Below, piece by piece: positions 1 to 64,000 of a stretch of DNA of 64,000 bases. Positions within the stretch are counted from its first letter, which is position 1. Every line of letters begins with the position of its first letter. A program made the position numbers and the translations under genes. Origin of the DNA: Fibrobacter sp. UWB16 (GTDB lineage: Bacteria > Fibrobacterota > Fibrobacteria > Fibrobacterales > Fibrobacteraceae); NCBI RefSeq assembly GCF_900215325.1, contig NZ_OCMS01000002.1, forward strand, positions 62,001 to 126,000, written 5' to 3'. The notes under the pieces are model-generated. The model made no database searches. It was given only the letters and a program-made list of their open reading frames with translations, and had not been told where the DNA came from.

Positions 1-943
1 AGTGCGCTTCGGTCATGTTCAGGATTTGCTTGATGCTGCGCGTCGGTCTGTTTTCAAGCCAATAGCGGCCGCAGTCGCCGAGCCCCGGGAGGTAACCTTC
101 GGGGGCGAGGACAGTCATGTGAACATTCTCGCCTTTGCTGTTCCCTGCAGATACTTCTTCGCCGGCGAGCATGAGCGGCATGTCGTTGCCGTTTTCATCT
201 TTCTTTGGGAGCGCTGCAATCTCTTCGCACAATTTTTGGAATCTCGGAACGGGTGAGTCTGCTTCCTTGGTGTAGTCCTCTTGTGTGAATGCAAAGTCGT
301 AGGCGTGGTCCGTGCAGTTCACAAAGTCGAGCCCGACCGCTTTGGCAGCGAGCTGCAAAACTTCTGGCGTGGCGCCGTATTCCACATGGTCTGCGGAGTA
401 GTGCGTGTGGCAGTGCATTTCGCCCGCGGCGTAGCCGGGGGCGATGGGGGGCGTCTCGTTCAAGACTTTAAAGCGGAGCGGGACGGGCTTAAGTCTCGGC
501 AAGTTCCAACGTTCAAACGTTTGCGATTTGCCTTCGCGTTCTACTGTTAGTTTGCAATGCGCTTCGTATGTGCCTGTCGGAATTTTCCCAAGCGTAAGCG
601 GAATGAATCTCATCTGCTCGCGGACTTCGATATTCAAATCTTTGCAAATGATGATGTCCGGCTGTGGCACGTCTTGTGTTTGCTGCGCATCTTGTAATAG
701 CAACGCATCTTGCTGCGCATTTTGCGTCCGCGCTTTTAGAACGATTTCCGCGCTTTTAATTGTTGTCGGGAAATGGTCTGCGTCCCGCATGACAATCCAG
801 AGGTAAGGCTCGATGCCTGGCACAAACTGGAATGGCGCATCGAAAATAATTTCGGGCCACGGCTTGTAAAGGAGCGACCAGGGCAGCTTGAACTTAAAAT
901 GCGTTTCTGCATAACGCAATTTTTCCCCCGGCCAAAAACTCAT
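1..943 (-). CDS. PHP-domain metal-dependent hydrolase, partial (3' end beyond window)
   Basis: An open frame starts at the ATG at 943-941 and stays open to base 1, giving 314 codons with the C-terminus missing. About two thirds along it reads GEMHCHTHYSAD, the HxH metal-binding signature of PHP (polymerase and histidinol phosphatase) domains, then DFVNCTDHAYDF, a second metal-ligand motif, and later GEEVSAG. PHP proteins hydrolyse phosphoesters with a di- or trinuclear metal site; the substrate here cannot be told. The first 170 or so residues precede the PHP domain and are not recognised. The start overlaps the stop of the upstream barrel gene (TGATG), so the two are probably translationally coupled in one minus-strand operon with the BamD-like gene. 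Confidence 0.8.
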   Translation of the reverse strand, partial: MSFWPGEKLRYAETHFKFKLPWSLLYKPWPEIIFDAPFQFVPGIEPYLWIVMRDADHFPTTIKSAEIVLKARTQNAQQDALLLQDAQQTQDVPQPDIIICKDLNIEVREQMRFIPLTLGKIPTGTYEAHCKLTVEREGKSQTFERWNLPRLKPVPLRFKVLNETPPIAPGYAAGEMHCHTHYSADHVEYGATPEVLQLAAKAVGLDFVNCTDHAYDFAFTQEDYTKEADSPVPRFQKLCEEIAALPKKDENGNDMPLMLAGEEVSAGNSKGENVHMTVLAPEGYLPGLGDCGRYWLENRPTRSIKQILNMTEAH

Positions 944-2076
944 CAGTCACCTTTTGATTTTACGTTTGCAGGATCCACGTTCTTTTTAGGCGTGTCTTGA
1001 GGTACGGGCGTATTTTTCGGCGCATTTCCCGGCGCAGTTCCAATAGAATCCTGCACAACGCTTGTGTCGATTTTCGCGGAATCTAGTGCAGCAGATGAAG
1101 AATCTTGTGCGGCAGATGAATCTTGCACAGCGGATGAATCTTGAACTGCGGACGTGTCACGGACTACGCTCGTATCAATCTTTGCGCTATCCTGAACGGC
1201 GGTTTTTGCTGAATTTTTTGTATCGTCGATAATTGTGACTTTGGGTTTCTTGTCTCCGTCGTCATCATCATCGTCGTCGTCATCCTTGGGTTCAGGCTTG
1301 TTCCAAAATCCAAAAGAGCCTCTGATTTGCAACTGTATTCCACCCAGGTTCCACTTTGCTTTTTCCTTGGGACCGTTCGGGACAATGTCCGAGAAGTTTT
1401 TTTCGGATTCCACTGAAATGGAATTGAACCCAATATCGCCATAAAGCTTAAAGTTCTTCCAGGTAGCAAAAAGGTAACCAACGCTCAGGCCAAACCCAGA
1501 ACCGTATATTGGGGTCTTTGCGCCCAGATAGCCCCAGGTTGTGTAGATCTCTGTTCCTGGCAAGGCCCAGTACCAACGGACGGCAATGCTGAATAGTCCG
1601 CCTGTGCTAAGCGTTATGAAGTTCTTGGGCAATGCAAAACGGTATTCGAGGAAAAGCGGAACGCCTTGCAGTGTGTATTCGTAACTATGCGTGCCACTCC
1701 TGCGGTCGGTCAAAACGACAGATTCGTTGTCGTAGATGAAACCGATACCGGTACTCAAAAAGTGGTCTTCCAAAAATTGCCACTGGATTCCCGCCGTAAC
1801 AGGGAAGCAGAAGTTCACCTTCTGAAAGTCCTGCTTGGCGACATTCAAGGATTCGGCTCTGTTGACGGCGTTCGCCTTAAAACCATAATAGATGGTGTCG
1901 ATGGCATCTTGGAAGTACTTACGCTCTTCAAAGCTTAAAAAAGAAATGGAGGGCTGTACGAATACAGATAGGATGGAATTGTCGTGGTCCAGTTTTTCTT
2001 CACTTGCGGCAAAGGTCGTTGCTGAAACTAGCAATGACGTAAGGAGGGTGAAAACTATTTTGGACTTGAATTTCAT
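943..2076 (-). CDS. Outer-membrane beta-barrel-like protein with poly-Asp linker and repeat tail
   Basis: The 377-residue product begins with a clear Sec signal peptide (MKFKSKIVFTLLTSLLVSATTFA). Residues 25-260 alternate polar and aromatic residues (for example GFGLSVGYLFATWKNFKLYGDIGF), as in a small outer-membrane barrel. A run of nine aspartates follows at residues 265-273 (bases 1258-1284). The rest is a low-complexity tail built on repeated VQDSSA and SAKIDTSVV units, rich in Asp, Ser, Ala and Val and probably disordered. It lies 8 bases behind the BamD-like gene and overlaps the PHP gene. The acidic stretch might bind cations, but that is a guess. No family name can be given. Confidence 0.75.
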   Translation of the reverse strand: MKFKSKIVFTLLTSLLVSATTFAASEEKLDHDNSILSVFVQPSISFLSFEERKYFQDAIDTIYYGFKANAVNRAESLNVAKQDFQKVNFCFPVTAGIQWQFLEDHFLSTGIGFIYDNESVVLTDRRSGTHSYEYTLQGVPLFLEYRFALPKNFITLSTGGLFSIAVRWYWALPGTEIYTTWGYLGAKTPIYGSGFGLSVGYLFATWKNFKLYGDIGFNSISVESEKNFSDIVPNGPKEKAKWNLGGIQLQIRGSFGFWNKPEPKDDDDDDDDDGDKKPKVTIIDDTKNSAKTAVQDSAKIDTSVVRDTSAVQDSSAVQDSSAAQDSSSAALDSAKIDTSVVQDSIGTAPGNAPKNTPVPQDTPKKNVDPANVKSKGD

Positions 2077-2084
2077 CCGTTTGC

Positions 2085-2936
2085 CTATTCAGCCAATTTC
2101 TTTTCTTCTTTCTGGAGGCGCTTCTTTTCGGATTCCTTCTTGAGGCGCTTTTCGTAGGATTCTTCGGCGCTTGCAATTTTGTCATTGGCCTTGTTGATGC
2201 GCTTCAGAATTTTCTCGTCCTTGTCTGCTTCGTTCTGGGCGATGGCGAGGTATTGCCTTGCCGGGTCAAACTGGTCGAGGTCCGTATAGGCGTCCGAAAT
2301 GAGGAACAAAGCTTCCTGGCGGTGCTTTGCCTTGGGGTAGGTCTCCAAGTATTCCTTGAAGTAAATGACGGCTGCTTGCGGCTTTTCCATGCGCAAGTAA
2401 AGACGGCCTGTCTGGAATTCCTTCTCGGCTACGCGGTCTACGAGGAGGTTGTAATAGTAGTTGACGGAATCGCGGAGCGGCGTATTCGGGTGGTTTGCGA
2501 GGTAGCGCTCAAAGTCCTTCATGGCGGTCGTCGTGTTGGATTCGTCGCGATCGATTCTGTATTCCATGTTGAACGAAGAGACTGCCTTGCGGAATTCTGC
2601 GGTTTCTGCAAATGGGGAACCCGGGAAGTTCACGATGAAGCTTCCGTATTCGCCACGGGCTTCAATCCAGTGCTCCAGGTTGAATTGGCTTTCGGCGAGC
2701 AAGAACTGGGCCTGTTCCATGTAGCCTGACCCTGCACAGGTAGAGAGGATTTCTTCTAGTTTTTCGACTGTTCTGCCGTACTTCTTAGCCTTGTAGAGTT
2801 CTTCTGCTGCTTCGTAGCGAGTCTTGCACCATTCTGTGTGTGTCATTTTTGTAGAAGAGGCTGTAGAACAACCCATCATAGTTGCCATATAAAGGAAAAG
2901 AGGAACGAACAGGGTACTCTTGAAAACTTTTTTCAT
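2085..2936 (-). CDS. bamD: BamD-like outer-membrane assembly lipoprotein
   Basis: The protein has a lipoprotein signal (MKKVFKSTLFVPLFLYMATMMGC; Cys23 from the chosen start) and then TPR-type helical pairs through residue 240, including YKAKKYGRTVEKLEEILS, LAESQFNLEHWIEARGEY and YFKEYLETYPKAKHRQEALF. This is the build of BamD/YfiO, the lipoprotein partner of BamA in inserting outer-membrane proteins. The C-terminal 40 residues are a charged Lys/Glu helix. An ATG ten codons upstream (2966) also opens the frame, but 2936 gives a normal signal peptide, so it is preferred. The gene diverges from lptF and heads an operon with a barrel protein. A general TPR lipoprotein is the alternative. Confidence 0.8.
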   Translation of the reverse strand: MKKVFKSTLFVPLFLYMATMMGCSTASSTKMTHTEWCKTRYEAAEELYKAKKYGRTVEKLEEILSTCAGSGYMEQAQFLLAESQFNLEHWIEARGEYGSFIVNFPGSPFAETAEFRKAVSSFNMEYRIDRDESNTTTAMKDFERYLANHPNTPLRDSVNYYYNLLVDRVAEKEFQTGRLYLRMEKPQAAVIYFKEYLETYPKAKHRQEALFLISDAYTDLDQFDPARQYLAIAQNEADKDEKILKRINKANDKIASAEESYEKRLKKESEKKRLQKEEKKLAE

Positions 2937-3000
2937 TTTTTTTCTTTGGTTAATTCTAACTTTCATGCTGTAAAGTAGAAAAAAACGACTCTAGAGAAAA

Positions 3001-4401
3001 ATGATTTTAGTCCGCTATGTCTTGAAAGAGCTTATTGGTCCTTTTTTGGCTTCGCTCTTTGGCATTACTTTTTTGTTCGTAGTTGACTTTTTAGTCAAAA
3101 TCTTGGACAATGTGCTGTCCAAGGGCTTGCCTGCATCTACGGTGCTTGAAATATTTGCTTTAAACCTTGCGTGGATGCTATCTCTGTCCATCCCGATGGC
3201 GGTGCTGGTCGCAAGCCTCATGACGTTTGGTCGTATGTCCGGAGACCAGGAAATTACGGCCGTGAAGGCGGCGGGTATTTCGCCGTTGTCGCTGATGCGT
3301 CCTGTGTTACTAGTGGCGCTCTTGCTTTCTGTGTTGATGGTCGTGTTCAATAACTGGGTGCTCCCGGAAGCTAACCACAGGTCCGTGGAACTCATGAACG
3401 CCGTTTCTCGCAAGAAACCGCATGTGTTTATCGATGCCGGGCGCCTTATTACGCAGTTCCCGGGCGTTCAGCTGTGGGTGAACCGTATTGACCCTGTGTC
3501 GGGGACGCTGTACGGGATCCAGATTTTCGAAATGGAAAAGAAGGGCGCTCCGCGAATTGTCTATGCCGATAGCGCTACGATGGATTATGTCGATAACGGG
3601 GCGACACTCATGCTCCGCCTGCGCAGTGGTGAAACGCATCTCGTCGATCCGGATGACGTAGACAATTATTTCCGTATCCGTTTCTTCTCGCAGGATTTGG
3701 CCATGCAAAACGTGGATGACCGCTTGGAACGCCGTAGCAGAAGCTACCGTAGCGACCGCGAAATGCCGGTGGAGATGATGTGGGAAGTGGTGACGGATGC
3801 CCGTAATAATTACGATACGGCTGCCGTGCAGGCAAAAACTCGCCGCTTGCCGACGCTTTTGCGCATTCGCGATTTTGTCAATGGCGATAGCATTCTTCCG
3901 GCAGATGCCAAGGGAATTCCGATGGGCGATTCATTGCAGTTTGCGCAGAGCTTGCGTAAAGTGCGTGTCCAGGAAACAGCCGCACTTCGTTCGACGGAAC
4001 GTGCTTGGGGCCGCATGGAAGGTGAACTCAAGCGTGCTGCCCAGTACATGGTTGAAATCCATAAGAAGTTCAGCACCGCATTTGCATGCTTTGTATTCGT
4101 GCTGATTGGCGCTCCGCTCGGAATCATGGCGCGCAAGGGTGGCATCGGTACTGGCATTCTCTATAGCCTTGCGTTCTTCGTCATCTACTGGATTTGCCTT
4201 ATCGGTGGCGAAAACCTTGCAGACCGCCTGGTTGTTTCTCCGGAACTTGCCATGTGGATTTCGAATGTCATTATCGGCGTGTTTGGCATATTCCTTACGC
4301 GAGTGATGGTGAAAGACCGTTTCTCAGGAGATTCCAAGTTCTTCCGATTCTTTAGGAAGATTGGGCGCATCTTTGGAAAAATCACGAAGAGGTTCGGATG
4401 A
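3001..4401 (+). CDS. lptF: LPS export ABC transporter permease LptF
   Basis: The 466-residue membrane protein matches the YjgP/YjgQ family. Three or more transmembrane helices lie at the N-terminus (residues 10-120), a soluble beta-jellyroll-like periplasmic region follows (about 125-345), and three helices close the protein (about 355-440). Typical sequence includes YVLKELIGPFLASLFGITFL at the start and IPMAVLVASLMTFGRMSGDQE. LptF and LptG form the inner-membrane channel that, with the ATPase LptB, extracts LPS and passes it to LptC. The periplasmic region is longer than in E. coli, with an Arg-rich stretch (RLERRSRSYRSDRE). The stop overlaps the next start (ATGA, 4398-4401), so lptF and lptG are coupled. 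Confidence 0.88.
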   Translation: MILVRYVLKELIGPFLASLFGITFLFVVDFLVKILDNVLSKGLPASTVLEIFALNLAWMLSLSIPMAVLVASLMTFGRMSGDQEITAVKAAGISPLSLMRPVLLVALLLSVLMVVFNNWVLPEANHRSVELMNAVSRKKPHVFIDAGRLITQFPGVQLWVNRIDPVSGTLYGIQIFEMEKKGAPRIVYADSATMDYVDNGATLMLRLRSGETHLVDPDDVDNYFRIRFFSQDLAMQNVDDRLERRSRSYRSDREMPVEMMWEVVTDARNNYDTAAVQAKTRRLPTLLRIRDFVNGDSILPADAKGIPMGDSLQFAQSLRKVRVQETAALRSTERAWGRMEGELKRAAQYMVEIHKKFSTAFACFVFVLIGAPLGIMARKGGIGTGILYSLAFFVIYWICLIGGENLADRLVVSPELAMWISNVIIGVFGIFLTRVMVKDRFSGDSKFFRFFRKIGRIFGKITKRFG

Positions 4402-5498
4402 AATTCTCAAGATACCTTATCTGGAACTTCCTGAAGATGTTCCTCATCGTGGTTTGCGGTGCGGTCCTCATATTTGTGGTGATTGACTTTGTCGGTAACA
4501 TCAAAACGTGGTCTGCTCGCGAAATGAAGTCTGTGGGCGACTACTACTTGAGCTACCTCCCGTATATTTTGTACTTGATTACCCCGGTAGCATTGTTTAT
4601 CGCGGTGCTCGCCTCCGTGGGTAATATGGCGCGCCACCTTGAAATGAGCGCTATGCAGAGTTCCGGGCAGAGTCCGTTCAAGACGCTTCTCCCGATATTC
4701 TTCCTCGGTGTCCTCATGTCGATTGGCTCGTATGAAATGAGTGAACACTGGCTTCCGGATGCAAACCACAAGCGATTTGAAATCATGGAGACGAATGCGC
4801 AGAAACGCAAGAATCCGCGCATCAAGGAAAAACAGGACTTCACGTTTATCGATAGCGAAAAAAACAGCTGGTTTTTCAAGTATTACTCGGGTAAGAGTAA
4901 AACTGGGCGAGACGTGGTCTTGCTTGTACGCGATCGAGGACGCTTGGTCGAACGTTACGATGTACGTACAATCCGCTGGGTTCAAACGGATTCAGTGACG
5001 GGGGCTGGCTTTTGGCGGTTCGAAAATGGTTTCCATCGTATCTTTAAAAAGGATGGTTCCGTCGATGTGATGCCGGTGCGTCAGAAAAGCATGAAGGGCA
5101 GAATCGATACGCACCCGAATGACTTGATTAACGAACGACAGCTTGCCGACGAAATGGATTCCAAGATGGTCAAGGCACGTATTGATGTGCTGCGGCGTTC
5201 GGGCGAAGAAACCCGCGCCATGGAGACCGCTCTCCAGTTTAAGTATTCGGCGCACTGGATGAACTTGATTGTCCTTTTGATCGGGGCTGCCCTTTGCCAC
5301 CGGTATAGCCGTTCAGGGGGCCTGTCCCAGAAATTCGGTGTTGGCTTGTTGCTTGTTTTTAGCTATTATATTCTAGAGAGGATTGGTCTTAAAATGGGTG
5401 AAAACGGAGCGCTCTCGCCATTCTGGGCCGCGTGGAACAGCCACTTCATTTATGCCAGTCTCGCGTTTGTCATGTTATACCGATCATTTCGCTTGTAG
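4398..5498 (+). CDS. lptG: LPS export ABC transporter permease LptG
   Basis: This 366-residue membrane protein of the same YjgP/YjgQ family as its upstream neighbour begins MKFSRYLIWNFLKMFLIVV. N-terminal helices run to about residue 115, then come a periplasmic domain (about 120-270) and three C-terminal helices. FIAVLASVGNMARHLEMSAM corresponds to the region that contacts the ATPase. It is the usual partner of LptF in LPS extraction. The four-base overlap with lptF and the 9-base gap to the diguanylate cyclase gene indicate one transcript. The F/G labels follow gene order and the pairing; the two paralogues could be swapped. Confidence 0.86.
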   Translation: MKFSRYLIWNFLKMFLIVVCGAVLIFVVIDFVGNIKTWSAREMKSVGDYYLSYLPYILYLITPVALFIAVLASVGNMARHLEMSAMQSSGQSPFKTLLPIFFLGVLMSIGSYEMSEHWLPDANHKRFEIMETNAQKRKNPRIKEKQDFTFIDSEKNSWFFKYYSGKSKTGRDVVLLVRDRGRLVERYDVRTIRWVQTDSVTGAGFWRFENGFHRIFKKDGSVDVMPVRQKSMKGRIDTHPNDLINERQLADEMDSKMVKARIDVLRRSGEETRAMETALQFKYSAHWMNLIVLLIGAALCHRYSRSGGLSQKFGVGLLLVFSYYILERIGLKMGENGALSPFWAAWNSHFIYASLAFVMLYRSFRL

Positions 5499-5507
5499 AG
5501 GGTTTAA

Positions 5508-7322
5508 ATGTCCGTATCTGAGATTTTATTTGTGGTCGCCGGTGCATTGCTGGGATTGGCATTTCAGGGGGGAATGTTCCTTTTCCTGATTCCTTTTGCG
5601 GTTGTTGCGTTTTCTCTTGCTGTCATGAACCGCCCGAGTCTCCCGCCGAATACGTCTGTGCTCCCGGTCATCAAGAGCAGCAAGCGTTCTACGGCTCTTA
5701 CGCCGGTAGTCTCTCCGGACATTCGCAATGAATTTACGAATGATGTAAAATTGGAGACCAACGAACCTAATTCGTCTCTCCGTGTAAACCAGATTTGGTC
5801 CCGTGCAAATTCGGATGTCGACAAGGCTTTTGGCGATATGCTGCGTTGCCTTAAGGTGCTCATGCCGCAGGCAAATACGCTTACGATTTTTACGAATGGC
5901 GGCAGTGCAAATGAATATCGCCTGAGAACGTTCCAAAGCGATATCCCGAACTGTATCGATACGGGTGCAAAAATTACCGAGAATATGGGCATCTTGAGCC
6001 AGCTCTTGCGCCCTGAAGTATCCCGCATTTTGGAAGGCGACTTGCTCGTTGGAAAGCGCCTTACGTATTACATCGAAAATCGAATGATTCGCTCGTTGGT
6101 CGGTGTGCCTCTCTTGGATCGTGAAGAACGTCGCCTGGGTGTCATTCTTGTGGACTCCTTGCATCCGAATGCGTTTACGGCTGCCGAAGCCCAGGCTCTT
6201 ACGTTTATTTCGCATGCAATGTACATGGTGAGCTTCAAGAGCTTTGTCTCGGCTCAGAATTACATTGAACAGCAGCAGTTCAGCGTGCTTTACCGCTACC
6301 AGCGCAAGTTCTTCCAGACCATGACGGTCAAGGACATCTACAAGCAAATGTTCGAATACGTCAAGGAAAACATGCCGTTTGACCGTTTGACGATTCTTGC
6401 GCTCGACAATCAGAAAGAAGGTTCTGGCCGCGTTGTTTACTGCGTCGGTATGGATTCGGAACAGTTTGTCGATAAGAAGTTTACGTTGTCTGACAAGGGC
6501 ATCTTTGTGCTTGCTCTTATGAGGAACCGCCCGGTATTCCGTTCGTTTACCTCGGGCTATGCCGATTATGTGCCGCGCTTGAACGATTCCGAAAAGCGCA
6601 ATATGGAACTTCGTCAGTTGTTTGTAATGCCGGTCGCTTCTGAACCGGATGCAAGGACTGCAGAACTTGCCATTTGCCTTGAAAGCCGTTACACCAACCG
6701 CTATCAGGATCACGAAAAGAAACTCCTCAAGGCGTTTGCCGGGGTCGCTGGATTTGCTTATGCCCGTGCACTCCAGGTTGAAAAGGACAAGGATCTTGCT
6801 ACGCGCGACGGCCTTACAGGACTCATGAACCACCGCTCTCTGCAAGAAGCTCTCCGCACCGAAAAGGTTCGTGCCGATCGCAAGAAGTACAATATCGGTG
6901 TCTTGATGATGGATATTGACCACTTCAAGAGAGTGAATGATACTTATGGACATCCGGTGGGTGATGAAGTCATCAGAGGTATTGCAACGGCGATTAGCGG
7001 TGAAATCCGCAAGGAAATTGACGTTGTTGCTCGCTATGGCGGCGAAGAATTTGTGGTGGCTCTTATCGATACGACTCCGGAAGGCATGATTGAAACGGCT
7101 GAACGCATCCGCAAGGCGGTGGGCAAGCTCGAATTCAACGTGCACTTGACGGACCCGCTTCGCGTGACGGTAAGCATTGGCGCCTTCCTTGTGGAACCGG
7201 AATTCTCGGATATGAAGAAGGCCGTGAACAATGCGGATCAGGCTCTCTACAAGGCAAAGGACGGCGGCCGCAACCAGGTCGTGCGTTTTGAAACCGTTGA
7301 AACCGAAGCGGTGGGAGATTAG
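5508..7322 (+). CDS. GAF-GGDEF diguanylate cyclase, membrane-anchored
   Basis: The 604-residue protein starts with a hydrophobic hairpin (residues 4-40). Two GAF-like sensory regions follow (about 85-245 and 260-425), and a complete GGDEF domain ends it (about 440-595). The catalytic loop reads GGEEF at 511-515, and the metal and substrate-binding segment MDIDHFKRVNDTYGHPVGDE is intact, so c-di-GMP synthesis is expected. The inhibitory I-site is altered: the four residues at the RxxD position are KEID, with an Arg one place early. The gene lies 9 bases after lptG, an unusual operon partner that may link c-di-GMP to envelope state. That link is inference. Confidence 0.88.
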   Translation: MSVSEILFVVAGALLGLAFQGGMFLFLIPFAVVAFSLAVMNRPSLPPNTSVLPVIKSSKRSTALTPVVSPDIRNEFTNDVKLETNEPNSSLRVNQIWSRANSDVDKAFGDMLRCLKVLMPQANTLTIFTNGGSANEYRLRTFQSDIPNCIDTGAKITENMGILSQLLRPEVSRILEGDLLVGKRLTYYIENRMIRSLVGVPLLDREERRLGVILVDSLHPNAFTAAEAQALTFISHAMYMVSFKSFVSAQNYIEQQQFSVLYRYQRKFFQTMTVKDIYKQMFEYVKENMPFDRLTILALDNQKEGSGRVVYCVGMDSEQFVDKKFTLSDKGIFVLALMRNRPVFRSFTSGYADYVPRLNDSEKRNMELRQLFVMPVASEPDARTAELAICLESRYTNRYQDHEKKLLKAFAGVAGFAYARALQVEKDKDLATRDGLTGLMNHRSLQEALRTEKVRADRKKYNIGVLMMDIDHFKRVNDTYGHPVGDEVIRGIATAISGEIRKEIDVVARYGGEEFVVALIDTTPEGMIETAERIRKAVGKLEFNVHLTDPLRVTVSIGAFLVEPEFSDMKKAVNNADQALYKAKDGGRNQVVRFETVETEAVGD

Positions 7323-7349
7323 AACTTAGATGAAATGTCATCTTAAGCT

Positions 7350-7433
7350 GTCATCCTGAGCGAAGTCGAAGGATCCAGTAAAATTGTTCGCTAGAAATAA
7401 CTGGATTCTTCGTCCCAAAGGACTCAGAATGAC
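7350..7433. repeat. Dispersed inverted repeat, GTCATCCTGAG family
   Basis: Arm 7350-7379 (GTCATCCTGAG ... GGATCCAGT) is matched in inverse by arm 7400-7433 (ACTGGATTC ... CTCAGAATGAC), giving a long imperfect hairpin in the gap between the diguanylate cyclase and the symporter. Related single arms occur at 9004, 27575 and 56482. The structure resembles REP/MITE-like intergenic repeats and may also end transcription. Confidence 0.75.
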
Positions 7434-7467
7434 GTTATTGTTAAAACCTACAACTTAATATCTAAAA

Positions 7468-8967
7468 ATGTTCACAGCACTTGATTGGCTTGTCTTATTC
7501 GCTTACTTGCTCTTGTCCTTAGCGATTGGGCTCTGGGTTTCTCGCGGCAACAAGAACCTCAAGGAATACATGTTCGGTGGCGGCTCGATGCCGTGGGTGG
7601 CCGTGGGCATTAGCCTCATTGCGACTTCCGTGAGTGCGACGACTTTCCTTGGCGCGCCTGCTGATGTTTTCGGCGACGACATGACTTTTTTGATGTTCCA
7701 GATCGGTGCGCTCCTTAGCATTGTGGTCGTGGGCTTTGTGTTTATCCCGCGGTTCCGCACGTCTGGCATTTCGAGCGCTTATGAACTTTTCGAAGTGCGT
7801 TTTGGGAGCCGCTCGGTGCGCCGTTTGGCTGCGGTTTTTTACTGCTTGCATTTGCTCCTCCGCACGGGCATCTTGCTTTACGCGCCTTCGCTTGTGCTTG
7901 CACAGATTTTGCACATTGACTTGAAACTTGCAATTATCGTCTCGGCGGCGATTGCCATTTTCTACACGTGGTTTGGCGGCATCAAGGCGGTCATTTGGAC
8001 GGACGTGATGCAGTTCTGCGTGTTCTTTGGCGGTGGCGTGCTTGTGCTTTTGATTATCGCAAATCAAGTGGGTGGCTTTGGTGAAATGGCGACGCTCGCC
8101 AGCGAAGCGGGCAAGACGCGTTGGTGGAATCCTTCGATGGATATTTCTGATGCTCGAACGCTTATTTCGGCGGGTTTTGCATACGTGATTCTTGAAATTG
8201 CCATTCGCGGTTGCGACCAGCAGTTTGTGCAGCGCTACCTCAGCTGCAAGGATGTGAAGGCGGCGAACCGTTCAAGTGTGCTTTCAATGGTGCTTGGTTG
8301 CGCTGTTTCGATTCTTTTCTATTGGGTGGGGGCTGCACTTTTTGTTTATTACAAAGTCTCGCAGGTGGCACCTCTTCCTGGGAGTGTCGGGCAGAATGAC
8401 GTGTTCCCGTACTTTATTGTAAATGCGCTTCCGTCTGGTGTGACGGGCTTGATTGTCGCTGCCATTTGTGCAGCGGCGATGAGCAGTCTTTCGGGCGCCA
8501 TCAATTCTCTCAGCAATACGTCCGAGCGCGACTTCCTCGGCTGGGATGAATCGATGGGAATGGGCGGGCTCAAGCGTGCTAAAATCTGGACGGTCGTCTG
8601 GGGCGTGCTCGGCGTGTTCTTTGCGCTTTTTGCCGCAACGCAGCAGGGGAGCCTCCTCAAAAATGCGATCTTCTTTACAGGTCTTTTCACGGGTCCGCTT
8701 CTCGGCATGTTCCTCCTCGCGTTCTTTGCAGACAAGATTTTTGGAACCGCAGAAAAAGCGTTACGCGCCTGGGTCGTGATTGTCGCCGTTATTTGCGGCA
8801 TGATAAGCCTCGTACTTATCCAGGGAATCCCCGCCTTTGGCGTGCCCGCCGTTTTTGAAAAAATATTCAGCTGGCCGTGGATGCCCTTCATTAGCATGAC
8901 AACCACCATTGTAGTGGCGCTTGTCGTGAATTTCGTGGCAAATCTTGTTTTGGTGAAACGAACGTAA
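7468..8967 (+). CDS. Sodium:solute symporter (SSS family)
   Basis: The 499-residue polytopic protein has about 13 hydrophobic helices. It begins MFTALDWLVLFAYLLLSLAIG and contains GGGSMPWVAVGISLIATSVSATTFLG, the characteristic TM1-TM2 region of the solute:sodium symporter family (LeuT fold), and SSLSGAINSLSNTSERD near TM8, where the second Na+ ligand set lies. SSS members import sugars, amino acids, sialic acid or other small solutes by sodium co-transport; the substrate cannot be read here. It stands alone, bounded by dispersed repeats on both sides. No strong ribosome-binding site is visible. Confidence 0.87.
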   Translation: MFTALDWLVLFAYLLLSLAIGLWVSRGNKNLKEYMFGGGSMPWVAVGISLIATSVSATTFLGAPADVFGDDMTFLMFQIGALLSIVVVGFVFIPRFRTSGISSAYELFEVRFGSRSVRRLAAVFYCLHLLLRTGILLYAPSLVLAQILHIDLKLAIIVSAAIAIFYTWFGGIKAVIWTDVMQFCVFFGGGVLVLLIIANQVGGFGEMATLASEAGKTRWWNPSMDISDARTLISAGFAYVILEIAIRGCDQQFVQRYLSCKDVKAANRSSVLSMVLGCAVSILFYWVGAALFVYYKVSQVAPLPGSVGQNDVFPYFIVNALPSGVTGLIVAAICAAAMSSLSGAINSLSNTSERDFLGWDESMGMGGLKRAKIWTVVWGVLGVFFALFAATQQGSLLKNAIFFTGLFTGPLLGMFLLAFFADKIFGTAEKALRAWVVIVAVICGMISLVLIQGIPAFGVPAVFEKIFSWPWMPFISMTTTIVVALVVNFVANLVLVKRT

Positions 8968-9003
8968 AATTGTTTTTTATTGGGGATGATTTTTGTGCAT
9001 CCT

Positions 9004-9056
9004 GTCATCCTGAGCCCCGGAACAAGTCCGGGGTAAACTCCGACGAAGGATCCAGT
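9004..9056. repeat. Dispersed repeat, GTCATCCTGAG family with inner hairpin
   Basis: The element runs from GTCATCCTGAG to GGATCCAGT and holds an inner perfect hairpin, CCCCGGA/TCCGGGG, at 9015-9033. It follows the symporter gene and could act as its terminator, although no T-run follows directly. Confidence 0.7.
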
Positions 9057-9124
9057 AATTTTGTTGGTTTTCCGTCTGGAAAATGACTATTTTAAATTCA
9101 AAACATTAAAAAGAGGGCTTAACG

Positions 9125-9910
9125 ATGATCTCAAAATTGCTTAACATCATCTATCTCGTACTGCTGATCGTCTGCGTGTGCGTTCTCATCCGCGTCGTGA
9201 AGGCGGAACCGGCTGCTGTTCCTGTGGCTACGTCCAATGGCTCGGTTGCGCTCGAGGTCCCGCGCATCGAAGTCTCGGCAACGGAAACCAAGAAATTTGC
9301 CGCCGACAAGTTCGAAATGGGCTTTAGCCTTGAAATTCGCGGCAAGGACAAGGAATCGGTTTCCAAGCGCTTGGCTGAACGCCGTTCCGTGATTTTCGAG
9401 AATGTGAAATCGCTTGAAATTCCGCAATCCAACGTGGAACAGAACAGCGTTGAAATTCACAAGGAGTGGTCTTATCGCAATAGCAAGCGTGAACTCGTCG
9501 GTTACGTGGCTACGCAGAGCTTTGTGATTACGGTGAACCGTAAGATTGATGCAGCCGCTCTCGTGCAGGCGCTTTCTTCGGAACCGGATGTCGAAATCCA
9601 GCGCACGTCCGCCCAGCTCAAGGATGTCGATGCGGTGCAGTCTACAGTTATCAAGGCGGCGGGTAAAAAGGCGACAGCCAAGGCTAACGATTACGCCGAA
9701 GGCGTTGGCGCCAAGCTCGGTCGCGTTCTCCAGATTAATAGCGAAGGTGGTGGAATCATCTACAACCAGTACAACCGCGTCTACCGCGCCAAGGGCGTCA
9801 TGCTTGCGGCAAATGCCATGATGGACGGCGCCGCCGCTCCCGACGAAACGGCGATTGCCGACTCCGTCGAGGTGAGTGCATCTGTCCGCGTCGTTTATGA
9901 ATTAAAGTAG
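9125..9910 (+). CDS. SIMPL-domain (DUF541) protein
   Basis: The 261-residue protein has an N-terminal signal anchor (residues 4-26) and then a SIMPL/DUF541 domain. It shows the pattern of that family: PRIEVSATETKKFAADKFEM, a central QSNVEQNSVEIHKEW with a YVATQSFVITV strand, and a C-terminal SVEVSASVRVVYEL strand. SIMPL proteins (BP26/OMP28, YggE) are periplasmic or exported and form oligomeric assemblies; their function is poorly known, with links to oxidative stress. ATG 9125 follows an AGAGGG ribosome-binding site. The last nine bases overlap the convergent reductase gene. Confidence 0.8.
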   Translation: MISKLLNIIYLVLLIVCVCVLIRVVKAEPAAVPVATSNGSVALEVPRIEVSATETKKFAADKFEMGFSLEIRGKDKESVSKRLAERRSVIFENVKSLEIPQSNVEQNSVEIHKEWSYRNSKRELVGYVATQSFVITVNRKIDAAALVQALSSEPDVEIQRTSAQLKDVDAVQSTVIKAAGKKATAKANDYAEGVGAKLGRVLQINSEGGGIIYNQYNRVYRAKGVMLAANAMMDGAAAPDETAIADSVEVSASVRVVYELK

Positions 9911-10429
9911 TTCTAACAAACTTTCTTCATATTCCTTGGCCGCCTTATCAAGGGCGGCTTTTGTCATATCCGGGCTGCAACCGTAAAAGCCGAGCGGCTT
10001 AAACCACTTCATGCCGGCGGCATTTGCGGTCATTTCGAACGGGATGAGCATTTCTTCGGCGGTGTAGCGGTTCAGCCCTTCGTGGGTGTAGTGTTCTGCG
10101 GCGGCGCCTGCAGTAAATACAACGCGCACGGGCATTCCCTTCAAGAAGTTGTCGGCGCTGTACACAATCGGGCTCATAATTTGGTCTTGCCAGTCGCGCA
10201 AGCTCGAGGGGGAGTTGTACCAATATATAGGGAACTGCCAAACGATCGCCTTGGACTCCCTCAACAATTTTTTTTCGGCCTCCAGGTCGAAGTAGCCATT
10301 AACCCGGTTTTTGTCAAGGTGGTGAAACACAAAATTGGGATTTTTTCTGTTGATATCCACTAAGTGTTTGTTGAACATGGAGTTAGAAATGTTCGGATGC
10401 GATAGAAGAATTGTGATTTGATTGTTCAT
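9902..10429 (-). CDS. Flavodoxin-fold NAD(P)H-dependent oxidoreductase
   Basis: The 175-residue protein belongs to the KefF/MdaB/YwrO-like flavodoxin_2 family. It has an N-terminal ITILLSHPNISNSMFNKHL (FMN-phosphate loop region), the typical VWQFPIYWYNSPSSLRDWQD, and MPVRVVFTAGAAAEHYTHEGLN near residue 115. Such enzymes bind FMN or FAD and reduce quinones, or regulate potassium efflux systems; no Kef channel is nearby, so a general quinone or NADPH reductase role is likelier. Its 3' end overlaps the SIMPL gene by nine bases tail to tail. The 209-base gap upstream is shared with the nrdD promoter. Confidence 0.82.
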   Translation of the reverse strand: MNNQITILLSHPNISNSMFNKHLVDINRKNPNFVFHHLDKNRVNGYFDLEAEKKLLRESKAIVWQFPIYWYNSPSSLRDWQDQIMSPIVYSADNFLKGMPVRVVFTAGAAAEHYTHEGLNRYTAEEMLIPFEMTANAAGMKWFKPLGFYGCSPDMTKAALDKAAKEYEESLLELL

Positions 10430-10568
10430 TATTTTTTCTTGTTGATAAGTTGAGGATATATTACAAAAAAATTACATCTTACGTGCAAAAAGTCTTCCAA
10501 ATTGGACTAAGATTTATTATACTTGTAGTGATGTCGACCTACATCTTGTGGGTGTGGTTCGACCTCGG

Positions 10569-10584
10569 ACACAAGATATAGTAA
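10569..10584 (+). promoter_or_regulatory. Candidate NrdR box 1 upstream of nrdD
   Basis: ACACAAGATATAGTAA agrees at 12 of 16 positions with the NrdR consensus (ACACTATATATAGTGT, from general knowledge). It lies 55 bases before the nrdD start. NrdR is the widespread repressor of ribonucleotide reductase operons. No nrdR gene is in the window. Confidence 0.5.
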
Positions 10585-10597
10585 AATCGGAGAAATT

Positions 10598-10613
10598 TGA
10601 CTATATTTGAGGA
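10598..10613 (+). promoter_or_regulatory. Weak candidate NrdR box 2 upstream of nrdD
   Basis: TGACTATATTTGAGGA keeps the CTATAT core and starts 29 bases after box 1. NrdR boxes normally come in pairs about three helical turns apart, so the position is suggestive, but the match is weak. The same bases could form a -10 region. Confidence 0.3.
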
Positions 10614-10638
10614 AACGGGAATTGAAGGTTTTTTTTAG

Positions 10639-12969
10639 ATGATTTTTACTGTCAAAAAGCGCGACGGCCGCGAGATGCCGTTCAACATTGAGAAGATTGC
10701 AGACGCCGTAATTAAGGCTTTTAGAGCCTCTGGCGAATTGGATGAACAGATCAAGGCTGCCCAAGCTCAGATGAATTTGCTTGGAAACGATGACCTTTTG
10801 ACAAACGTCGCTCTCAAGGTTGCTGCCGAAGCTGTTGGCCATCTTGAAGCCGAAAATAAGACCAAGCCGGACATCGAAGAAATTCAGGATGCTGTTGAAA
10901 AGGCTTTGACCGAAGGTGGTTACGCCGATACCGCCAAGAGCTATATCTTGTACCGCGCCGAACGTACCCGCGTACGTGAAGTCAACACTCGTCTCATGCA
11001 GACGCTTCATGACATTACGTTCAGCTCTGCCAAGGAATCCGACCTCAAACGCGAAAACGCCAATATCGACGGCGATACCGCTATGGGCACCATGCTCAAG
11101 TACGGGAGCGAATCCGCTAAGCACTTCTACACGATGATGATGCTCAAGCCGGAACACAGCCGTGCCCACATGGATGGTGACATCCACATCCATGACCTCG
11201 ATTTCTATTCTTTGACGATGACCTGCTGCCAGATTGACCTCATTAAGTTGTTCAAGAACGGCTTCAACACGGGTCACGGTCATTTGCGCGAACCGAAGGA
11301 TATCCGCAGCTACGCCGCCTTGGCCGCTATTGCTATTCAGAGTAACCAGAACGACCAGCACGGTGGACAGTCCGTGCCGAACTTCGATTACGCCATGGCA
11401 AACGGTGTGCGCATCACGTACCGCAAGGCTTACCTTTCGAACATGGTCAAGGCTCTCATGCTTTTGACGGGCAAAACCGAAGAAGAAGTCCTGCCGGTGG
11501 TGAAAAAGCTCCACGGCGAAATGGCTGAAATGGGCATGGTCGCAACGCTCGTGCCGAATGAAAAGTTCCAGACAACTGAAGTCCACGAACTTTCCAAAAC
11601 TTATGACGCCGAAACGGTGAAGAATGCCCAGAAGTTTGCCGAAAAGATGGCTTACGAAGAAACCGACAAGGCGACGTTCCAGGCCATGGAAGCTTTTGTC
11701 CACAACTTGAACTCCATGCACAGCCGCGCTGGTGCCCAGACTCCGTTCTCTAGCATCAACTATGGTATGTGCACGGAACCGGAAGCCCGCATGGTCATGA
11801 AGAACTTGCTCCTCACGACCGAAGAAGGCCTCGGCGGTGGCGAAACGGCTATCTTCCCGATCCAGATTTTCCGCGTCAAGGACGGCATCAACCTCAATCC
11901 GGGTGAACCGAACTACGACTTGTTCAAGCTCGCCTGCCGCGTGAGTGCAAAGCGCCTGTTCCCGAACTTCAGCTTCCAGGACGCTCCGTACAACCTGCAG
12001 TACTACAAGCCGGGCCATCCGGAAACCGAAATTTCGTATATGGGCTGCCGTACCCGCGTGATTGGCAACCATTACGACCCGAGCCGCGAAATCTCTTACG
12101 GTCGTGGCAACTTGAGCTTTACCTCGATCAACCTCCCGCGTATCGCTATCAAGATGAAGTCCGTGGACTTGTTCTTCAAGGAACTCGACCGCATGATGCA
12201 ACTCGTGAGCGATCAGCTCATGGAACGTTTTGCCGTGCAGAGCCGCCGCAAGGTCAAGAACTTCCCGTTCCTCATGGGACAGGGTGTGTGGATTGATTCC
12301 GACAAGCTCGGCTGGGAAGATACCGTGGGCGAAGTCATCAAGCACGGTACGCTTTCGATTGGCTTTATCGGCCTTGCCGAAACGTTGGTGATGCTTACGG
12401 GCAAGCACCACGGTGAATCCGAAGCTTCTCAGGAACTCGGCCTCAAGATTATCGGCCACATGCGCGAATTCTGCGACAAGGAATCCGAACGCCTTGGCCT
12501 CAACTTCAGCTTGCTTGCAACGCCGGCTGAAGGCCTCTCGGGCCGTTTTGTGCGCATGGACAAGAAGAAGTTTGGCATTATCCCGGGCGTTACCGACCGC
12601 GATTACTACACCAACTCTTTCCACGTGCCGGTCTACTACAAGATTTCTGCTTTCAAGAAGCTCTCGCTCGAAGCTCCATACCATGCGCTCACCAACGCTG
12701 GCCACATCAGCTACATCGAACTCGATGGCGACCCGACGCAGAACCTGGACGCTTTCGAAAAGATCGTGAAGTACATGGCAAAGGTCGGTATCGGTTACGG
12801 CAGCATCAACCATCCGGTGGACCGCGACCCGGTTTGCGGATTTGTGGGTGTGATTGGCGATGTTTGCCCGCGCTGCGGACGTAGCGAAGGCCATGCCATC
12901 TCTTGCGAAAAGATCGAAGAACTTAGAAAGAAATTCCCTGGAATGCCCGCATTCAGAGGGATCAGATGA
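10639..12969 (+). CDS. nrdD: Anaerobic ribonucleoside-triphosphate reductase NrdD, lacking the glycyl-radical tail
   Basis: The 776-residue catalytic subunit of class III RNR reduces ribonucleotides to deoxyribonucleotides anaerobically. Residues 1-95 are an ATP-cone (MIFTVKKRDGREMPFNIEKI). The catalytic barrel carries DLDFYSLTMTCCQIDL and SYMGCRTRVIGN, which supply conserved active-site cysteines. Near the end, VCGFVGVIGDVCPRCG plus ISCEK form the zinc site. The protein then stops at MPAFRGIR, whereas ordinary NrdD continues into RxxGYL, the glycyl-radical loop. That loop is encoded separately just downstream at 12990. Candidate NrdR boxes precede the gene. The full nrdD-radical protein-nrdG run ends at a terminator at 13740. 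Confidence 0.95.
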   Translation: MIFTVKKRDGREMPFNIEKIADAVIKAFRASGELDEQIKAAQAQMNLLGNDDLLTNVALKVAAEAVGHLEAENKTKPDIEEIQDAVEKALTEGGYADTAKSYILYRAERTRVREVNTRLMQTLHDITFSSAKESDLKRENANIDGDTAMGTMLKYGSESAKHFYTMMMLKPEHSRAHMDGDIHIHDLDFYSLTMTCCQIDLIKLFKNGFNTGHGHLREPKDIRSYAALAAIAIQSNQNDQHGGQSVPNFDYAMANGVRITYRKAYLSNMVKALMLLTGKTEEEVLPVVKKLHGEMAEMGMVATLVPNEKFQTTEVHELSKTYDAETVKNAQKFAEKMAYEETDKATFQAMEAFVHNLNSMHSRAGAQTPFSSINYGMCTEPEARMVMKNLLLTTEEGLGGGETAIFPIQIFRVKDGINLNPGEPNYDLFKLACRVSAKRLFPNFSFQDAPYNLQYYKPGHPETEISYMGCRTRVIGNHYDPSREISYGRGNLSFTSINLPRIAIKMKSVDLFFKELDRMMQLVSDQLMERFAVQSRRKVKNFPFLMGQGVWIDSDKLGWEDTVGEVIKHGTLSIGFIGLAETLVMLTGKHHGESEASQELGLKIIGHMREFCDKESERLGLNFSLLATPAEGLSGRFVRMDKKKFGIIPGVTDRDYYTNSFHVPVYYKISAFKKLSLEAPYHALTNAGHISYIELDGDPTQNLDAFEKIVKYMAKVGIGYGSINHPVDRDPVCGFVGVIGDVCPRCGRSEGHAISCEKIEELRKKFPGMPAFRGIR

Positions 12970-12975
12970 TTTTAC

Positions 12976-12981
12976 AAGGAG
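12976..12981 (+). promoter_or_regulatory. Strong ribosome-binding site of the separate glycyl-radical gene
   Basis: AAGGAG lies eight bases before ATG 12990 and after the nrdD stop. It supports independent initiation of the small gene and argues against the segment being a simple sequencing frameshift of nrdD. Confidence 0.8.
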
Positions 12982-12989
12982 TGCAAAAA

Positions 12990-13136
12990 ATGTCTGAAAA
13001 AGAAATGTCTCAATATGGCGAAGGGATCGGATTCGAACGTATCCGCCGCATCACGGGTTACCTCGTTGGTACAATTGACCGCTTCAACAACGCCAAGCGC
13101 GCTGAAGTCAACGATCGCGTGAAGCACGGCGTATAA
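12990..13136 (+). CDS. Separate glycyl-radical subunit of anaerobic ribonucleotide reductase
   Basis: The 48-residue product begins MSEKEMSQYGEGIGFERI and contains RRITGYLVGTIDRFNNAKRA followed by EVNDRVKHGV. This is the C-terminal glycyl-radical segment normally fused to NrdD: the RxTGYL motif puts the radical glycine at Gly23, and the RFNxxKxxEVxxRVKH follow-on is also family-typical. NrdG would generate the radical with S-adenosylmethionine. AAGGAG stands eight bases before the ATG; an alternative ATG at 12966 overlaps the nrdD stop (ATGA) and adds eight residues. The frame differs from nrdD by one base, so the segment cannot be read through. The nrdG start follows one base after its stop. 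It should act as a detachable radical part, comparable in principle to GrcA for pyruvate formate-lyase. Confidence 0.9.
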   Translation: MSEKEMSQYGEGIGFERIRRITGYLVGTIDRFNNAKRAEVNDRVKHGV

Positions 13137-13137
13137 G

Positions 13138-13698
13138 ATGGATGAATATCCTCCACTGCGGATTGCTGGGATTGAGCCCGAATCATTCGTGGACGGTCCC
13201 GGAATCCGCTTGACTGTGTTTACCCAGGGCTGTCACCACAACTGCCCGGGTTGCCAGAATCCGCAGACTCATGATTTTGAGGGCGGACACTTTATCGAGC
13301 GCGAAGCGATTATCACGATGATCAAGGATAATCCGCTGCTCGATGGCGTGACGTTTAGCGGAGGCGATCCGATGGACCAGGCGGCGGCACTTATTCCGCT
13401 TGCCCGCGAAATCAAGGAACGCGGTCTCAATCTCGTGATTTTCACGGGATACACGTACGAACAGCTGATGAAGCTCACGCCCGAAAAGCCGGAGCTCTTT
13501 GAACTGCTCACGTTTGCGGACATCCTCATCGACGGTCCGTTTGTCATGGCGAAGAAGTCCCTGGACATTAAGTTCAGAGGTTCCTGGAACCAGCGCATTA
13601 TCGATGTGCAAAAGAGCCTTGTCGAAGGTCACGTGGTCATCCACCAAATTCAACTGGACGAGATGGCGGAACACCCCGACAGGGAATACAATACATAA
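13138..13698 (+). CDS. nrdG: Anaerobic RNR-activating radical SAM protein NrdG
   Basis: This 186-residue activase cleaves S-adenosylmethionine at a 4Fe-4S cluster and places the glycyl radical on the RNR. The cluster motif CHHNCPGC gives Cys32, Cys36 and Cys39. GGDPMDQAA matches the SAM-binding GGD/E region (about residue 79), and the DGPGIRLTVFTQG start is typical of NrdG. The gene starts one base after the small glycyl-radical gene, so all three RNR genes should be co-transcribed. Its partner radical site would be Gly23 of the separate subunit rather than a residue in NrdD itself. A terminator follows at 13740. Confidence 0.93.
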   Translation: MDEYPPLRIAGIEPESFVDGPGIRLTVFTQGCHHNCPGCQNPQTHDFEGGHFIEREAIITMIKDNPLLDGVTFSGGDPMDQAAALIPLAREIKERGLNLVIFTGYTYEQLMKLTPEKPELFELLTFADILIDGPFVMAKKSLDIKFRGSWNQRIIDVQKSLVEGHVVIHQIQLDEMAEHPDREYNT

Positions 13699-13734
13699 GT
13701 GCGAGGTGCGTAAAAGGCGCTTTGCTTTGAGAAT

Positions 13735-13769
13735 GTCATGCCCGCCACTGAGCGGGCTTTGCTTTTTTT
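13735..13769 (+). terminator. Rho-independent terminator of nrdDG; dispersed GTCATGCCCG palindrome
   Basis: GCCCGC (13740-13745) and GCGGGC (13752-13757) form a stem with a six-base loop, followed by TTTGCTTTTTT. The left flank GTCATGCCCG places it in the dispersed palindrome family also seen at 22514, 47898, 51165 and 53260. Confidence 0.85.
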
Positions 13770-13773
13770 AGGC

Positions 13774-15051
13774 TTAATTCTTCAACGCTGTAATCGGCAC
13801 TACGAATACTCCGTCAGGACGCTTGTAGGCGGCGTTGCTCATTCCGCAAATGACGCAGAGATTGGATGGGGGAATTCCTGCTGGATCATTGGAAATATCG
13901 TTCTGTATATCCAATAAGTTGCGTGCTGCTTCATCAATCTGATTTGCTCCGAGCTTTATTTCAAAAGCGTTCCAGCTACCATCGGGCATCTCAATAACGG
14001 AGTCTATTTCCTTGTTTGCGTAGTCTTGGTAATGGTATAGTTTTCCTCCGAAGGATTTTGCGTAGATATCCAAGTCGCGTTCGCAAAGTGATTCGAAAAG
14101 AAAGCCTAGAGTGTTCAGATCATTTAAAAGTTTGCTAGGTGTCGCTCCCAATAGTGCTACTGCAAGTGAAGGGTCGGCGAGGTGTCGTTTTTCGGCTTGC
14201 TTGACTCTAAGCTTGGAGCGTATTTTTGTGCAGAATGGAGGCTGGTTCTCGACAAGAAAGAGTCTTTTTAAAACATCAAGGTAGCTTGCTATTGTATCCG
14301 AGTCGATGTCGTCATCATCGATTTCTTTGATGTCGTTCTTCAAAATTTTGTTTGTTGCTGTGGTTGATTCGTTTCTGGCAAGAGATCTGAGTAACAACGT
14401 CATCTTGCTTTTGTTTCGTTTGATTCCGTCAAGACGATCCATATCGTCGTCGATAATGGCTTCAAGATAGGCTTTAGGAATGGCCATGGATTGTTCCGTA
14501 GAAAGTCCAAGATTGCCTGGCCATCCACCGCGAACCACGAGTTCTATCAAGTCGTTTAATTGGACGTCTCCCGTCATGACTGGTTCGATTTTGCCGTTGC
14601 AAATGTCCAGTAACGAAACCTTTCCGCTAGAGGCTCCTGATTCGTATAGCGACATTGGCCGCATGCGAATTTTGGCGATTCGTCCGGCTCCGCTGTGCAG
14701 AACTCCTTTACGCGACGGTGTAGATGAACCTGTCAGGATAAATTGACCCTTGAGCGCACGATGATCAACTTCGTAACGAACGGCGTCCCATACTGACGGA
14801 ACTTCCTGCCATTCATCGATGAGTCGAGGTGTATCTCCGCTTAAAATCAGTTTTGGGTCGAGCTCCGCAAGTTGTCGGTTCTGGAAATTGCCACTTGGGT
14901 CGCCTAGTTCGATTTTGCTGTTGGCGTGATAATCGGAAGTCCAGGTTTTGCCGCACCATTTGGGACCTTCGATGCATACGGCTCCGAAGGTTGAAAGGGC
15001 GTTTTCTATTTGGTTATCGACGATTCTAGGCTTGTAATTTGACGATTTCAT
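13774..15051 (-). CDS. AAA-type ATPase with C-terminal DUF4143 (COG1373 type)
   Basis: The 425-residue protein has an N-terminal AAA_14-like ATPase: Walker A GPKWCGKT at residues 29-36, a Walker B/sensor stretch TPRLIDEWQEVPSVWD near 75-90, and FILTGSSTPSRKG (sensor 1-like) near 110. The second half matches DUF4143, a PD-(D/E)XK-like fold: AKSFGGKLYHYQDYANKEIDSVIEMPDG then WNAFEIKLG, with the candidate D...ExK. The family is abundant in bacteria and of unproven role. ATG 15051 was chosen over 15087 because AAGGGGT lies just before it. A five-copy 23-bp array precedes it. AT-richer than the nrd genes beside it, it looks accessory. Confidence 0.88.
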   Translation of the reverse strand: MKSSNYKPRIVDNQIENALSTFGAVCIEGPKWCGKTWTSDYHANSKIELGDPSGNFQNRQLAELDPKLILSGDTPRLIDEWQEVPSVWDAVRYEVDHRALKGQFILTGSSTPSRKGVLHSGAGRIAKIRMRPMSLYESGASSGKVSLLDICNGKIEPVMTGDVQLNDLIELVVRGGWPGNLGLSTEQSMAIPKAYLEAIIDDDMDRLDGIKRNKSKMTLLLRSLARNESTTATNKILKNDIKEIDDDDIDSDTIASYLDVLKRLFLVENQPPFCTKIRSKLRVKQAEKRHLADPSLAVALLGATPSKLLNDLNTLGFLFESLCERDLDIYAKSFGGKLYHYQDYANKEIDSVIEMPDGSWNAFEIKLGANQIDEAARNLLDIQNDISNDPAGIPPSNLCVICGMSNAAYKRPDGVFVVPITALKN

Positions 15052-15069
15052 ACCCCTTAAAATATATAA

Positions 15070-15173
15070 TCGGTATGATTTTGTCAATATATTCGGTGTG
15101 ATTTGCTGTTTTCATTCGGTTTGATTTGATATTTTCAATCGGTATGATTTTAGATTTTTATTCGGTCTGATTT
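15070..15173 (-). repeat. Five-copy 23-bp-period direct repeat array upstream of the DUF4143 ATPase
   Basis: TCGGTNTGATTT (plus strand) starts at 15070, 15093, 15116, 15139 and 15162, exactly 23 bases apart each time. The eleven bases between copies vary but are AT-rich. A decayed sixth copy in register begins at 15185 (TTTGAT core kept). In the gene's direction the unit reads AAATCANACCGA. The nearest copy ends about 19 bases before ATG 15051. TTGACA occurs at 15087-15082 on the minus strand, but a -10 at normal distance would fall on the ribosome-binding site, so the true promoter may lie beyond the array, which would then be transcribed. Confidence 0.9.
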
Positions 15174-15218
15174 TGTAGAAATACGAAATTTGATCGGAAT
15201 AGGGGTTAATTGTTAAGG

Positions 15219-15249
15219 AAAAAACTCCAACGGAGCATTGGAGTTTTTC
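15219..15249. terminator. Bidirectional hairpin terminator
   Basis: AAAAACTCCAA (15220-15230) and TTGGAGTTTTT (15238-15248) form a perfect 11-bp stem with a seven-base loop and A/T flanks on both sides. It separates the ATPase control region from the GNAT-like gene pair. Confidence 0.75.
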
Positions 15250-15295
15250 GGTATGGTGCGAATGTAAAATTGCTCGGCAAAAATGTACAACCCTC

Positions 15296-15324
15296 TTGAC
15301 GATAGTTTTCCGATAGTCTATATT
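15296..15324 (+). promoter_or_regulatory. Sigma-70-like promoter for the GNAT-like gene pair
   Basis: TTGACG at 15296-15301 and TATATT at 15319-15324 are separated by exactly 17 bases. Transcription would start near 15332, giving a leader of about 75 bases that contains a hairpin over the ribosome-binding site. Confidence 0.65.
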
Positions 15325-15368
15325 TAGTGTACGGATGAGCAGATATATTGCTCTATAAACAACAAAAG

Positions 15369-15401
15369 CCCCGCTGTTTTCAGCATGTCTGCGGGGAGGA
15401 G
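15369..15401 (+). promoter_or_regulatory. Leader hairpin overlapping the ribosome-binding site
   Basis: CCCCGC (15369-15374) can pair with GCGGGG (15391-15396). The right arm overlaps the strong site GGGGAGGAG (15393-15401), six bases before ATG 15408. When folded, the stem would hide part of the site, so translation may be regulated or dampened. This is a fold read by eye. Confidence 0.45.
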
Positions 15402-15407
15402 TTAAAA

Positions 15408-15965
15408 ATGAAGAATGATGTGAAGAATGGTGGCGTCGGCATTTGGCTTGATGAAATTGTTCCTTGTCTCAAGGATACCGAAACTGGCGAAATCAAGGAA
15501 ACGGTTGTATTTAAAATCGAAAGTCGTTCATTCCTGAAAAAATTCAACGAAAAGAACGGTTGGGGAATCAATTGGATTGAAATTCCCGATAATGTTGAGG
15601 TCTTTGCTTTAGCGCTAAAGGAAAATAACGAAATTCAGGGTCTTATCGGAGTAAAAAATGACAAGAATTCCGTGGCTGCATTTATCCATTGGGCTTGTAC
15701 TGCTCCTCGTAATAATAAGCGATTGTGTGGATCGCAAAAATACATTGGGGTAGGAGGACATCTATTTGCTATTGCTGCTGATAAATCAATTCAGTGGGGA
15801 TATCAAGGCGCAATTCACGGCTTTGCCCTTAACAGAGAGCTACTTAATCACTATATTGAAGTATTAGGAGCCATATTTTTAGGGGCTTTGCACGAATACC
15901 AATTTTTCGTGAACGAAAACGCGGCTAAACATCTTTTGGAGACTTACACCTATGAATGGAACTAA
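15408..15965 (+). CDS. GNAT-like N-acetyltransferase
   Basis: The 185-residue protein looks like a GNAT acyltransferase. A beta-strand pair around LALKENNEIQGLIGVKND is followed by IHWACTAPRNNK and KYIGVGGHLFAIAADKSIQW, the latter resembling the acetyl-CoA pyrophosphate loop and helix. GFALNRELLNHYIEVLGA and the C-terminal YTYEWN complete the fold. ATG 15408 has GGGGAGGAG six bases before it and is preferred over an upstream ATG at 15348. It heads a two-gene unit with the overlapping 61-codon gene. GNAT enzymes in small two-gene units can be toxins acting on aminoacyl-tRNA, but the small partner is downstream and shows no ribbon-helix-helix motif, so that role is only a possibility. Confidence 0.65.
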   Translation: MKNDVKNGGVGIWLDEIVPCLKDTETGEIKETVVFKIESRSFLKKFNEKNGWGINWIEIPDNVEVFALALKENNEIQGLIGVKNDKNSVAAFIHWACTAPRNNKRLCGSQKYIGVGGHLFAIAADKSIQWGYQGAIHGFALNRELLNHYIEVLGAIFLGALHEYQFFVNENAAKHLLETYTYEWN

Positions 15966-16137
15966 AGGGCCTGTCATTCTGGCGGAATCCATGGAGGCGT
16001 ATAGGGCCACTCCTGATCCGTACAAAGATGCTCCTTCAATGCATGTGAACTTGTTGGAGTTGTCTCGTTATGCAGAAAGAGTTGGAAAGCCGATGTGCGA
16101 ATTGACAAAGGAAGAAATAGACCAATTCCGGCTGTGA
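15952..16137 (+). CDS. Small protein overlapping the GNAT-like gene, unknown function
   Basis: The 61-residue protein overlaps the 3' end of the GNAT-like gene by 14 bases in another frame, so coupled translation is likely. The N-terminal part (MNGTKGPVILAESMEAYRAT) is polar. The C-terminal half, VNLLELSRYAERVGKPMCEL followed by TKEEIDQFRL, looks like two short helices of a compact interaction domain. No DNA-binding or catalytic motif is visible. By position it could be a partner or antitoxin of the acetyltransferase. An alternative is a translated but non-essential overlap, although the clean amphipathic helices argue for a real product. Confidence 0.6.
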   Translation: MNGTKGPVILAESMEAYRATPDPYKDAPSMHVNLLELSRYAERVGKPMCELTKEEIDQFRL

Positions 16138-16176
16138 TTTGTCTCGTCATCCCTCTTTCTTGATTATATTTATCAC

Positions 16177-17223
16177 ATGGTTATGAATATGTTTGGGAAG
16201 ATAGTTTTGGCTGCGGCCATGGTGTCGTCAGCTATGGTGGCATCGGCGTTTGCGGCGGGCAAGGTCGCTTGCGTTGGCAATAGCATCACGTATGGTTACG
16301 GGATTGAGTCCTGGCCGGACCAAACGAGCTACCCGCATCATTTGCAGGGGATGCTACGTGGCGATGCACCTGGCGATACTGTCGAAAATTTTGGTGTGAG
16401 CGGGCTTACGGTTCGCAAGGATGATCAGGCTTCGTACTGGAAAGGTTACCGCTTTGCGCCGGCGATAGAATTCGCTGCAGATACGGTTATCATCGAGCTG
16501 GGAACGAACGATTCGAAATCGTATACGACTTGGAATACTCCGGAGCAGGATGCGGCTGTGGACTCTGCAATCACGGCTGATTTTGAAGCACTGATTGACA
16601 CGTTCCAGGTGAAGTCGAAGCCGCATGTCTTTATTTGCTTGGCGCCTTATGTGAACAACGTTGAATGGAATATTCTCGATACGGCTGTCGTAAAGCGCGT
16701 GAATCCGGCGATTTTGCAGGCGGGGATCGAAAAGGGCGTGAATGTGATTGATTTGCATTCTCGTTTTAGCGCGCTTGAAAATCCGAGCTGGTATTTGGAA
16801 GATATGGTGCATCCGTCTGTCGAGGGCGCAAAGCACTTGGCCGAAATTGTGTATGCCCATTTGCAAATGGATACGTTGCATGTAACGCAGGATGGCTCGA
16901 TGCTCAAGGCTCCGAAGGGTTTTGGTTACCAGTGGTACAAAGACGGAAAACTCCTCGAAGGCGAAACTCGTGAAACGCTTGAGGCTTCGGAAGTGGGCGA
17001 GTACAAGGTTTCTGTGAAGGTGGATGAGAACACGCTTTCGCGAATTGTGACGGCTCCGTTGAAAGTCGAAAAGACGACAGCCTTGAAACCGGGGGCTCGT
17101 GTCGCTCACGATAATTCAGCGGGAACCGCGAACTTGGCTAAATCGGTGCAACGCTTTGACGCTCAAGGCCGAACATTGAATGCTCGCGGACCATCGCAAC
17201 AGAAGGTCTATCGGAAACGGTAG
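16177..17223 (+). CDS. Secreted SGNH/GDSL hydrolase, carbohydrate-esterase type
   Basis: The 348-residue protein has a signal peptide (to about residue 27, ...SAFAAG). An SGNH hydrolase domain follows with block I GNSITYGYG (nucleophile Ser), the block II glycine in NFGVSGLTV, block III ELGTND and block V DMVHPS (Asp/His). These enzymes deacetylate xylan and other polysaccharides, which fits a plant-fibre degrader. Residues 235-300 form an Ig-like beta domain (YQWYKDGKLLEGET). The end is basic (RFDAQGRTLNARGPS, then QQKVYRKR), like the basic tails seen on Fibrobacter secreted enzymes. ATG 16183 is a near alternative start. It stands alone. Confidence 0.85.
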   Translation: MVMNMFGKIVLAAAMVSSAMVASAFAAGKVACVGNSITYGYGIESWPDQTSYPHHLQGMLRGDAPGDTVENFGVSGLTVRKDDQASYWKGYRFAPAIEFAADTVIIELGTNDSKSYTTWNTPEQDAAVDSAITADFEALIDTFQVKSKPHVFICLAPYVNNVEWNILDTAVVKRVNPAILQAGIEKGVNVIDLHSRFSALENPSWYLEDMVHPSVEGAKHLAEIVYAHLQMDTLHVTQDGSMLKAPKGFGYQWYKDGKLLEGETRETLEASEVGEYKVSVKVDENTLSRIVTAPLKVEKTTALKPGARVAHDNSAGTANLAKSVQRFDAQGRTLNARGPSQQKVYRKR

Positions 17224-17636
17224 TTTCTGATAAGGAAAGGTGATCCCGCCCCGGAATAAAAGCAACCAAGGCGAACGCTGCGAAAATGCTTGCATTTTCA
17301 TAGCTGAGCCGAAGGGCTTTGTACTTGTACAAATCCGGGATGACAAAAAGGCCGGCATGACATGCTGAAAAGGGAACGACCGGAGTCGTTCCCTGCGTGT
17401 TTGAGAGATGGACCTGTTCTCGTAGCATCGCTAGAGCTTGTTTTGGTGTGGGGCTTTTATAGCTCAATCCGATGCCAGAGCAAAATTCCTTTTTTTTATA
17501 AAGATAGATGTGTGTGCCCTAAATGTCGAGGGAAAACAGGTGTCGCGGGAACAAAGCGTCCTCGGTAGACAACGATTTTGTGGCTGTTTTTGGGGCGTTT
17601 TTACCGAATAACGGCTTTACAATATATTTTTAGAGT
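17224..17636. other. 413-base intergenic region with dispersed-repeat remains
   Basis: No convincing gene is seen. Bases 17239-17345 are bounded by GTGATCCCGCCCCGGA and TCCGGGATGAC, an inverted pair related to the dispersed palindromes of this genome, followed by GGCCGGCATGACA (17350-17362). A perfect nine-base hairpin, GGGAACGAC/GTCGTTCCC, lies at 17372-17393. The last 60 bases hold an AT-rich likely promoter for the TIGR02147 gene (ACAATATATTTTTAG). Confidence 0.6.
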
Positions 17637-18524
17637 ATGAAATCCAGTGCAGAAAAATCGCAGCCTGAAGAACGCCTCGGTTCTATCCCTCCGAAGCGCA
17701 TGTCGGTTTTTGAATTTGATGATTACCGCGCTTATTTGCGGCACTATTTTGAGTGTGCGCAAGCCTTGAACCGCCGTTATTCGCTGCGGAGTTTCTCGGA
17801 CAAGCTGGGATTTTCGTCCAAGGATTTTATTTCGCGCGTGATGAAGGGCGAAAAGAGTCTCACTCCGGCAAGCATTGCAAAAATTGTCGGTGGCTTACAA
17901 TTCGATGAAAGCGAGGCTGCGTATTTCGAGGCGATGGTGCTGTTCTGCCAGGCGTCCAACGAGGATGAGCGTGAAAACTACAAGAAGCGCATGGAAGAAA
18001 TCACGGCGACTTCCCGTTTCACGCAGCAGATGCTTTTGACCCGCGCGTACCAGTATGAAGTTTATTCGCATTGGTACTATTCCGCGATCCGCTCGATTAT
18101 CGGGATGATTGGTTTTGATGGAGATTACGATGCTCTCGGGGCGCGCTTGATGCCGCCGATTTCTGGAGAGCAGGCGCGGCAGGCGGTGGATTTGCTGGAA
18201 CGCGTTGGGCTGATCAAGAAGGACGCCAAGGGCAACTGGATTTTGAACAATCCGGCGATTAGCACAGGCGACAAGGTCATCCAGCAGGCGTTTATCAATT
18301 ACCACAAGGAATTTATTGATTTGGCGAAGGAGTCCATTACCAATGTTCCTTCGACCGAAAGGAACGTGAGTAGTGTGACTCTTGGCATTTCGGAGGGTTC
18401 TTACAAGAAAATTGTCAAGTGCATCAATGAATTCCGCAAAAAAATTTCTATGATTGCTAATGAGGACGAGGACGGTGGCCGCGTTTTCCAGATGAATATC
18501 CAGATTTTCCCGTTGTCCAAGTGA
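17637..18524 (+). CDS. TIGR02147 family protein (Fibrobacter-type putative regulator)
   Basis: The 295-residue protein fits TIGR02147, a family described as a large paralogue set in Fibrobacter succinogenes. The signature is FEFDDYRAYLRHYFECAQAL, then RRYSLRSFSDKLGFSSKDFI, which reads as a helix-turn-helix, then LTPASIAKIVGGLQFDESEA. The C-terminal half (YYSAIRSIIGMIGFDGDYD, LLERVGLIKKDAKGNWIL) resembles a winged-helix segment. Function is unproven; transcription regulation is likely. The LamG lipoprotein gene starts seven bases after its stop, so the two form a unit and the lipoprotein may be its target or sensor partner. Confidence 0.88.
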   Translation: MKSSAEKSQPEERLGSIPPKRMSVFEFDDYRAYLRHYFECAQALNRRYSLRSFSDKLGFSSKDFISRVMKGEKSLTPASIAKIVGGLQFDESEAAYFEAMVLFCQASNEDERENYKKRMEEITATSRFTQQMLLTRAYQYEVYSHWYYSAIRSIIGMIGFDGDYDALGARLMPPISGEQARQAVDLLERVGLIKKDAKGNWILNNPAISTGDKVIQQAFINYHKEFIDLAKESITNVPSTERNVSSVTLGISEGSYKKIVKCINEFRKKISMIANEDEDGGRVFQMNIQIFPLSK

Positions 18525-18531
18525 GGATGCA

Positions 18532-20313
18532 ATGAAACGAAATACTCGATTGGCTAAATCGGCGGTTTCTGCATTGTTCGCGTTGCAGGCGTTACTTGCA
18601 ATGGTATTCCTCGTATCTTGCTCTGACAACAAGGTGGCTGGCGGGAACAGCTCCGAAGTCGGTTCCCCGGAATTGATGGGAACGCTTGCGTTTGTGGACG
18701 GAGCGCAGAGACCGGACTTTTTTAGGCGCGCCTCTTATGCTCGTGTTTACTGCGTGCCGGCGGATTATGACCCTGCAAAAGAAGATAGCACATCGTACTA
18801 CACGACGACTGCGGATTCGATGGGATATTACGCTTTTGAAAACTTGCCGAGTGGCGTTTACAATTTGGAAGCGTTTTATGAAGATTCGGATGGCGAAACA
18901 TTTGCAGTTCGCGAATCTGGCCTGAAAATTGCGAAGGATTCTGCGCAATCTGTCAATTTGGGATTGAATCAAAGTAACGACATCAAGATTTATTTGCAAG
19001 ATACCAAGGACTCGGTTGCTAGCCTTTCTATCGTGGGTTCAACGTACAAGTCAACCGCCAAGATTATAACAGATGGAATTGTTCGTTATGCGATTTTTAC
19101 CGGTGTACTGGCATCGTACTATGATTCGGTGCAAGTGAGTACTTCGGAGGGCACTAATAGCATCAAGGCCGTTCTTGTTGAAAATACGGATGCAAAGCAG
19201 GCCTTTTACTATGATAGTTCTGCCCGCACTTTGGAAATCCCGCTCAATACATCGGCGACTGGCATAGACCTGCGCGATACTATTGAAGGGTTCCCGCTGT
19301 ACGTCCGCTTGAGTGACTTGAATGCAGATGACCGTGAATCGCTTGTCAAGAATATATCTGCACTTAAAGTTTATTTGGAGCCAGCTTCGTTCTGGACGAC
19401 TTTCAAGGTCGTTTGTGGCAAGGACTCTATTCCGACGGGGCTGTGGGTTCGCTTGTCTACGCTTTACCCGCAACGGGAAACGCAAAAGCTCGTTTTCGCC
19501 TGGAATGAAACGGATTTTATTGAGGAACCTAGTGTGACGGAGGCTTGTGTTGTGAGAGACGATGCTTTCGGAAATGCGCAGGCCTTGATGCGTGCTGCAG
19601 ATCCGTTCTCTTTCACAGATGGCTTTGTGGCGGCGTGGAACTTTGATGAATCTGAATTCCCGGATTCTATAGTCAAGACTTCTGGCGATAATCCGTTCAA
19701 GGGACGCGTCACTGATGTCACGGCTGGCGATGGAATTATTGGCGGTGCGTTTGTATTTAACGGAAAATCTTCCATTATTGAAATTCAGGAATCCGCAGAT
19801 TATAGGGGCTTTGCGTTGAAGGATACGTCTAGCTTTACTGCGTCTTTCTGGGTGAATGTTGAAGATACTTCGACGTCGCGATTCATTTGGGGCAAGTCCG
19901 AAGCGGAATACCACTTCAAGTATCAGGCAGGTGATAGCGACCGTTCTAGCTGGATGTACAAGGAACTCGACGAATCGGATTTGGATCATTGGTACCAGGC
20001 GAGCATCGCGATTGCGCCGGAAACCGATTACAAGCAGTGGGTGCATTTTACGGTCGTCAAGTCGGGCGATTCGACGGCGATTTTCAGGAATGGCAAGCTT
20101 GAAGAAACCTTGATTAGCCGCAACCATACGGATGATAAGCGAACATCGGATGGTCCGTTTGTCATTGGCGCTCGCAAGCAATCCAGTGGAAAGGTAGACC
20201 GTGTTTTCAAGGGTTCGCTTGATGAACTTTACTTTATGGATGAAGCGAAAAGTTCTGAATGGGCTAGGCTCATGTACCTGAACCAAAAGCCGACCGGCTA
20301 CTGGCCGAAATAA
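18532..20313 (+). CDS. Surface lipoprotein with carboxypeptidase-like and LamG/concanavalin-like domains
   Basis: The 593-residue lipoprotein has signal ...LAMVFLVSC, with lipidation at about Cys30. Residues 45-140 resemble a carboxypeptidase-regulatory-like beta domain (MGYYAFENLPSGVYNLEAFY). A middle part of beta strands (to about 350) is unrecognised. From about residue 365 a LamG/concanavalin A-like fold follows: VAAWNFDESE, GAFVFNGKSSIIEI, FTASFWVNVEDTSTSRFIWG, HFTVVKSGDSTAIFRNGKLE and GSLDELYFMD. Such domains bind carbohydrate or mediate surface contact, so a role in fibre adhesion or sensing is plausible. The gene sits seven bases behind the TIGR02147 gene. Confidence 0.8.
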   Translation: MKRNTRLAKSAVSALFALQALLAMVFLVSCSDNKVAGGNSSEVGSPELMGTLAFVDGAQRPDFFRRASYARVYCVPADYDPAKEDSTSYYTTTADSMGYYAFENLPSGVYNLEAFYEDSDGETFAVRESGLKIAKDSAQSVNLGLNQSNDIKIYLQDTKDSVASLSIVGSTYKSTAKIITDGIVRYAIFTGVLASYYDSVQVSTSEGTNSIKAVLVENTDAKQAFYYDSSARTLEIPLNTSATGIDLRDTIEGFPLYVRLSDLNADDRESLVKNISALKVYLEPASFWTTFKVVCGKDSIPTGLWVRLSTLYPQRETQKLVFAWNETDFIEEPSVTEACVVRDDAFGNAQALMRAADPFSFTDGFVAAWNFDESEFPDSIVKTSGDNPFKGRVTDVTAGDGIIGGAFVFNGKSSIIEIQESADYRGFALKDTSSFTASFWVNVEDTSTSRFIWGKSEAEYHFKYQAGDSDRSSWMYKELDESDLDHWYQASIAIAPETDYKQWVHFTVVKSGDSTAIFRNGKLEETLISRNHTDDKRTSDGPFVIGARKQSSGKVDRVFKGSLDELYFMDEAKSSEWARLMYLNQKPTGYWPK

Positions 20314-20367
20314 GCTTAATGGACGCGCGGGAATGCCCACGCATTTTGCGGCTCGTCATCCTTTGTG

Positions 20368-22518
20368 CTAACCCAGTTTTTCAGTAAGTCTTGTATATCG
20401 TCTTGTGCTGCGGTTGTTGCGCACGGCTTGATAGAACGCTCCCGGTGCAGACAAAATCCACACGTGACCTTTGGCACGCGTGATGGCGGTGTAGATGAGG
20501 TTCCGCTGCAGCATGATGCTGTGGCTAGAATCTAGCACGACGATGACGGCGGGGTATTCGCTGCCCTGGCTTTTGTGGATGGTGCAGGCGTACGCAAGGA
20601 TAAGTTCATCGGCTTCATCGGGCTCGTAATCCACGGTCTTGTCATCGTAAAAGACCGTGATTTTTTTCGTGTCTTTCCCGATTTTGTAGATGATGCCGAC
20701 GTCTCCGTTGAACACGTTCTTGTCGTAGTTGTTGCGGATTTGCATCACTCGGTCGCCGGTACTCCAGTTGCCGCTCGCGATTTTGATGCGTTCCTTGCCG
20801 GGGTTCAGGAGGTCTTGCAAGAAGTTGTTTAGTTCGTAAATGCCAAGCGGTCCTTTGCGCATCGGCGTGAGGAGTTGCATCTCTTGCGTGTCAATGTCGA
20901 TTTTTTCCTTGATGCCGCGCGTGACGAGGCGGGCGATGATGTCTTTAGCTTCATCGGCCGACTCGTAAGGTAAAAAGTGGAAGTTCGTGCCTTCGATGGG
21001 CGAGGGGCTAATGCCCTGATTGATTTTAGATGCTTTGTCGGCGATGTCGTTTCCGCCGGCCTGGCGGAAAATGTGCTGAAGGCGGGTACTCGGAATCTTG
21101 GGGCAACGCAACAAGTCGTTCAGCACATTGCCAGCTCCCACGCTGGGGAGCTGGTCGGCATCGCCTACGAGAACGATTCTCGCGTTGAGTGGCGTCGCTT
21201 CGAGGAGCGAGGCGGCAAGCCACGTATCGACCATACTGAATTCATCGACAATGAGCAAATTGCATTGGAGCTTGTTGTCGCCATCGCGATGGAACTTGCC
21301 CGAAATCGGGTCCACCTCGAGCAGACGGTGGATTGTGCGGGCTTTCTCGCCACAGCATTCGCCCATGCGCTTGGCGGCGCGCCCTGTCGGGGCCGTGAGG
21401 CTTACGCATTCTTCCATTTGGCGGGCGAGGTACAAAATCCCCTTGAGGATTGTTGTCTTACCGGTGCCGGGGCCACCTGTGATGATGGAAATCTTTCGCG
21501 AGAGCGCCATTTGGATAGCGCGTTTTTGGATCGGGTCAAAGCTGAACTTATGTTCGCGTTCCCACTGCGCCAGGGCGTCTTCGAAGCCTTCCGTTGAAAG
21601 CTCGTTGTATCGCAAACGGAGCTTGATGTTGTCTGCGATGCGCTGCTCGGCTTTGTAGAGCGGCGGAAAATAGCAATCGTCGCCTTCGCGCGTGATGCGC
21701 CCAGATTCGCTTGCTTTTTCGAATTCATCGAGGAGCGTGTTGATGGCGCCTTCGTCGTCCTGCATTAAACGCAAGTTGCGGAATGTGCGTTCCAGGAGCA
21801 CGTTCTTCGGCAAAAACACATGTCCATCGCTAACCGACGCTTCTTGCAATGTGTAAAGTAACGCTGCCTGAAAACGCTCGGGACTGTCTTTCGGGAATCC
21901 GACTTTCTGCGCGATTTCGTCAGCTTTTAAAAATCCGATGCCCCAGACTTCTTCGCAGAGCATGTATGGGTTTTGCGTGATACGTTCAATCGTCGCTTGC
22001 CCGAACTTGTTCCAAAGGCGCTTTGCCACACTGCCGACAATTTCGTGCTTGTACAAGAATAGCATTGTTTCGCGGCTGTGACGTGCTTCTTGCCAACGTG
22101 CCAAAAAAGCTTCCACCTTGCGGGTGGGGAAGCCTTTGATTTTTACTTCGCGGAACTTGTTTGGATTGTTGTCGAGAATGTCGGCGGTTGCATCGCCAAA
22201 AGCTTCCACAATGCGTTCGGCAATCTTTTGTCCCACGCCCGGGAATTGTCCGCTCGCCAAGTATTCAAGGATATCGTTATCGTCTGTGGCGATGTATTCA
22301 AAAGAAGTTGCCTGGAATTGCTTTCCGTATTTCGGATGCGAACCCCAGTCGCCTTCTACAGAGATTGTTTCGCCAGGTTGCAAAGCGGGAAAAGTTCCCG
22401 TGACGACAACGACTTTCTTACTTTCGATATCGTTCAGGCGCATCACGGTAAAGCCATTTTGCTGGCTATGGAACGTGATGGATTTTATGCTGCCTTTTAT
22501 GACCACAACAACTGTCAT
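20368..22518 (-). CDS. recD2: RecD2-type ATP-dependent DNA helicase
   Basis: The 716-residue superfamily 1B helicase (5' to 3') matches RecD2/TraA-like proteins, which act without RecBC. The N-terminal OB-like and HhH-rich region (residues 1-310) includes FPGVGQKIAERIVEAFGD. The motor has Walker A ITGGPGTGKTTIL (about 345), motif II LLIVDEFSMVD, motif III VLVGDADQLPSVGAGNVL and the late motifs AYACTIHKSQGSEYPAVIVV and LIYTAITRAKGHVWIL. It probably works in repair or replication-fork processing. Its ATG (22518-22516) lies inside a dispersed palindrome, and no Shine-Dalgarno sequence is visible; a GTG codon slightly downstream is an alternative. Confidence 0.92.
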   Translation of the reverse strand: MTVVVVIKGSIKSITFHSQQNGFTVMRLNDIESKKVVVVTGTFPALQPGETISVEGDWGSHPKYGKQFQATSFEYIATDDNDILEYLASGQFPGVGQKIAERIVEAFGDATADILDNNPNKFREVKIKGFPTRKVEAFLARWQEARHSRETMLFLYKHEIVGSVAKRLWNKFGQATIERITQNPYMLCEEVWGIGFLKADEIAQKVGFPKDSPERFQAALLYTLQEASVSDGHVFLPKNVLLERTFRNLRLMQDDEGAINTLLDEFEKASESGRITREGDDCYFPPLYKAEQRIADNIKLRLRYNELSTEGFEDALAQWEREHKFSFDPIQKRAIQMALSRKISIITGGPGTGKTTILKGILYLARQMEECVSLTAPTGRAAKRMGECCGEKARTIHRLLEVDPISGKFHRDGDNKLQCNLLIVDEFSMVDTWLAASLLEATPLNARIVLVGDADQLPSVGAGNVLNDLLRCPKIPSTRLQHIFRQAGGNDIADKASKINQGISPSPIEGTNFHFLPYESADEAKDIIARLVTRGIKEKIDIDTQEMQLLTPMRKGPLGIYELNNFLQDLLNPGKERIKIASGNWSTGDRVMQIRNNYDKNVFNGDVGIIYKIGKDTKKITVFYDDKTVDYEPDEADELILAYACTIHKSQGSEYPAVIVVLDSSHSIMLQRNLIYTAITRAKGHVWILSAPGAFYQAVRNNRSTRRYTRLTEKLG

Positions 22519-22543
22519 GCCCGATTTAATCGGGCATCTCCTT
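22514..22543. repeat. Dispersed GTCATGCCCG palindrome containing the recD2 start codon
   Basis: GTCATGCCCGAT (22514-22525) and ATCGGGCATC (22529-22538) form a palindrome followed by TCCTT. The recD2 ATG, read on the minus strand at 22518-22516, lies in the left arm. Confidence 0.75.
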
Positions 22544-22594
22544 TATGTGTTGTGGATGGTTCTAGCATTGATTGAATTTGCTGGCAGCGCTTGC

Positions 22595-24130
22595 TTACTG
22601 AGCTTTCGGAATCTTGTTTTCGTCAAGATCGGAGTTCCAGCGGTCGGCATTATAGCCTTCCATCTGGGAGAGCGACTTGCCACGAACACAGAGGAAGAAT
22701 CCGAGAATAGCGGCGTCGTGGAGTGCAATCACGAGAGCTGTCTTGTAGTCGAGACCAAAGCCAAGCGGAGCGCCCTTGAGGTTTTCCGGGCTCACCCAGA
22801 GAATGTAATCAGCTGTAATGAACGTCATGAACATGCACGGGATAAGCGCAATCCAGAAGTTCTTCTTTTTGCTGCGGAGATAAACGGTTGCCACGCAGAG
22901 GCTGCAAACGGCCATGAGCTGGTTGCTCCAGCTGAAGTAGTTCCACAAAATGTTGAAACCTTCAGGGTTCATATTGCTCCAGAAAATAATCACGGCGCAA
23001 AGGGCAAACATTGGAACTGTAAGGAGGAGGCGGTTCTTGACAGAAGTCTGTTCAAGTCCGGTCAGTTCTGCAACGGTAAGGCGGAGGCTGCGGAGGCTGG
23101 TATCGCCGCTCGTGATAGCAAGGATAATCACGCCCACGACCACGAGGATCGAAATCGGAGCCCAAGGAATCACGGTCGAAACGAGAACGCTCAAGACCTT
23201 CACGCCCGAAGCGCCTGTCAAAAGTTCCGGCATCTGGTGGTAAATGAACATGCCACCTGCAGCCCAGATCATACCAATCAAACCTTCAATAATCATCATG
23301 CCGTAGAACGTCTGGCGACCGGTCTTTTCGGTCACTTCCGTACGGGCAACGAGCGGGCTTTGCGTGCTGTGGAAACCGCTGATGATGCCGCAAGCAATCG
23401 TCACGAAGAGCATCGGGATGATCGGCTGGCCTGCCGGATGCTTGTGGAAGTTGCTCATGATATCGTTGAAGCAGAATTCATCGAGGACGTTCAAGTTCGG
23501 GATGATGCCCACGAAAATAGCGAGGGAGGCGAGAATCAGGAGGGCGCCGAAAATCGGGTAGATGCGGCCGATAATCTTGTCAATCGGGAAGAAGGTGCTA
23601 ATGAAGTAGTAGGCAAAAATGCAGACAACGGCAATCCAGAAAAGTGTCGGCGAGACGTGGCTGCCGACGAGAATCGGGGTGTTCACGAGAGCGGCCGGAG
23701 TTGTGGTAAACACGGCGCCAACGAGAATGAGCGCCACGGAAATGAGCGTCATTACAAGTTTTGCCGGTCCCTTGCCCAAGAACTTGCGGGAGAGCGCCGG
23801 GACGTTGTAACCGTTGTTGCGCATGCTGATCATGCCGCTGAAGTAGTCGTGCACTGCACCGCCGAGAACGTTTCCGAGCGGGAGCAAAATGAACACGATG
23901 GCGCCAAACTTGATGCCGAGAATCACGCCAATCACAGGACCAATGCCTGCAATGTTCAAAAGCTGAATGAGAACGTTTTTCCAGTGCGGCATCGGGACGC
24001 GGTCAACGCCATCCGGGTTTGCGAGTGCCGGAGTCTTGCGGTCATCCGGTCCGAACACGCGTTCAACGAACTTGCCGTAGGTGAAATATCCAAGGATGAG
24101 GATTGCAACACCAATTAGGAATGTTATCAT
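22595..24130 (-). CDS. cstA: CstA-family carbon starvation protein / peptide transporter
   Basis: The 511-residue polytopic membrane protein starts MITFLIGVAILILGYFTYG and carries the CstA signatures ERVFGPDDRKTPA, QLLNIAGIGPVIGVILG and GGAVHDYFSGMISMRNNG. In other bacteria CstA and its relatives import peptides or pyruvate and are induced on carbon limitation. At about 510 residues it is the shorter form, lacking the long C-terminal part of E. coli CstA. It stands between recD2 and an outer-membrane protein gene, 76 bases before recD2. The substrate cannot be set from sequence. Confidence 0.85.
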   Translation of the reverse strand: MITFLIGVAILILGYFTYGKFVERVFGPDDRKTPALANPDGVDRVPMPHWKNVLIQLLNIAGIGPVIGVILGIKFGAIVFILLPLGNVLGGAVHDYFSGMISMRNNGYNVPALSRKFLGKGPAKLVMTLISVALILVGAVFTTTPAALVNTPILVGSHVSPTLFWIAVVCIFAYYFISTFFPIDKIIGRIYPIFGALLILASLAIFVGIIPNLNVLDEFCFNDIMSNFHKHPAGQPIIPMLFVTIACGIISGFHSTQSPLVARTEVTEKTGRQTFYGMMIIEGLIGMIWAAGGMFIYHQMPELLTGASGVKVLSVLVSTVIPWAPISILVVVGVIILAITSGDTSLRSLRLTVAELTGLEQTSVKNRLLLTVPMFALCAVIIFWSNMNPEGFNILWNYFSWSNQLMAVCSLCVATVYLRSKKKNFWIALIPCMFMTFITADYILWVSPENLKGAPLGFGLDYKTALVIALHDAAILGFFLCVRGKSLSQMEGYNADRWNSDLDENKIPKAQ

Positions 24131-24155
24131 TTTTTGTGCCTTCTTTAGTTTTTAA

Positions 24156-24842
24156 TTAAAACTGAACCATGGCTCCGATGGAAACTGCTATGTAGGTCTG
24201 CCAATAGTAACTGTCGCCTACTTCGTGGAAATCAATTGTTCCGCTGTTTTTCGTATAGACTGATTTATACCAGTTCTCGTAAACGCGTAGAGAAGAGATG
24301 AGCCCAAAATTATCTGTGATTAAATAACGTATGTGAGAAACAAGGGCTATTGCAGATCCGTTCAGTTCGGAATTGAAATACCCCTTGTAGTTGGAAACAT
24401 TATTTTCTGTTGTTAGTTTGGAGAATGAATAACCGAGGCCGACACCCACCTGGAAAAATTCAGGATAGAAAAAGTTGTATGTCGCTTCAATTCCGAATCG
24501 CCAATATTTCATGTTCTGCTCGTTTATGGGCTCGGGCAGAGACGGAATGGATCCTAGCATAGACCAGTACTGGAATGATGCTGAGAAAGTAAATTCGCGA
24601 ATGTTTACGCCAATGCTGTAGTCAGGAGAAACGAGAACCTTGGTGTTTGGCAAATGAACGGTTTCTTCGATCCAATCGTATTTCAAAACCATAGAGCGGT
24701 CAAAAAGATCGCCTCGGTTTGCGATAACGCTGAAGCTTATGCTTGCAAAATAGGAACGTGGCCAGTAAGAAAAATCGCTGTCTTCAGGTTGCGCAAATAC
24801 GGCGGAACACAACAAGGTCAAAGCCAATAAAATTTTCTTCAT
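24156..24842 (-). CDS. Outer-membrane beta-barrel-like protein, unknown function
   Basis: The 228-residue protein has a signal peptide (MKKILLALTLLCSAVFAQ). The mature part alternates hydrophobic and polar residues with many aromatics (FSASFQYWSMLG, FFQVGVGLGYSFSKL, NFGLISSLRVYENWY) and ends in VSIGAMVQF, whose final Phe suits Bam-dependent outer-membrane insertion. No family was recognised. It lies between nadA (about 100 bases upstream) and cstA (25 bases downstream) and might be co-transcribed with cstA, possibly as a porin for that transporter, but nothing beyond spacing supports this. Confidence 0.65.
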   Translation of the reverse strand: MKKILLALTLLCSAVFAQPEDSDFSYWPRSYFASISFSVIANRGDLFDRSMVLKYDWIEETVHLPNTKVLVSPDYSIGVNIREFTFSASFQYWSMLGSIPSLPEPINEQNMKYWRFGIEATYNFFYPEFFQVGVGLGYSFSKLTTENNVSNYKGYFNSELNGSAIALVSHIRYLITDNFGLISSLRVYENWYKSVYTKNSGTIDFHEVGDSYYWQTYIAVSIGAMVQF

Positions 24843-24940
24843 CTTTTATCCTCCAAGAGATTTTGACATCCCACAATCCGAGTGACGCAAAGATATAAAT
24901 TTTAAGGTCGCTTGTTGTGAACCGTAGCGCGCTCTGCGAA

Positions 24941-25954
24941 CTATTCGGCGTATTTGAACATGGCGTCGATGCACTTCTTGGCCTTGACGCGTACACCTTC
25001 GTCGAGTGAGATGTGTTCTGCCTTTTCGGGGTGGCGGAGTGCTTCCAGGATGTTTTCGAGCGAGTTCGACTTCATGTATTTGCACATGCAGCAGCTACCG
25101 ATAAAGTTCATATCGGGGTGTTCGTAGTGCATACGGGCATTGAGGCCGCATTCCGTGAGGAGCAAAATGCAGCTGTCTTTGGGCTGCTGGTTGATGTAGC
25201 TCACCATCTGGCCTGTGCTTCCGACGTAGTCACTGAGCATGGCGACAGACGGGTTGCATTCCGGATGGCTAATCACCTTGAGATTCGGGTTTTGGCTACG
25301 GAAGAACTGGATCAAATCCGGGTCGTAGTTTTCATGAACGTAGCAGCAGCCGTTATAGAGCTTGATATCCTTCTTGACACCGCGACGCTTCATCTCATCG
25401 ATGATGTTTTGGCCCATGAGGGCGTCCGGAACAAAGAAAATCTTGTCGGACGGAATCGTTTCGACGATGTGCATCACGTTACCGCTAGTCACGCAGACGT
25501 CGCAGGCGGCCTTTACATCGGCAGTCGTGTTGATGTAGCAGACAAACGTGTAGTCCGGATTCTGCTTGCGGAGTTCTTCGACGTCCTTGCCGGTAATGGA
25601 ATCGGCGAGGCTGCAACCCGTGAGCGGGCCCGGGATAATCACATCCTTCTGCGGGTTCAAAATCTTGGCGGTTTCGCCCATGAAACGCACGGCAGAGAAG
25701 AGAATGGTCTTTTGCTGGACGGTAGTAGCGTCCTTGCTGAGCTTAAAGCTATCGCCCGTGAAGTCGGCAACGCCCAAAAGAATTTCAGGAGCGCAATAGC
25801 TGTGGGCGAGGATAACGGTGTCCTGTTCTTTCTTGAGCTCGTTGATTTCGTTGATGAGCGGGAGCATCTTTTCCACCTTTTCCATGGTGTAGGTGCAAAG
25901 GGCTGCGCCCGGCTTGACGGACTTGAGACGATTGTAAAGTTCTTCTGCTGTCAT
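24941..25954 (-). CDS. nadA: Quinolinate synthase NadA
   Basis: This 337-residue 4Fe-4S enzyme condenses iminoaspartate with dihydroxyacetone phosphate to quinolinate in de novo NAD synthesis. Family segments include VILAHSYCAPEILLGVADFT, SAVRFMGETAKILNP, PGPLTGCSLADS, VISHPECNPSVAMLSDYVGS and the C-terminal FIGSCCMCKYMKSN, which provides a cluster cysteine. Length is normal for the family. No nadB or nadC is adjacent, so the pathway genes are dispersed. A 97-base gap separates it from the barrel gene downstream. Confidence 0.94.
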   Translation of the reverse strand: MTAEELYNRLKSVKPGAALCTYTMEKVEKMLPLINEINELKKEQDTVILAHSYCAPEILLGVADFTGDSFKLSKDATTVQQKTILFSAVRFMGETAKILNPQKDVIIPGPLTGCSLADSITGKDVEELRKQNPDYTFVCYINTTADVKAACDVCVTSGNVMHIVETIPSDKIFFVPDALMGQNIIDEMKRRGVKKDIKLYNGCCYVHENYDPDLIQFFRSQNPNLKVISHPECNPSVAMLSDYVGSTGQMVSYINQQPKDSCILLLTECGLNARMHYEHPDMNFIGSCCMCKYMKSNSLENILEALRHPEKAEHISLDEGVRVKAKKCIDAMFKYAE

Positions 25955-25993
25955 TGTGTTACCTAGATTATTGCCTAGTTAAAAGATAGTAAA

Positions 25994-26821
25994 TTAATAC
26001 CCGGCCCATTCAGCGCTGATGGAGGGGCTTGCCTTGCGGATGTTCGATTCTTCGGGAGTCTCTTCCTTGCAGGCGATGTCGCCACTTGCAATCCGTTCCT
26101 TAATTTCGTCGAACGTCTTGGGTGGCACGGAATCGGGGGAGTTGTCGCCGAGCACTTTGCAGGGGGCAGCTTCGGATTCTTTTGCCTTGTCCTTGACGGG
26201 CGTGTATTCGCGGAGGGCGGGAACGCTATAGAACTTGTCTTCTTCGGGGCACCAAGCGGTGAGTGCCTTGCCGTAGACGCATCCGGAATCGAGACCGATA
26301 AATCCGGGAATGTTCACGAAGCCCATCTTGGCCCAATGTCCAAAGATGACGAGCTTGTTCCACTTGATCTGTTCAAACCAGGGCTTGTCATTCCAGTAGC
26401 GGATGGAAAGGAGCACTTCGGGGCTCATGTCTTCGAGACGCGTCTTGCCTGGTTCAAGGCCTGCGTGCACGAGGAGGGCGTGCGGTGTGTCGCGCCAGAG
26501 CGGCCAGTTCTTCACGGTATCGCGGATGTAAACCCATTCGTCGAGCGAGAGCGCCTTGAAGCGCTTCTTCTGCTTTTCGGTCCAGTTGCTCTTGGGCGTT
26601 TCCATCATGCGGATGAGATGTTCTTCGTGATTCCCGCGGACGGTCAGAATGCCAAGTTCCTCGACAATGCGCATGGCGCGCATCATGTCGGGACCTTTGT
26701 TGATGATATCGCCGGTCTGGTAAATGGTATCGCTACCACGTACAAAGCCGAATTGGTCGATAACCGCAGAGAGTTCGTCTGCGCAACCATGAACATCACC
26801 GATATATAAAGTTCGTTTCAT
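25994..26821 (-). CDS. Calcineurin-like metallophosphoesterase, diadenosine-tetraphosphatase type
   Basis: The 275-residue protein begins MKRTLYIGDVHGCADELSAV. It has the complete binuclear metal site of the PPP-like family: GDVHG, QTGDIINKGP, VRGNHEEH, a later LVHAGLEP and GHWAKMGFVNIPG. Close relatives (PrpE, ApaH) hydrolyse dinucleoside polyphosphates or act as protein phosphatases. The last 70 residues (after VPALREY) are charged and Glu/Lys/Pro-rich, unlike the core, and end SAEWAGY. ATG 26821 is one codon inside an ATG at 26824. The pseudouridine synthase gene ends upstream within a few bases, so the pair is probably one operon. Confidence 0.85.
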   Translation of the reverse strand: MKRTLYIGDVHGCADELSAVIDQFGFVRGSDTIYQTGDIINKGPDMMRAMRIVEELGILTVRGNHEEHLIRMMETPKSNWTEKQKKRFKALSLDEWVYIRDTVKNWPLWRDTPHALLVHAGLEPGKTRLEDMSPEVLLSIRYWNDKPWFEQIKWNKLVIFGHWAKMGFVNIPGFIGLDSGCVYGKALTAWCPEEDKFYSVPALREYTPVKDKAKESEAAPCKVLGDNSPDSVPPKTFDEIKERIASGDIACKEETPEESNIRKASPSISAEWAGY

Positions 26822-26828
26822 CAATCGC

Positions 26829-27560
26829 CTACAAGTGTACAGCTTGTCTTAACTTGTTGAGCTCGTTGGGCGTGAGTTCGCGGAATTCGCCTGCGGGCAA
26901 GTCGCCGAGCTGAATTTGGCAGTAGCTTACGCGCTTGAGGTCGCGGATTTCGTAACCGATGGCTCGCATCATGCGGCGGATTTCACGGTTCTTGCCTTCG
27001 ATAAGCACAAGTTCTGCAAATCCGTTTTCGAGGTAGACGTCTGTGGCGAAAGCGATTTCTTCCCGTGCGTCCGGATCTTCCGGGTCGCGGATGTCTACGC
27101 CATCGACCAAGCGCTGGGCGGCAGATTCGCTGAGCGGGCGAGTGGTCCACACGTAGTAGCTGCGCGGCACTTCAAAACTCGGGTGCGTGAGGCGGTAAAG
27201 CAATTCGCCGTCGTCGGTGAAAAGCAAAAGACCACGGCTCTGCAAGTCGAGTCGTCCGACGTACTTGAAATTATGGTATCCCGGCGGCAAGTAATCGTAA
27301 ACCGTGCGGCGGCCCTGCGGGTCGTCCTTGGTGCAAACGCAACCAGCCGGCTTGTGGAGCATGATGACTTTTGTTTTCTTGTTTGTCGGGAGCTTCAGCA
27401 ACTTTCCGTCAACCGTCACCTGGTCCTTGGTTTCGTCCACTTGATGGCCGAGGTCAGAGATCGTTTCTCCGTTCACCTGTACGCGACCGTCAGCGACGAG
27501 TTCGTCTGCGGCACGGCGGCTAGCAAAACCACTGAGAGAAATGTACTTGTTTATACGCAT
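26829..27560 (-). CDS. RsuA/RluB-family rRNA pseudouridine synthase
   Basis: The 243-residue protein has an S4 RNA-binding domain (residues 1-50, MRINKYISLSGFASRRAADE) and then a pseudouridine synthase domain with the catalytic Asp in GRLDLQSRGLLLFT (about residue 104). It also has VIMLHKPAGCVCT and GKNREIRRMMRAIGYE, both family-specific. The family isomerises uridine in 16S (RsuA) or 23S rRNA (RluB/E/F). RluB versus RsuA cannot be decided safely; length and the REIRRM segment fit RluB. It precedes the phosphoesterase gene by a few bases. A dispersed repeat lies upstream. Confidence 0.88.
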   Translation of the reverse strand: MRINKYISLSGFASRRAADELVADGRVQVNGETISDLGHQVDETKDQVTVDGKLLKLPTNKKTKVIMLHKPAGCVCTKDDPQGRRTVYDYLPPGYHNFKYVGRLDLQSRGLLLFTDDGELLYRLTHPSFEVPRSYYVWTTRPLSESAAQRLVDGVDIRDPEDPDAREEIAFATDVYLENGFAELVLIEGKNREIRRMMRAIGYEIRDLKRVSYCQIQLGDLPAGEFRELTPNELNKLRQAVHL

Positions 27561-27574
27561 AATCTTTTTGCTCT

Positions 27575-27610
27575 GTCATCCTGGAGCCTCGTAGAGGCGA
27601 TAGGATCCAT
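27575..27610. repeat. Dispersed repeat, GTCATCCTGAG family, with inner hairpin
   Basis: GTCATCCTGGAGC leads into an inner GCCTC/GAGGC hairpin (27586-27598) and ends AGGATCCAT. It lies between the pseudouridine synthase start and the ppx-like stop, directly beside a second element at 27629. Confidence 0.7.
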
Positions 27611-27622
27611 CAAGCATCTCCT

Positions 27623-28711
27623 TTATTTGTCATCCCCGACCTGTTCGGGAATCTCCTTCTCTGTGGAATTTTCATTTTTCTTTAGGAATGCCGGGCGCTT
27701 CTTCGGCTTTTGTTCTGGTTCTTTTTCAGGCGGGTAGAGGAGTCCGAAGCGGAGCCCTGCCGTACTGATTTTGAACGTTTCTACACGGAGCTTTTCGAGG
27801 AGCGAACGCAACCAGAACAAACCGCAAATGATAACTTCATGGCGTCCGTTTCCAAGTCCCGGGAGCATTGCGCGGAGTTCTTTCGAAAGGTTCGTGATGC
27901 GCGTGGTGACCGCTTCAAGGTCGGCGAGGGTCATTTCGAGACCTTCAATCGCCTTGTAGTCAAACGTTTGGCTGTTCAAGAAGACCATCGCAAGTGCGGT
28001 GCCTGTACCACCGATAAGGTAGACTGGCTTTTTCGTCATGCCCTTGAAGGACAAATCCTTGAATGTTTCCTTGATAAACTTCTTGTATTCCGGACCAGGA
28101 ATCGGGCCCATTGCCTTGAACATCTTGAGCGCACCAACGGGAATCGAGAAAGTCGTTTCGCCGTTGCTGAGTTCTGTGGATCCGCCACCGATGTCAATCG
28201 TGACGTTTCCTTCGCCGTGCCATTCCTTGACGGAGCGGTAGGTGAGCTTGCCTTCTTCTTCGCCGGTAATGACGCGCGGCTTGACCCATACTGCTTTTTC
28301 GACAGCTTCGATCACTTCGTCTGGGTTTGTGGCCTTGCGCATGGCTTCGGTCATGGCGACTGCCTTGAGGTCTGCGCCGAGGGCGTGCAAGTCCATGCGG
28401 AACTTGGTCATGATGTTGACGAGTTCCTGGATGCGTTCGGGCGTGATTTTCCCGTGTTCGTAAATGTCTTCGCCGAGGCGGCAGACTTCGACCTTCTGGA
28501 GTTTCGGCACGAGAATCTTGCGCGGTGCTACTGGCGCTTCACTTGATTCGGCTGGCGTCTCGGAATTTGCGGGCGCCTCTGCGGGCGTCTCGACTTTTTC
28601 GAGATTCGCAGATTCAGCGGGAGCTGCGGCAGGTGCGTCTTCGAACGCTGCGATTAGCAAAATGCAGCTGTGACTCCCGATGTCGATGGTTGCCTGGAGT
28701 TTATTTTCCAC
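27623..28711 (-). CDS. Ppx/GppA-family phosphatase with low-complexity insert
   Basis: This 362-residue member of the exopolyphosphatase/pppGpp phosphatase family has an ASKHA fold. It begins LQATIDIGSHSCILLIA (phosphate-1 loop) and later has TEAMRKATN, VITGEEEGKLTY, VTIDIGGGSTEL (phosphate-2 loop) and LIGGTGTALAM. Residues 26-65 are an Ala/Pro/Glu-rich insert (EAPANSETPAESSEAP) absent from ordinary members. The last codons (EIPEQVGDDK) come from a dispersed palindrome at 27629-27658, so the C-terminus was extended or replaced by that element. It overlaps the upstream small gene by 11 bases. Confidence 0.85.
   Translation of the reverse strand: MENKLQATIDIGSHSCILLIAAFEDAPAAAPAESANLEKVETPAEAPANSETPAESSEAPVAPRKILVPKLQKVEVCRLGEDIYEHGKITPERIQELVNIMTKFRMDLHALGADLKAVAMTEAMRKATNPDEVIEAVEKAVWVKPRVITGEEEGKLTYRSVKEWHGEGNVTIDIGGGSTELSNGETTFSIPVGALKMFKAMGPIPGPEYKKFIKETFKDLSFKGMTKKPVYLIGGTGTALAMVFLNSQTFDYKAIEGLEMTLADLEAVTTRITNLSKELRAMLPGLGNGRHEVIICGLFWLRSLLEKLRVETFKISTAGLRFGLLYPPEKEPEQKPKKRPAFLKKNENSTEKEIPEQVGDDK
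27629..27658. repeat. Dispersed palindrome forming the 3' codons of the ppx-like gene
   Basis: GTCATCCCCGA (27629-27639) and TCGGGAATCTCC (27645-27656) are the arms of a variant of the GTCATGCCCG family. Read on the minus strand it encodes EIPEQVGDD at the end of the Ppx/GppA protein. Confidence 0.7.
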
Positions 28712-29057
28712 TTTCGGCCTCGTCCGTTTTTTCTTCTTGCTTATTCATCTTTTTCAGCATGATGTTCTTCATCTTTTCGGCGAGGGCGCCTGGATTTGTG
28801 AGGAACTGCTTGGCGTGAGCGATTACTTCTTCGACGACGGATTCCGGGTACTTGGAACTCCATGCGGCGACGATGTCGCCAGTCGTGCTGCCGAGCGGTT
28901 TCTTTTCGCGGATTTCCTGGCCCATCTTGAGAGCGAGCAAAAGTCCGAGTTCGAATGCTTTCGGTTCTGCTTCGGCTTCAATCATCTTTTCGATGCGGGC
29001 GATGCGTTCTTCAAAGGGAATGTTCTGCGAATTGGTCAAATCATTTTCTGAAATCAT
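28701..29057 (-). CDS. Small alpha-helical protein of unknown function
   Basis: The 118-residue protein starts at the ATG at 29057 (MISENDLTNSQNIPFEERIA); an ATG twelve codons earlier (29093) is less likely, as it would lie in a terminator-proximal stretch. The sequence is charged and helical: ERIARIEKMIEAEAEPKAF, LGLLLALKMGQEIREKKPLG, and a VAAWSSKYPESVVEEVIAHA segment. It has no signal peptide or membrane segment. Its 3' end overlaps the ppx-like gene by 11 bases, so it is the first gene of that pair. No family was recognised. Confidence 0.65.
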   Translation of the reverse strand: MISENDLTNSQNIPFEERIARIEKMIEAEAEPKAFELGLLLALKMGQEIREKKPLGSTTGDIVAAWSSKYPESVVEEVIAHAKQFLTNPGALAEKMKNIMLKKMNKQEEKTDEAESGK

Positions 29058-29095
29058 GCTAACAAAAATAGTAAACGTGGGGCGTGGCGCCAATA

Positions 29096-29125
29096 TAAAA
29101 AAAGACCCGCAGAGGTCTGCGGGTC
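29096..29125 (-). terminator. Terminator of the histone-H1-like gene
   Basis: GACCCGCAGA (29104-29113) and TCTGCGGGTC (29116-29125) form a perfect ten-base stem with a two-base gap. On the minus strand it is followed by a run of eight T (29103-29096). It ends transcription from the gene whose stop is at 29150. Confidence 0.85.
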
Positions 29126-29149
29126 AAAATCGTTGGGTCAAAAAGAAGA

Positions 29150-29518
29150 TTACTTCTTGGCGGCCGGCTTCTTAGCGGCAGTCGGCTTCTTAGCAGCGGC
29201 GGGCTTCTTGGCAGCGGCCGGCTTCTTAGCAGCAGCGGGCTTCTTAGCGGCAGCGGGCTTCTTAGCGGCAGCGGGCTTCTTAGCAGCGGCCGGCTTCTTA
29301 GCAGCGGCCGGCTTCTTGGCGGCAGCGGGCTTCTTAGCAGCGGCCGGCTTCTTAGCGGCAGCGGGCTTCTTAGCGGCAGCCGGCTTCTTAGCAGCAGCAG
29401 GCTTCTTAGCGGCGGCCGGCTTCTTAGCGGCAGCGGGCTTCTTAGCGGCGGCCGGCTTCTTAGCAGCAGCGGGCTTCTTTGCAGCGGCGGGTTTCTTTGC
29501 AACAGTTTTTGTAGCCAT
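29150..29518 (-). CDS. Histone H1-like AAAKKP-repeat protein
   Basis: The 122-residue basic protein reads MATKTVAKKP, then 17 perfect copies of AAAKKP, one TAAKKP and a final AAKK. ATG 29518 follows AAGGAAG and is chosen over an upstream frame extension at 29578. The composition (Ala, Lys and Pro only, over most of the length) is that of the C-terminal tail of eukaryotic H1 and of bacterial Hc1/AlgP-like proteins, which condense DNA without sequence specificity. There is no globular domain. The codons differ slightly between copies (GCC/GCT/GCG), so copy number has been kept by selection or recombination within an 18-bp repeat. A terminator follows. Confidence 0.85.
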   Translation of the reverse strand: MATKTVAKKPAAAKKPAAAKKPAAAKKPAAAKKPAAAKKPAAAKKPAAAKKPAAAKKPAAAKKPAAAKKPAAAKKPAAAKKPAAAKKPAAAKKPAAAKKPAAAKKPAAAKKPTAAKKPAAKK

Positions 29519-29684
29519 TTTTTTTCTTCCTTTTTTGTTATTTATTTGTTGATACCTGAAAAATAACTTCTTTTTCACAAATAATCAACAGATATTTAAA
29601 ATTTTTTTGAAATTTTTTTGAAAAATTTTGTTATAGCGTTCGCTTGATAGAAAAATGTTATCGTCAACAATTTTGAGTAAAATA

Positions 29685-29710
29685 AAATCGACCTCTTGCG
29701 AGATCGATTT
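29685..29710 (-). terminator. Hairpin downstream of panB
   Basis: AAATCGA (29685-29691) pairs with TCGATTT (29704-29710), and inner CTC/GAG pairs enclose TTGC. A/T-rich flanks on both sides allow it to act in either direction. It is 54 bases past the panB stop. Confidence 0.6.
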
Positions 29711-29763
29711 GCTAAATGAAAACTATGTTAGCTTATCTTAAATTTAGAACTAAATATTTTTAG

Positions 29764-30510
29764 TTAAGCTCTTGCCTTGACGCTTTCAATGTATTTCTTA
29801 ACTCCTTGAACACCAACGGAATACATGTCTACGAACTTTGTGGCGAACGGCGGAATCTTGTTCGGATGCATGCCGAGAGCATCGTGCATCACGAGAACAT
29901 GACCGTCTGTGAACTTGCCTCCGCCAATGCCGATTGTCGGTGCGGAGACTTCTTTTGTGATTTTTGCACCAAGTTCTTCGGGAATATGCTCGAGAACCAT
30001 TTCGAAGCATCCGAGACCGTCGACGAACTTTGCCGCCTCTTCAATGGCGCGTGCTTCTTCTTCGGTTTTGCCTTTCTGCTTGAAGTTTTCGGCGGTCTGC
30101 GGTAAAAGTCCGAGGTGGGCGCAAACGGGAATGTCCTTGCTGCGCAAAAATTCAATGACGCCTTCGGGAGTGCCTTCGAGCTTGATGCTAGAGCAACCTA
30201 CATCCAAAAAGCGACGGGCGTTATCGTAAGCGGTTTGCGGATCCTTGTCGCTCATGTAGGGCATGTCGCCAATGACATGCGTGTTCGGGGCGCCACGGCA
30301 AACGGCTGCAGCAAAGATGAGCATTTCGGTCATGCCGACTTCACGTGTGCTCTTGTAACCGAGCATGGTGTTTGCGAGGCTGTCGCCCACGAGAATCTGG
30401 TCAATTCCGGCGGCTTCTGCCATTTTTGCGAAGGCGAAGTCGTAAGCGGTGATCATGGAAATCATTTCGTTCTTGGATTTTTTCGCCTTGATATCTTCTG
30501 GAGTTAACAT
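29764..30510 (-). CDS. panB: 3-methyl-2-oxobutanoate hydroxymethyltransferase PanB
   Basis: This 248-residue TIM-barrel enzyme transfers a hydroxymethyl group from methylene-tetrahydrofolate to ketoisovalerate, the first committed step of pantothenate and coenzyme A synthesis. Family segments are ISMITAYDFAFAKMAEAAGI, LVGDSLANTMLGYKST, VIGDMPYMS, SIKLEGTPE, VCAHLGLLPQ, MVLEHIPEELG and IGIGGGKFTDGHVLVMHDAL. ATG 30510 is chosen because GAGG lies a few bases upstream; an ATG at 30537 would add nine residues. No panC or panD is adjacent. Confidence 0.94.
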   Translation of the reverse strand: MLTPEDIKAKKSKNEMISMITAYDFAFAKMAEAAGIDQILVGDSLANTMLGYKSTREVGMTEMLIFAAAVCRGAPNTHVIGDMPYMSDKDPQTAYDNARRFLDVGCSSIKLEGTPEGVIEFLRSKDIPVCAHLGLLPQTAENFKQKGKTEEEARAIEEAAKFVDGLGCFEMVLEHIPEELGAKITKEVSAPTIGIGGGKFTDGHVLVMHDALGMHPNKIPPFATKFVDMYSVGVQGVKKYIESVKARA

Positions 30511-30635
30511 GATGACCTCTTCACTTAAACTTTTCAACTAGGGGCAAATATACAAATAGTGTAAAGTTATGGCTATTTAGTAGCTAGTTGTTGGTTGTTA
30601 GTCATTGGTTTTGGTTAATCGCTAATGACTATTGG

Positions 30636-31424
30636 CTACTGATCAAAAAGCTTTCTGGTTTCGTTCAGGAATTTGATAGAATGGATCTCTTTCAAGAATC
30701 CGATGTGGTGGCGCAGGTAGGTGAGGAGTGCGTTCTCGGTGAATTCGGGATGCTCGATTTTGTCGCCAGTTTGTAACGCCCAAAGCCCATTGAGTGTTTC
30801 TGGTCGTGCGCGCGGGTGCTCGATGCCGAGGCATGCTTGGCATACGAATCCGCCTGTTTCGGGGAAAAAGTCTGCGGCAGGTTTGTCGAGCGTTTTACCG
30901 CAGCGACTGCAAGTGGTGAGGTCTAGATTGTAGCCCCACATATCGCAAGTGTCCAGGAGCCACTGTGCAAAAATACGCGACTTGTCAGGAACACTCGATG
31001 TTGACGAGTGCGCGGCGTTTTCTGAATTCGGCGAATCTTGCGGTGAATCGGAATCGAATTCGCGGATGGCTTGCTCTAGGCGTTCAAATTCTTCTTGCAG
31101 GGGGACGCCTTGCGGGGCGTAGCGCAAAATCATTTCGGTCATGACCTGCGCTTTCGCTGTGCTGAGTAAATCGTTGCGCAAGTTCTTACGCCAGTCCAAA
31201 AGCGTTGCTTCCTTGATGAACTGCAAATCGGTATTCGGATTTTGGCGAAAAACGACTTCGCTTAACGCGAGCGGATCAAGGGCCCCACGGAACGGAGATT
31301 CCTTTTTCTTTCCGCCCTTCACGATAAACGAGACAATCCCGCTTTCTTCCGTAAGCGCCTTGACGATAAAGCTAGAATCGCTGTACGGAAAGCGGTGCAG
31401 AACTATAGCGCGAGTTTTAATCAC
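30636..31424 (-). CDS. recO: DNA repair protein RecO
   Basis: The 262-residue protein has an N-terminal OB fold (MIKTRAIVLHRFPYSDSSFI, IVSFIVKGGKKKESPFRGAL) and a helical C-terminal half with a zinc motif CSRCGKTL ... CQACLG. RecO helps load RecA on SSB-coated DNA in the RecFOR pathway. The start is GTG (31424-31422), overlapping the TAG stop of the HIT gene by one base (TAGTG), so the two are coupled. A Ser/Glu-rich stretch around residue 150 (DSDSPQDSPNSENAAHSSTS) is longer than usual. Confidence 0.88.
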   Translation of the reverse strand: MIKTRAIVLHRFPYSDSSFIVKALTEESGIVSFIVKGGKKKESPFRGALDPLALSEVVFRQNPNTDLQFIKEATLLDWRKNLRNDLLSTAKAQVMTEMILRYAPQGVPLQEEFERLEQAIREFDSDSPQDSPNSENAAHSSTSSVPDKSRIFAQWLLDTCDMWGYNLDLTTCSRCGKTLDKPAADFFPETGGFVCQACLGIEHPRARPETLNGLWALQTGDKIEHPEFTENALLTYLRHHIGFLKEIHSIKFLNETRKLFDQ

Positions 31425-31780
31425 TACTTCGCCGGGAACGGAGGCCAGCCCATTTCCTGTCCGCCAACGACGTGCAGGTGGATGTGAAACACCGTCTGAC
31501 CGGCATCAGCCTTGCAGTTGAACACAAAGCGTGCGCCGCCTTCTTCGAGGCCGAGGTCTTTCGCGATGAGCTGTGCGCGGTAAAGCATTTTGCCCACGAG
31601 TTCGCAATCTTCCGGCTTCATGTCCATGATGGTTGCGATGTGGCGCTTCGGCACGACCAAAAAGTGTACCGGTGCCTGCGGGGCGATGTCGTAGAAGGCG
31701 AACACATCGTCGTCTTCGTAGATTTTCTTGGAAGGGATTTCACCCTTGATGATTTTACAGAAAAGGCAATTTTCACTCAT
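31424..31780 (-). CDS. HIT-family nucleotide hydrolase (HINT type)
   Basis: This 118-residue protein of the histidine-triad HINT branch begins SENCLFCKIIKGEIPSKKIY and has a central FLVVPKRHI. The active-site triad HIHLHVVGG is near residue 97. HINT proteins hydrolyse adenosine phosphoramidates and similar conjugates. CLFC may bind zinc, as in several HINT proteins. The stop overlaps the recO GTG start. Conserved HIT-recO pairing was not tested. Confidence 0.9.
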   Translation of the reverse strand: MSENCLFCKIIKGEIPSKKIYEDDDVFAFYDIAPQAPVHFLVVPKRHIATIMDMKPEDCELVGKMLYRAQLIAKDLGLEEGGARFVFNCKADAGQTVFHIHLHVVGGQEMGWPPFPAK

Positions 31781-31807
31781 AGTATGTATAATAGTAGTAA
31801 AAGAAGA

Positions 31808-32488
31808 TTAGGAATTTTCGCGTTGTTTTAAGATTTCTTCCACTTTGCGGTCTAGTAAGTCGTCGAATCGCTTTTGTTGTAACGAACGCCCGTTTGCTAT
31901 GATGACCTGCATAACTTTTATGTATGAGGCGAAAATCACGGTGATCAATACAACTAGGGCGAGTCTTCCGGGGAAGAATAAGGACGAGAGGCACGCTGGG
32001 ATTGAGAGAAACGTAGTGACTATGATGAATGCGAAAATCCATTCTGGAAGAACGGCCGGTTTAATCCCGTATTTCTCGAGCGTCGCGTTTTGCTTATGGA
32101 ACAAGTCCTTGAAAATATATGCGTCAATGAAAGGACCTAATACGATACCGAGTAAGACCGCTTTTAGTGGGGTGAGCTCAGTGGTGGTGTATTGGTTCTG
32201 TTCCTTTACGGCGTAGTAAATCCATATACTGAATTTGTAGGCGTATAAAAGAAAGACTATGAGAAAGAATGCTATAGCGAGACTGGAAAAACAAAAAGCA
32301 AAGGATTCTATAGTAGTAAAGGATCCTTTTGTGTAATTTTTGAGCAATTGGATTAAGACTTCGATGGAATCCCAAGCAATTATTGTAAAAACAAGGAATA
32401 TGAAAGACCATATAATGGCGCTTCTGCCGCGTCGGACGTTCTCTGGCTCGTCTAGAAAGAATGCGCTTTGCGTATTATTGCAAATCAT
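31808..32488 (-). CDS. Multi-pass membrane protein, paralogue of the gene at 55532
   Basis: The 226-residue protein has about five hydrophobic segments. It shares a core pattern with the zinc-ribbon membrane protein at 55532: LTPLKAVLLGIVLGPFIDAY, then IFKDLFHKQNATLEKYGIKP here, against FAPWGAVLCYFIPVVNYFIF, then KDLLKSQNKTL there. Both end in a charged helix with ...EEILKQRENS / ...EELIAQRDVEN. This copy lacks the N-terminal zinc ribbon. It resembles DUF4328-like four-helix membrane proteins, but the family call is uncertain. Function unknown. Confidence 0.65.
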   Translation of the reverse strand: MICNNTQSAFFLDEPENVRRGRSAIIWSFIFLVFTIIAWDSIEVLIQLLKNYTKGSFTTIESFAFCFSSLAIAFFLIVFLLYAYKFSIWIYYAVKEQNQYTTTELTPLKAVLLGIVLGPFIDAYIFKDLFHKQNATLEKYGIKPAVLPEWIFAFIIVTTFLSIPACLSSLFFPGRLALVVLITVIFASYIKVMQVIIANGRSLQQKRFDDLLDRKVEEILKQRENS

Positions 32489-32581
32489 AATAACCTCTAG
32501 TAGGTAATTTAGAAATAAAGCCTATTCAAAGTACAAATTGTTTCGTTATTGTTTGTTCGATTTTCGTATCTTTAATCCGTA

Positions 32582-33517
32582 ATGGCTTTCTTTGGTAAAA
32601 TAGCGGCGGCGGTTTTTGCGTGGGGTGCTTATGCGGTGCTTCGGCTTGCTGGCTGGAAGCGTAAAACTGTTTTGGCGAATGCAAAACACGTGGCGGGCGC
32701 AGTTCCGTCGCGCGGAATTTCGTCGGAAGCCTTAAATTACGCAGCCCTCTTGAAGAATTTGACGCGTCATGCGAGTGAACTTTTGTTCTGCTTTGGCACT
32801 TTCAAAAAGTTGCCGCGTGATTTTTCTGCTTACCCGTGTTGCGTTGATGGCTGGACTTTTGACATTGCAGAAGGTTCTATGCCAATGCTCGAAAAAATGC
32901 GGAGCGGTGGAATCTTTTTGACGGCGCATTACGGCAATTATGAAGCGATGGGGCCGTGGCTTTGCCGGCTTGGAATTCCGCTTGTCGCAAGTTATATACC
33001 CGTGAAGCCCAAGTGGCTTAATAACATTCTTGAACGCAAAATCCGTGCGGTCGATGGCCGGAGTTATTCAGTAGATGCCCGGACGCCTCGCGACTTTATA
33101 CGCATCTTGAACGAAGGCAATCTTTTCTGTTTGCTCTCCGACCAGGATTCCCGTATCCCGAGCGCACTTTCGGGAACGCTCCTGGGGCAACCGGTGAACA
33201 TGAATCCGCTGCCGGACTTTTTGCTCAAGCATCGTCCGCAAACACCCGTGTTTATCTGCTGGATGGAAGAGCTCGGCGCATCTCCGAAAGGAACTTCTAC
33301 GAAAGGCGCTTCTTCGAAAAAAGTTCGCGTGCTCCACGCCATCGAGGTGGAAGGCCCGCAGGTCGCATCCCCCGCGCCGTCTCCTTCGCAATCGAGCGTC
33401 GTCAACACGCAATTCAACAAGTGGCTCGAAGAGCGCATCCGCGAAAATCCGAATCTCTGGTATAGCTTCACGCACCGTCGATTCTACAGCCAGTCGCCAG
33501 AAATTTACGGCGAATAG
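32582..33517 (+). CDS. LpxL/HtrB-like lipid A acyltransferase
   Basis: The 311-residue protein has an N-terminal membrane anchor (about residues 5-25) and the lysophospholipid/lipid A acyltransferase fold. The catalytic HxxxxE motif is in FLTAHYGNYEAMGPW, followed by PLVASYIPVKPKWLNNIL and LLSDQDSRIPSALSG. LpxL-type enzymes add secondary acyl chains to lipid A from acyl-ACP at the inner membrane. Near residue 240 is a small repeat (SPKGTSTKGASSKK) not seen in typical members. It is transcribed alone or with the HETGH membrane protein 66 bases downstream. It fits the LPS export genes at the start of the window. Confidence 0.82.
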   Translation: MAFFGKIAAAVFAWGAYAVLRLAGWKRKTVLANAKHVAGAVPSRGISSEALNYAALLKNLTRHASELLFCFGTFKKLPRDFSAYPCCVDGWTFDIAEGSMPMLEKMRSGGIFLTAHYGNYEAMGPWLCRLGIPLVASYIPVKPKWLNNILERKIRAVDGRSYSVDARTPRDFIRILNEGNLFCLLSDQDSRIPSALSGTLLGQPVNMNPLPDFLLKHRPQTPVFICWMEELGASPKGTSTKGASSKKVRVLHAIEVEGPQVASPAPSPSQSSVVNTQFNKWLEERIRENPNLWYSFTHRRFYSQSPEIYGE

Positions 33518-33583
33518 CGACCTGCGGCGCATCTTGTTATAATCGCGGCACATCTTGCGACAAATCTTACTAACGTTACATTT

Positions 33584-34261
33584 ATGACCTTTGTTCCGCA
33601 TAAAAAGAAACCGTTACTTGCCCGAATTCTGGATTGGTTGAACGAGCCAGATGAATGGCCTGCTTGGGTGCAGTTCTTTTTGCTGCCCAAACCGCTTGGA
33701 CGCAATAATTTTTTCGCGGCCCGCGTCGTTCTGTTGTTTGCGATGGCGTTCTTTACTTTGCAGGCGTTTGCTGGTGGCTATGAATCTTGGATTGCCCAAT
33801 TCTTGCACAACTTGAACTTGCCCGTCCACGAAACTGGTCACATTGTTTTTCGAATTTTTGGGAGCGAAGTGATTACATCGCTTGGTGGTTCGCTGTTTCA
33901 GACAATTATGCCGCTCGTGTTCTGCTTTGCGCTGTGGGTTAAGCCCCGCGATTTGTTCGGAGCCTCCATTGCGCTTTGGTGGGCTTTCGAAAATTTGATT
34001 GATGTCGCACCTTACATCGAAGATGCTCTCCCGATGAAGCTTATGCTTATCAGTGGCGGTACCGGTGCCGAAGCCCCTTACGGGTTCCACGACTGGAATT
34101 TTATCCTCTCCGAAACGGGCTTGCTTTTGAAATGCGATGAAATTGCCTCCGCTGTTTATGCGGTGGGTTATATTGGTATGGCGCTTTGCGTCGTGTGGGG
34201 CGCCTGGAGTTTGCTCTATTATTTCGTCTATCAGCGGCAAAATGGCGGACTTTTGGACTAG
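33584..34261 (+). CDS. Polytopic membrane protein with HETGH zinc-protease-like motif
   Basis: The 225-residue protein has about four or five hydrophobic segments. It contains NLPVHETGHIVFRIFGSEV (about residue 85), an HExxH motif beside a membrane span as in M50 site-2 proteases, then LGGSLFQTIMPLVFCFALW. A likely third metal ligand is in DWNFILSETG or NLIDVAPYIED, but it was not fixed. No family name can be given. If active it would cut within the membrane. It follows the acyltransferase gene by 66 bases. The role is inferred only from the motif. Confidence 0.65.
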   Translation: MTFVPHKKKPLLARILDWLNEPDEWPAWVQFFLLPKPLGRNNFFAARVVLLFAMAFFTLQAFAGGYESWIAQFLHNLNLPVHETGHIVFRIFGSEVITSLGGSLFQTIMPLVFCFALWVKPRDLFGASIALWWAFENLIDVAPYIEDALPMKLMLISGGTGAEAPYGFHDWNFILSETGLLLKCDEIASAVYAVGYIGMALCVVWGAWSLLYYFVYQRQNGGLLD

Positions 34262-34410
34262 CTTAAAAAATCGTAAAAATGGCGTTTTGGGGCCAAAAAG
34301 TGTGTTCTAAATCAGCATTTATAATAAAAATTGGGACCCAAATTACAATTTTTCCCTAAATAAGATATATTATAAAACTACAAGATTAGCATGTTGAGGG
34401 GCGCAGTATT

Positions 34411-35898
34411 ATGAACACATCCCGCCATACAAAAATCCGGAGCGTAACGGTCCTCGTCGTTGCTGCATTGTTGCTCGAATTGACGACCGCTGTGCAGTAC
34501 ATTTCTACACGCCGAGCCATTACCGCCCAAATTAAGGAAATGGCTAAGCAAGACCTTACTTCTGCGAACCGGACCTTTGAAGTCAAGGAAATTGCCGAGG
34601 CTGCTATTGCGGCTGTTCTGCCCGAAGTTGAACGTTTTATCGATACACAACAGCAAGATTCATTGCATATGGCGTTGCAACGAGTGGTTGCGAACCATCC
34701 TGAAATTGTCGGCGTCGATTTTGCCTATCGTGTGGGGAGTGATGGCCTTCGCGATGGGTATTTTACGTTTAGGGACGATGCAACCAACGAAATTAAGGAC
34801 ACCGTTATTGGGTTTGACTATACGGAACGCACTTGGTACCGCGAGGGCTTGCATGGCAACGGTTCCTGGAGCGAACCGTACATGAGCCGCTATTACGTGG
34901 CGCTGATGTCTACATTCTCGCGGCCTGTTCACGATGCTCAAGGACGTGTCGTTGCCGTTATTGGCGCCGATGTTCCGATGCGTGAACTCTCTTCGATGGC
35001 TGTGCAGCTGTACGATAACCAGCAGCGCTCGCTCATCCCTGTCATCATTCTTCAGCTTGTCGGCCTCTTTGTGCTTGGCTTTATCATGTACCGCAGCATC
35101 ATCAGCGTCCGTAAGTTAAGCAAAGTCAGTGCCGAAAAAGACCTGATTAACAGGGAACTTGGCATTGCAAATGCGATCCAGACGGCGATGCTTCCGCCAC
35201 CGCTGCCCGAAAGCGAATTCCTGAATATCGTTGGTAGTCAGGTCCCGGCAAAACAGGTGGGCGGCGATTTTTATGATTATTTTGTGCGTGATGGAAAGCT
35301 ATTCTTCAATATCGGTGATGTTTGCGGAAAGGGAATCCCCGCGGCACTTGTCATGTCGATGACACAGGCCGTGTTCCGCACGATTGCAACTAAAGTCGAT
35401 AATCCATCTCACATTGTGATGGGAATGAACACGATGGCCAGTCGTGGAAATACGACGGGAATGTTTGCAACGCTTTTTGTTGGTGTGCTAGACCTTGCAA
35501 CGGGGCGCCTGAGCTACTGCAATGCCGGCCATGAAAAGCCCATTATCATTACTGGACGTAATATGCGATATCTCGATGTTACCGCAAATATCCCTATCGG
35601 GGTCATGGAAGAAAAAAAATACAATATCCAGGAATCGGTCATCGCTGCGGGCGATATGATTTTGCTTTATACGGATGGTCTTACCGAAGCGATGAATGCA
35701 AATGGAAAGCTGTTTGGATTGAAGCGCGTTGAAGAAACGATTTGTGGCGGTGGAAAAACTGGAGGCAATAGTGAACTCTCCGCATTTGCGGGACCGCAGC
35801 AATTGCTGGATACCATGTCGCAAGCCTTTTCCAAATTTGTGAATGGCGCAGAGCAGAGCGACGACCTTACCATGCTTGTGATAAAGTACAAAGGGTAG
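34411..35898 (+). CDS. Membrane sensor PP2C-type serine phosphatase (SpoIIE/RsbU)
   Basis: The 495-residue protein has TM1 (about 12-28), a periplasmic Cache-like sensor (about 30-205; TERTWYREGLHGNGSWSEPY, VAVIGADVPM), TM2 (about 212-232) and a cytoplasmic SpoIIE phosphatase domain: NAIQTAMLPPPLPE, KQVGGDFYDYF (metal Asp), GDVCGKGIPAALVMSM, SYCNAGHEKP, LYTDGLTEAMNANG and SDDLTMLVIKY. Such proteins dephosphorylate anti-sigma antagonists (partner-switching). No STAS or HPK-like partner gene is beside it, so the target must be elsewhere. The promoter region is AT-rich (AAGATATATTATAAAAC). Confidence 0.9.
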   Translation: MNTSRHTKIRSVTVLVVAALLLELTTAVQYISTRRAITAQIKEMAKQDLTSANRTFEVKEIAEAAIAAVLPEVERFIDTQQQDSLHMALQRVVANHPEIVGVDFAYRVGSDGLRDGYFTFRDDATNEIKDTVIGFDYTERTWYREGLHGNGSWSEPYMSRYYVALMSTFSRPVHDAQGRVVAVIGADVPMRELSSMAVQLYDNQQRSLIPVIILQLVGLFVLGFIMYRSIISVRKLSKVSAEKDLINRELGIANAIQTAMLPPPLPESEFLNIVGSQVPAKQVGGDFYDYFVRDGKLFFNIGDVCGKGIPAALVMSMTQAVFRTIATKVDNPSHIVMGMNTMASRGNTTGMFATLFVGVLDLATGRLSYCNAGHEKPIIITGRNMRYLDVTANIPIGVMEEKKYNIQESVIAAGDMILLYTDGLTEAMNANGKLFGLKRVEETICGGGKTGGNSELSAFAGPQQLLDTMSQAFSKFVNGAEQSDDLTMLVIKYKG

Positions 35899-35916
35899 GG
35901 ATGGGGAAAATATTTG

Positions 35917-35958
35917 AAAATTGCCTAAAATAGGTTACCTATTTTAGGCAATTTTTTT
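35917..35958. terminator. Strong bidirectional terminator
   Basis: AAAATTGCCTAAAATAGG (35917-35934) pairs with CCTATTTTAGGCAATTTT (35938-35955) across a three-base loop, with T-runs on the plus side and A-runs on the other. It closes both the phosphatase gene and the convergent vWA gene. Confidence 0.9.
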
Positions 35959-35975
35959 GAGAATGATTTTTTGCG

Positions 35976-37634
35976 TTAATCCACGTATTTCTTGATGAGT
36001 CTGATCATCAGTTCGGCGAGGCTTTCCACTTGGTAATTGCCAACGGTTGCCTTGATGTGTGAATTGCCGATGCCGCTATCGTCGGTGAGGAATACGTATG
36101 TGCCGCCTGTCGCCAAGTCGAAGAATCTCAACATAAATTCAGTTTCTTTGTCTACACCGCTTGCCGCTACAGGGATAAGCTTGATGCCTTTTTTGGCGAA
36201 GAGGCGGATAGAGTTCTGGAGGCTTTTGATGATGTCTTCTTCGTAGTGGGCGGGGGCGTCAAGGATGAGAAATGCGATGCGCGCGCGGGCTGCTTCGTCC
36301 CAAGAGAGTTTTTCCAGCGAGGCTTCAAGCGCTGTGTGAACGGCTTCGGGGTAGTCGCCGCCGCCGTTTGCGCTTTGGCGTGAGACGAATTCCTGGGTCC
36401 TTGCAACGTTATCAGTGAAGTCGTCGTGGCGCGTGAGGTAGGAATCGCCTATGTCGCGATAGAACAGGGCTGCTGTGCGTAAACCAATATTGCTTTCAAA
36501 TTTTGCGCGGTCGATAATGTAATTGAGATCGGATTTGAGGAATCTGATTTCGTCGCTCATAGAACCTGTGGCGTCAACGATGAATGCGATGTCTGCCGTC
36601 GTTTTGGGGTGTTTGGCATCTTTGTCTACAACGGTATTGATATTGAGCTTGCGGTTTTCCCTAGACGAAACCTTGAGCTGCCCGTTGATTACAACGCCGT
36701 CAACAATTAACCAAAGGTCATTTTGATTTTGGTTTTTGTCATGGAATAAATTAATCCAGCAGTAAGCGTATCCATCATTGTCTGTTTTGGTTGTAAATTC
36801 AACTTGCCTACCGTTGAGGAGTGTCACGGGAACATTTGCGATGCCGAATTCGTTTTTATCCACCACTTTTACGGCAACGAGTTGCTGGGGGTAGAATTTC
36901 CAGTAGCTCATCTTTCCACTGTAATCATTGTCGTTGATGATGTTGGTCCAGAATTTCCAATGTTCCAAATCGTTCCATTCACCAGCCGTGAGCAATCCTG
37001 AAGATTCTTCGTCCGAACGCCTTGCTTTTCTTTTTCTCCTTGAGGCTGGTTCATCATCGTCCCAAGAACTGCTTTCGTCGCTATCGGAAGCGAGGTATAC
37101 CGTTTTTGATGATGAACGCTCTGAATGTGTCCTTGATGGCGCTTTAGCTAGAGCTGATGATCTCTTGGCGTACGTTTTTGAAGCGCCCGTGGCGAGCATG
37201 GATGCGGAACCTCCGAGCAGTCCTGCCAAACCATCGCTAACTCCTGCTGAACCTGCGGCACTTTCGGAAAAGCCCGCAGATTTCCCGCGTCTTCCCCCAA
37301 GAACCGTTTTACCGGTTGTGTGTAAGCCATCTACGGTTTTTAAGACTTTGCTAATATCCTTTGTGAATTTGACATCCGCCGTTGAAAAAGAAGGTGACGG
37401 CTTTGACGATGCTGCCAAATATTTTACCGCTCCTCTATTGTCTGGTGCTTTGGGCGATCCTTTGCTTTTGTATTTGTGTTCGGGTGTTGTTGATGGAAAA
37501 ACGGTCATAACCGTTTCGACTCTAGTTTCATCATCTTCTGAGATTTCTGTGGTTTCTTTGTTTGTATTATCGCTGCAGTTGATGAACATAAAAGCGGATG
37601 CGATTACCGCTGTTAAAAAGATTTTGTTTTTCAT
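35976..37634 (-). CDS. von Willebrand factor A-domain lipoprotein
   Basis: The 552-residue lipoprotein has signal MKNKIFLTAVIASAFMFINC (lipidated Cys20). Residues 25-215 are low complexity with Ser/Ala/Lys and a charged SDESSSWDDDEPASRRKRK stretch. A beta domain (VPVTLLNGRQVEFTTKTDND) precedes a vWA domain from about residue 350: IAFIVDATGSMSDEIRFLKS carries the MIDAS metal site with Thr in place of the usual Ser, then FLILDAPAHYEEDIIK. The vWA fold mediates adhesion or protein assembly. The product is probably on the outer-membrane surface. It is convergent with the phosphatase gene and sits alone. Confidence 0.85.
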   Translation of the reverse strand: MKNKIFLTAVIASAFMFINCSDNTNKETTEISEDDETRVETVMTVFPSTTPEHKYKSKGSPKAPDNRGAVKYLAASSKPSPSFSTADVKFTKDISKVLKTVDGLHTTGKTVLGGRRGKSAGFSESAAGSAGVSDGLAGLLGGSASMLATGASKTYAKRSSALAKAPSRTHSERSSSKTVYLASDSDESSSWDDDEPASRRKRKARRSDEESSGLLTAGEWNDLEHWKFWTNIINDNDYSGKMSYWKFYPQQLVAVKVVDKNEFGIANVPVTLLNGRQVEFTTKTDNDGYAYCWINLFHDKNQNQNDLWLIVDGVVINGQLKVSSRENRKLNINTVVDKDAKHPKTTADIAFIVDATGSMSDEIRFLKSDLNYIIDRAKFESNIGLRTAALFYRDIGDSYLTRHDDFTDNVARTQEFVSRQSANGGGDYPEAVHTALEASLEKLSWDEAARARIAFLILDAPAHYEEDIIKSLQNSIRLFAKKGIKLIPVAASGVDKETEFMLRFFDLATGGTYVFLTDDSGIGNSHIKATVGNYQVESLAELMIRLIKKYVD

Positions 37635-37752
37635 GATATACTCCTTTTTTTTATTAAACTAGCACAATCCATGTGGCCAAAACCAACGTTCAAAAGCCTA
37701 ATATGGATAAATGTTTTTTACGAATAAAAGGAAACGATGTTATATTTTAAGT

Positions 37753-38844
37753 ATGTCTAGATTGTGTCATATTTTGCACTATGCTTCTGTCACATTTTTG
37801 TGCTGTATTTCTTTGTTTACAAATAACGGTGCTTATGCGACGGGGCTTAATGGTGTATTTGATGCGGGTTGGACGACGGCGTACCAGTCACAGGATTCCT
37901 TGACTCTCATGCACCAGCGTTTGCAATCACTCGGAATGGAATATGTCGTATTGCAATATGCTGCAGTTGAAGCGACTCATTTGTATTACCCATCACAACT
38001 CGATTTTTTGCAGAATACGCAGTACAAAAATAATCAGCTTTTCCCGAAGAGTATAGAGGCTGCAAAAATTGCAGGAACCAAAATTTGGCTTGGACTTTAT
38101 TACAATGGTGAAGATTGGTTTTTACCTCCGACGGTTACACAACTTGATACTTTGTGTGCGAGAAACGTTCGCGTTTTAAATGAACTTTATGAATTGTATG
38201 GACGTGAGAATGTAATTGATGGAGTGTATATCCCGCAAGAAATTGCGCTCTATTATTGGGATGGACTCCGCGAAGATGCGACTGCAGAATCGCTAGTGAC
38301 TCATTTTTTGAAACCAATTGTGGATGCTGCGAAGGCGATTGGTTGGAAGGTTATGACGGCTCCATTCTACAATCAGAATTTGGAATCTCCCGAAAAATTG
38401 CAATTGTTTTTCGAGAAACTTTTTGCTGCGGGTTTCAAGCCTGATGTGATTGCTGTTCAAGATGGTATTGGGGCAAGTGATGCAGGGAAGGCTCATGCAG
38501 ATATTGCGACAGTCGGAAAATACGAACGTGTGGTGGCCCAAGCTTGTGCAAAATATGGAATTGAATTTTGGGTCGATGCGGAATTGTTCCGCACTGATGA
38601 TTCTAAAGCACTTGCGGATAGTGCGCGAATTTCGGCGCAACTGGATACAGCGCGTGCTTCGGGTGCTGTGAATGTCATCGGTTATGATTTGGCTGTTCTT
38701 GGGAGCGCTGGGCTAGATTCGCTAGAAAAGTGGAAATCGCAGACTGTCGGGCTTAAAAAGTCGCGCAATCCCAACAAGAATCCGCAAAAACTATTGAAGT
38801 TTTACAAGCTGAACGGCGCAAGGGTCTATCTTGACCGTCGTTAA
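37753..38844 (+). CDS. Secreted DUF4434-type TIM-barrel protein (putative glycosidase-like)
   Basis: The 363-residue protein has a signal peptide (start ATG 37753, MSRLCHILHYASVTFLCC; an upstream ATG at 37711 is less likely). GVFDAGWTTAYQSQDSLTLM, LGMEYVVLQYAA, TKIWLGLYYNGEDWF, GVYIPQEIALYYW, KVMTAPFYN and IAVQDGIGASDAGK match DUF4434 proteins, TIM barrels related to glycoside hydrolases. The Glu of YIPQEI is a catalytic candidate. The tail is strongly basic (KKSRNPNKNPQKLLKF, ending VYLDRR), similar to the basic tails of other Fibrobacter secreted proteins. Activity is unproven. Confidence 0.75.
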   Translation: MSRLCHILHYASVTFLCCISLFTNNGAYATGLNGVFDAGWTTAYQSQDSLTLMHQRLQSLGMEYVVLQYAAVEATHLYYPSQLDFLQNTQYKNNQLFPKSIEAAKIAGTKIWLGLYYNGEDWFLPPTVTQLDTLCARNVRVLNELYELYGRENVIDGVYIPQEIALYYWDGLREDATAESLVTHFLKPIVDAAKAIGWKVMTAPFYNQNLESPEKLQLFFEKLFAAGFKPDVIAVQDGIGASDAGKAHADIATVGKYERVVAQACAKYGIEFWVDAELFRTDDSKALADSARISAQLDTARASGAVNVIGYDLAVLGSAGLDSLEKWKSQTVGLKKSRNPNKNPQKLLKFYKLNGARVYLDRR

Positions 38845-38877
38845 AATTTTATAATTCAAGAAAAAAAAGGAGCGTCT

Positions 38878-39435
38878 ATGCGCAAAAATCTCGGAGTAAA
38901 AACTTATCTGTACCCGCAGCCGACTTTGGTCATCGCCACCTATAACGAGGATGGCTCGGCAAATGCCATGGTGGCCGCTTGGGGTTCTATCAGCGACAAC
39001 AACCAGGTTGCAATTTACGTGGCCAAGACTCATAAGACCATCCCGAATATTCTTGCTCGCAAATCTTTTACCGTGAGCATGGCAACGGCTGACCACATCA
39101 AGGCGATTGACTATTTGGGTATTACCAGTGGTAATCGCGTGGCTGATAAATTTGCAAAGGCTGGCTTTACGTCTGTTAAGAGTGAAAATGTCGATGCACC
39201 GCTTGTTGCTGAATTGCCGCTAGCGCTCGAATGCAAGCTCGTGAGCTACGATGAAGAATCGGAACTCCTGCTCGGCGAAATCGTGAACGTCACTGCCGAC
39301 GAATCCGTGCTTGATCAAGACGGAAAGCTCTCCGTCGAGAAGCTTGCCCCGGTTTGCTACGATTCCGCAGGCCACGGCTACTACGTGATGGAACGCCGCG
39401 TCGGCAACGCCTTCAGCGATGGGAAGAGCATCTAG
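38878..39435 (+). CDS. Flavin reductase-like FMN-binding protein
   Basis: The 185-residue protein belongs to the flavin reductase/FMN-binding split-barrel family. It has PQPTLVIATYNEDGSANAMV, AWGSISDNNQVAIYVAKTHK, TIPNILARKSFTVSMATADH (FMN contact strands) and a C-terminal CYDSAGHGYYVMERRVGNAF. Relatives serve as NAD(P)H:flavin oxidoreductases or as electron carriers of the flavoredoxin type in anaerobes. AGGAG lies just before ATG 38878. A strong terminator follows at 39457. It stands alone. Confidence 0.85.
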   Translation: MRKNLGVKTYLYPQPTLVIATYNEDGSANAMVAAWGSISDNNQVAIYVAKTHKTIPNILARKSFTVSMATADHIKAIDYLGITSGNRVADKFAKAGFTSVKSENVDAPLVAELPLALECKLVSYDEESELLLGEIVNVTADESVLDQDGKLSVEKLAPVCYDSAGHGYYVMERRVGNAFSDGKSI

Positions 39436-39456
39436 GAGTTGCTTCAGAATTAATGC

Positions 39457-39487
39457 AAAAAAGGTGGCTCGCTGGCCACCTTTTCTC
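39457..39487. terminator. Terminator after the flavin reductase gene
   Basis: GGTGGC (39463-39468) and GCCACC (39475-39480), extended by AAAA/TTTT, form a ten-base stem with a six-base loop, then TTTTCTCTT. It also lies just past the stop of the convergent lipoprotein gene (39507) and can serve both. Confidence 0.8.
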
Positions 39488-39506
39488 TTGATAATAATTG
39501 CGCTTT

Positions 39507-40319
39507 TTAGTACAAGTACCATTCCCATTTGAGGGTGCATTGCTTGTTTTCTTCATCAGTTTGATCCCAAACTTCGTAATCTTTAATATATCCGATGCTA
39601 TGTACTCCGTAGCCGTAGCCTGATGAATAATCATCGTTTATTAAAAGATCGGCGTCTGTAATCCTAGGAAAGACGTAGATTGAGTCTGTGTATATAGGAA
39701 CTGTCGTTGTGAAATCGATGCGTCCTTCCCATTCTCCGGTGTCTTGTTTTTCTAGCAGATTCTCTGTCATTACAGAATCTCTAGTACCGTCATTTTTTCG
39801 AAATTGAATCTTGAAAGAAATGCGAGGGTCAGCATCTGCATAGTTTTTCATGCTTAGCGTGTTGTCCCAATCTGGCGTTTCTTGCTTGAAATAAGTCAGC
39901 GTGAGTTTCAGATTTTTGCTTTGGGTAAGGTATGATTTTTTTGTATTAGAGGATGTCTTTGATGAGCTAGAGTAATAGTAGTTTATGGTGCTGGATGAAG
40001 AATATTTTCTTGAAGAACTTGAATATGTGTGGCTAGACGAGCTCTTTGCAGATGACGAACTCTTTGCGGAAGAAGAACTTTTTGTTGTGTTGCACTGATA
40101 GCCGTAATTGGAGCAGCACCAGGATGCGGAATTGTTGCTTGTCCCATAATAGCAAGCTTCTTTTTGTCGTTGTATTTCTTGTTCGCGTTCTTTCTGTTCT
40201 TGCTCGTGTTGCTTTTCTTTTTCACTAATCTCATTGTTTGCGGCCGACATGGGGCTTTCGTCACCGCAGGCTACAAAAAGAAATGATGCGATGAAAAGTA
40301 GAAGAAATTTATGTGTCAT
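39507..40319 (-). CDS. Lipoprotein with poly-serine linker
   Basis: The 270-residue lipoprotein has signal MTHKFLLLFIASFLFVAC (lipidated Cys18). A charged coiled-coil-like stretch (NEISEKEKQHEQEQKEREQE) and a short Cys-containing part (CYYGTSNNSASWCCSNYGYQC) follow. Next comes a serine linker with repeated SSSSAK, SSSSHTY and SSSSRKY units (about residues 80-125). The C-terminal 140 residues form a beta-type domain (KNLKLTLTYFKQETPDWDNT) of unknown family. Serine-rich linkers are frequent in Fibrobacter surface proteins. It lies 12 bases behind the Cys-rich barrel gene, so they are probably co-transcribed. Confidence 0.75.
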   Translation of the reverse strand: MTHKFLLLFIASFLFVACGDESPMSAANNEISEKEKQHEQEQKEREQEIQRQKEACYYGTSNNSASWCCSNYGYQCNTTKSSSSAKSSSSAKSSSSHTYSSSSRKYSSSSTINYYYSSSSKTSSNTKKSYLTQSKNLKLTLTYFKQETPDWDNTLSMKNYADADPRISFKIQFRKNDGTRDSVMTENLLEKQDTGEWEGRIDFTTTVPIYTDSIYVFPRITDADLLINDDYSSGYGYGVHSIGYIKDYEVWDQTDEENKQCTLKWEWYLY

Positions 40320-40331
40320 TTTATAATCCTT

Positions 40332-41849
40332 TTAGAATGCGAAATCTATCTTGATTCGCCAACTGTCGCTGCCATTTAGATAGCTTTGTTCGGCATCTGT
40401 TCCGAATGGCCCTTCGTAAATACGGAAGTTTCCAGCGAACCATTGAAATTCAAGTGAAAAATGGCGCGTTATTTCGATACCAAAGCCCAAAAGGTTGATA
40501 AATTCCCAATCGGAAAAAGATGCGAAATCACTATCACTATAGTCATCCCAATAATTGCTTCCAATATCAAAATCATACCATTGATAAATAGGCTTGCGGA
40601 TATGGAAATTGGCACTGAGGAAAAGTGATACTTGGGAAGTACCCAAAGGAATAATACCAAAGCGGAAACCTAGTGGAATTTCTGCCAATATTGTACTGAA
40701 ATTAACGAAGCCGCAGTACCATCCGTGATGGAATTCTGCGTTTAATCCGTAATTAAATGAAACAATCCGGTTAAAATAAATTCTGTGGAAAAAACCAAGG
40801 TTTGCCCCAAATTCGAAATAGCCGTCGAGATCTTGTAGCGGTTTCCCATAGAAAGCGCTGGTTGTAAGGCTTGCAAATGCAAGTGATATTCCAAAGAACG
40901 AATTTTTGGCTTTGTCTGTTTTGATTTCCTTATTAGTGGAACTTGGATTGTCTTCTTGGAAAGCTATGCTTTTTTGTGAATATGATGCCCATACATCTTC
41001 TTTTTCGTTTTCTGTTGTGGATTTAGATGTTTTTTGGAATTGGGTGGGTTGCTCTTCTGCAATATTTTCTTTTACTGTGGTTGCTGGCTCTGACCTTTTT
41101 TCTTTGACAATTTCTTTTGCTTTTTGAATGTCTAGCGCCATCATTTCGCTGTTGGCAAAAACGACGGTGAGTGTACATGCGGAATCGTTGATACTGTGTT
41201 CCTGAATTTGCTTGGCTAGTGCAGTTGCGTTTTCGATGCGCTGCAGTTTACGTTCGAATTCTGCGACACTGTCGGCCTTGGCTTGTTCTGCAAGTTGCTT
41301 CTTGTTGATGGCGTAATCGATGCACTTACAGGATTGTTCGATTTTCTTGCAGAATTTGTCTTTAAATTTCGGCTGCTTTGCTTTCAGCATTTTGTCTGTG
41401 ACAGGGCAATCTCCGCAAAAGCCGGAGCATTCTTCTGTCATTGGCGGCAAAGGCTCAATGCGAGACATTTCAGGTTGAGTTTTGTTGAACTTGGTCTCGT
41501 AAAGGGATTGTTTTGTTTCATTAGAAACGGGCGATGGACCTTGCTTGATTTCTTTGAATAGTCCGTTTTCAAAAGAAATATTGCGGGCGCAGACTGTTTC
41601 ATCGCATGTTTGCAGCAATTCGTCAGAAAGCTTGTTTATGCTTTCTGCAAATGCGGCGTCTTTGCTTGCTTGGGCTGCGCTGATGCTGTCGAGGAGTGCC
41701 GCGCAGTGGCAACGCTTATCGACTTTTTTGCAGGTCTGGTCTTTTTTGTTTTGGCAGGGGGTGCAAAGTTCGATGCACATGTTTTGTGCAAAAAGCGAAA
41801 CCGTTAATAAAAGAACTAACGCGAAAATCGCTTGAAAGATTTTTCTCAT
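40332..41849 (-). CDS. Exported protein with duplicated Cys-rich module and C-terminal barrel
   Basis: The 505-residue protein has a signal peptide (MRKIFQAIFALVLLLTVSLF). A cysteine-rich module occurs twice: CIELCTPCQNKKDQTCKKVD then KRCHC (residues 25-49), and CSGFCGDCPVTDKMLK ... FCKKIEQSCKC (about 140-175). Each has C-x3-C-x2-C ... C-K-K ... C-x-C. A charged helical part follows to about 315. From about 320 the sequence alternates as in an outer-membrane barrel (FGISLAFASLTTSAFYGKP, AEIPLGFRFGIIPLG) and ends SWRIKIDFAF with a C-terminal Phe. The fusion was not recognised from any known family. The lipoprotein gene follows 12 bases on. Confidence 0.75.
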   Translation of the reverse strand: MRKIFQAIFALVLLLTVSLFAQNMCIELCTPCQNKKDQTCKKVDKRCHCAALLDSISAAQASKDAAFAESINKLSDELLQTCDETVCARNISFENGLFKEIKQGPSPVSNETKQSLYETKFNKTQPEMSRIEPLPPMTEECSGFCGDCPVTDKMLKAKQPKFKDKFCKKIEQSCKCIDYAINKKQLAEQAKADSVAEFERKLQRIENATALAKQIQEHSINDSACTLTVVFANSEMMALDIQKAKEIVKEKRSEPATTVKENIAEEQPTQFQKTSKSTTENEKEDVWASYSQKSIAFQEDNPSSTNKEIKTDKAKNSFFGISLAFASLTTSAFYGKPLQDLDGYFEFGANLGFFHRIYFNRIVSFNYGLNAEFHHGWYCGFVNFSTILAEIPLGFRFGIIPLGTSQVSLFLSANFHIRKPIYQWYDFDIGSNYWDDYSDSDFASFSDWEFINLLGFGIEITRHFSLEFQWFAGNFRIYEGPFGTDAEQSYLNGSDSWRIKIDFAF

Positions 41850-41962
41850 TTTAACTCCTTGATGGCGAGGCTGCTATACAGAATTCAAGGTGCTCAAAGC
41901 TCAAGAATTTGGTTGCAAAAACTCGCTATGTAGCGTAAAAATAAGAAAATGTTTACATTTGT

Positions 41963-42613
41963 TCAAGGTACTTGCGAAAAAAGCGCTTCCACCCAGTCTA
42001 CGTCCGCCGTTACGGTAAGCGTCTGTAATCCGCAGGCGGCTGCGGCGGCCGTGTTGACGGGGCTATCGTCAAGGAAGATTGTTTCGGCGGGGGAGGCTCC
42101 GAGCTCGCGAATGGCTGTCTTGAAAATCTCGGGATCGGGCTTTTGCAAATGGAGCTCCTGACTCAAGAAAATCTTGTCGAAAAAGTCTTCGAGCTTGTTG
42201 CCGTTCGCATTGAACCAGTTTTGGCAACAGCGTTCCCAATGTAATTCGTTTGTATTGCTCAAAAGCGAAACGCTTGCAACACCTTCCATTTTGCGCAGTT
42301 TGCGGAGTGCTTGTAATTTACGATCAGCAACGCTCAAGCAAATGGAATTCCAGGCGTCTTCGATATCGTGTGGCGTTGTCGGGCTCGCGGCGCATCTTGC
42401 GAAAGCATTTGCGGCGCACTTGCTTGCGATTTGCTGGCAGAACTCTGCGCTCGTGATGAACCCGAGCTGGTAATCTTCCATTAGCTTGTAAGCAGAACCG
42501 CCCGGCTCAAGTTCAGCGGGCGGCAAACCGAGTGCGACAAATCGTTCGTAAGCGTTTTTCATGCGGATGTCCAAAAGAACTCCGCCTAAATCAAAAATGT
42601 AATTCTTGAGCAT
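41963..42613 (-). CDS. HAD-family hydrolase (IA type)
   Basis: The 216-residue haloacid dehalogenase-like phosphatase has motif I NYIFDLGGVLLDI (nucleophile Asp near residue 8), motif II VSLLSNTNELHWE and motif IV ETIFLDDSPVNTAAAAACG. The helical cap between motifs I and II is subfamily IA, resembling YihX/epoxide hydrolase-type phosphatases. Substrate unknown; sugar phosphates are usual. It lies 34 bases after the DUF975 gene, with which it may form an operon. Confidence 0.87.
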   Translation of the reverse strand: MLKNYIFDLGGVLLDIRMKNAYERFVALGLPPAELEPGGSAYKLMEDYQLGFITSAEFCQQIASKCAANAFARCAASPTTPHDIEDAWNSICLSVADRKLQALRKLRKMEGVASVSLLSNTNELHWERCCQNWFNANGNKLEDFFDKIFLSQELHLQKPDPEIFKTAIRELGASPAETIFLDDSPVNTAAAAACGLQTLTVTADVDWVEALFSQVP

Positions 42614-42646
42614 GTCGCAAAAATAGAAAACAAAACTTGCTTTCTA

Positions 42647-43303
42647 TTATGCGTTCGTTACAACTTCCGGAGAGTCTTCGTACTTGGCTTTCAATTGCAG
42701 ATAGAATTCGCAGAAAGCGGTTGTAATGTATGGGCAAGCCCACAGGAACCCGATGCCACAAGTTACAATTCCCAAGAGAATCCAGGGGATGAATCGCAAG
42801 CAGAGTACGAACAGTTCCATGCGGTGGCCGTACATCATGTCGCTACTTTTGCGCAAAATCTCGAGGTGCGAATACTCAGGATGATCTAAAATGATAAAGT
42901 AAACCAAAGAGTAAGAAAAAGCCTTCATGATGCCGGGAATGATGAAGAGTAATGCCCATAAACAGATGAACAATAATGCCAAAATCTGGGTACATATGAG
43001 ATTGAAATAAAAGCCCCAACCGCTAGTGAAGCCAACGACCAATCGCTTGAGTGGAATTTCCTTGTTGCGTGCGAGATTCAGGAAATAAGCGTAAAGGCCG
43101 ATGTCTAGGCCAAGGGCAAACGGTGTTTCTATAATATTCCAGACGCTTCTGCCGGTGGAGTCTTTTTCGAAGAATGCTGAAGGAATGTCGATTACTATAG
43201 AAATGAGTAAAAATACGAGGATGGCGACTGCTGCTTGGCTCCATTTTCCACCGAGTTTTTCCCATGCAGTTTCTTTGATTTTTGCAGTATCTAAAGCGTC
43301 CAT
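42647..43303 (-). CDS. DUF975-family membrane protein
   Basis: The 218-residue protein has about five hydrophobic segments. It starts LDTAKIKETAWEKLGGKWSQ, the polar lead-in of DUF975 proteins, then has LAVAILVFLLISIVIDIP-like spans and the typical IIPGIMKAFSYSLVYFIILD followed by EILRKSSDMMYGHRMELFVL. DUF975 proteins are integral membrane proteins of unknown role, often near other envelope genes. It is 29 bases from the EI24-type gene on the same strand, so these two and the HAD gene are probably one transcript. Confidence 0.8.
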   Translation of the reverse strand: MDALDTAKIKETAWEKLGGKWSQAAVAILVFLLISIVIDIPSAFFEKDSTGRSVWNIIETPFALGLDIGLYAYFLNLARNKEIPLKRLVVGFTSGWGFYFNLICTQILALLFICLWALLFIIPGIMKAFSYSLVYFIILDHPEYSHLEILRKSSDMMYGHRMELFVLCLRFIPWILLGIVTCGIGFLWACPYITTAFCEFYLQLKAKYEDSPEVVTNA

Positions 43304-43332
43304 ATTTTCTCCTTATTTTTCTTTAATATAGT

Positions 43333-44100
43333 TTATTTCTCTTTGAACTCTAATTGCGATAGCGTGGCGGCAACAGTCGAAACGCCTCCGATAAATGCGG
43401 CAATGAACGAACCGCAGATGAGATAAAGCGGTAGCGAGTACACTGTACCGTTTGCGAATGCGACGTACTTTAATTTATGGGTTTCCTTGCGGCTGTCTTT
43501 AGGTGACATGCGCCAACGCTCGTAAGTGTAGTCCATGAATCCAACACCAAAATAATACGCATTGATGATGAAAATTAGGACAAGCGAAGCGACACTCCCT
43601 GCAACTGGGATAAAGTTCAGCAAAAGGCAAAGTGCGGTCAAGACAAGTTGTTTCGCTGTGTTGCGAACGGCAATCACGACGGCGCGCAAAATGTCCTTGA
43701 GCGTTTGCTTCATGTCAAACGGGAACTCCTTCCCGGTGAGGATGGTTTCGGTCTTTTCGGAGAGGAACGTGTAAATGGGCGACATTAAAATGTTGACAAT
43801 CGTTCCGCCAATGAAAACGAACAGCGCAAAGAAAATGATGGGGAGGATAATCTTGATGGCGACCATGCCGGCGTGAATCCAGCCGTTCATGTTTTCGGTG
43901 CTGCGCTCGATGATGCCGTTAATCCAGTCGCTAATGCCGACGCCCGAGAAAATGAACGCGACCACGACGATGATGTTCAAAATGGCGGGGATGAGCAAAT
44001 ATCTTGTGAGCTTGTTTGCGCGTATAAGGCGAAAAGCCTTGATGTATGCGGCAAACCCGGTCTTGATTTGCTTTGCGAGAGATATGTTTTCTTGTTCCAT
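43333..44100 (-). CDS. EI24/CysZ-like membrane protein
   Basis: The 255-residue protein has about six hydrophobic stretches. It contains FRLIRANKLTRYLLIPAILN, IVNILMSPIYTFLSEKTETI, LLLNFIPVAGSVASLVLIFI and YYFGVGFMDYTYERWRMSPK, the features of the EI24 domain (CysZ, a sulfate channel in E. coli). In CysZ the FDYP-like motif near the third span corresponds to GFMDYTYE here. Sulfate import is one possibility, but many EI24 proteins are uncharacterised. It is the first gene of a likely three-gene minus-strand operon. Confidence 0.85.
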   Translation of the reverse strand: MEQENISLAKQIKTGFAAYIKAFRLIRANKLTRYLLIPAILNIIVVVAFIFSGVGISDWINGIIERSTENMNGWIHAGMVAIKIILPIIFFALFVFIGGTIVNILMSPIYTFLSEKTETILTGKEFPFDMKQTLKDILRAVVIAVRNTAKQLVLTALCLLLNFIPVAGSVASLVLIFIINAYYFGVGFMDYTYERWRMSPKDSRKETHKLKYVAFANGTVYSLPLYLICGSFIAAFIGGVSTVAATLSQLEFKEK

Positions 44101-44116
44101 TGTTTTAAATATAAGA

Positions 44117-44145
44117 AAGCCTGCGATTGGGGAAATCGCAAGCTT
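44117..44145 (-). terminator. Terminator of the xylanase gene
   Basis: TGCGATT (44122-44128) pairs with AATCGCA (44134-44140) and flanking AAGC/GCTT add to the stem. On the minus strand it is followed by a T-rich stretch (TTTCTTATATTT). It is 35 bases past the xylanase stop at 44180. Confidence 0.65.
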
Positions 44146-44179
44146 GATGATTAGAGTGTGGTTTGTTATGAAAAAGAAC

Positions 44180-45169
44180 TTATTTTACGGAGACGCTCTT
44201 CATTGCAGAACCGAGCTTTACCATATAAATACCTGTGCTATGGAACTTGTTCTTGATGGCGCTCTGGATATCGCTTGTGGCATTTACGTTTCCGAGGAAT
44301 TTGCCCTGCATATCGAAAACCTGCGCGCTAGTGATTGTGTTTGTTTTCGGTGCAAATTGGGGAAGGGCCGTGGAGCTTGCTTCGCCGGTGTAGACCTTTG
44401 CGTAAGCGAAATCGAGTGTGCCGGAGGCGTTCCCGTTTTCGGGGTATTGGCCCGCTTCGCCGAGCACCTTCGCTTCGTACATGGAGTTGCCGAGTTCAAG
44501 TCCTAAGCTCTTCCAACCGTCAAAGTGGGCTGTAATATCGATGGTGCCGCAGGCGCGTTTGGTCTTGCGCACGCTAAAGTACTGCGTGAACGGCGTGTTG
44601 TCGCCTTCGATGGAACCGCGTTGGACTTTGTCGACGTAGACTTCGTATGTGGCGCCGTCAACGGTGATTATGCCACGCAAGCCGCATTCGTCACAGTTTG
44701 CAGTAGATTTACCAATCCAGTTCGGGCGATACGGGCTCCAGGTGTCAACGATGTACCATTCGATGAGTGGGTCCTGCGACCAGCCGTAAACACCGATGTA
44801 CGAGTAAGTCACGTTGGAATAGCTTTTGAAAGACGGGTCGGTCAGCTTGAAGTCGGCGTAAAGGTGTCCGAGGTCAGTGTACTTGAGCCCGCTGTTCATG
44901 CCGTAGCGGATGCCTTCGCGGCAGAGGTAATCGTTCACGTTGTTGAATTCGCAGGAGAATGAGCCGTCGGTGTAGAACGTGGCGGAGTTGTCGCCGATGT
45001 CAGCCCAAAGTTCGTAACTATAGTTACCGATATCGTTAATGTCGTTGGAAGTGACGACTGTGCTTTCGCCGCTGTGGGTTGCTGTGTTGCAAAAATCCTG
45101 GGAATATGCTTCTGTGGCAAATGCAACGGCAAGACTGAAAACGAAAATTCTCGAATTGAATTTTTTCAT
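44180..45169 (-). CDS. Secreted GH11 endo-1,4-beta-xylanase with type IX-like sorting tail
   Basis: The 329-residue protein has a signal peptide (to about SYSQ, residue 23) and a GH11 jelly-roll (about 28-265). The nucleophile is Glu137 in DPLIEWYIVDTWSPYRP; the acid/base is probably Glu238 in LGEAGQ. QYFSVRKTKRACGTIDITAH, FDGWKSLGLELGNSMYE and NYSYELWADIGDNSATFYTD are family-typical. GH11 enzymes cut the xylan backbone. The C-terminal 60 residues (AQVFDMQGKFLGN, STGIYMVKLGS, ...KSVSVK) resemble type IX secretion or similar sorting domains, so the enzyme would be exported or held at the cell surface. The gene is monocistronic, with its own terminator. Confidence 0.9.
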   Translation of the reverse strand: MKKFNSRIFVFSLAVAFATEAYSQDFCNTATHSGESTVVTSNDINDIGNYSYELWADIGDNSATFYTDGSFSCEFNNVNDYLCREGIRYGMNSGLKYTDLGHLYADFKLTDPSFKSYSNVTYSYIGVYGWSQDPLIEWYIVDTWSPYRPNWIGKSTANCDECGLRGIITVDGATYEVYVDKVQRGSIEGDNTPFTQYFSVRKTKRACGTIDITAHFDGWKSLGLELGNSMYEAKVLGEAGQYPENGNASGTLDFAYAKVYTGEASSTALPQFAPKTNTITSAQVFDMQGKFLGNVNATSDIQSAIKNKFHSTGIYMVKLGSAMKSVSVK

Positions 45170-45360
45170 AGAAACATCCCTTTTTTATACTCCAAAGGTA
45201 ACTTTTAATGGGGTGGTTGGGATGCCATTGGTGAACTAAAATTTTAAAAGTGTTGCAGGTGTTTTGATGCGTCACGGCCGCTTTTCTGCTGTTTCCTGAC
45301 GGCTTTTTTGAGCCTTGCCCCCATGTGTCGAAAATTTGACACTTTCTTTTGCTATATTCA
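45170..45360. other. Upstream part of the xylanase-tex intergenic region
   Basis: With the leader described from 45361, this gap is 334 bases long. No gene is seen. It should carry divergent promoters for the xylanase (minus) and tex (plus). TTGACA at 45336 and TATATT at 45353 are only 11 bases apart, too close for a standard promoter pair. Confidence 0.5.
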
Positions 45361-45497
45361 CTAGACCCCCGAACGGGGTGTCTGGCAGCGGTGGTTGCCA
45401 GGCTTGTGTCACCGAGGGCCGTGCGGGCTGTGCTATCCAATGAGGGGTGTATGGCTCGGTGGACCCCAAATCCGGAAACGGAATCTACAAGTAGGAA
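45361..45497 (+). ncRNA. Hairpin-rich leader or small RNA upstream of tex
   Basis: Within about 140 bases there are five potential hairpins: CCCC/GGGG with loop GAAC (45367-45378), CTGGCA/TGCCAG (45382-45401), CACCGAG/CTCGGTG (45410-45461), TCCG/CGGA with a GAAA tetraloop (45471-45482) and CTAC/GTAG (45485-45494), the last over the ribosome-binding site. GGGGT (45375-45379) could also close with ACCCC (45463-45467), giving a multibranch junction. A TATATT box at 45353 lies just before. No known riboswitch was matched. It does not fit 6S RNA, SRP RNA or tmRNA by eye. Confidence 0.45.
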
Positions 45498-45503
45498 TCT
45501 CAA

Positions 45504-47894
45504 ATGGATTTTTCTGCGATTATTGCCGAAGAGCTGAATCTTGAAGTGTGGCGCGTTAGTAAGGCGCTCGAACTTATGGACCAGGGGGGCACGATCCCCT
45601 TTATCGCCCGTTACCGCAAGGACCAAACGGGAACTTTGAACGAAATTGAACTCCGCGACATCAGCCACCGTCGCGACTACCTCCAGGAACTTGTGGACCG
45701 CAAGGAAACGATCCTCAAGAGCATCGAGGAACAGGGCAAGCTCACGCCGGAACTCAAGGCTCAGATTGAAGCTTGCAAGGACAAGACTCTTCTCGAAGAT
45801 ATTTACGCTCCGTTCAAGCCGAAGAAGCGTACTCGCGCAACGATTGCAAAGGAACTTGGTTTGGAACCGCTCGCCCGCCTGATGTGGGCTCAGGAAAATA
45901 CCGGAAACACGGCAGAAGAAATTGCACGCATTTATTTGTCCGAAGAAAAGGGCCTTGCCGACCCGCGTGCCGCCCTCAAGGGTGCTGCAGACATCTTGGC
46001 CGAAGAAGTTGCAGACAACGCCGAATACCGCCAGTACCTCCGCAACAAGGTCGAAAAGACTGGCGTCATGGTTTCTAAGGTCAAGAAGGATTTCGAAAAG
46101 CAAGAAACCAAGTTCAAGGACTACTACGACTTTAGCGAACCGGTCTCCAAGATCCCGAGCCACCGTATGCTCGCTCTCCGCCGTGGCGAAAAGGAAAAGG
46201 TGCTTCGCCTCTCCATCGAAGTCCCGAACGAAGAAATGATCGGTTACCTCCAGAATCAGGTCATCAAGCACGACTCTGTCTGGAAGCCGTATCTCGAAGA
46301 TATGTGCAAGGACGCTTGGGAACGCTTGCTCCAGCCGAGCATGGAAAGCGAAGTGCGCCTCCTCCTCAAGGACGCCGCCGAAGAAGAAGCTTTCAAGGTG
46401 TTCTCCAAGAACCTCCAGGACGTTTTGCTTGCCGCTCCGGCAGGCCACAAGGCAGTGCTTGCCCTCGACCCGGGTTTCCGTACGGGTTGCAAGGTCGCTG
46501 TGCTCGATAAGAACGGCAAGTTCATGGATCACGGCATCATCAAGCCGCATGAACCGTGGAACGACAAGGCCGGTGCCGCAGTTTATTTGATGAGCCTCAT
46601 CGACAAGTATCAGATTGATCTCATCGCTATCGGTAACGGTACGGCAAGCCGCGAAACGGACGCTTTCTGTGGCGAAATGGCTCTCAAGTTCAAGGGCAAG
46701 GTTCCGCCGCGCGTTATCGTCTCCGAAGCTGGTGCATCTGTCTATAGCGCAAGCATGATTGCTATCGCCGAATTCCCGAAGGAAGACGTGACGACCCGTG
46801 GTGCTATTTCCATTGGCCGCCGCTTGCAGGACCCGCTCGCTGAACTTGTCAAGGTCGATCCGCAGTCCATTGGCGTGGGCCAGTACCAGCACGACGTGAA
46901 CCAGCGCGAACTCAAGAAGCGTTTGGACGAAGTCGTGGAAAGCTGCGTGAACATGGTCGGTGTCGACGTGAACAGCGCTTCTGCTCCGCTCCTCTCTCAC
47001 GTGGCAGGCCTCAGCAACACGCTTTCTGAAGCCATTGTGAAGTACCGCGAAGAAAACGGCGCTTATGCAAGCCGTGAAGATTTGAAGAAGGTCAAGGGCT
47101 TTGGTCCGAAGGCTTTTGAACAGGCCGCAGGATTTATGCGTATCCCGGGTGCAGAAAACCCGCTCGACGATTCCGCCGTGCATCCTGAAAACTACGCCCT
47201 CGTCGAAAAGATGGCTGAAAAGGTCGGCGTTCCGGTCAAGGAAATGGTCGGCAATGCAGACGCTGTGAAGGGCATCAAGCTCGACGAATTCCTCTCCGAC
47301 GAAGTCGGTCGTGCTACTTTGGAAGATATCCTCAAGGAACTCCAGAAGCCGAGCCGCGACCCGCGTAAGGAATTCCGTTATGCTAAGTTCGATGACCGCA
47401 TCAAGACCATCAACGACCTCGTGACGGGTAGCTGGATGGAAGGTGTCGTGACCAACGTTGCTAACTTCGGTGCTTTCGTGGACATCGGCGTGCATCAGGA
47501 CGGTCTCGTTCACATTTCTGAAATCAGCGACAAGTATGTGACGGACGCTAAGGACGTGCTTACGGTCGGTGACGTGGTGAAGGTCCGCGTGGTTGCAGTC
47601 GATGCAAACCAGAAGCGCATCAGCCTTTCCATGAAGCAGGAACAGACGGACGGTGTTGCCGGTGCTGGCGCTAATGGTCCTCGCGGTCAGCGCGTGGGTG
47701 GCCCGCGTGGTAACTTTGGTCATCGCGATGGTGGTGCTCGCCCGCAGGGTGGCATCCAGGGTCATGCAACGATTGCCGACCTCAAGAACAAGATTGCCGG
47801 TAAGGAACGCCCGGGCTTTGCTCAGAAGAAGCCGCAGGCCGCCCAGCCTGCCAAGCTGAACGCTCTTCTTAAGTCTATGAAGAAGGGATTTTAA
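45504..47894 (+). CDS. tex: Tex-family RNA-binding transcription accessory protein
   Basis: The 796-residue protein has the full Tex order: N-terminal helical domain (residues 1-310), YqgF-like nuclease fold (ALDPGFRTGCKVAVLDKNGK, about 325), helix-hairpin-helix repeats (SAPLLSHVAGLSNTLSEAIV, KKVKGFGPKAFEQAAGFMRI) and an S1 RNA-binding domain (MEGVVTNVANFGAFVDIGVH, about 650-720). The last 70 residues are Gly/Arg/Gln-rich (GPRGQRVGGPRGNFGHRDGG), which may add RNA affinity. Tex acts in transcription and tolerance of stress. The minus strand of this gene is open for 955 codons, an effect of codon bias, and is not called. The 5' leader is hairpin-rich. Confidence 0.93.
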   Translation: MDFSAIIAEELNLEVWRVSKALELMDQGGTIPFIARYRKDQTGTLNEIELRDISHRRDYLQELVDRKETILKSIEEQGKLTPELKAQIEACKDKTLLEDIYAPFKPKKRTRATIAKELGLEPLARLMWAQENTGNTAEEIARIYLSEEKGLADPRAALKGAADILAEEVADNAEYRQYLRNKVEKTGVMVSKVKKDFEKQETKFKDYYDFSEPVSKIPSHRMLALRRGEKEKVLRLSIEVPNEEMIGYLQNQVIKHDSVWKPYLEDMCKDAWERLLQPSMESEVRLLLKDAAEEEAFKVFSKNLQDVLLAAPAGHKAVLALDPGFRTGCKVAVLDKNGKFMDHGIIKPHEPWNDKAGAAVYLMSLIDKYQIDLIAIGNGTASRETDAFCGEMALKFKGKVPPRVIVSEAGASVYSASMIAIAEFPKEDVTTRGAISIGRRLQDPLAELVKVDPQSIGVGQYQHDVNQRELKKRLDEVVESCVNMVGVDVNSASAPLLSHVAGLSNTLSEAIVKYREENGAYASREDLKKVKGFGPKAFEQAAGFMRIPGAENPLDDSAVHPENYALVEKMAEKVGVPVKEMVGNADAVKGIKLDEFLSDEVGRATLEDILKELQKPSRDPRKEFRYAKFDDRIKTINDLVTGSWMEGVVTNVANFGAFVDIGVHQDGLVHISEISDKYVTDAKDVLTVGDVVKVRVVAVDANQKRISLSMKQEQTDGVAGAGANGPRGQRVGGPRGNFGHRDGGARPQGGIQGHATIADLKNKIAGKERPGFAQKKPQAAQPAKLNALLKSMKKGF

Positions 47895-47897
47895 TGG

Positions 47898-47930
47898 TGT
47901 CATGCCCGCCGCCGAGCGGGCATCCCCCTT
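47898..47930. repeat. Dispersed GTCATGCCCG palindrome after tex
   Basis: GTCATGCCCGC (47898-47908) and GCGGGCATC (47915-47923) with a six-base loop, then CCCCTTT. It lies four bases past the tex stop, before a stronger terminator at 47948. Confidence 0.7.
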
Positions 47931-47947
47931 TCAAAACAAACAAAAAC

Positions 47948-47976
47948 AGCACTCGATAGAATCGAGTGCTATTTTT
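47948..47976 (+). terminator. Terminator of tex
   Basis: AGCACTCGAT (47948-47957) and ATCGAGTGCT (47961-47970) form a perfect ten-base stem with an AGA loop, followed by ATTTTT. Confidence 0.9.
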
Positions 47977-48051
47977 GTGTTCAATCTTACAAGATAAGCA
48001 AAGCTTCGTACCATCGCGGGGTTCCGCGATAACTTTGCCTAAATGCTCGAA

Positions 48052-48249
48052 TTACGAGAACTTGATCACGCCGGCCGGGCAGCTGTCTGCAGCGTCCTTG
48101 ATTTCGTTTTCGTATGCGCTGAAGTCAACGCCTTCCTTAACGACCATCTTTTCCGGAACGGAGAAGACTGCATCGCAAGTTGCTTCGCAAGCGCCGCAGG
48201 AGACGCATTCGTCGCTAGATTCATCGAGCCAAACTTTCGTAATTGCCAT
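48052..48249 (-). CDS. Single-cluster [4Fe-4S] ferredoxin
   Basis: The 65-residue protein begins MAITKVWLDESSDECVSCGA and binds one 4Fe-4S cluster through CVSCGAC and the remote Cys of SCPAGVIKFS; an extra Cys in ACEATC often forms a disulfide or holds part of a lost second cluster. It is a low-potential electron carrier, as in Thermotoga and Desulfovibrio. ATG 48249 has AGAGG before it and is preferred over an in-frame ATG at 48282. It could serve the radical SAM enzymes of this window (NrdG, the B12 enzyme), but no partner is adjacent. Confidence 0.88.
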   Translation of the reverse strand: MAITKVWLDESSDECVSCGACEATCDAVFSVPEKMVVKEGVDFSAYENEIKDAADSCPAGVIKFS

Positions 48250-48355
48250 AAAATACCTCTTATATTGGTTAGGTTTTCCCAAAAGATATAAAAAAATTAC
48301 GCTTGAAGAGTGAAAAAGTGAAAGAAAAGAGGGATTGTTTGTATTTTTTACCCAA

Positions 48356-49078
48356 ATGCGTAAGCTTGTTTGCCTTATAATCCTTATATGCTCGTTTTCG
48401 TTTGCGGAAACGGTTCCTGTTATGGGAGCAAATGTGGAGGGCGCGCCTGTTGATTTGGAGGGCGTGCATGCTGAAACGACAAGTGAAGATTCGACGCGCT
48501 CGGTTGGAATTTTTGAACTTTACAGCCACGAAATAAAGACGTCAAAGTACATGTTTTCTTTTGGCATGGATGTGACGGCTTGGACGAATCATGCCGATTA
48601 TCTAGTTGGGGTGTGGTTTGGTCAACGCATTGCAGATGGCTTGTATCTAAATTCGATGCTTTGGGGGTTGCATTTTCTTTCTGACGAGACTGATTCTTGC
48701 TCGAGAACCGGAGCTACTGCCGCTTTTCATTCCTTGTTTTTCTTGACATCTTCTGTTTCTGCAATTATAACCTATTCCGATAAGATGCTTCGTGTTTGGA
48801 GTGTTGTGGCTGCATTGCTGAACCCTACGTTGGAATTTTTCATTTGGCGCAAATACGTTCCTATTTCGATTGGAGTTGGCTACAATACAGACTGGTTTGC
48901 CTTTAGTCCGGAGCAAAGGTTTTATTTGCGAGCCCATGCCGATTTGAACGTAAATATCACTTGGGCGAGGTTTTCTGCCTCGTATTCCTATTCGTTCCTC
49001 GATACCTATGATTTGAAAAAAGGTTCCAAAAGGATTTACCTCAAAATCATCTTCGGCCCCGAGGGTCTTGGTTCTTAA
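48356..49078 (+). CDS. Exported membrane-associated protein, unknown function
   Basis: The 240-residue protein starts at ATG 48356 (MRKLVCLIILICSFSFAETV; an upstream ATG at 48335 lies in the spacer). It has a signal peptide. The mature part holds several aromatic-rich stretches and amphipathic strands (FGMDVTAWTNHADYLVGVWF, SIGVGYNTDWFAFSPEQRFY, ARFSASYSYSFLDTYDLKKG), suggesting a small outer-membrane barrel that ends in KIIFGPEGLGS rather than the usual aromatic. No family was recognised. The neighbours are the ferredoxin gene, divergent, and argB, 88 bases downstream. Confidence 0.6.
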   Translation: MRKLVCLIILICSFSFAETVPVMGANVEGAPVDLEGVHAETTSEDSTRSVGIFELYSHEIKTSKYMFSFGMDVTAWTNHADYLVGVWFGQRIADGLYLNSMLWGLHFLSDETDSCSRTGATAAFHSLFFLTSSVSAIITYSDKMLRVWSVVAALLNPTLEFFIWRKYVPISIGVGYNTDWFAFSPEQRFYLRAHADLNVNITWARFSASYSYSFLDTYDLKKGSKRIYLKIIFGPEGLGS

Positions 49079-49166
49079 TTTTTTCTACATTTGCGGTAAA
49101 TTTTTCGGGCTAATCCGGGCAATGGTGCTCGTTTTTCGCCTGAGAATTATGAGGACATCGTAAGCG

Positions 49167-49958
49167 ATGAAAAAAGTGGTTGTAAAAATTGGTGGCAGCT
49201 TGGCGATCGACGAAGCCAAGTTGGCCGATTTTGTGGCGGCAGTCAGCAAGCTTCCGGCTATGGGCTGCCAAGTGGCCGTGGTGCACGGCGGTGGCAAGGA
49301 CATCAACGAGAACATCTCCTTGCTCCGAGAACAACCCACATTTATCGACGGTCTCCGAGTCACGACGCCTTCTATCATGAAGATGGTCGAAATGACGCTC
49401 TCGGGTCACGTCAACAAGAAGCTCGTGCGAATGCTCCTCGAAAACAATTGCAACGCTGTCGGCCTCAGTGGCGTTGATGGCAAGTTGTTTGAAGTGGTCA
49501 AGAAGCAGGGCAAGGTGGATCTTGGCCTCGTGGGCGAAGTCAAGAAGGTCAATCCGCAGATTGTGGAAACACTTTGGTCTGCTGGCTTTGTTCCGGTCGT
49601 AAGCCCGATCTCTATCGGTCCGGACGAAAACGGCAAGGCTGTGAGCTGGAACGTGAATGCCGATACTGCCGCAAGCGAACTGGCTGTGGCACTCCACGCT
49701 GACCAGTTCGTGCTGGTGAGCGATGTCCCGGGCGTGATGGACGATACCAAGACCGTCATTCCGGAACTCACGGAAGATGCAAGCGAAGCCCTCATTGCTT
49801 CTGGCGTCATCAACGGCGGCATGATCCCGAAGGTCCGCGAAAGCTTCAAGAGCATTGAACGCGGCCTCAAGAGCATTCACATTGTCGGCTGGAAGGATGT
49901 CGACCACTTTGTAAAACAAATTAATGGAGAACTGAACTATGGCACAATCCTTGGCTAA
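49167..49958 (+). CDS. argB: Acetylglutamate kinase ArgB
   Basis: The 263-residue kinase phosphorylates N-acetylglutamate in arginine synthesis. Family features are MKKVVVKIGGSLAID (ATP-phosphate lysine), VAVVHGGGKDINENI, RVTTPSIMKMVEMTLSGHVN and FVLVSDVPGVMDDTKTVIPE, with INGGMIPKVRESFKSIERG near the end. The ORF overlaps the argD start by 20 bases (49939-49958), so they are co-translated. The argC and argJ genes are not in the window. A terminator at 51202 closes the pair. Confidence 0.9.
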   Translation: MKKVVVKIGGSLAIDEAKLADFVAAVSKLPAMGCQVAVVHGGGKDINENISLLREQPTFIDGLRVTTPSIMKMVEMTLSGHVNKKLVRMLLENNCNAVGLSGVDGKLFEVVKKQGKVDLGLVGEVKKVNPQIVETLWSAGFVPVVSPISIGPDENGKAVSWNVNADTAASELAVALHADQFVLVSDVPGVMDDTKTVIPELTEDASEALIASGVINGGMIPKVRESFKSIERGLKSIHIVGWKDVDHFVKQINGELNYGTILG

Positions 49959-51150
49959 TTCCGTTTTTGAAGAAGACAAGCAGTTTATCGCCCCGCTTTA
50001 TGGCAAGGCCAATATTGAATTTGTCCGTGGCGAAGGTTCTTACTTGTTCGACAAGAACGGCAAGAAGTATCTTGACTTTGTCGCTGGCATCGCCGTGAAC
50101 GCTCTCGGTCACCAGAATGCTGCTATCAAGAAGGCTGTCGAAGAACAGATGGACAGCTTCTTCCACATTTCGAACCTTTATCCGAACTTCCCGCAGGTGA
50201 ACCTCGCTAAGGCTCTCCTCGCTGCAACGGGTTTCGACAAGGCATTCTTCTGCAACTCCGGTACCGAAGCTAACGAAGGCTGCATCAAGTTTGCTCGTAA
50301 GTATTTCGATCGCAAGGGTGAAAAGAACCGCCAGAAGATCGTAACGTTCATCAACAGCTTCCACGGTCGTACGTTTGCAGCCCTTTCTGCAACGGGTCAG
50401 CCGGCCATCCGCGAAGGCTTTGGCTCCATGCCGGGTGACTTTGTTCACGTTCCTTGGAACGATGTGGCAGCCCTCAAGGCCGAAGTTAACAACGACACTT
50501 GCGCCATCATGCTCGAATCTCTCGCTGCCGAAGGTGGCGTGATGACCGTTTCCGATGAAATGGTCGCTGCCATCAACAGCTTGAAGAAAGAATTCGGCTG
50601 CCTCGTGATTGTCGACGAAGTCCAGGCAGGTATGGGCCGTCTCGGCACATTCCTTGGCCTCCAGAAGCATGGCATTGATGCTGACCTCGTGTCGCTTGCC
50701 AAGGCTCTTGGCGGTGGCCTCCCGCTCGGTGCAGTGCTCCTCCGCCAGAAGGTTGCTGATCAGCTCAAGGCTGGCGATCATGGCACGACGTTTGGTGGTA
50801 ACCCGGTTGCTTGCGCAGTGGGTCTCGCTGTCGTGAACCAGATTGCAAAGCCGGAATTCCTCGCCAATGTCGAAGCTCGCTCCGCTCAGCTCAAGGCTGG
50901 CCTCGAAGCTATCGCCGCAAAGTTCCCGGCAGTGAAGAGCGTGCGTGGTGAAGGCCTTATTCTCGGCCTCGCTCTCGACGAATCGCTCCCGGTCGGTAAC
51001 GTGATTGCTGCCGCTCGCGACGAAGGCATGATGGTCCTCAGCGCTAAGGGTAACGTTCTCCGTTTGCTCCCGCCGCTGAACGTCTCCGCGGCCGAATGCG
51101 ACGAAGCGCTCGCTAAGCTTGAAAAGGCTTTTGCAACAGCTACAAAGTAA
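49939..51150 (+). CDS. argD: Acetylornithine aminotransferase ArgD
   Basis: The 403-residue class III PLP-dependent aminotransferase converts N-acetylglutamate semialdehyde to N-acetylornithine. It has YLDFVAGIAVNALGHQNAAI, AFFCNSGTEANEGCIKFARK, FINSFHGRTFAALSATGQPA, LVIVDEVQAGMGRLG, and the PLP lysine in LVSLAKALGGGLPLG. TFGGNPVACAVGLAV and VRGEGLILGLALD are further markers. It overlaps argB by 20 bases in another frame. A related role (ornithine or succinylornithine aminotransferase) is possible, but the argB link favours arginine synthesis. Confidence 0.92.
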   Translation: MAQSLANSVFEEDKQFIAPLYGKANIEFVRGEGSYLFDKNGKKYLDFVAGIAVNALGHQNAAIKKAVEEQMDSFFHISNLYPNFPQVNLAKALLAATGFDKAFFCNSGTEANEGCIKFARKYFDRKGEKNRQKIVTFINSFHGRTFAALSATGQPAIREGFGSMPGDFVHVPWNDVAALKAEVNNDTCAIMLESLAAEGGVMTVSDEMVAAINSLKKEFGCLVIVDEVQAGMGRLGTFLGLQKHGIDADLVSLAKALGGGLPLGAVLLRQKVADQLKAGDHGTTFGGNPVACAVGLAVVNQIAKPEFLANVEARSAQLKAGLEAIAAKFPAVKSVRGEGLILGLALDESLPVGNVIAAARDEGMMVLSAKGNVLRLLPPLNVSAAECDEALAKLEKAFATATK

Positions 51151-51164
51151 ACCGCGGCGCACTT

Positions 51165-51195
51165 GTCATGCCCGCGAAGGCGGGCATCACCTTTT
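51165..51195. repeat. Dispersed GTCATGCCCG palindrome after argD
   Basis: GTCATGCCCGC (51165-51175) and GCGGGCATC (51180-51188) with a four-base loop, then ACCTTTT. It lies 14 bases past the argD stop. Confidence 0.75.
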
Positions 51196-51201
51196 AAAAA
51201 C

Positions 51202-51235
51202 AGCCTATGGATAAACTCCATAGGCTAATTTTTTT
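51202..51235 (+). terminator. Terminator of argBD
   Basis: AGCCTATGG (51202-51210) and CCATAGGCT (51218-51226) form a nine-base stem with a seven-base loop, followed by AATTTTTTT. Confidence 0.9.
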
Positions 51236-51271
51236 GCATTCTGTATGTTTATTTATGTAGTTTATACAACG

Positions 51272-52153
51272 ATGAAATCCTCGAAGTTAATAAGCGTTTT
51301 TGTTGCAATCCTTTTGACCTTGTTTTGCGTTTCTTGTTCTAAATCGAACGAGGAACCAGTTTCTAGTTTAAAGGAGTCGGGATCTGTTTATACAAAAGAC
51401 TATTTTGTTCTGCGGCCATTTCATATAGCGTTGCCCAAGGGATATTCTGTGGAAAATATTCCTCATTTTGAGTTGGGTATTTACGAGATTAAAGATTCTG
51501 TAGGGCGTAAGCTTATGACTTTCATTCAAATGACGTACTATCATGGTGCATATCCGATTTCGTTTTTGCCTCCAAAAAATCCTAATGAGTTTAGCGAGGC
51601 GGGAAGGCTTGATACGGTTGTAACTATCGATGGAGTAAAAACTAAAAAGCGACAAGTTTATATTTGGTCTGATCGAACTCCTTCAAAGCGAAAAGATTGG
51701 CAACCTCCTGAAATTGTTAAGTTTATTTATTATCCTGATCAGGTTGATTCTTCTATTTGCGAAAGTATAATCCGTTCTATGAAAATCCATAGTTATAATA
51801 AAGATTATATGTGTAGCATTTATGTGCCTGATGGAGGATCTTTAGAAGGTTCAAAAATGTCTAGAATGCGCAATACGCAGATAAAAGATGTTCAATCTCT
51901 GACAAAAGATATCGAACTGTTGCCTGCTGTATCTGCAAATCAGGACTTCTTTGAAAAGAGCGGAAAATATCTGTTTCTTGCCGATTGCTTTATGAATGAT
52001 GAATACAAGGGCTCTTTCCACATCGATGAATCCTGTGAAATCGGATGGAACGGTAAATACGCTGAAAAGGAAGATATCCTTGATTTGCTAGATGCTATGG
52101 AAGATAAACAGTTTAAAGAAAAGCTCGTGAAAAAGTGCGACTTTTCGCGATGA
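51272..52153 (+). CDS. Lipoprotein of unknown function
   Basis: The 293-residue lipoprotein starts at ATG 51272 with signal MKSSKLISVFVAILLTLF and CVSC (lipidated Cys near residue 22). The codons are AT-richer than in argD. The body is mixed alpha/beta with VFTK and YFVLRPFHIALPKGYSVENI, a KDSVGRKLMTFIQMTYYHGA beta segment and a C-terminal charged helix (ILDLLDAMEDKQFKEKLVKK). No family was recognised. It stands alone between argBD and the Rpn-like gene. Confidence 0.65.
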   Translation: MKSSKLISVFVAILLTLFCVSCSKSNEEPVSSLKESGSVYTKDYFVLRPFHIALPKGYSVENIPHFELGIYEIKDSVGRKLMTFIQMTYYHGAYPISFLPPKNPNEFSEAGRLDTVVTIDGVKTKKRQVYIWSDRTPSKRKDWQPPEIVKFIYYPDQVDSSICESIIRSMKIHSYNKDYMCSIYVPDGGSLEGSKMSRMRNTQIKDVQSLTKDIELLPAVSANQDFFEKSGKYLFLADCFMNDEYKGSFHIDESCEIGWNGKYAEKEDILDLLDAMEDKQFKEKLVKKCDFSR

Positions 52154-52293
52154 ATTTTTCTTATTGTAAAATTTCATTTCATTTCAAAAAATAGCGAAAC
52201 ATTTTTCCCAAAAAAGCGTGTTAATATAATGGATAGGGAGCAATTTTCTGTCTATGGCCCCGACATTATCGGGTGTTTTAACACCGGAAAAAT

Positions 52294-53241
52294 ATGGAAA
52301 ACAATAGTAATGTGGCTGAAACAAAAAATAGCCATGGTGAAATGATTGGCGAAATTAAAACTTTCGAAGAATACAAAGGCGCGGGCGTTTTCGCGGATCT
52401 TCTTCTCGACAGAACTTTCAAAAAGGCTTTTAATCCCGATTCGCAAAATAAGGTTTGCCTGATTGCGCTTTTAAATGCCGTACTTGAAGGTGAAATTGCA
52501 TCGCCGATTGTGGATGTGCAGTCTCGTAACAAGGAATACAGCGACGGTTCGAATGAAAATCGTACTTCAGTTTTCGACTTGCACTGCATCGATTCTGCTC
52601 AGCGAAAATTCATCATCGAAGTGCAGATTCTTTTTCAGAAAAACATTGTCAATCGTTCGATTTATTACGCCTCACAAACGATTATTGCTCAGGGAAAACG
52701 AGGTAAAAAGTACAATTACGAATTGAACCCTGTTGTTACAGTTGTGTTCATGGAATTTAATGTGTTTGCCGATGACCGCTACATTCGCCGAGCAAAGCTT
52801 CGCGAAATCAATGGGTCTTGCATTAGTGATGCGCTCAATTTTGCGTTTGTAGAACTTCCAAAGTTCAATAAGCCTCTGGACGAACTCGAAACGACGCTCG
52901 ACAAGGGTCTTTACGCTCTCAAGAACATGAAAAACATGACGCAGATGCCCAAACAGTATGTGAACACGGTGTTCGAGCTCTTGTTTTCGACAGCGAAATT
53001 GGCTAAATTATCGAAAGAGGAACAGAAAATGATTGACGAAGCACAGAAAGCCAAATGGGACGAATACGCAATCCATAAAGCGGCTATTGATAGCGGTTTG
53101 CAACAAGGTCGCAATCAAAGAAATCTCGAAATTGCGAAGAAAATGCTGTTGAAAAAGAAGCCCGTTGAAGAAATTATTGAATTCACTGATCTTTCTGAAG
53201 CTGATGTTCTTGCGATTCAGGCCGATTTAGATAAAGCTTGA
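52294..53241 (+). CDS. Rpn-like PD-(D/E)XK nuclease / putative transposase family protein
   Basis: The 315-residue protein matches the PDDEXK-type transposase-associated family (PF12784-like). GAGVFADLLLDRTFKKAFN, IALLNAVLEGEIASPIVDVQ, the catalytic region SVFDLHCIDSAQRKFIIEVQ (Asp, then ExQ), NRSIYYASQTIIAQGKRGKK and a charged C-terminus (KKMLLKKKPVEEIIEFTDLS) are all present. Rpn proteins promote RecA-independent recombination in E. coli. The full-length frame is intact. No inverted repeats were found at its ends, so this does not look like an active insertion sequence. Confidence 0.85.
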   Translation: MENNSNVAETKNSHGEMIGEIKTFEEYKGAGVFADLLLDRTFKKAFNPDSQNKVCLIALLNAVLEGEIASPIVDVQSRNKEYSDGSNENRTSVFDLHCIDSAQRKFIIEVQILFQKNIVNRSIYYASQTIIAQGKRGKKYNYELNPVVTVVFMEFNVFADDRYIRRAKLREINGSCISDALNFAFVELPKFNKPLDELETTLDKGLYALKNMKNMTQMPKQYVNTVFELLFSTAKLAKLSKEEQKMIDEAQKAKWDEYAIHKAAIDSGLQQGRNQRNLEIAKKMLLKKKPVEEIIEFTDLSEADVLAIQADLDKA

Positions 53242-53259
53242 ATTGCTCGCGCAACATTT

Positions 53260-53289
53260 GTCATGCCCGATCAAATCGGGCATCTCCAT
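53260..53289. repeat. Dispersed GTCATGCCCG palindrome after the Rpn-like gene
   Basis: GTCATGCCCGAT (53260-53271) and ATCGGGCATC (53275-53284) with a short loop, then TCCAT. It closely matches the copy at 22514. Confidence 0.75.
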
Positions 53290-53303
53290 CTCGAAAAAAT
53301 TGC

Positions 53304-53335
53304 AAAAAGACCTGGACTTGGTTCCAGGTCTTTTT
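53304..53335. terminator. Bidirectional terminator between the Rpn-like and GGDEF genes
   Basis: AAAAAGACCTGGA (53304-53316) and TCCAGGTCTTTTT (53323-53335) form a perfect 13-base stem with a six-base loop. It separates the convergent genes. Confidence 0.9.
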
Positions 53336-53413
53336 GTATGCTTGGCGCATCGCCGCTTTCCGCGCGCATTCCCTTTGCTTTTGTTCTTCCTACTGTCTAC
53401 TTCTAACTGCTTA

Positions 53414-54544
53414 TCATCTCCCTTCCCGTGACGCCTTCTTTTGCAGGTACATCTGCCTGTCGGCGGCTGCGATGACCTCTTCTTCGGATTGCAAGCCTGT
53501 CGTGCGGACCGCAAAGCCGTAGGCGGCGCTTTCCGTAATTCCCTGAACTTGAGTTTGTTTGGATTCCTCAATGAAACGGCTTAAAAACGCTTCACATTTT
53601 GCGCGGTTGAATTTGGGAATAATCACCAAAAATTCATCCCCTCCGGTGCGGATGGCTTCGGCGTTTTCGGGGAGAATCTTCTTTAGAATCTCGGCAAAGT
53701 TTCGTATGTATTCATCACCCTTGCTGTGTCCGTAGTTGTCGTTAATTTCCTTGAGGTGGTTTAGGTCAAACATCACGTAACTGCATGGGAGCTTGCGCTT
53801 CACATCGTCGGGGTGCATCACAAGGTAGTTTCTGTTGAAAAGTCCCGTCATGGCGTCGTTGAAACTCAGCTTTTCGAACATTTTATGCGATGTGTTTTCG
53901 CTGACCTGAACACCGACAAAAAGGCAGACAATTACGAAGACCACGCTGACGATATCCACGCGGATCCCTTCGACAAACGGAGCTGCCGAGCCTGCAATAA
54001 AGGGCAGAATAAAGTAGATGATAAAGAAGGTAAAAGTCCGTAGTCCAAACTGCTTGCGGTAATAAATGATGATTCCCGTCATGAGAATGCCCCAAACGCC
54101 TGTGGCAAGCCAAGAAACGATTGTCTCGTTTGAAGTCCAGTCGCGGGTAATGTCGCCTGTAGAGATGTCTACGCCGACGTTCAGCAAAAAGTCAAGGACG
54201 CAAAGGGCGTAAATGGTGTAGTGTGTGATTTTGCTGAGTTCGCACTTTCTATTTTCGAGGAACGCGAATACGTACTGCGAAAAGTAGTAGATGCATAGCG
54301 CGCTCGAAACAAAGCTGACTAAATCGACAATTGCGTAAACTGGGGCCGAAAGTTCACCGTCGCAAAAGTGGATGATGGCGTACGTGATAATCACGCCGTG
54401 GTAGGCGATTATCATGCCTGTGAAGTTGTACTGAAGCCTGTCGTTACGCCAATGCCCGACCCAGAGGAGAACCAAAATGAGGAACAATATGGAAAGGCTG
54501 AACAAGTCTATACAGATGTTTACCGCCTGGATAATATCGTTCAT
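53414..54544 (-). CDS. Membrane GGDEF diguanylate cyclase
   Basis: The 376-residue protein starts at ATG 54544, where GGAGGG lies just upstream (an ATG at 54583 is less likely). Six or seven N-terminal membrane spans (to about residue 210) form a MASE-like sensor. The GGDEF domain follows (about 225-375): MFDLNHLKEINDNYGHSKGD with the metal and substrate residues, and TGGDEFLVIIPKF. The position of an inhibitory RxxD I-site is not conserved (NAEA). It is divergent from the recombinase gene with 64 bases between starts. Confidence 0.88.
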   Translation of the reverse strand: MNDIIQAVNICIDLFSLSILFLILVLLWVGHWRNDRLQYNFTGMIIAYHGVIITYAIIHFCDGELSAPVYAIVDLVSFVSSALCIYYFSQYVFAFLENRKCELSKITHYTIYALCVLDFLLNVGVDISTGDITRDWTSNETIVSWLATGVWGILMTGIIIYYRKQFGLRTFTFFIIYFILPFIAGSAAPFVEGIRVDIVSVVFVIVCLFVGVQVSENTSHKMFEKLSFNDAMTGLFNRNYLVMHPDDVKRKLPCSYVMFDLNHLKEINDNYGHSKGDEYIRNFAEILKKILPENAEAIRTGGDEFLVIIPKFNRAKCEAFLSRFIEESKQTQVQGITESAAYGFAVRTTGLQSEEEVIAAADRQMYLQKKASREGR

Positions 54545-54608
54545 GGTTCCCTCCGTAAAAACGTGTAATAAATACGTTAGCATAAATATATAAACAATTG
54601 GAGGTTTT

Positions 54609-55445
54609 ATGCGTTTTTTGGACTGTGCGCTTGACTATTTAAAGAAAGATGCTGATGAACTTGCACCTTTGACGGTACGCACGTATTACTGGAATTTGAA
54701 GAAAATTGCGCTTTTTGAACCGGAGCTCGAATGCGATGCTGTGACTTCTGAGACGGTGCGGAATTACAAGCGCTATTTGGAAACGCTCCACAATAAAGAA
54801 GCGACTGTGGTCAAGGCACTTTCGGTGTTCCGTATTTTTTGCAACAAGATGAAGGCGGACGGAGTGATTCATGGCGACCCGTTTGAAAACGTGAAGGTGG
54901 GGCGTGCCTACTCGCGTCGTGGATTTTTGACGTTGCGTGAGCTGAAACATCTTTATTTGAGTTACATGGAGTCGCATGTCGCTTTGACGCGGGCAGAAGA
55001 TGACGTGATGCGCGTGTTCCTGTTCAGCTGTTTTACGGGGCTCCGTTACGGGGACTTGCGTACGCTTGATGCCTCGGAAATTTTCGACTGGAAAATCCGT
55101 AAGCAAATGCACAAGACGGGCGAGGCGGTGTACATCCCGATTCCTGTGCAGGCGCGGCTGTTGCTCCCGAACCCGCTAACTTCTGGGCGTGTGTTCCATG
55201 TGGTGGATAATTCGACGTTCAACCGCACACTCCGTAAAGGGGCGAAAAAGCTAGGGCATTACAAGCATATCCATTGTCACCTGGCGCGGCATACATTTGC
55301 AACAACATGCATTACGATTGGAATCCCGCTACCTGCGACAAGCAAACTTCTCGGCCACCGCAACTTGGATACGACGCTTATTTACGCCAAGTACGTCGAC
55401 ACGTTTTTGGACAAAGAAATGAAAAAGTTTGACCGACTGAAATAA
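54609..55445 (+). CDS. Tyrosine recombinase / integrase
   Basis: The 278-residue protein has an N-terminal SAM-like core-binding domain (residues 1-95) and a catalytic domain with the full set: Arg in TGLRYGDLRTL, Lys in KQMHKTGEAVY, HxxR in HLARHTFATTC, His in SKLLGHRNL and Tyr in LIYAKYVD. It is Xer-sized and resembles Bacteroidetes-type phage integrases. TTGGAGG precedes the ATG. No attachment site or cargo was found; it may be a chromosomal recombinase (Xer-like) or a remnant of an element. Downstream is a gene bounded by two similar terminators (55480, 56439). Confidence 0.9.
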   Translation: MRFLDCALDYLKKDADELAPLTVRTYYWNLKKIALFEPELECDAVTSETVRNYKRYLETLHNKEATVVKALSVFRIFCNKMKADGVIHGDPFENVKVGRAYSRRGFLTLRELKHLYLSYMESHVALTRAEDDVMRVFLFSCFTGLRYGDLRTLDASEIFDWKIRKQMHKTGEAVYIPIPVQARLLLPNPLTSGRVFHVVDNSTFNRTLRKGAKKLGHYKHIHCHLARHTFATTCITIGIPLPATSKLLGHRNLDTTLIYAKYVDTFLDKEMKKFDRLK

Positions 55446-55479
55446 AATGTCTTCGGCTTTGTGGTCATAAAAATTGTAC

Positions 55480-55509
55480 AAAAAAAACGGCCTGCAAAAC
55501 TGCGGGCCG
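55480..55509 (-). terminator. Terminator of the zinc-ribbon membrane gene
   Basis: CGGCCTGCA (55488-55496) and TGCGGGCCG (55501-55509) form a stem with an AAAC loop and one imperfect pair. On the minus strand a run of eight T follows (55487-55480). The same hairpin type, with shared flanks, occurs at 56439. Confidence 0.85.
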
Positions 55510-55531
55510 CTCCTGAAATTTAGAGATGCAT

Positions 55532-56374
55532 CTAGGACGGGTCTGCGTTTTGATTTTCTACATCGCGCTGGGCAATGAGTTCTTCAGCCTTGTGATTTAC
55601 GGCATTGTTATAAAGCAATGTGTGCAATTCGCGTTCGTTGTTCATTGCTGCCTTTATGAGTTTTAAATTGCAGATGATGAAGATAACCCATGAAATGGCC
55701 CCAAGAAGCAAATAGGTCACTTCATTGTTGTTGTAGAAACTCACGAAATTGCAGATGGGCATGATGATGTTGATGGCGAGGTATCCTTTCAGCATTTTGC
55801 TTGGGATGGGCTTTGCGTTGCCGCCTAGAATCGTTAACGTCTTGTTTTGACTTTTAAGCAAGTCTTTGAATATAAAATAATTCACAACAGGAATGAAATA
55901 GCATAAAACGGCTCCCCATGGCGCAAAGAAGGTCTCTGTGAACGAGCCCTGTGTTTTTTGAGCGTGGTAAATCCATACCCAGTTTTTCCAAGTGTACACG
56001 CACGTGGGTATTGCTATAAAGAGCAAAAAACCGATCAGGATAAAACCTGCCAGAAAGAATTCATTGGACAGGGGAATGTTGACTTTTTGGCCTTCAATCC
56101 CGGCATTGATGGGTTCAAAAGTTTTTATTTCTACAAGGAGTAAAAGGATGTTCAAGACAATCGTAAATTTTGTCCACGATATGACGCTCTTTCCACGATA
56201 GAGGTTGTCTAGCAGAGATTTTTCAAGTTTGGGGTCTACAAGTTTTTCAGGAGAATCCTTGTAAGAGTCGCAATAGAGTTCTGTCGGCGTGGGTTCGCAA
56301 TCTTTAGGCGCATCGCACCACAGACATTTCGGCATATCGTCTTCGTATTCTCTTCCGCACTTTTTGCAAATCAT
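55532..56374 (-). CDS. Zinc-ribbon multi-pass membrane protein
   Basis: The 280-residue protein starts at ATG 56374 (MICKKCGREYEDDMPKCLWC), with AGAGG upstream, rather than at 56440. A zinc ribbon (CKKCG ... CLWC) precedes a linker and about five membrane spans. FAPWGAVLCYFIPVVNYFIF then KDLLKSQNKTL is shared with the paralogue at 31808. It ends in a charged helix (EELIAQRDVENQNADPS). The combination resembles bacterial double zinc ribbon/DUF4328-type membrane proteins of unknown role. It is flanked by two similar terminators and lies beside the recombinase gene. Confidence 0.7.
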   Translation of the reverse strand: MICKKCGREYEDDMPKCLWCDAPKDCEPTPTELYCDSYKDSPEKLVDPKLEKSLLDNLYRGKSVISWTKFTIVLNILLLLVEIKTFEPINAGIEGQKVNIPLSNEFFLAGFILIGFLLFIAIPTCVYTWKNWVWIYHAQKTQGSFTETFFAPWGAVLCYFIPVVNYFIFKDLLKSQNKTLTILGGNAKPIPSKMLKGYLAINIIMPICNFVSFYNNNEVTYLLLGAISWVIFIICNLKLIKAAMNNERELHTLLYNNAVNHKAEELIAQRDVENQNADPS

Positions 56375-56438
56375 AAGGCCTCTGTTACGGGAAAATTTGT
56401 TTGTGAAAAAATAACAAAAATGTGTACAAGAATCTCGC

Positions 56439-56468
56439 AAAAAAAACGGCCCGCTTATTTGCGGGTCG
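56439..56468 (-). terminator. Terminator related to that at 55480
   Basis: CGGCCCGC (56447-56454) and GCGGGTCG (56461-56468) form a stem (one G-T pair) with a six-base loop; on the minus strand a run of eight T follows (56446-56439). The flanks (ACAA..., TGAAATTTA) are shared with the 55480 copy. Confidence 0.8.
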
Positions 56469-56481
56469 CTTTTGAAATTTA

Positions 56482-56518
56482 ACTGGATTCTTCGAGGCTA
56501 TTCGCCTCTCAGAATGAC
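56482..56518. repeat. Dispersed repeat, ACTGGATTC / CAGAATGAC arm with inner hairpin
   Basis: ACTGGATTCTTC is followed by a GAGGC/GCCTC hairpin and CAGAATGAC. It is the inverse-arm form of the element at 7400-7433. Confidence 0.7.
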
Positions 56519-56528
56519 GTATGATTCC

Positions 56529-56646
56529 AAGGAAAGGAGTCTAGAGGGAAACCTCGGGTTTCCCTTTACGACTTATCAAAACATTCCTAGCCGCAGTAAA
56601 GGATAGGAGTCTAGGGGAAAAACTTAGGTTTTCCCCTACGTCTTAT
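56529..56646. repeat. Two 48-base direct repeats with inner hairpins, 70 bases apart
   Basis: Copy A is 56529-56576 and copy B is 56599-56646. Both start AAGGA(A/T)AGGAGTCTAG and end TACG(A/T)CTTAT. Each has an inner palindrome: GGGAAACC/GGTTTCCC in A, GGGGAAAA/TTTTCCCC in B. Copy B overlaps the last codons of the radical SAM gene, so A looks like a duplicated 3' end. Both can act as terminators. Confidence 0.75.
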
Positions 56647-58159
56647 TAGTCGGAGCCTGTCTTGCGACCGGGGCGAGTTCTCCATGCTTTCTGAACAGGT
56701 GCTTCACGAGCGTGCCGAATCCACGGAGAACGCGGTAACGTTCACGCGGGTTCTTGATCGCCATGATGCCCTGACGGATGATGTAGCTAGGACGCAGGTA
56801 GAATTCACGGCGGGCCTTGTCGCAGAAGTCCACGAGAGCCTGGCTTGTGAGTTCGCCGCGCTGGATTGTGGTACGGTGGAAGCCGTCCTTGTCGAGCCAC
56901 TGGCTGTAATCCTTCGACTTCAAAGCGCCGCTGGCGAGAGCTTCCTTGTAAGCTTCGGTGCCTGGGTATGCCATGATGGGGTAGAACTGGGCTGTGTTCG
57001 GGTTCAGCTTCTTGGCGTAGTCGAGCGTCATGCGGAGCGTTTCCGGCGTGTCGCCCGGGTTACCGACCATGAAGCAACCGTGAACGAGGAGTCCTGCCTT
57101 GCGGGCATTCTTCGTAAATTCAATTGCCTTGTCGGTGTTCTTCACGCCCTTGTGGATCTTTTCGAGAACCTCGGGGGAGGCACTTTCGAAGCCCACGCAC
57201 ATTTCGCGGCCACCGGCCTTCTTCATGAGCTTGAGCAAGTCGAGCGGCACATCGGCGCGGGCGTTGCAGCTCCACGTAATCTTGAGACCGCGTTCGAGAA
57301 TCAAGTTGCAAATCTGGCGCACGTGTTCGTGGCTTGCCGTAAACGTATCGTCTTCAAAGAACACTTCGCCTAAATCTTCGAAGTTTTCCTTGATGTACTG
57401 GAGTTCGTCGACAACGTCCTTCGGATCGCGGCGGCGGAACTTGTGACCGTTGAGCGTCTGCGGAATCACGCAGTAGCTGCAGTGGTTCGGGCAACCACGA
57501 CCAGACAAAATCACGATAAGCGGGTTCAGGTTTGCACCGTAGAAATACTTCTTGTAGCAGCTGTAAAGGTGCTTGCGGTAGACCTTCGAGACCCACGGGA
57601 TTTCGTTCAGGTTTTCAATCTTCGGACCTTCGGGCTGGAAGTCCACCTTGCCTTCGGCGGTGCGGTAGGCAAGGCCTGCAAACTGACCAACAGGAGCGCC
57701 GTCGCCACGGAGGGCGCGGACGAGGTTCCTACAGGTGTAGTCGGCTTCGCCAATCACCACGTAGTCCAAAGACGGTTCCATTTCCATGGATTCGAGCGGC
57801 TCTGCGGTCGCGTGCGTACCCATGATGGCAACCTTTACGTTCGGCAAAGTTTCCTTGATCGCATGGACGACCTTGAGGTCGTTCAAAATACTCGGGGTGC
57901 TAGTGCTGCAAATAACGAGTTCCGGACCGAACTTCTTGATGCCTTCGAGCGTCTGGGACAAGTCGAGTTCCATGGCGGGGCTGTCAATCAGCTGGATTTC
58001 GTTACCGTCGGCTTCACAAACGCCGGCAGCATAGCTCAAAAACATGGGCCAGTAAAGCGTACTGGACTTCGTAACACACGGGGATCTAGATTCCCGACTG
58101 AACATCGGGTGGAAGGGGGGATTTAAAAAAGTAACGTTCATGACCGTCACAAAATACAT
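56636..58159 (-). CDS. B12-binding radical SAM enzyme
   Basis: The 507-residue protein has an N-terminal cobalamin-binding Rossmann domain (about residues 20-160; PELVICSTSTPSILNDLKVV, KVAIMGTHATAEPL, DYVVIGEADYTCRNLV) and a radical SAM core with the cluster motif RGCPNHCSYC (about 220). GLKITWSCNARAD, FESASPEVLEKIHKGVKNTD and FMVGNPGDTPETLRMTLDY follow. Relatives include BchE and hopanoid or lipid methylases. The last 60 residues are basic. Substrate unknown. Its stop lies in a direct-repeat element. Confidence 0.88.
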   Translation of the reverse strand: MYFVTVMNVTFLNPPFHPMFSRESRSPCVTKSSTLYWPMFLSYAAGVCEADGNEIQLIDSPAMELDLSQTLEGIKKFGPELVICSTSTPSILNDLKVVHAIKETLPNVKVAIMGTHATAEPLESMEMEPSLDYVVIGEADYTCRNLVRALRGDGAPVGQFAGLAYRTAEGKVDFQPEGPKIENLNEIPWVSKVYRKHLYSCYKKYFYGANLNPLIVILSGRGCPNHCSYCVIPQTLNGHKFRRRDPKDVVDELQYIKENFEDLGEVFFEDDTFTASHEHVRQICNLILERGLKITWSCNARADVPLDLLKLMKKAGGREMCVGFESASPEVLEKIHKGVKNTDKAIEFTKNARKAGLLVHGCFMVGNPGDTPETLRMTLDYAKKLNPNTAQFYPIMAYPGTEAYKEALASGALKSKDYSQWLDKDGFHRTTIQRGELTSQALVDFCDKARREFYLRPSYIIRQGIMAIKNPRERYRVLRGFGTLVKHLFRKHGELAPVARQAPTNKT

Positions 58160-58191
58160 AATCTAAAAGGATAATGCTACATTATAATGCG

Positions 58192-58812
58192 ATGGAAAAG
58201 CGTTTTTTTACAATTTTGGCGTGTATAGTGATTGGGGGCACGGTAATATCGGCCTCTGCGGCGCCAAAGCCTGCCAATATGGCGCTAGATACGGTCCGCA
58301 CGACGTATGAGAATGGTCAATTGGCCCGAATTTACACGGTCAAAAAGGGTACTGATGTTCGCGAAGGGATGGCTCTTTCGTACCATCCGAACGGAAAAAT
58401 AGCCGTTGAAGCCCCGTATAGGGATGGCAAGTTAGATGGGGTTTTACGTTCATATGATGAGAACGGAACGCTACACGAGACCGTCGGCTACCTAGATGGT
58501 GAAGAAGAAGGCTTTAGCATTGTCTATTACGAAAACGGCAAAAAGAAAAGCCGCGAGACGTATCGTCGCGGCGAGCTAAATGGCATGATGGAATCTTGGG
58601 ATGAAAACGGTAAGCTCCGTCGCCAAATTCCCTATGTCAATGGCCAAATTCATGGCGTCGTGAAGTTCTACGACGAAATGGGCAATATTCACGAAGACGT
58701 TCGTTTCGAACGAGGGCTTCGCCATGGACCGTACCACCGCTACACCTTTGGCAAGGTCACTCTAGAAGCGGAATTCCAGAATAACCGCTGCGTCAAAAAT
58801 TGCAATTTCTAG
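58192..58812 (+). CDS. Exported YwqK-like repeat protein (MORN_2 variant)
   Basis: The 206-residue protein starts at ATG 58192 with a signal peptide (MEKRFFTILACIVIGGTVIS, then ASAAP). It has about six MORN_2-type repeats: YHPNGKIAVEAPYRDGKLDG, SYDENGTLHETVGYLDGEEE, YYENGKKKSRETYRRGELNG, SWDENGKLRRQIPYVNGQIH and FYDEMGNIHEDVRFERGLRH. These are called YwqK-family antitoxin-like, but the exported form and the lack of a paired toxin gene make an antitoxin role unlikely. The repeats form an extended beta meander. It is convergent with the DedA gene (two bases between stops). Confidence 0.8.
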   Translation: MEKRFFTILACIVIGGTVISASAAPKPANMALDTVRTTYENGQLARIYTVKKGTDVREGMALSYHPNGKIAVEAPYRDGKLDGVLRSYDENGTLHETVGYLDGEEEGFSIVYYENGKKKSRETYRRGELNGMMESWDENGKLRRQIPYVNGQIHGVVKFYDEMGNIHEDVRFERGLRHGPYHRYTFGKVTLEAEFQNNRCVKNCNF

Positions 58813-58813
58813 T

Positions 58814-59572
58814 CTATTGCTTTTTCTTTGGCTTCATGGCATTCCAGACCATGTAACCGATGAAGAGCACACCGAAGCCAAGCAATGCGATGGCGAGTTC
58901 GGAGTTGTACTTCTCGATAATGTCCTTTTGTCCGTGGGCAAAGTAACCAAGCAGTGCGAGGACGCAGTTCCAGATGGCGGCGCCGAGGAACGTGTAAAGC
59001 GTGAACGGAGCGAGTTTCATCTTTGCAAGGCCTGCCGGAATCGAAATCAGCTGGCGGATGACCGTGATGAGGCGGCCGACAAATGTCGAAATGGCGCCAT
59101 GTTCACGGAAGTAGTTTTCGGCTTTTTCAACCTTTTCGACATCGAGCAGCAAGAAGTGTCCGAGACGGCTATCGGCGAACTTGTAGATAATCGGGCGACC
59201 GAGAATCTTGGCAAGGAAGTAGTTGACGTATGCGCCGATGAGTGCGCCAAGCGTTGCAAAGAACACGATGAGTGCGATGTTGAGACCCGAACCCGGCTGT
59301 AAAGCCTTGTAAGCGGCGGGCGGTACGACAAGTTCAGACGGGAACGGAATAAACGAGCTTTCAATCGCCATCAAAAGCGTAATTGTTCCGTAGTTCAAGT
59401 TTTCGTTGTACCAGTCGATAATCTGATTGTAAATGCCTGTCGATTTTGCGGTATCGGCGGCGGTGCTTGCGACAGCACTTGCAGCGTCTACAGAAACGAT
59501 ATCGTCCGCGAATGTAAATGCAGTAAAGAGGAGAGCTAAAGCTATTGTTGTTTTAAGGATAGAATTTTTCAT
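58814..59572 (-). CDS. DedA-family membrane protein
   Basis: The 252-residue protein of the DedA/SNARE-associated (VTT) family has an N-terminal hydrophobic, signal-like segment and about five spans. SSFIPFPSELVVPPAAYKAL, YFLAKILGRPIIYKFADSRL and GRLITVIRQLISIPAGLAKM (the conserved Arg-containing motif) then FTLYTFLGAAIWNCVLALLG are typical. DedA proteins are lipid scramblase or flippase-like and undecaprenyl-phosphate-linked, supporting envelope integrity. It lies 18 bases downstream of the PEGA-type gene and may be the last gene of that operon. Confidence 0.88.
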   Translation of the reverse strand: MKNSILKTTIALALLFTAFTFADDIVSVDAASAVASTAADTAKSTGIYNQIIDWYNENLNYGTITLLMAIESSFIPFPSELVVPPAAYKALQPGSGLNIALIVFFATLGALIGAYVNYFLAKILGRPIIYKFADSRLGHFLLLDVEKVEKAENYFREHGAISTFVGRLITVIRQLISIPAGLAKMKLAPFTLYTFLGAAIWNCVLALLGYFAHGQKDIIEKYNSELAIALLGFGVLFIGYMVWNAMKPKKKQ

Positions 59573-59590
59573 TGGGGCAAATTTAGAAAA

Positions 59591-61195
59591 TTAAAAATAG
59601 AAGTAAAGTCCGACGCCGAGGAGGGCGGCGCCTGTACCTAACAAAATGCTACCCGCGATGGCCTTGTTGTCGCCCTGGTCTACAAGCTTCTTGTTCTTTT
59701 TGACTTTGTCCTGATAATTCTTGCCTTTTGCAGATCCTGGAATTTTAAGGTCTGACTTGATGTCTTCGGCATCGCTGTAGTCCAAATGAGCAAAGTACAT
59801 GAGCAAAGACCCGATGAGGATTGTTCCTGCGGCGCCTCCGATAAAGGCTTCGCCAATCGTTTGCATCTTTTTGTCGTGCAGCCACTTGTTCTGTTTCTCG
59901 ATTTCATCGAAGTCCGTTAATTTTTCTAGGTCAACGCTCAAGTCGATTTGCGAGACGGGGGCCACATAGAAATTGATGAGCGTATCTCGATAACCCGCTT
60001 TGCGGATCAGGAGGCTGTCGGTGCCCATGTTGTACACCGGAATTTTTTCTGGAGTCTTGGCGATGGCTTTGGAGCGCTTTGTAATTGGAGCGCCAGCCTT
60101 ATAGACGCTTGCACCTTCTGGGAATGTCAGTATCCTGATTTCAGGTGTGACGCGCTTGAGCTTGAGCGAAACGTGGACCGTGTCGCCCGGGAGCGGTGTG
60201 ATATTTGTGCTTGCGCCCCAAAGGTGCCTATCGACGTTCCAGTAAGCATGGACGGTAAACTTTGTAGTGTCCGACGTGACGAATGTGCAGGGCGATTTGC
60301 ATATGGCGTCTTTTTCAGAGCGAGAAATCGTAGCGCCATCGGGGTCTGTTTCGATGTGAATGTAAGTCCTGTTTTTCTTGGTCTTGATGGTTTCCTTGCC
60401 TTGGGCGTCTAGCAACTGGTTCTTTAATTTGTTGTTCGTAATGGCGTCGCCAAAAGCAGATGCTCTTGAAACGTTTACGCTAGACCTATGCAAAATCGGG
60501 AGAGAATCTTCATAGAAGGCGTGGGTGAGGTTTAACGTCAGACTGTCCGTCTTGATATTCTGGACAATTTCACCAAAGTAAATAGATCTAAAACCATGCG
60601 CGGCCAGTTCGTTTTGAATGCAGATATTGTCGTCGCAGTTGCTGATGTCGCTTTTGCGAATTACTTGCGGCTTTTCGCCGGCTTCCATGAGCAATCGCGC
60701 GGTAAGGCCTGTAAACTGGTCGGCGATGGAGGGCTCGATACCTTTTGCAGTGTATGCAACAAGTATTGTTTTGATGGGTTGCGGTGTCGGCTTTTCTATT
60801 TCTTCTGTTTTTGGGGCTGCTTCTAAGGAATCTTGAGCCTGTGATTCAATCGGCGCTTGGGCTTCTGAACTGGACGATGAAATTGCGGCTTGCTTTGTAT
60901 CTACTTTTGTACTCGAAGAACTTGCGACGGTGTCCGTTGCCTGTGGCTTGGACGTTTCGTTCAGCAAATCGTTTCCTTTTTCGTCTACGATTTTCTTGAA
61001 TTGCTTCTTCGCAATTTTGACAACAGTAAACTTGTTCTGGATGTAACCGCCAAGGCTTACAGTATCGTTTTCGATGCCTAGGAACTTAGCTCGTTGATGC
61101 GTGCCAGACATAAGTTCTACATCGACAAACACTCCTTCGGGTTCTGCGAAGGCGGCTGTTAGGGCGAATACGAGGAGTAAGAAAATCTTTTTCAT
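59591..61195 (-). CDS. PEGA-like surface or periplasmic protein
   Basis: The 534-residue protein has a signal peptide (MKKIFLLLVFALTAAFAEPE). Residues 20-70 are a small beta domain, followed by a Ser-rich linker (ASSSSTKVDTKQAAISSSSS). The stretch 140-260 (KTILVAYTAKGIEPSIADQF) is a nucleotide-free alpha/beta domain resembling the CsgG/TolB-like N-terminus. Two PEGA-like modules follow (THIETDPDGATISRSEKD-like at about 285, RILTFPEGASVYKAG at about 355). Two C-terminal membrane spans end it (IGGAAGTILIGSLLMYFA, IAGSILLGTGAALLGVGLYF). It is part of a four-gene minus-strand operon. Confidence 0.72.
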   Translation of the reverse strand: MKKIFLLLVFALTAAFAEPEGVFVDVELMSGTHQRAKFLGIENDTVSLGGYIQNKFTVVKIAKKQFKKIVDEKGNDLLNETSKPQATDTVASSSSTKVDTKQAAISSSSSEAQAPIESQAQDSLEAAPKTEEIEKPTPQPIKTILVAYTAKGIEPSIADQFTGLTARLLMEAGEKPQVIRKSDISNCDDNICIQNELAAHGFRSIYFGEIVQNIKTDSLTLNLTHAFYEDSLPILHRSSVNVSRASAFGDAITNNKLKNQLLDAQGKETIKTKKNRTYIHIETDPDGATISRSEKDAICKSPCTFVTSDTTKFTVHAYWNVDRHLWGASTNITPLPGDTVHVSLKLKRVTPEIRILTFPEGASVYKAGAPITKRSKAIAKTPEKIPVYNMGTDSLLIRKAGYRDTLINFYVAPVSQIDLSVDLEKLTDFDEIEKQNKWLHDKKMQTIGEAFIGGAAGTILIGSLLMYFAHLDYSDAEDIKSDLKIPGSAKGKNYQDKVKKNKKLVDQGDNKAIAGSILLGTGAALLGVGLYFYF

Positions 61196-61202
61196 ATTTT
61201 AC

Positions 61203-61832
61203 CTAGAATGAAAGGACGAAGCCTGCGGTAAGGAATGCTAGACCTGTTGCGAAAAATACTTTCGAAACCGTTTTGGAAGTCTCGGCTCTGTTTTTGTGAT
61301 TCTTGAAATCTTCCATGTGGCGCTCGTATTTTTCGGTTCTGAAATGCGTTTTTTCCATTGCCTTTTTGTGGTCTTCCGCTTTACTGATGTTGTAAAGCGA
61401 GACTATTGCAGAAATCCCGCTAATGGTAAAGGGTGCAATAGATGCCCACTTAAGATACCCGCCAAAAATGCGCCTGTTTCTGTGCTTTAGCAAATCTTGG
61501 TTGTGTACAAGAATGTCATCATCATAAGTTTGGCGGAGTGCCACGATGATGAACGACGTATCGTTTGCGGCAAGCGCAATGTTTATTGTCGTATCTGCAT
61601 AATCGGGGTGGAAAAATGAAACGATTACGCTGTCCTTGCCTTCGGGAACCGGTATAAATGCAGGAGATGTGTAATCGGGCTTGCTTGCAAAATCAGGAAG
61701 AACTTTGCCTACATACAGGTCAACGGTTGATGGGTTCGTTGAAACTTGTAAATAGCGCGTTTTCTGTGCAAAAACGTTGCCGCAAAGTGCAAATAATAAA
61801 ACGATTATGGCAAGGGAGGTCTTCTGGATCAT
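61203..61832 (-). CDS. PEGA-type exported membrane protein
   Basis: The 209-residue protein starts at ATG 61832, which overlaps the previous stop (ATGA), rather than at a distant upstream ATG (61970) that would lie inside the neighbouring gene. A signal peptide (MIQKTSLAIIVLLFALCGNV) is followed by a PEGA-like beta domain (RYLQVSTNPSTVDLYVGKVL; GKDSVIVSFFHPDYADTTIN). A coiled-coil-like helix and two C-terminal membrane spans (LKWASIAPFTISGISAIVSL, FATGLAFLTAGFVLSF) end it. It is co-translated with the lipoprotein upstream and is seven bases from the gene at 59591. Confidence 0.72.
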   Translation of the reverse strand: MIQKTSLAIIVLLFALCGNVFAQKTRYLQVSTNPSTVDLYVGKVLPDFASKPDYTSPAFIPVPEGKDSVIVSFFHPDYADTTINIALAANDTSFIIVALRQTYDDDILVHNQDLLKHRNRRIFGGYLKWASIAPFTISGISAIVSLYNISKAEDHKKAMEKTHFRTEKYERHMEDFKNHKNRAETSKTVSKVFFATGLAFLTAGFVLSF

Positions 61833-63205
61833 TCGTTGTCCTCCATTCTTGCATAAGGCCCAGATATTGATGTCCCGGTTTTGTTGACTTTGATTTTCCA
61901 GTAAACTTCGGGGACTTTGTTGCGGGCGTAATCTTCGGCGCTTATGATGAGATTGCACTCTTTTTGGCATGTGTTTTCGAAAGAGAGGATGTTGTCCTCG
62001 AATTTTGTTTCAAGCGTGTCGCCGTTCATGACGGCTTGGACTTTCGAGGCGTTGATTCCTGAACCGTTGTCGAGTATGTAAAAACGTATAGCTGAAATGG
62101 TATGTAATTCAGTTTCGACAGGAATCATGTTGGGCTTGGTTCTGTCGCGCAAGAACAATGTGTCTGTGATGGTCTTTGTACTTGGAGCAAGATCAACGAT
62201 GATGGAATCACAACCGTATTCCTTGCGAATGTCATCGCATACGAGGACTTTCAGGTTTGATTGCGGGGGGAGCGTTTCCTGGATGATTGAGTTTGATGTC
62301 GACATGGCCGAAAGCGTGTCGCCTGCAGACGAAATGAATATTCCCGTCAGCTGGAATTTTTCAGGGAATTGGCTGTATAGGCACGAAACAGGAATTTGGA
62401 TGATGGCATCGCCTTCGTTATGCAACTTTGTCGAAAAACTGAAAATGTCGCTGAATGCCTGGTCGTTATATCCTTCTTTGCTTTCGGTTGTCGCCTTTAT
62501 GCCCCAGTATATCGTGGTATTGTTTGTACTCTTGCTTGAAGAATCGATCACATTGTTTTTATAAAGATCAAGCTTGCCTGTCAGATTGATGCTTTGGAAA
62601 CAATCTGCTTTGCCGAGAGGTGAATTCCAGACGGAGTTGATGTCGTAACCTGCATAGAGAATGCATGATGCAGTTTCCCAGGAATCTACGCCATAAACGC
62701 TCCAGGCGAGTTCAAGGCCATCTTCATTATCGCCGTCGACTTGATTGTAATTGTTCGCTGGAGAAAGCAGTGTAACTTTGGCTGGTGTATTGACGTAAAT
62801 TTTGGCGTGCGAAATCAACGTGTCGCCTAGATGGTCGACCGTTTCAAACGTTACGTTATGTATGCCTGCGTTGCTAAAACTGTAGTAGACCGACGATCCA
62901 TGATTTTCTTCATTATCGATGGTCCATTTGTGCGTGTTGTAGTAAGGCATCGCCTTTTCAGTCGATACATATTTGCCGTCGATAGAATAAACGCCACAGA
63001 TGCGAATTTTTTCGTTGACGTTGACGTAGAATTCATCCGAAGTATAGCTGCGGTTATAAGGTTCTCCGGTGTATCCTTCGGGAACGATGAATATGGACTG
63101 CGTGATTGTGGAAATGTCCGAAGAGCTTATTTCGGAATCAGAACATGCTGCCATCCAGAATGCTGCCGGAATGACTAACGAAAGCGAGAAAAATTTACGA
63201 TTCAT
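61829..63205 (-). CDS. Surface lipoprotein, unknown function
   Basis: The 458-residue lipoprotein has signal MNRKFFSLSLVIPAAFWMAAC (lipidated Cys21). The mature part is beta-rich: PKD/Ig-like stretches (HNVTFETVDHLGDTLISHAK, KIYVNTPAKVTLLSPANNYN) and an ELAWSVYGVDSWETASCILY module resembling a fibronectin type III-like region, then a C-terminal beta part (YILDNGSGINASKVQAVMNG). The stop overlaps the next start (ATGA), and its own start overlaps the stop of the gene at 63205 (TAATG). A surface adhesion or sensing role is possible. Confidence 0.72.
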   Translation of the reverse strand: MNRKFFSLSLVIPAAFWMAACSDSEISSSDISTITQSIFIVPEGYTGEPYNRSYTSDEFYVNVNEKIRICGVYSIDGKYVSTEKAMPYYNTHKWTIDNEENHGSSVYYSFSNAGIHNVTFETVDHLGDTLISHAKIYVNTPAKVTLLSPANNYNQVDGDNEDGLELAWSVYGVDSWETASCILYAGYDINSVWNSPLGKADCFQSINLTGKLDLYKNNVIDSSSKSTNNTTIYWGIKATTESKEGYNDQAFSDIFSFSTKLHNEGDAIIQIPVSCLYSQFPEKFQLTGIFISSAGDTLSAMSTSNSIIQETLPPQSNLKVLVCDDIRKEYGCDSIIVDLAPSTKTITDTLFLRDRTKPNMIPVETELHTISAIRFYILDNGSGINASKVQAVMNGDTLETKFEDNILSFENTCQKECNLIISAEDYARNKVPEVYWKIKVNKTGTSISGPYARMEDNE

Positions 63206-64000
63206 TAGTTTTCCTCCTTTTTCGTTGCAGCATCCTTAACGTACAGTTTCCAAGCCTTGCTTTGTCTTATGCCGTTCTGGTAGATGACGGTAGACTCTAT
63301 CGTTTGTTCTTCATCAAATAAGCTTGCTTCAAGTTCTGCGGAAAAATGCCCTGTGTTATTTGTGCTCGGGACAGAAATGATGGTCTCGTTTTTGGTGAGG
63401 TTGAACAATTTTAGGGAATCGACTTTAAAACCATACGGATTCCTATCGTAGATGAACATGGTGATAATCCCATCTTTATCAATGGTGGTATCGTCATTTG
63501 CCTGGAACCAGAGCGTACTTGGCCTAATGTAGAAGTATTTTGCGGTTCCGTTGTTGCTACCGTCAACTGCCGAAACGGAGAGAATGCGGTATGCCCAGCT
63601 CTTGTCCGTTTCTTTAAGGACGACCGTTAAGATGCTGTCGTTGTAGAAATGGTTTGCGACGAGTTCATCTTCGAGGCGGACTATAATGTTTTGGTTTGAG
63701 ATGGCCTTGCTACCGTCTTTGACGACAAATCGGAGCGTGTCTTCAAAAACAATCGTGTCGAGCTTGCTGATGGAATAAATGGTAGGTGGAATGGAATCGA
63801 TTAATGTTAGTCTTTTTGTTGTTGTAACGAATCCGTCGTTTATTTTTACGTCTTGCTGGATTGTGCCGAAGTCGGGGTAATCTGTTTTGATTGTCAAATT
63901 GTAATTCCCGGAAGGTATGGCTCCAAGGGAAATTTCGTTGTTTGATCTAGACAGATTGAATTTGTAGCTGAACTGCTTGTCCGTCTTGTTTTTTAGCGTT
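63205..64000 (-). CDS. Beta-rich surface protein, partial (5' end beyond window)
   Basis: The frame is open from the right edge of the window through 265 codons to the stop at 63207-63205. A TTG at 63897 could start a shorter protein, but the frame continues upstream without a stop, with sequence (LGAIPSGNYNLTIKTDYPD) in the same beta style, so the true start lies outside. It contains repeated Ig-like beta segments (PPTIYSISKLDTIVFEDTLR, ALRILSVSAVDGSNNG-like). It is the most upstream gene seen of the four-gene operon to 59591. No family was recognised. Confidence 0.7.
   Translation of the reverse strand, partial: TLKNKTDKQFSYKFNLSRSNNEISLGAIPSGNYNLTIKTDYPDFGTIQQDVKINDGFVTTTKRLTLIDSIPPTIYSISKLDTIVFEDTLRFVVKDGSKAISNQNIIVRLEDELVANHFYNDSILTVVLKETDKSWAYRILSVSAVDGSNNGTAKYFYIRPSTLWFQANDDTTIDKDGIITMFIYDRNPYGFKVDSLKLFNLTKNETIISVPSTNNTGHFSAELEASLFDEEQTIESTVIYQNGIRQSKAWKLYVKDAATKKEEN

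Follow-up and report, generated by a model that had tools for sequence, protein, structure and literature searches.

Five exact copies of AAATCANACCGA lie at a period of 23 bp on the minus strand before the gene for an AAA_14-DUF4143 ATPase in the analysed stretch of Fibrobacter sp. UWB16 DNA (64,000 nucleotides; the window), and an array of the same period precedes the gene in all members examined of one large clade of this family. The array is probably an iteron-like operator, bound by the ATPase itself and controlling the ATPase's own promoter. In an exact-match scan, TCGGTNTGATTT was located at 15070, 15093, 15116, 15139 and 15162 with zero mismatches, and the repeat unit on the gene strand consisted of AAATCANACCGA plus 11 AT-rich bases (Table 1). 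With up to one mismatch allowed, the motif had 6 matches in the whole window (shuffles: mean 1.9, maximum 5), and motif pairs at 23-bp spacing were confined to this locus in the 3.56-Mb genome. The upstream region gave a lag-23 self-match score of 47.0, compared with 15.2 for the best of 1000 dinucleotide shuffles over lags 8–60, and no stretch of the window outside the array region exceeded 10.4 at lag 23. The five in-register copies described in the initial annotation were thus confirmed. A further, degenerate copy that it had placed at 15185 does keep the register, but its likeness to AAATCANACCGA is weak (CGATCAAATTTC), which makes it plausible rather than proven. The period had also been equated with about two helical turns, which is imprecise: with 10.5 bp per turn, 23 bp makes ~2.2 turns, so that each copy is turned by ~70–80 degrees against the one before it and looks to a different side of the helix.

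Table 1. Features of the array, promoter, ATPase gene and surrounding segment in the window.
Feature	Position	Strand	Basis or remark
Array copy 1, gene-proximal, AAATCATACCGA	15070..15081	-	Within -35/-10 spacer; match scan and lag score
Array copy 2, AAATCACACCGA	15093..15104	-	Match scan and lag score
Array copy 3, AAATCAAACCGA	15116..15127	-	Match scan and lag score
Array copy 4, AAATCATACCGA	15139..15150	-	Match scan and lag score
Array copy 5, AAATCAGACCGA	15162..15173	-	Match scan and lag score
Degenerate sixth copy, in register, weak, CGATCAAATTTC	15185..15196	-	Lag analysis
Predicted -35 box TTGACA	15082..15087	-	10/12 matches jointly with -10 box, spacer 17; relatives arranged alike
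Predicted -10 box TATTTT	15059..15064	-	Promoter pattern match; relatives arranged alike
AAA_14-DUF4143 (COG1373, PDC-S01-like) ATPase gene, 425 aa, ATG at 15051	13774..15051	-	Pfam PF13173 and PF13635; PADLOC PDLC04790
AAA+ ATPase domain, residues 1-150, Walker A GPKWCGKT, Walker B LIDEWQ	14602..15051	-	Alignment and model
Predicted winged helix-turn-helix, residues 214-291	14179..14412	-	Model secondary structure; domain call by the authors
PD-(D/E)xK nuclease-like domain, residues 294-425	13777..14172	-	Alignment, model, Card1/Cdn1 fold matches
Segment of gene plus array, unaligned in a relative keeping both flanks (G001, L260)	13743..15238	.	Genome comparison; boundaries approximate
Inverted repeat AAAAACTCCAACGGAGCATTGGAGTTTTT, terminator-like, array-side segment edge	15221..15250	.	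Sequence and comparison with relatives

The ATPase was matched by PADLOC PDLC04790 (PDC-S01) over residues 5–423 of 425 (E=1.8e-60), and both Pfam AAA_14 and DUF4143 scored above cut-off; a search of the PDB by sequence returned no match. An AlphaFold model (mean pLDDT 88.6) comprised an AAA+ domain, a helical part, a winged-helix-like part (residues 214–291, with helices 214-226, 234-244 and 251-263 and a strand hairpin 267-270/288-291) and an alpha/beta domain. Foldseek matches to the model included the MNS-type ATPases 2qen/2fna, Orc1/Cdc6 on origin DNA, RuvB and the nucleases Card1/Cdn1, all taken as fold-level analogies because TM-scores were modest (0.2–0.5). The Walker A/B residues G29, G34, K35, T36, D79 and E80 were invariant in 32 homologs, as were E320, E348, D350, E364 and K366, for which a catalytic placement is putative.

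The gene-proximal end of the array falls inside a predicted sigma-70-type promoter of the ATPase gene, with the last copy filling the 17-bp spacer between TTGACA (15087-15082) and TATTTT (15064-15059). Promoters were called computationally by pattern matching, and start codons were picked by a simple rule. AAGGGG stands one base 5' of the ATG at 15051 (AAGGGGT-ATG); the earlier description of the array as ending by the ribosome-binding site is amended in that the array end falls in the promoter, not only beside the binding site. Since the array end and promoter boxes are so near this ATG, the mRNA is probably leaderless or nearly so. An alternative TTG start at 15087 was rejected because it lies inside the -35 box and relatives begin at ATG. 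Repeats overlapped or abutted the predicted promoter of the ATPase's own gene in the window and in relatives with a recognisable promoter. A sigma-70-type promoter was recognised in 19 of 32 Fibrobacter and Bacillota cases (5.8 expected in shuffles), mostly with a 17-bp spacer, and a Bacteroidota -7 box in 6 of 26 (1.7 expected). Where a promoter could be recognised, the end of the last unit mostly lay between -9 and +1 relative to the -10 box, or one 23-bp register farther upstream. The last copy occupied the -35/-10 spacer in Fibrobacter and several Bacillota. The array lay entirely upstream of the -35 box in L136, L174, L209 and L212, a layout that would also suit activation; in the Bacteroidota loci L222 and L223 it reached within a few bases of the ATG, where the promoter is uncertain and transcription may cover the repeats. 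In a promoter with a 17-bp spacer, the step from the -35 to the -10 box also amounts to 23 bp (6 + 17). We think nonetheless that the protein, not the promoter, sets the period, because Bacteroidota, with another promoter type, also keep 23.

Upstream regions of DUF4143 ATPase relatives were then compared, as the initial annotation had proposed. Among 122 DUF4143 proteins, 23 was the significant best lag in 41, and the next commonest lag, 33, in 5. On a quick protein tree computed with no bootstrap, a clade with SH-aLRT 100 held 35 members including the window protein, and the array was present in 35/35; Fibrobacter orthologs of the ATPase retained it. Later members were gathered by protein profile only, from virus-labelled contigs, Bacteroidota genomes and Bacillota genomes, and were assigned to the clade by profile score, not re-placed on the tree. 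In the pooled non-redundant clade, 74/74 members had p<=0.02 at lag 23, 39 of them collected after the clade had been defined; the independent count is somewhat below 74, because 5 members (L053, L058, L059, L070, L078) were fetched via the repeat itself and a few more came from genomes so reached. No exception to the array was found among clade members not fetched through the repeat. At the stricter p<=0.01 (100 shuffles, floor ~0.01), 70/74 remained at lag 23; the best lag was 23 or 46 in 70/74, and a lag score of at least 12 was reached by 70 regions at lag 23, with no other lag between 12 and 40 having more than 4 such regions. Of 117 control regions taken from in front of neighbouring genes, 1 showed 23-bp periodicity. 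Array-bearing members represented at least six bacterial phyla (Fibrobacterota, Bacillota, Bacteroidota, Actinomycetota, Chlorobiota and Lentisphaeria). They were located on chromosomes, plasmids and virus-labelled contigs and carried ~3-9 copies at 23 bp. PDLC04790 was tried as a proxy for the clade and rejected as too broad: many of its matches outside the clade, including most of those in Bacillota, had no upstream array. A second DUF4143 clade also had 23-bp-period arrays, in 11/11 members (L031, L033, L035, L040, L051, L097-L099, L101, L034, L038), with a mostly TATGATTTTCATAAA motif that is partly palindromic. Upstream repeats of other DUF4143 proteins (L124, L125, L133, L157, L167) were spaced at 32-33 bp, about three helical turns.

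Across the clade the motif varied widely, in dozens of versions, at a constant period of 23. Versions included AAAAATACAAAACA (L022), GCCAAAGTCTTGGTT (L018-L020), ATAATCTTGGGAAT (L025), GCCAAACTGCCGAA (L170) and GGCGAAACGGTAGTGTA (L231, with a close version in L172, a Chlorobi plasmid). Motifs were compared as folded 23-column profiles over all pairs, and were counted as shared above 99% of the null. All protein pairs of at least 75% identity shared a motif, including 6/6 cross-phylum pairs; at 60-75% identity it was shared in 66% of 70 cross-phylum pairs and 39% of same-phylum pairs, and at 30-50% identity in 2-4% of pairs, whether of the same or of different phyla. Paralogs with different motifs occurred within one genome in Fibrobacter G032 (L017, L046, L048) and Lachnospiraceae G146 (L053, L136). 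By this comparison, motif similarity tracks protein identity, even across phyla, and not the host, a pattern that reading of the motif by the cognate protein would produce and reading by a host factor would not. A sliding-window scan for a protein region that predicts the motif gave its top signal at residues 66-90 (partial correlation 0.41, confounded by ancestry) and a weaker one at residues 186-230; the winged helix was not singled out. Several genomes were rich in the family, with 16-26 DUF4143 matches each in G097, G124, G133, G141, G146 and G150.

An operator array bound by a regulator, perhaps by the ATPase, was one of two readings offered in the initial annotation, and it is favoured by an array that occurs without exception in the clade, a motif that tracks the protein rather than the host, and a predicted winged helix. 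Under the operator reading, the AAA+/winged-helix/PD-(D/E)xK-like protein would bind each 12-15-bp motif through its winged helix, with one subunit, or one fixed assembly of subunits, per 23-bp step, and the resulting ordered oligomer would extend along the DNA into the promoter. In the simplest version the ATPase would repress its own promoter, the last copy often sitting between the -35 and -10 boxes, and a potentially toxic ATPase-nuclease would be held low until something strips the protein from the array. Protein geometry would set the step, so that the step stays fixed, and the motif and the surface that reads it would drift together, giving each paralog or subfamily a private operator. 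An extension that we regard as unlikely is that the private array serves as a sensor: the oligomer would rest on the array, and an event of infection (candidates being competing DNA, altered promoter occupancy or loss of ATP) would free the protein, derepress the gene and release the nuclease. The diversity of private motifs would then insulate paralogs from each other.

The same binding could instead serve activation. The array would then be an upstream activation site, from which the bound ATPase or a co-factor recruits or remodels RNA polymerase, as a positive autoregulator or upon a signal. AAA+ proteins can act as activators, and in L174, L176, L209 and L212 the array is immediately upstream of the -35 box; Fibrobacter and several Bacillota nevertheless have the last copy in the -35/-10 spacer, a position at which bound proteins more commonly obstruct polymerase, and activation is rather unlikely. 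It is decidedly unlikely that the array is an iteron- or centromere-like site of replication or partition, with the ATPase as initiator or motor and the chromosomal copies derived from plasmid modules. Plasmid iterons do have a similar period and direct-repeat layout, Orc1/Cdc6 initiators on origin DNA are among the fold matches, and array-bearing homologs reside on plasmids and virus-labelled contigs. Against this, most sampled copies are single chromosomal genes, the segment missing from a relative with both flanks kept holds the gene and array only, and the invariant predicted nuclease residues would be unneeded by an initiator.

Many regulators bind direct repeats, and one encoded by the host and unrelated to the ATPase could occupy the array; this is very unlikely, as the motif goes with the ATPase from phylum to phylum and paralogs of one genome have different motifs. 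The other reading in the initial annotation, a transcribed repeat leader, is disfavoured. Repeats acting as RNA, whether as such a leader or as a small RNA that regulates or guides the ATPase, would fit the arrays of L222 and L223, which almost touch the start codon, but where a promoter is recognisable the array is mostly or wholly upstream of the -10 box, and an Rfam search found no family match; we judge an RNA role highly improbable. A functionless array left by neutral slippage, that is, by tandem duplication of a 23-bp promoter segment, is extremely improbable. The promoter's own step has the required length and some units hold a -35-like TTGA (L250), yet a single period accompanies dozens of unrelated motifs, also in Bacteroidota, the core is conserved within the 23-bp units relative to variable spacers, and such arrays are absent before neighbouring genes. 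The earlier preference for selected spacing over slippage is therefore strongly supported.

Iterons are direct repeats, spaced by about two helical turns, that lie close to the gene for the protein binding them, and autoregulation through them is known. The iterons of theta plasmids (RepA/RepE/TrfA, winged-helix initiators) resemble the window array in being direct repeats near the gene of a candidate binder. They differ in that the protein here is AAA_14-DUF4143 and not of a Rep family (no Rep domain was found with Pfam in the window ATPase gene, nor the neighbouring Rep-family initiator of an iteron origin), that the array is known here without a replication origin, that its motif is very variable within one protein clade, and that it merges with the gene's promoter. 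Among the best Foldseek matches, Orc1/Cdc6 and the archaeal MNS-type Walker ATPases (2qby, 2qen, 2fna), Orc1/Cdc6 bind origin DNA; the window protein differs from both in its added PD-(D/E)xK-like domain. The defence-island repressor RptR binds direct repeats in a defence promoter, two of them overlapping the -10 box (PMC12255303). RptR is a small dedicated dimeric repressor with 9-bp repeats, whereas here the putative effector itself would regulate, through ~3-9 copies at 23 bp.

COG1373 was correctly said to have no settled role, and is now also catalogued as PDC-S01, a single-gene phage-defence candidate of PADLOC (AAA_14-DUF4143) that the window protein matches over its whole length. As far as its accessible description extends, PDC-S01 is defined by protein only and an upstream array is not described. 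Nothing relevant on DUF4143/COG1373 with repeats was found in the open-access papers searched, an absence that is weak evidence, and a 23-bp array upstream of a DUF4143 ATPase is unreported in the literature so searched. PDC-S01 has been reported to rank fourth in frequency among the defence systems of prokaryotes (PMC12988326) and to be the most frequent single locus in the rumen, with 10,358 occurrences (PMC13356809). An array of fixed period and protein-specific motif, present in all examined members of a large clade, suggests a way in which the protein may assemble on DNA and supplies many natural pairs of protein and motif from which DNA specificity could be read out. Site prediction in genomes and the division of the family into functional clades would also benefit. 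If the sensing reading were true, a candidate immune gene that is among the commonest in prokaryotes would encode a self-binding ATPase-nuclease.

The ATPase is patchy in the genus: any match, mostly distant, was found in 36/61 genomes, and a protein 100% identical to that of the window occurs in another species (G014). In relatives, the same flanking nrdG-like gene is present but the ATPase is not; in close relatives other than the one aligned over both flanks (Table 1), everything beyond 13742 was missing. At the nrdG-like site, genes for a YhcG nuclease, a HARE-HTH protein, a GIY-YIG protein or a peptidase are found in other strains; the site is variable and possibly defence-rich. The array and promoter were kept before a remnant of the last 22 ATPase codons in G030 (L044, near 1460-1710) and G080 (L043, 1500-1660), apparently the same deletion in two species. 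When 84,980 genomes were scanned for the window motif, 27 stretches were obtained, of which 9 adjoined a clade ATPase, ~4 were orphan arrays and the rest were chance matches or other repeats; the scatter over unrelated loci that would have spoken against a link to this gene was not seen, bar these few orphans. The orphan AAATCNNACCGA-type arrays (L060 near 5293, L074 near 6489, L054 near 6865, L057 near 518) had 2-5 copies, some with a -35-like box, and neither ATPase nor remnant was found nearby. Copies of GTAAATCGGACCGACGTGGTAAC in L077 near 5103 (Chitinivibrionales) and of AAATCGAACCGAAATGGTGGCAC in L071 near 3613 (Flavobacterium) were likewise spaced at 23 bp, with no clade ATPase in the stretch covered. 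Elsewhere in the window, two overlapping small ORFs (185 and 61 aa; 15408-16137) had no Pfam match, and their layout recalls a two-gene toxin-antitoxin-like module. The segment holding both (~15239-16155) was absent from G014, and its start was present without the ATPase in G001. Tandem 18/36-bp units at 29160-29505 are probably a coding repeat of an alanine/lysine-rich protein.
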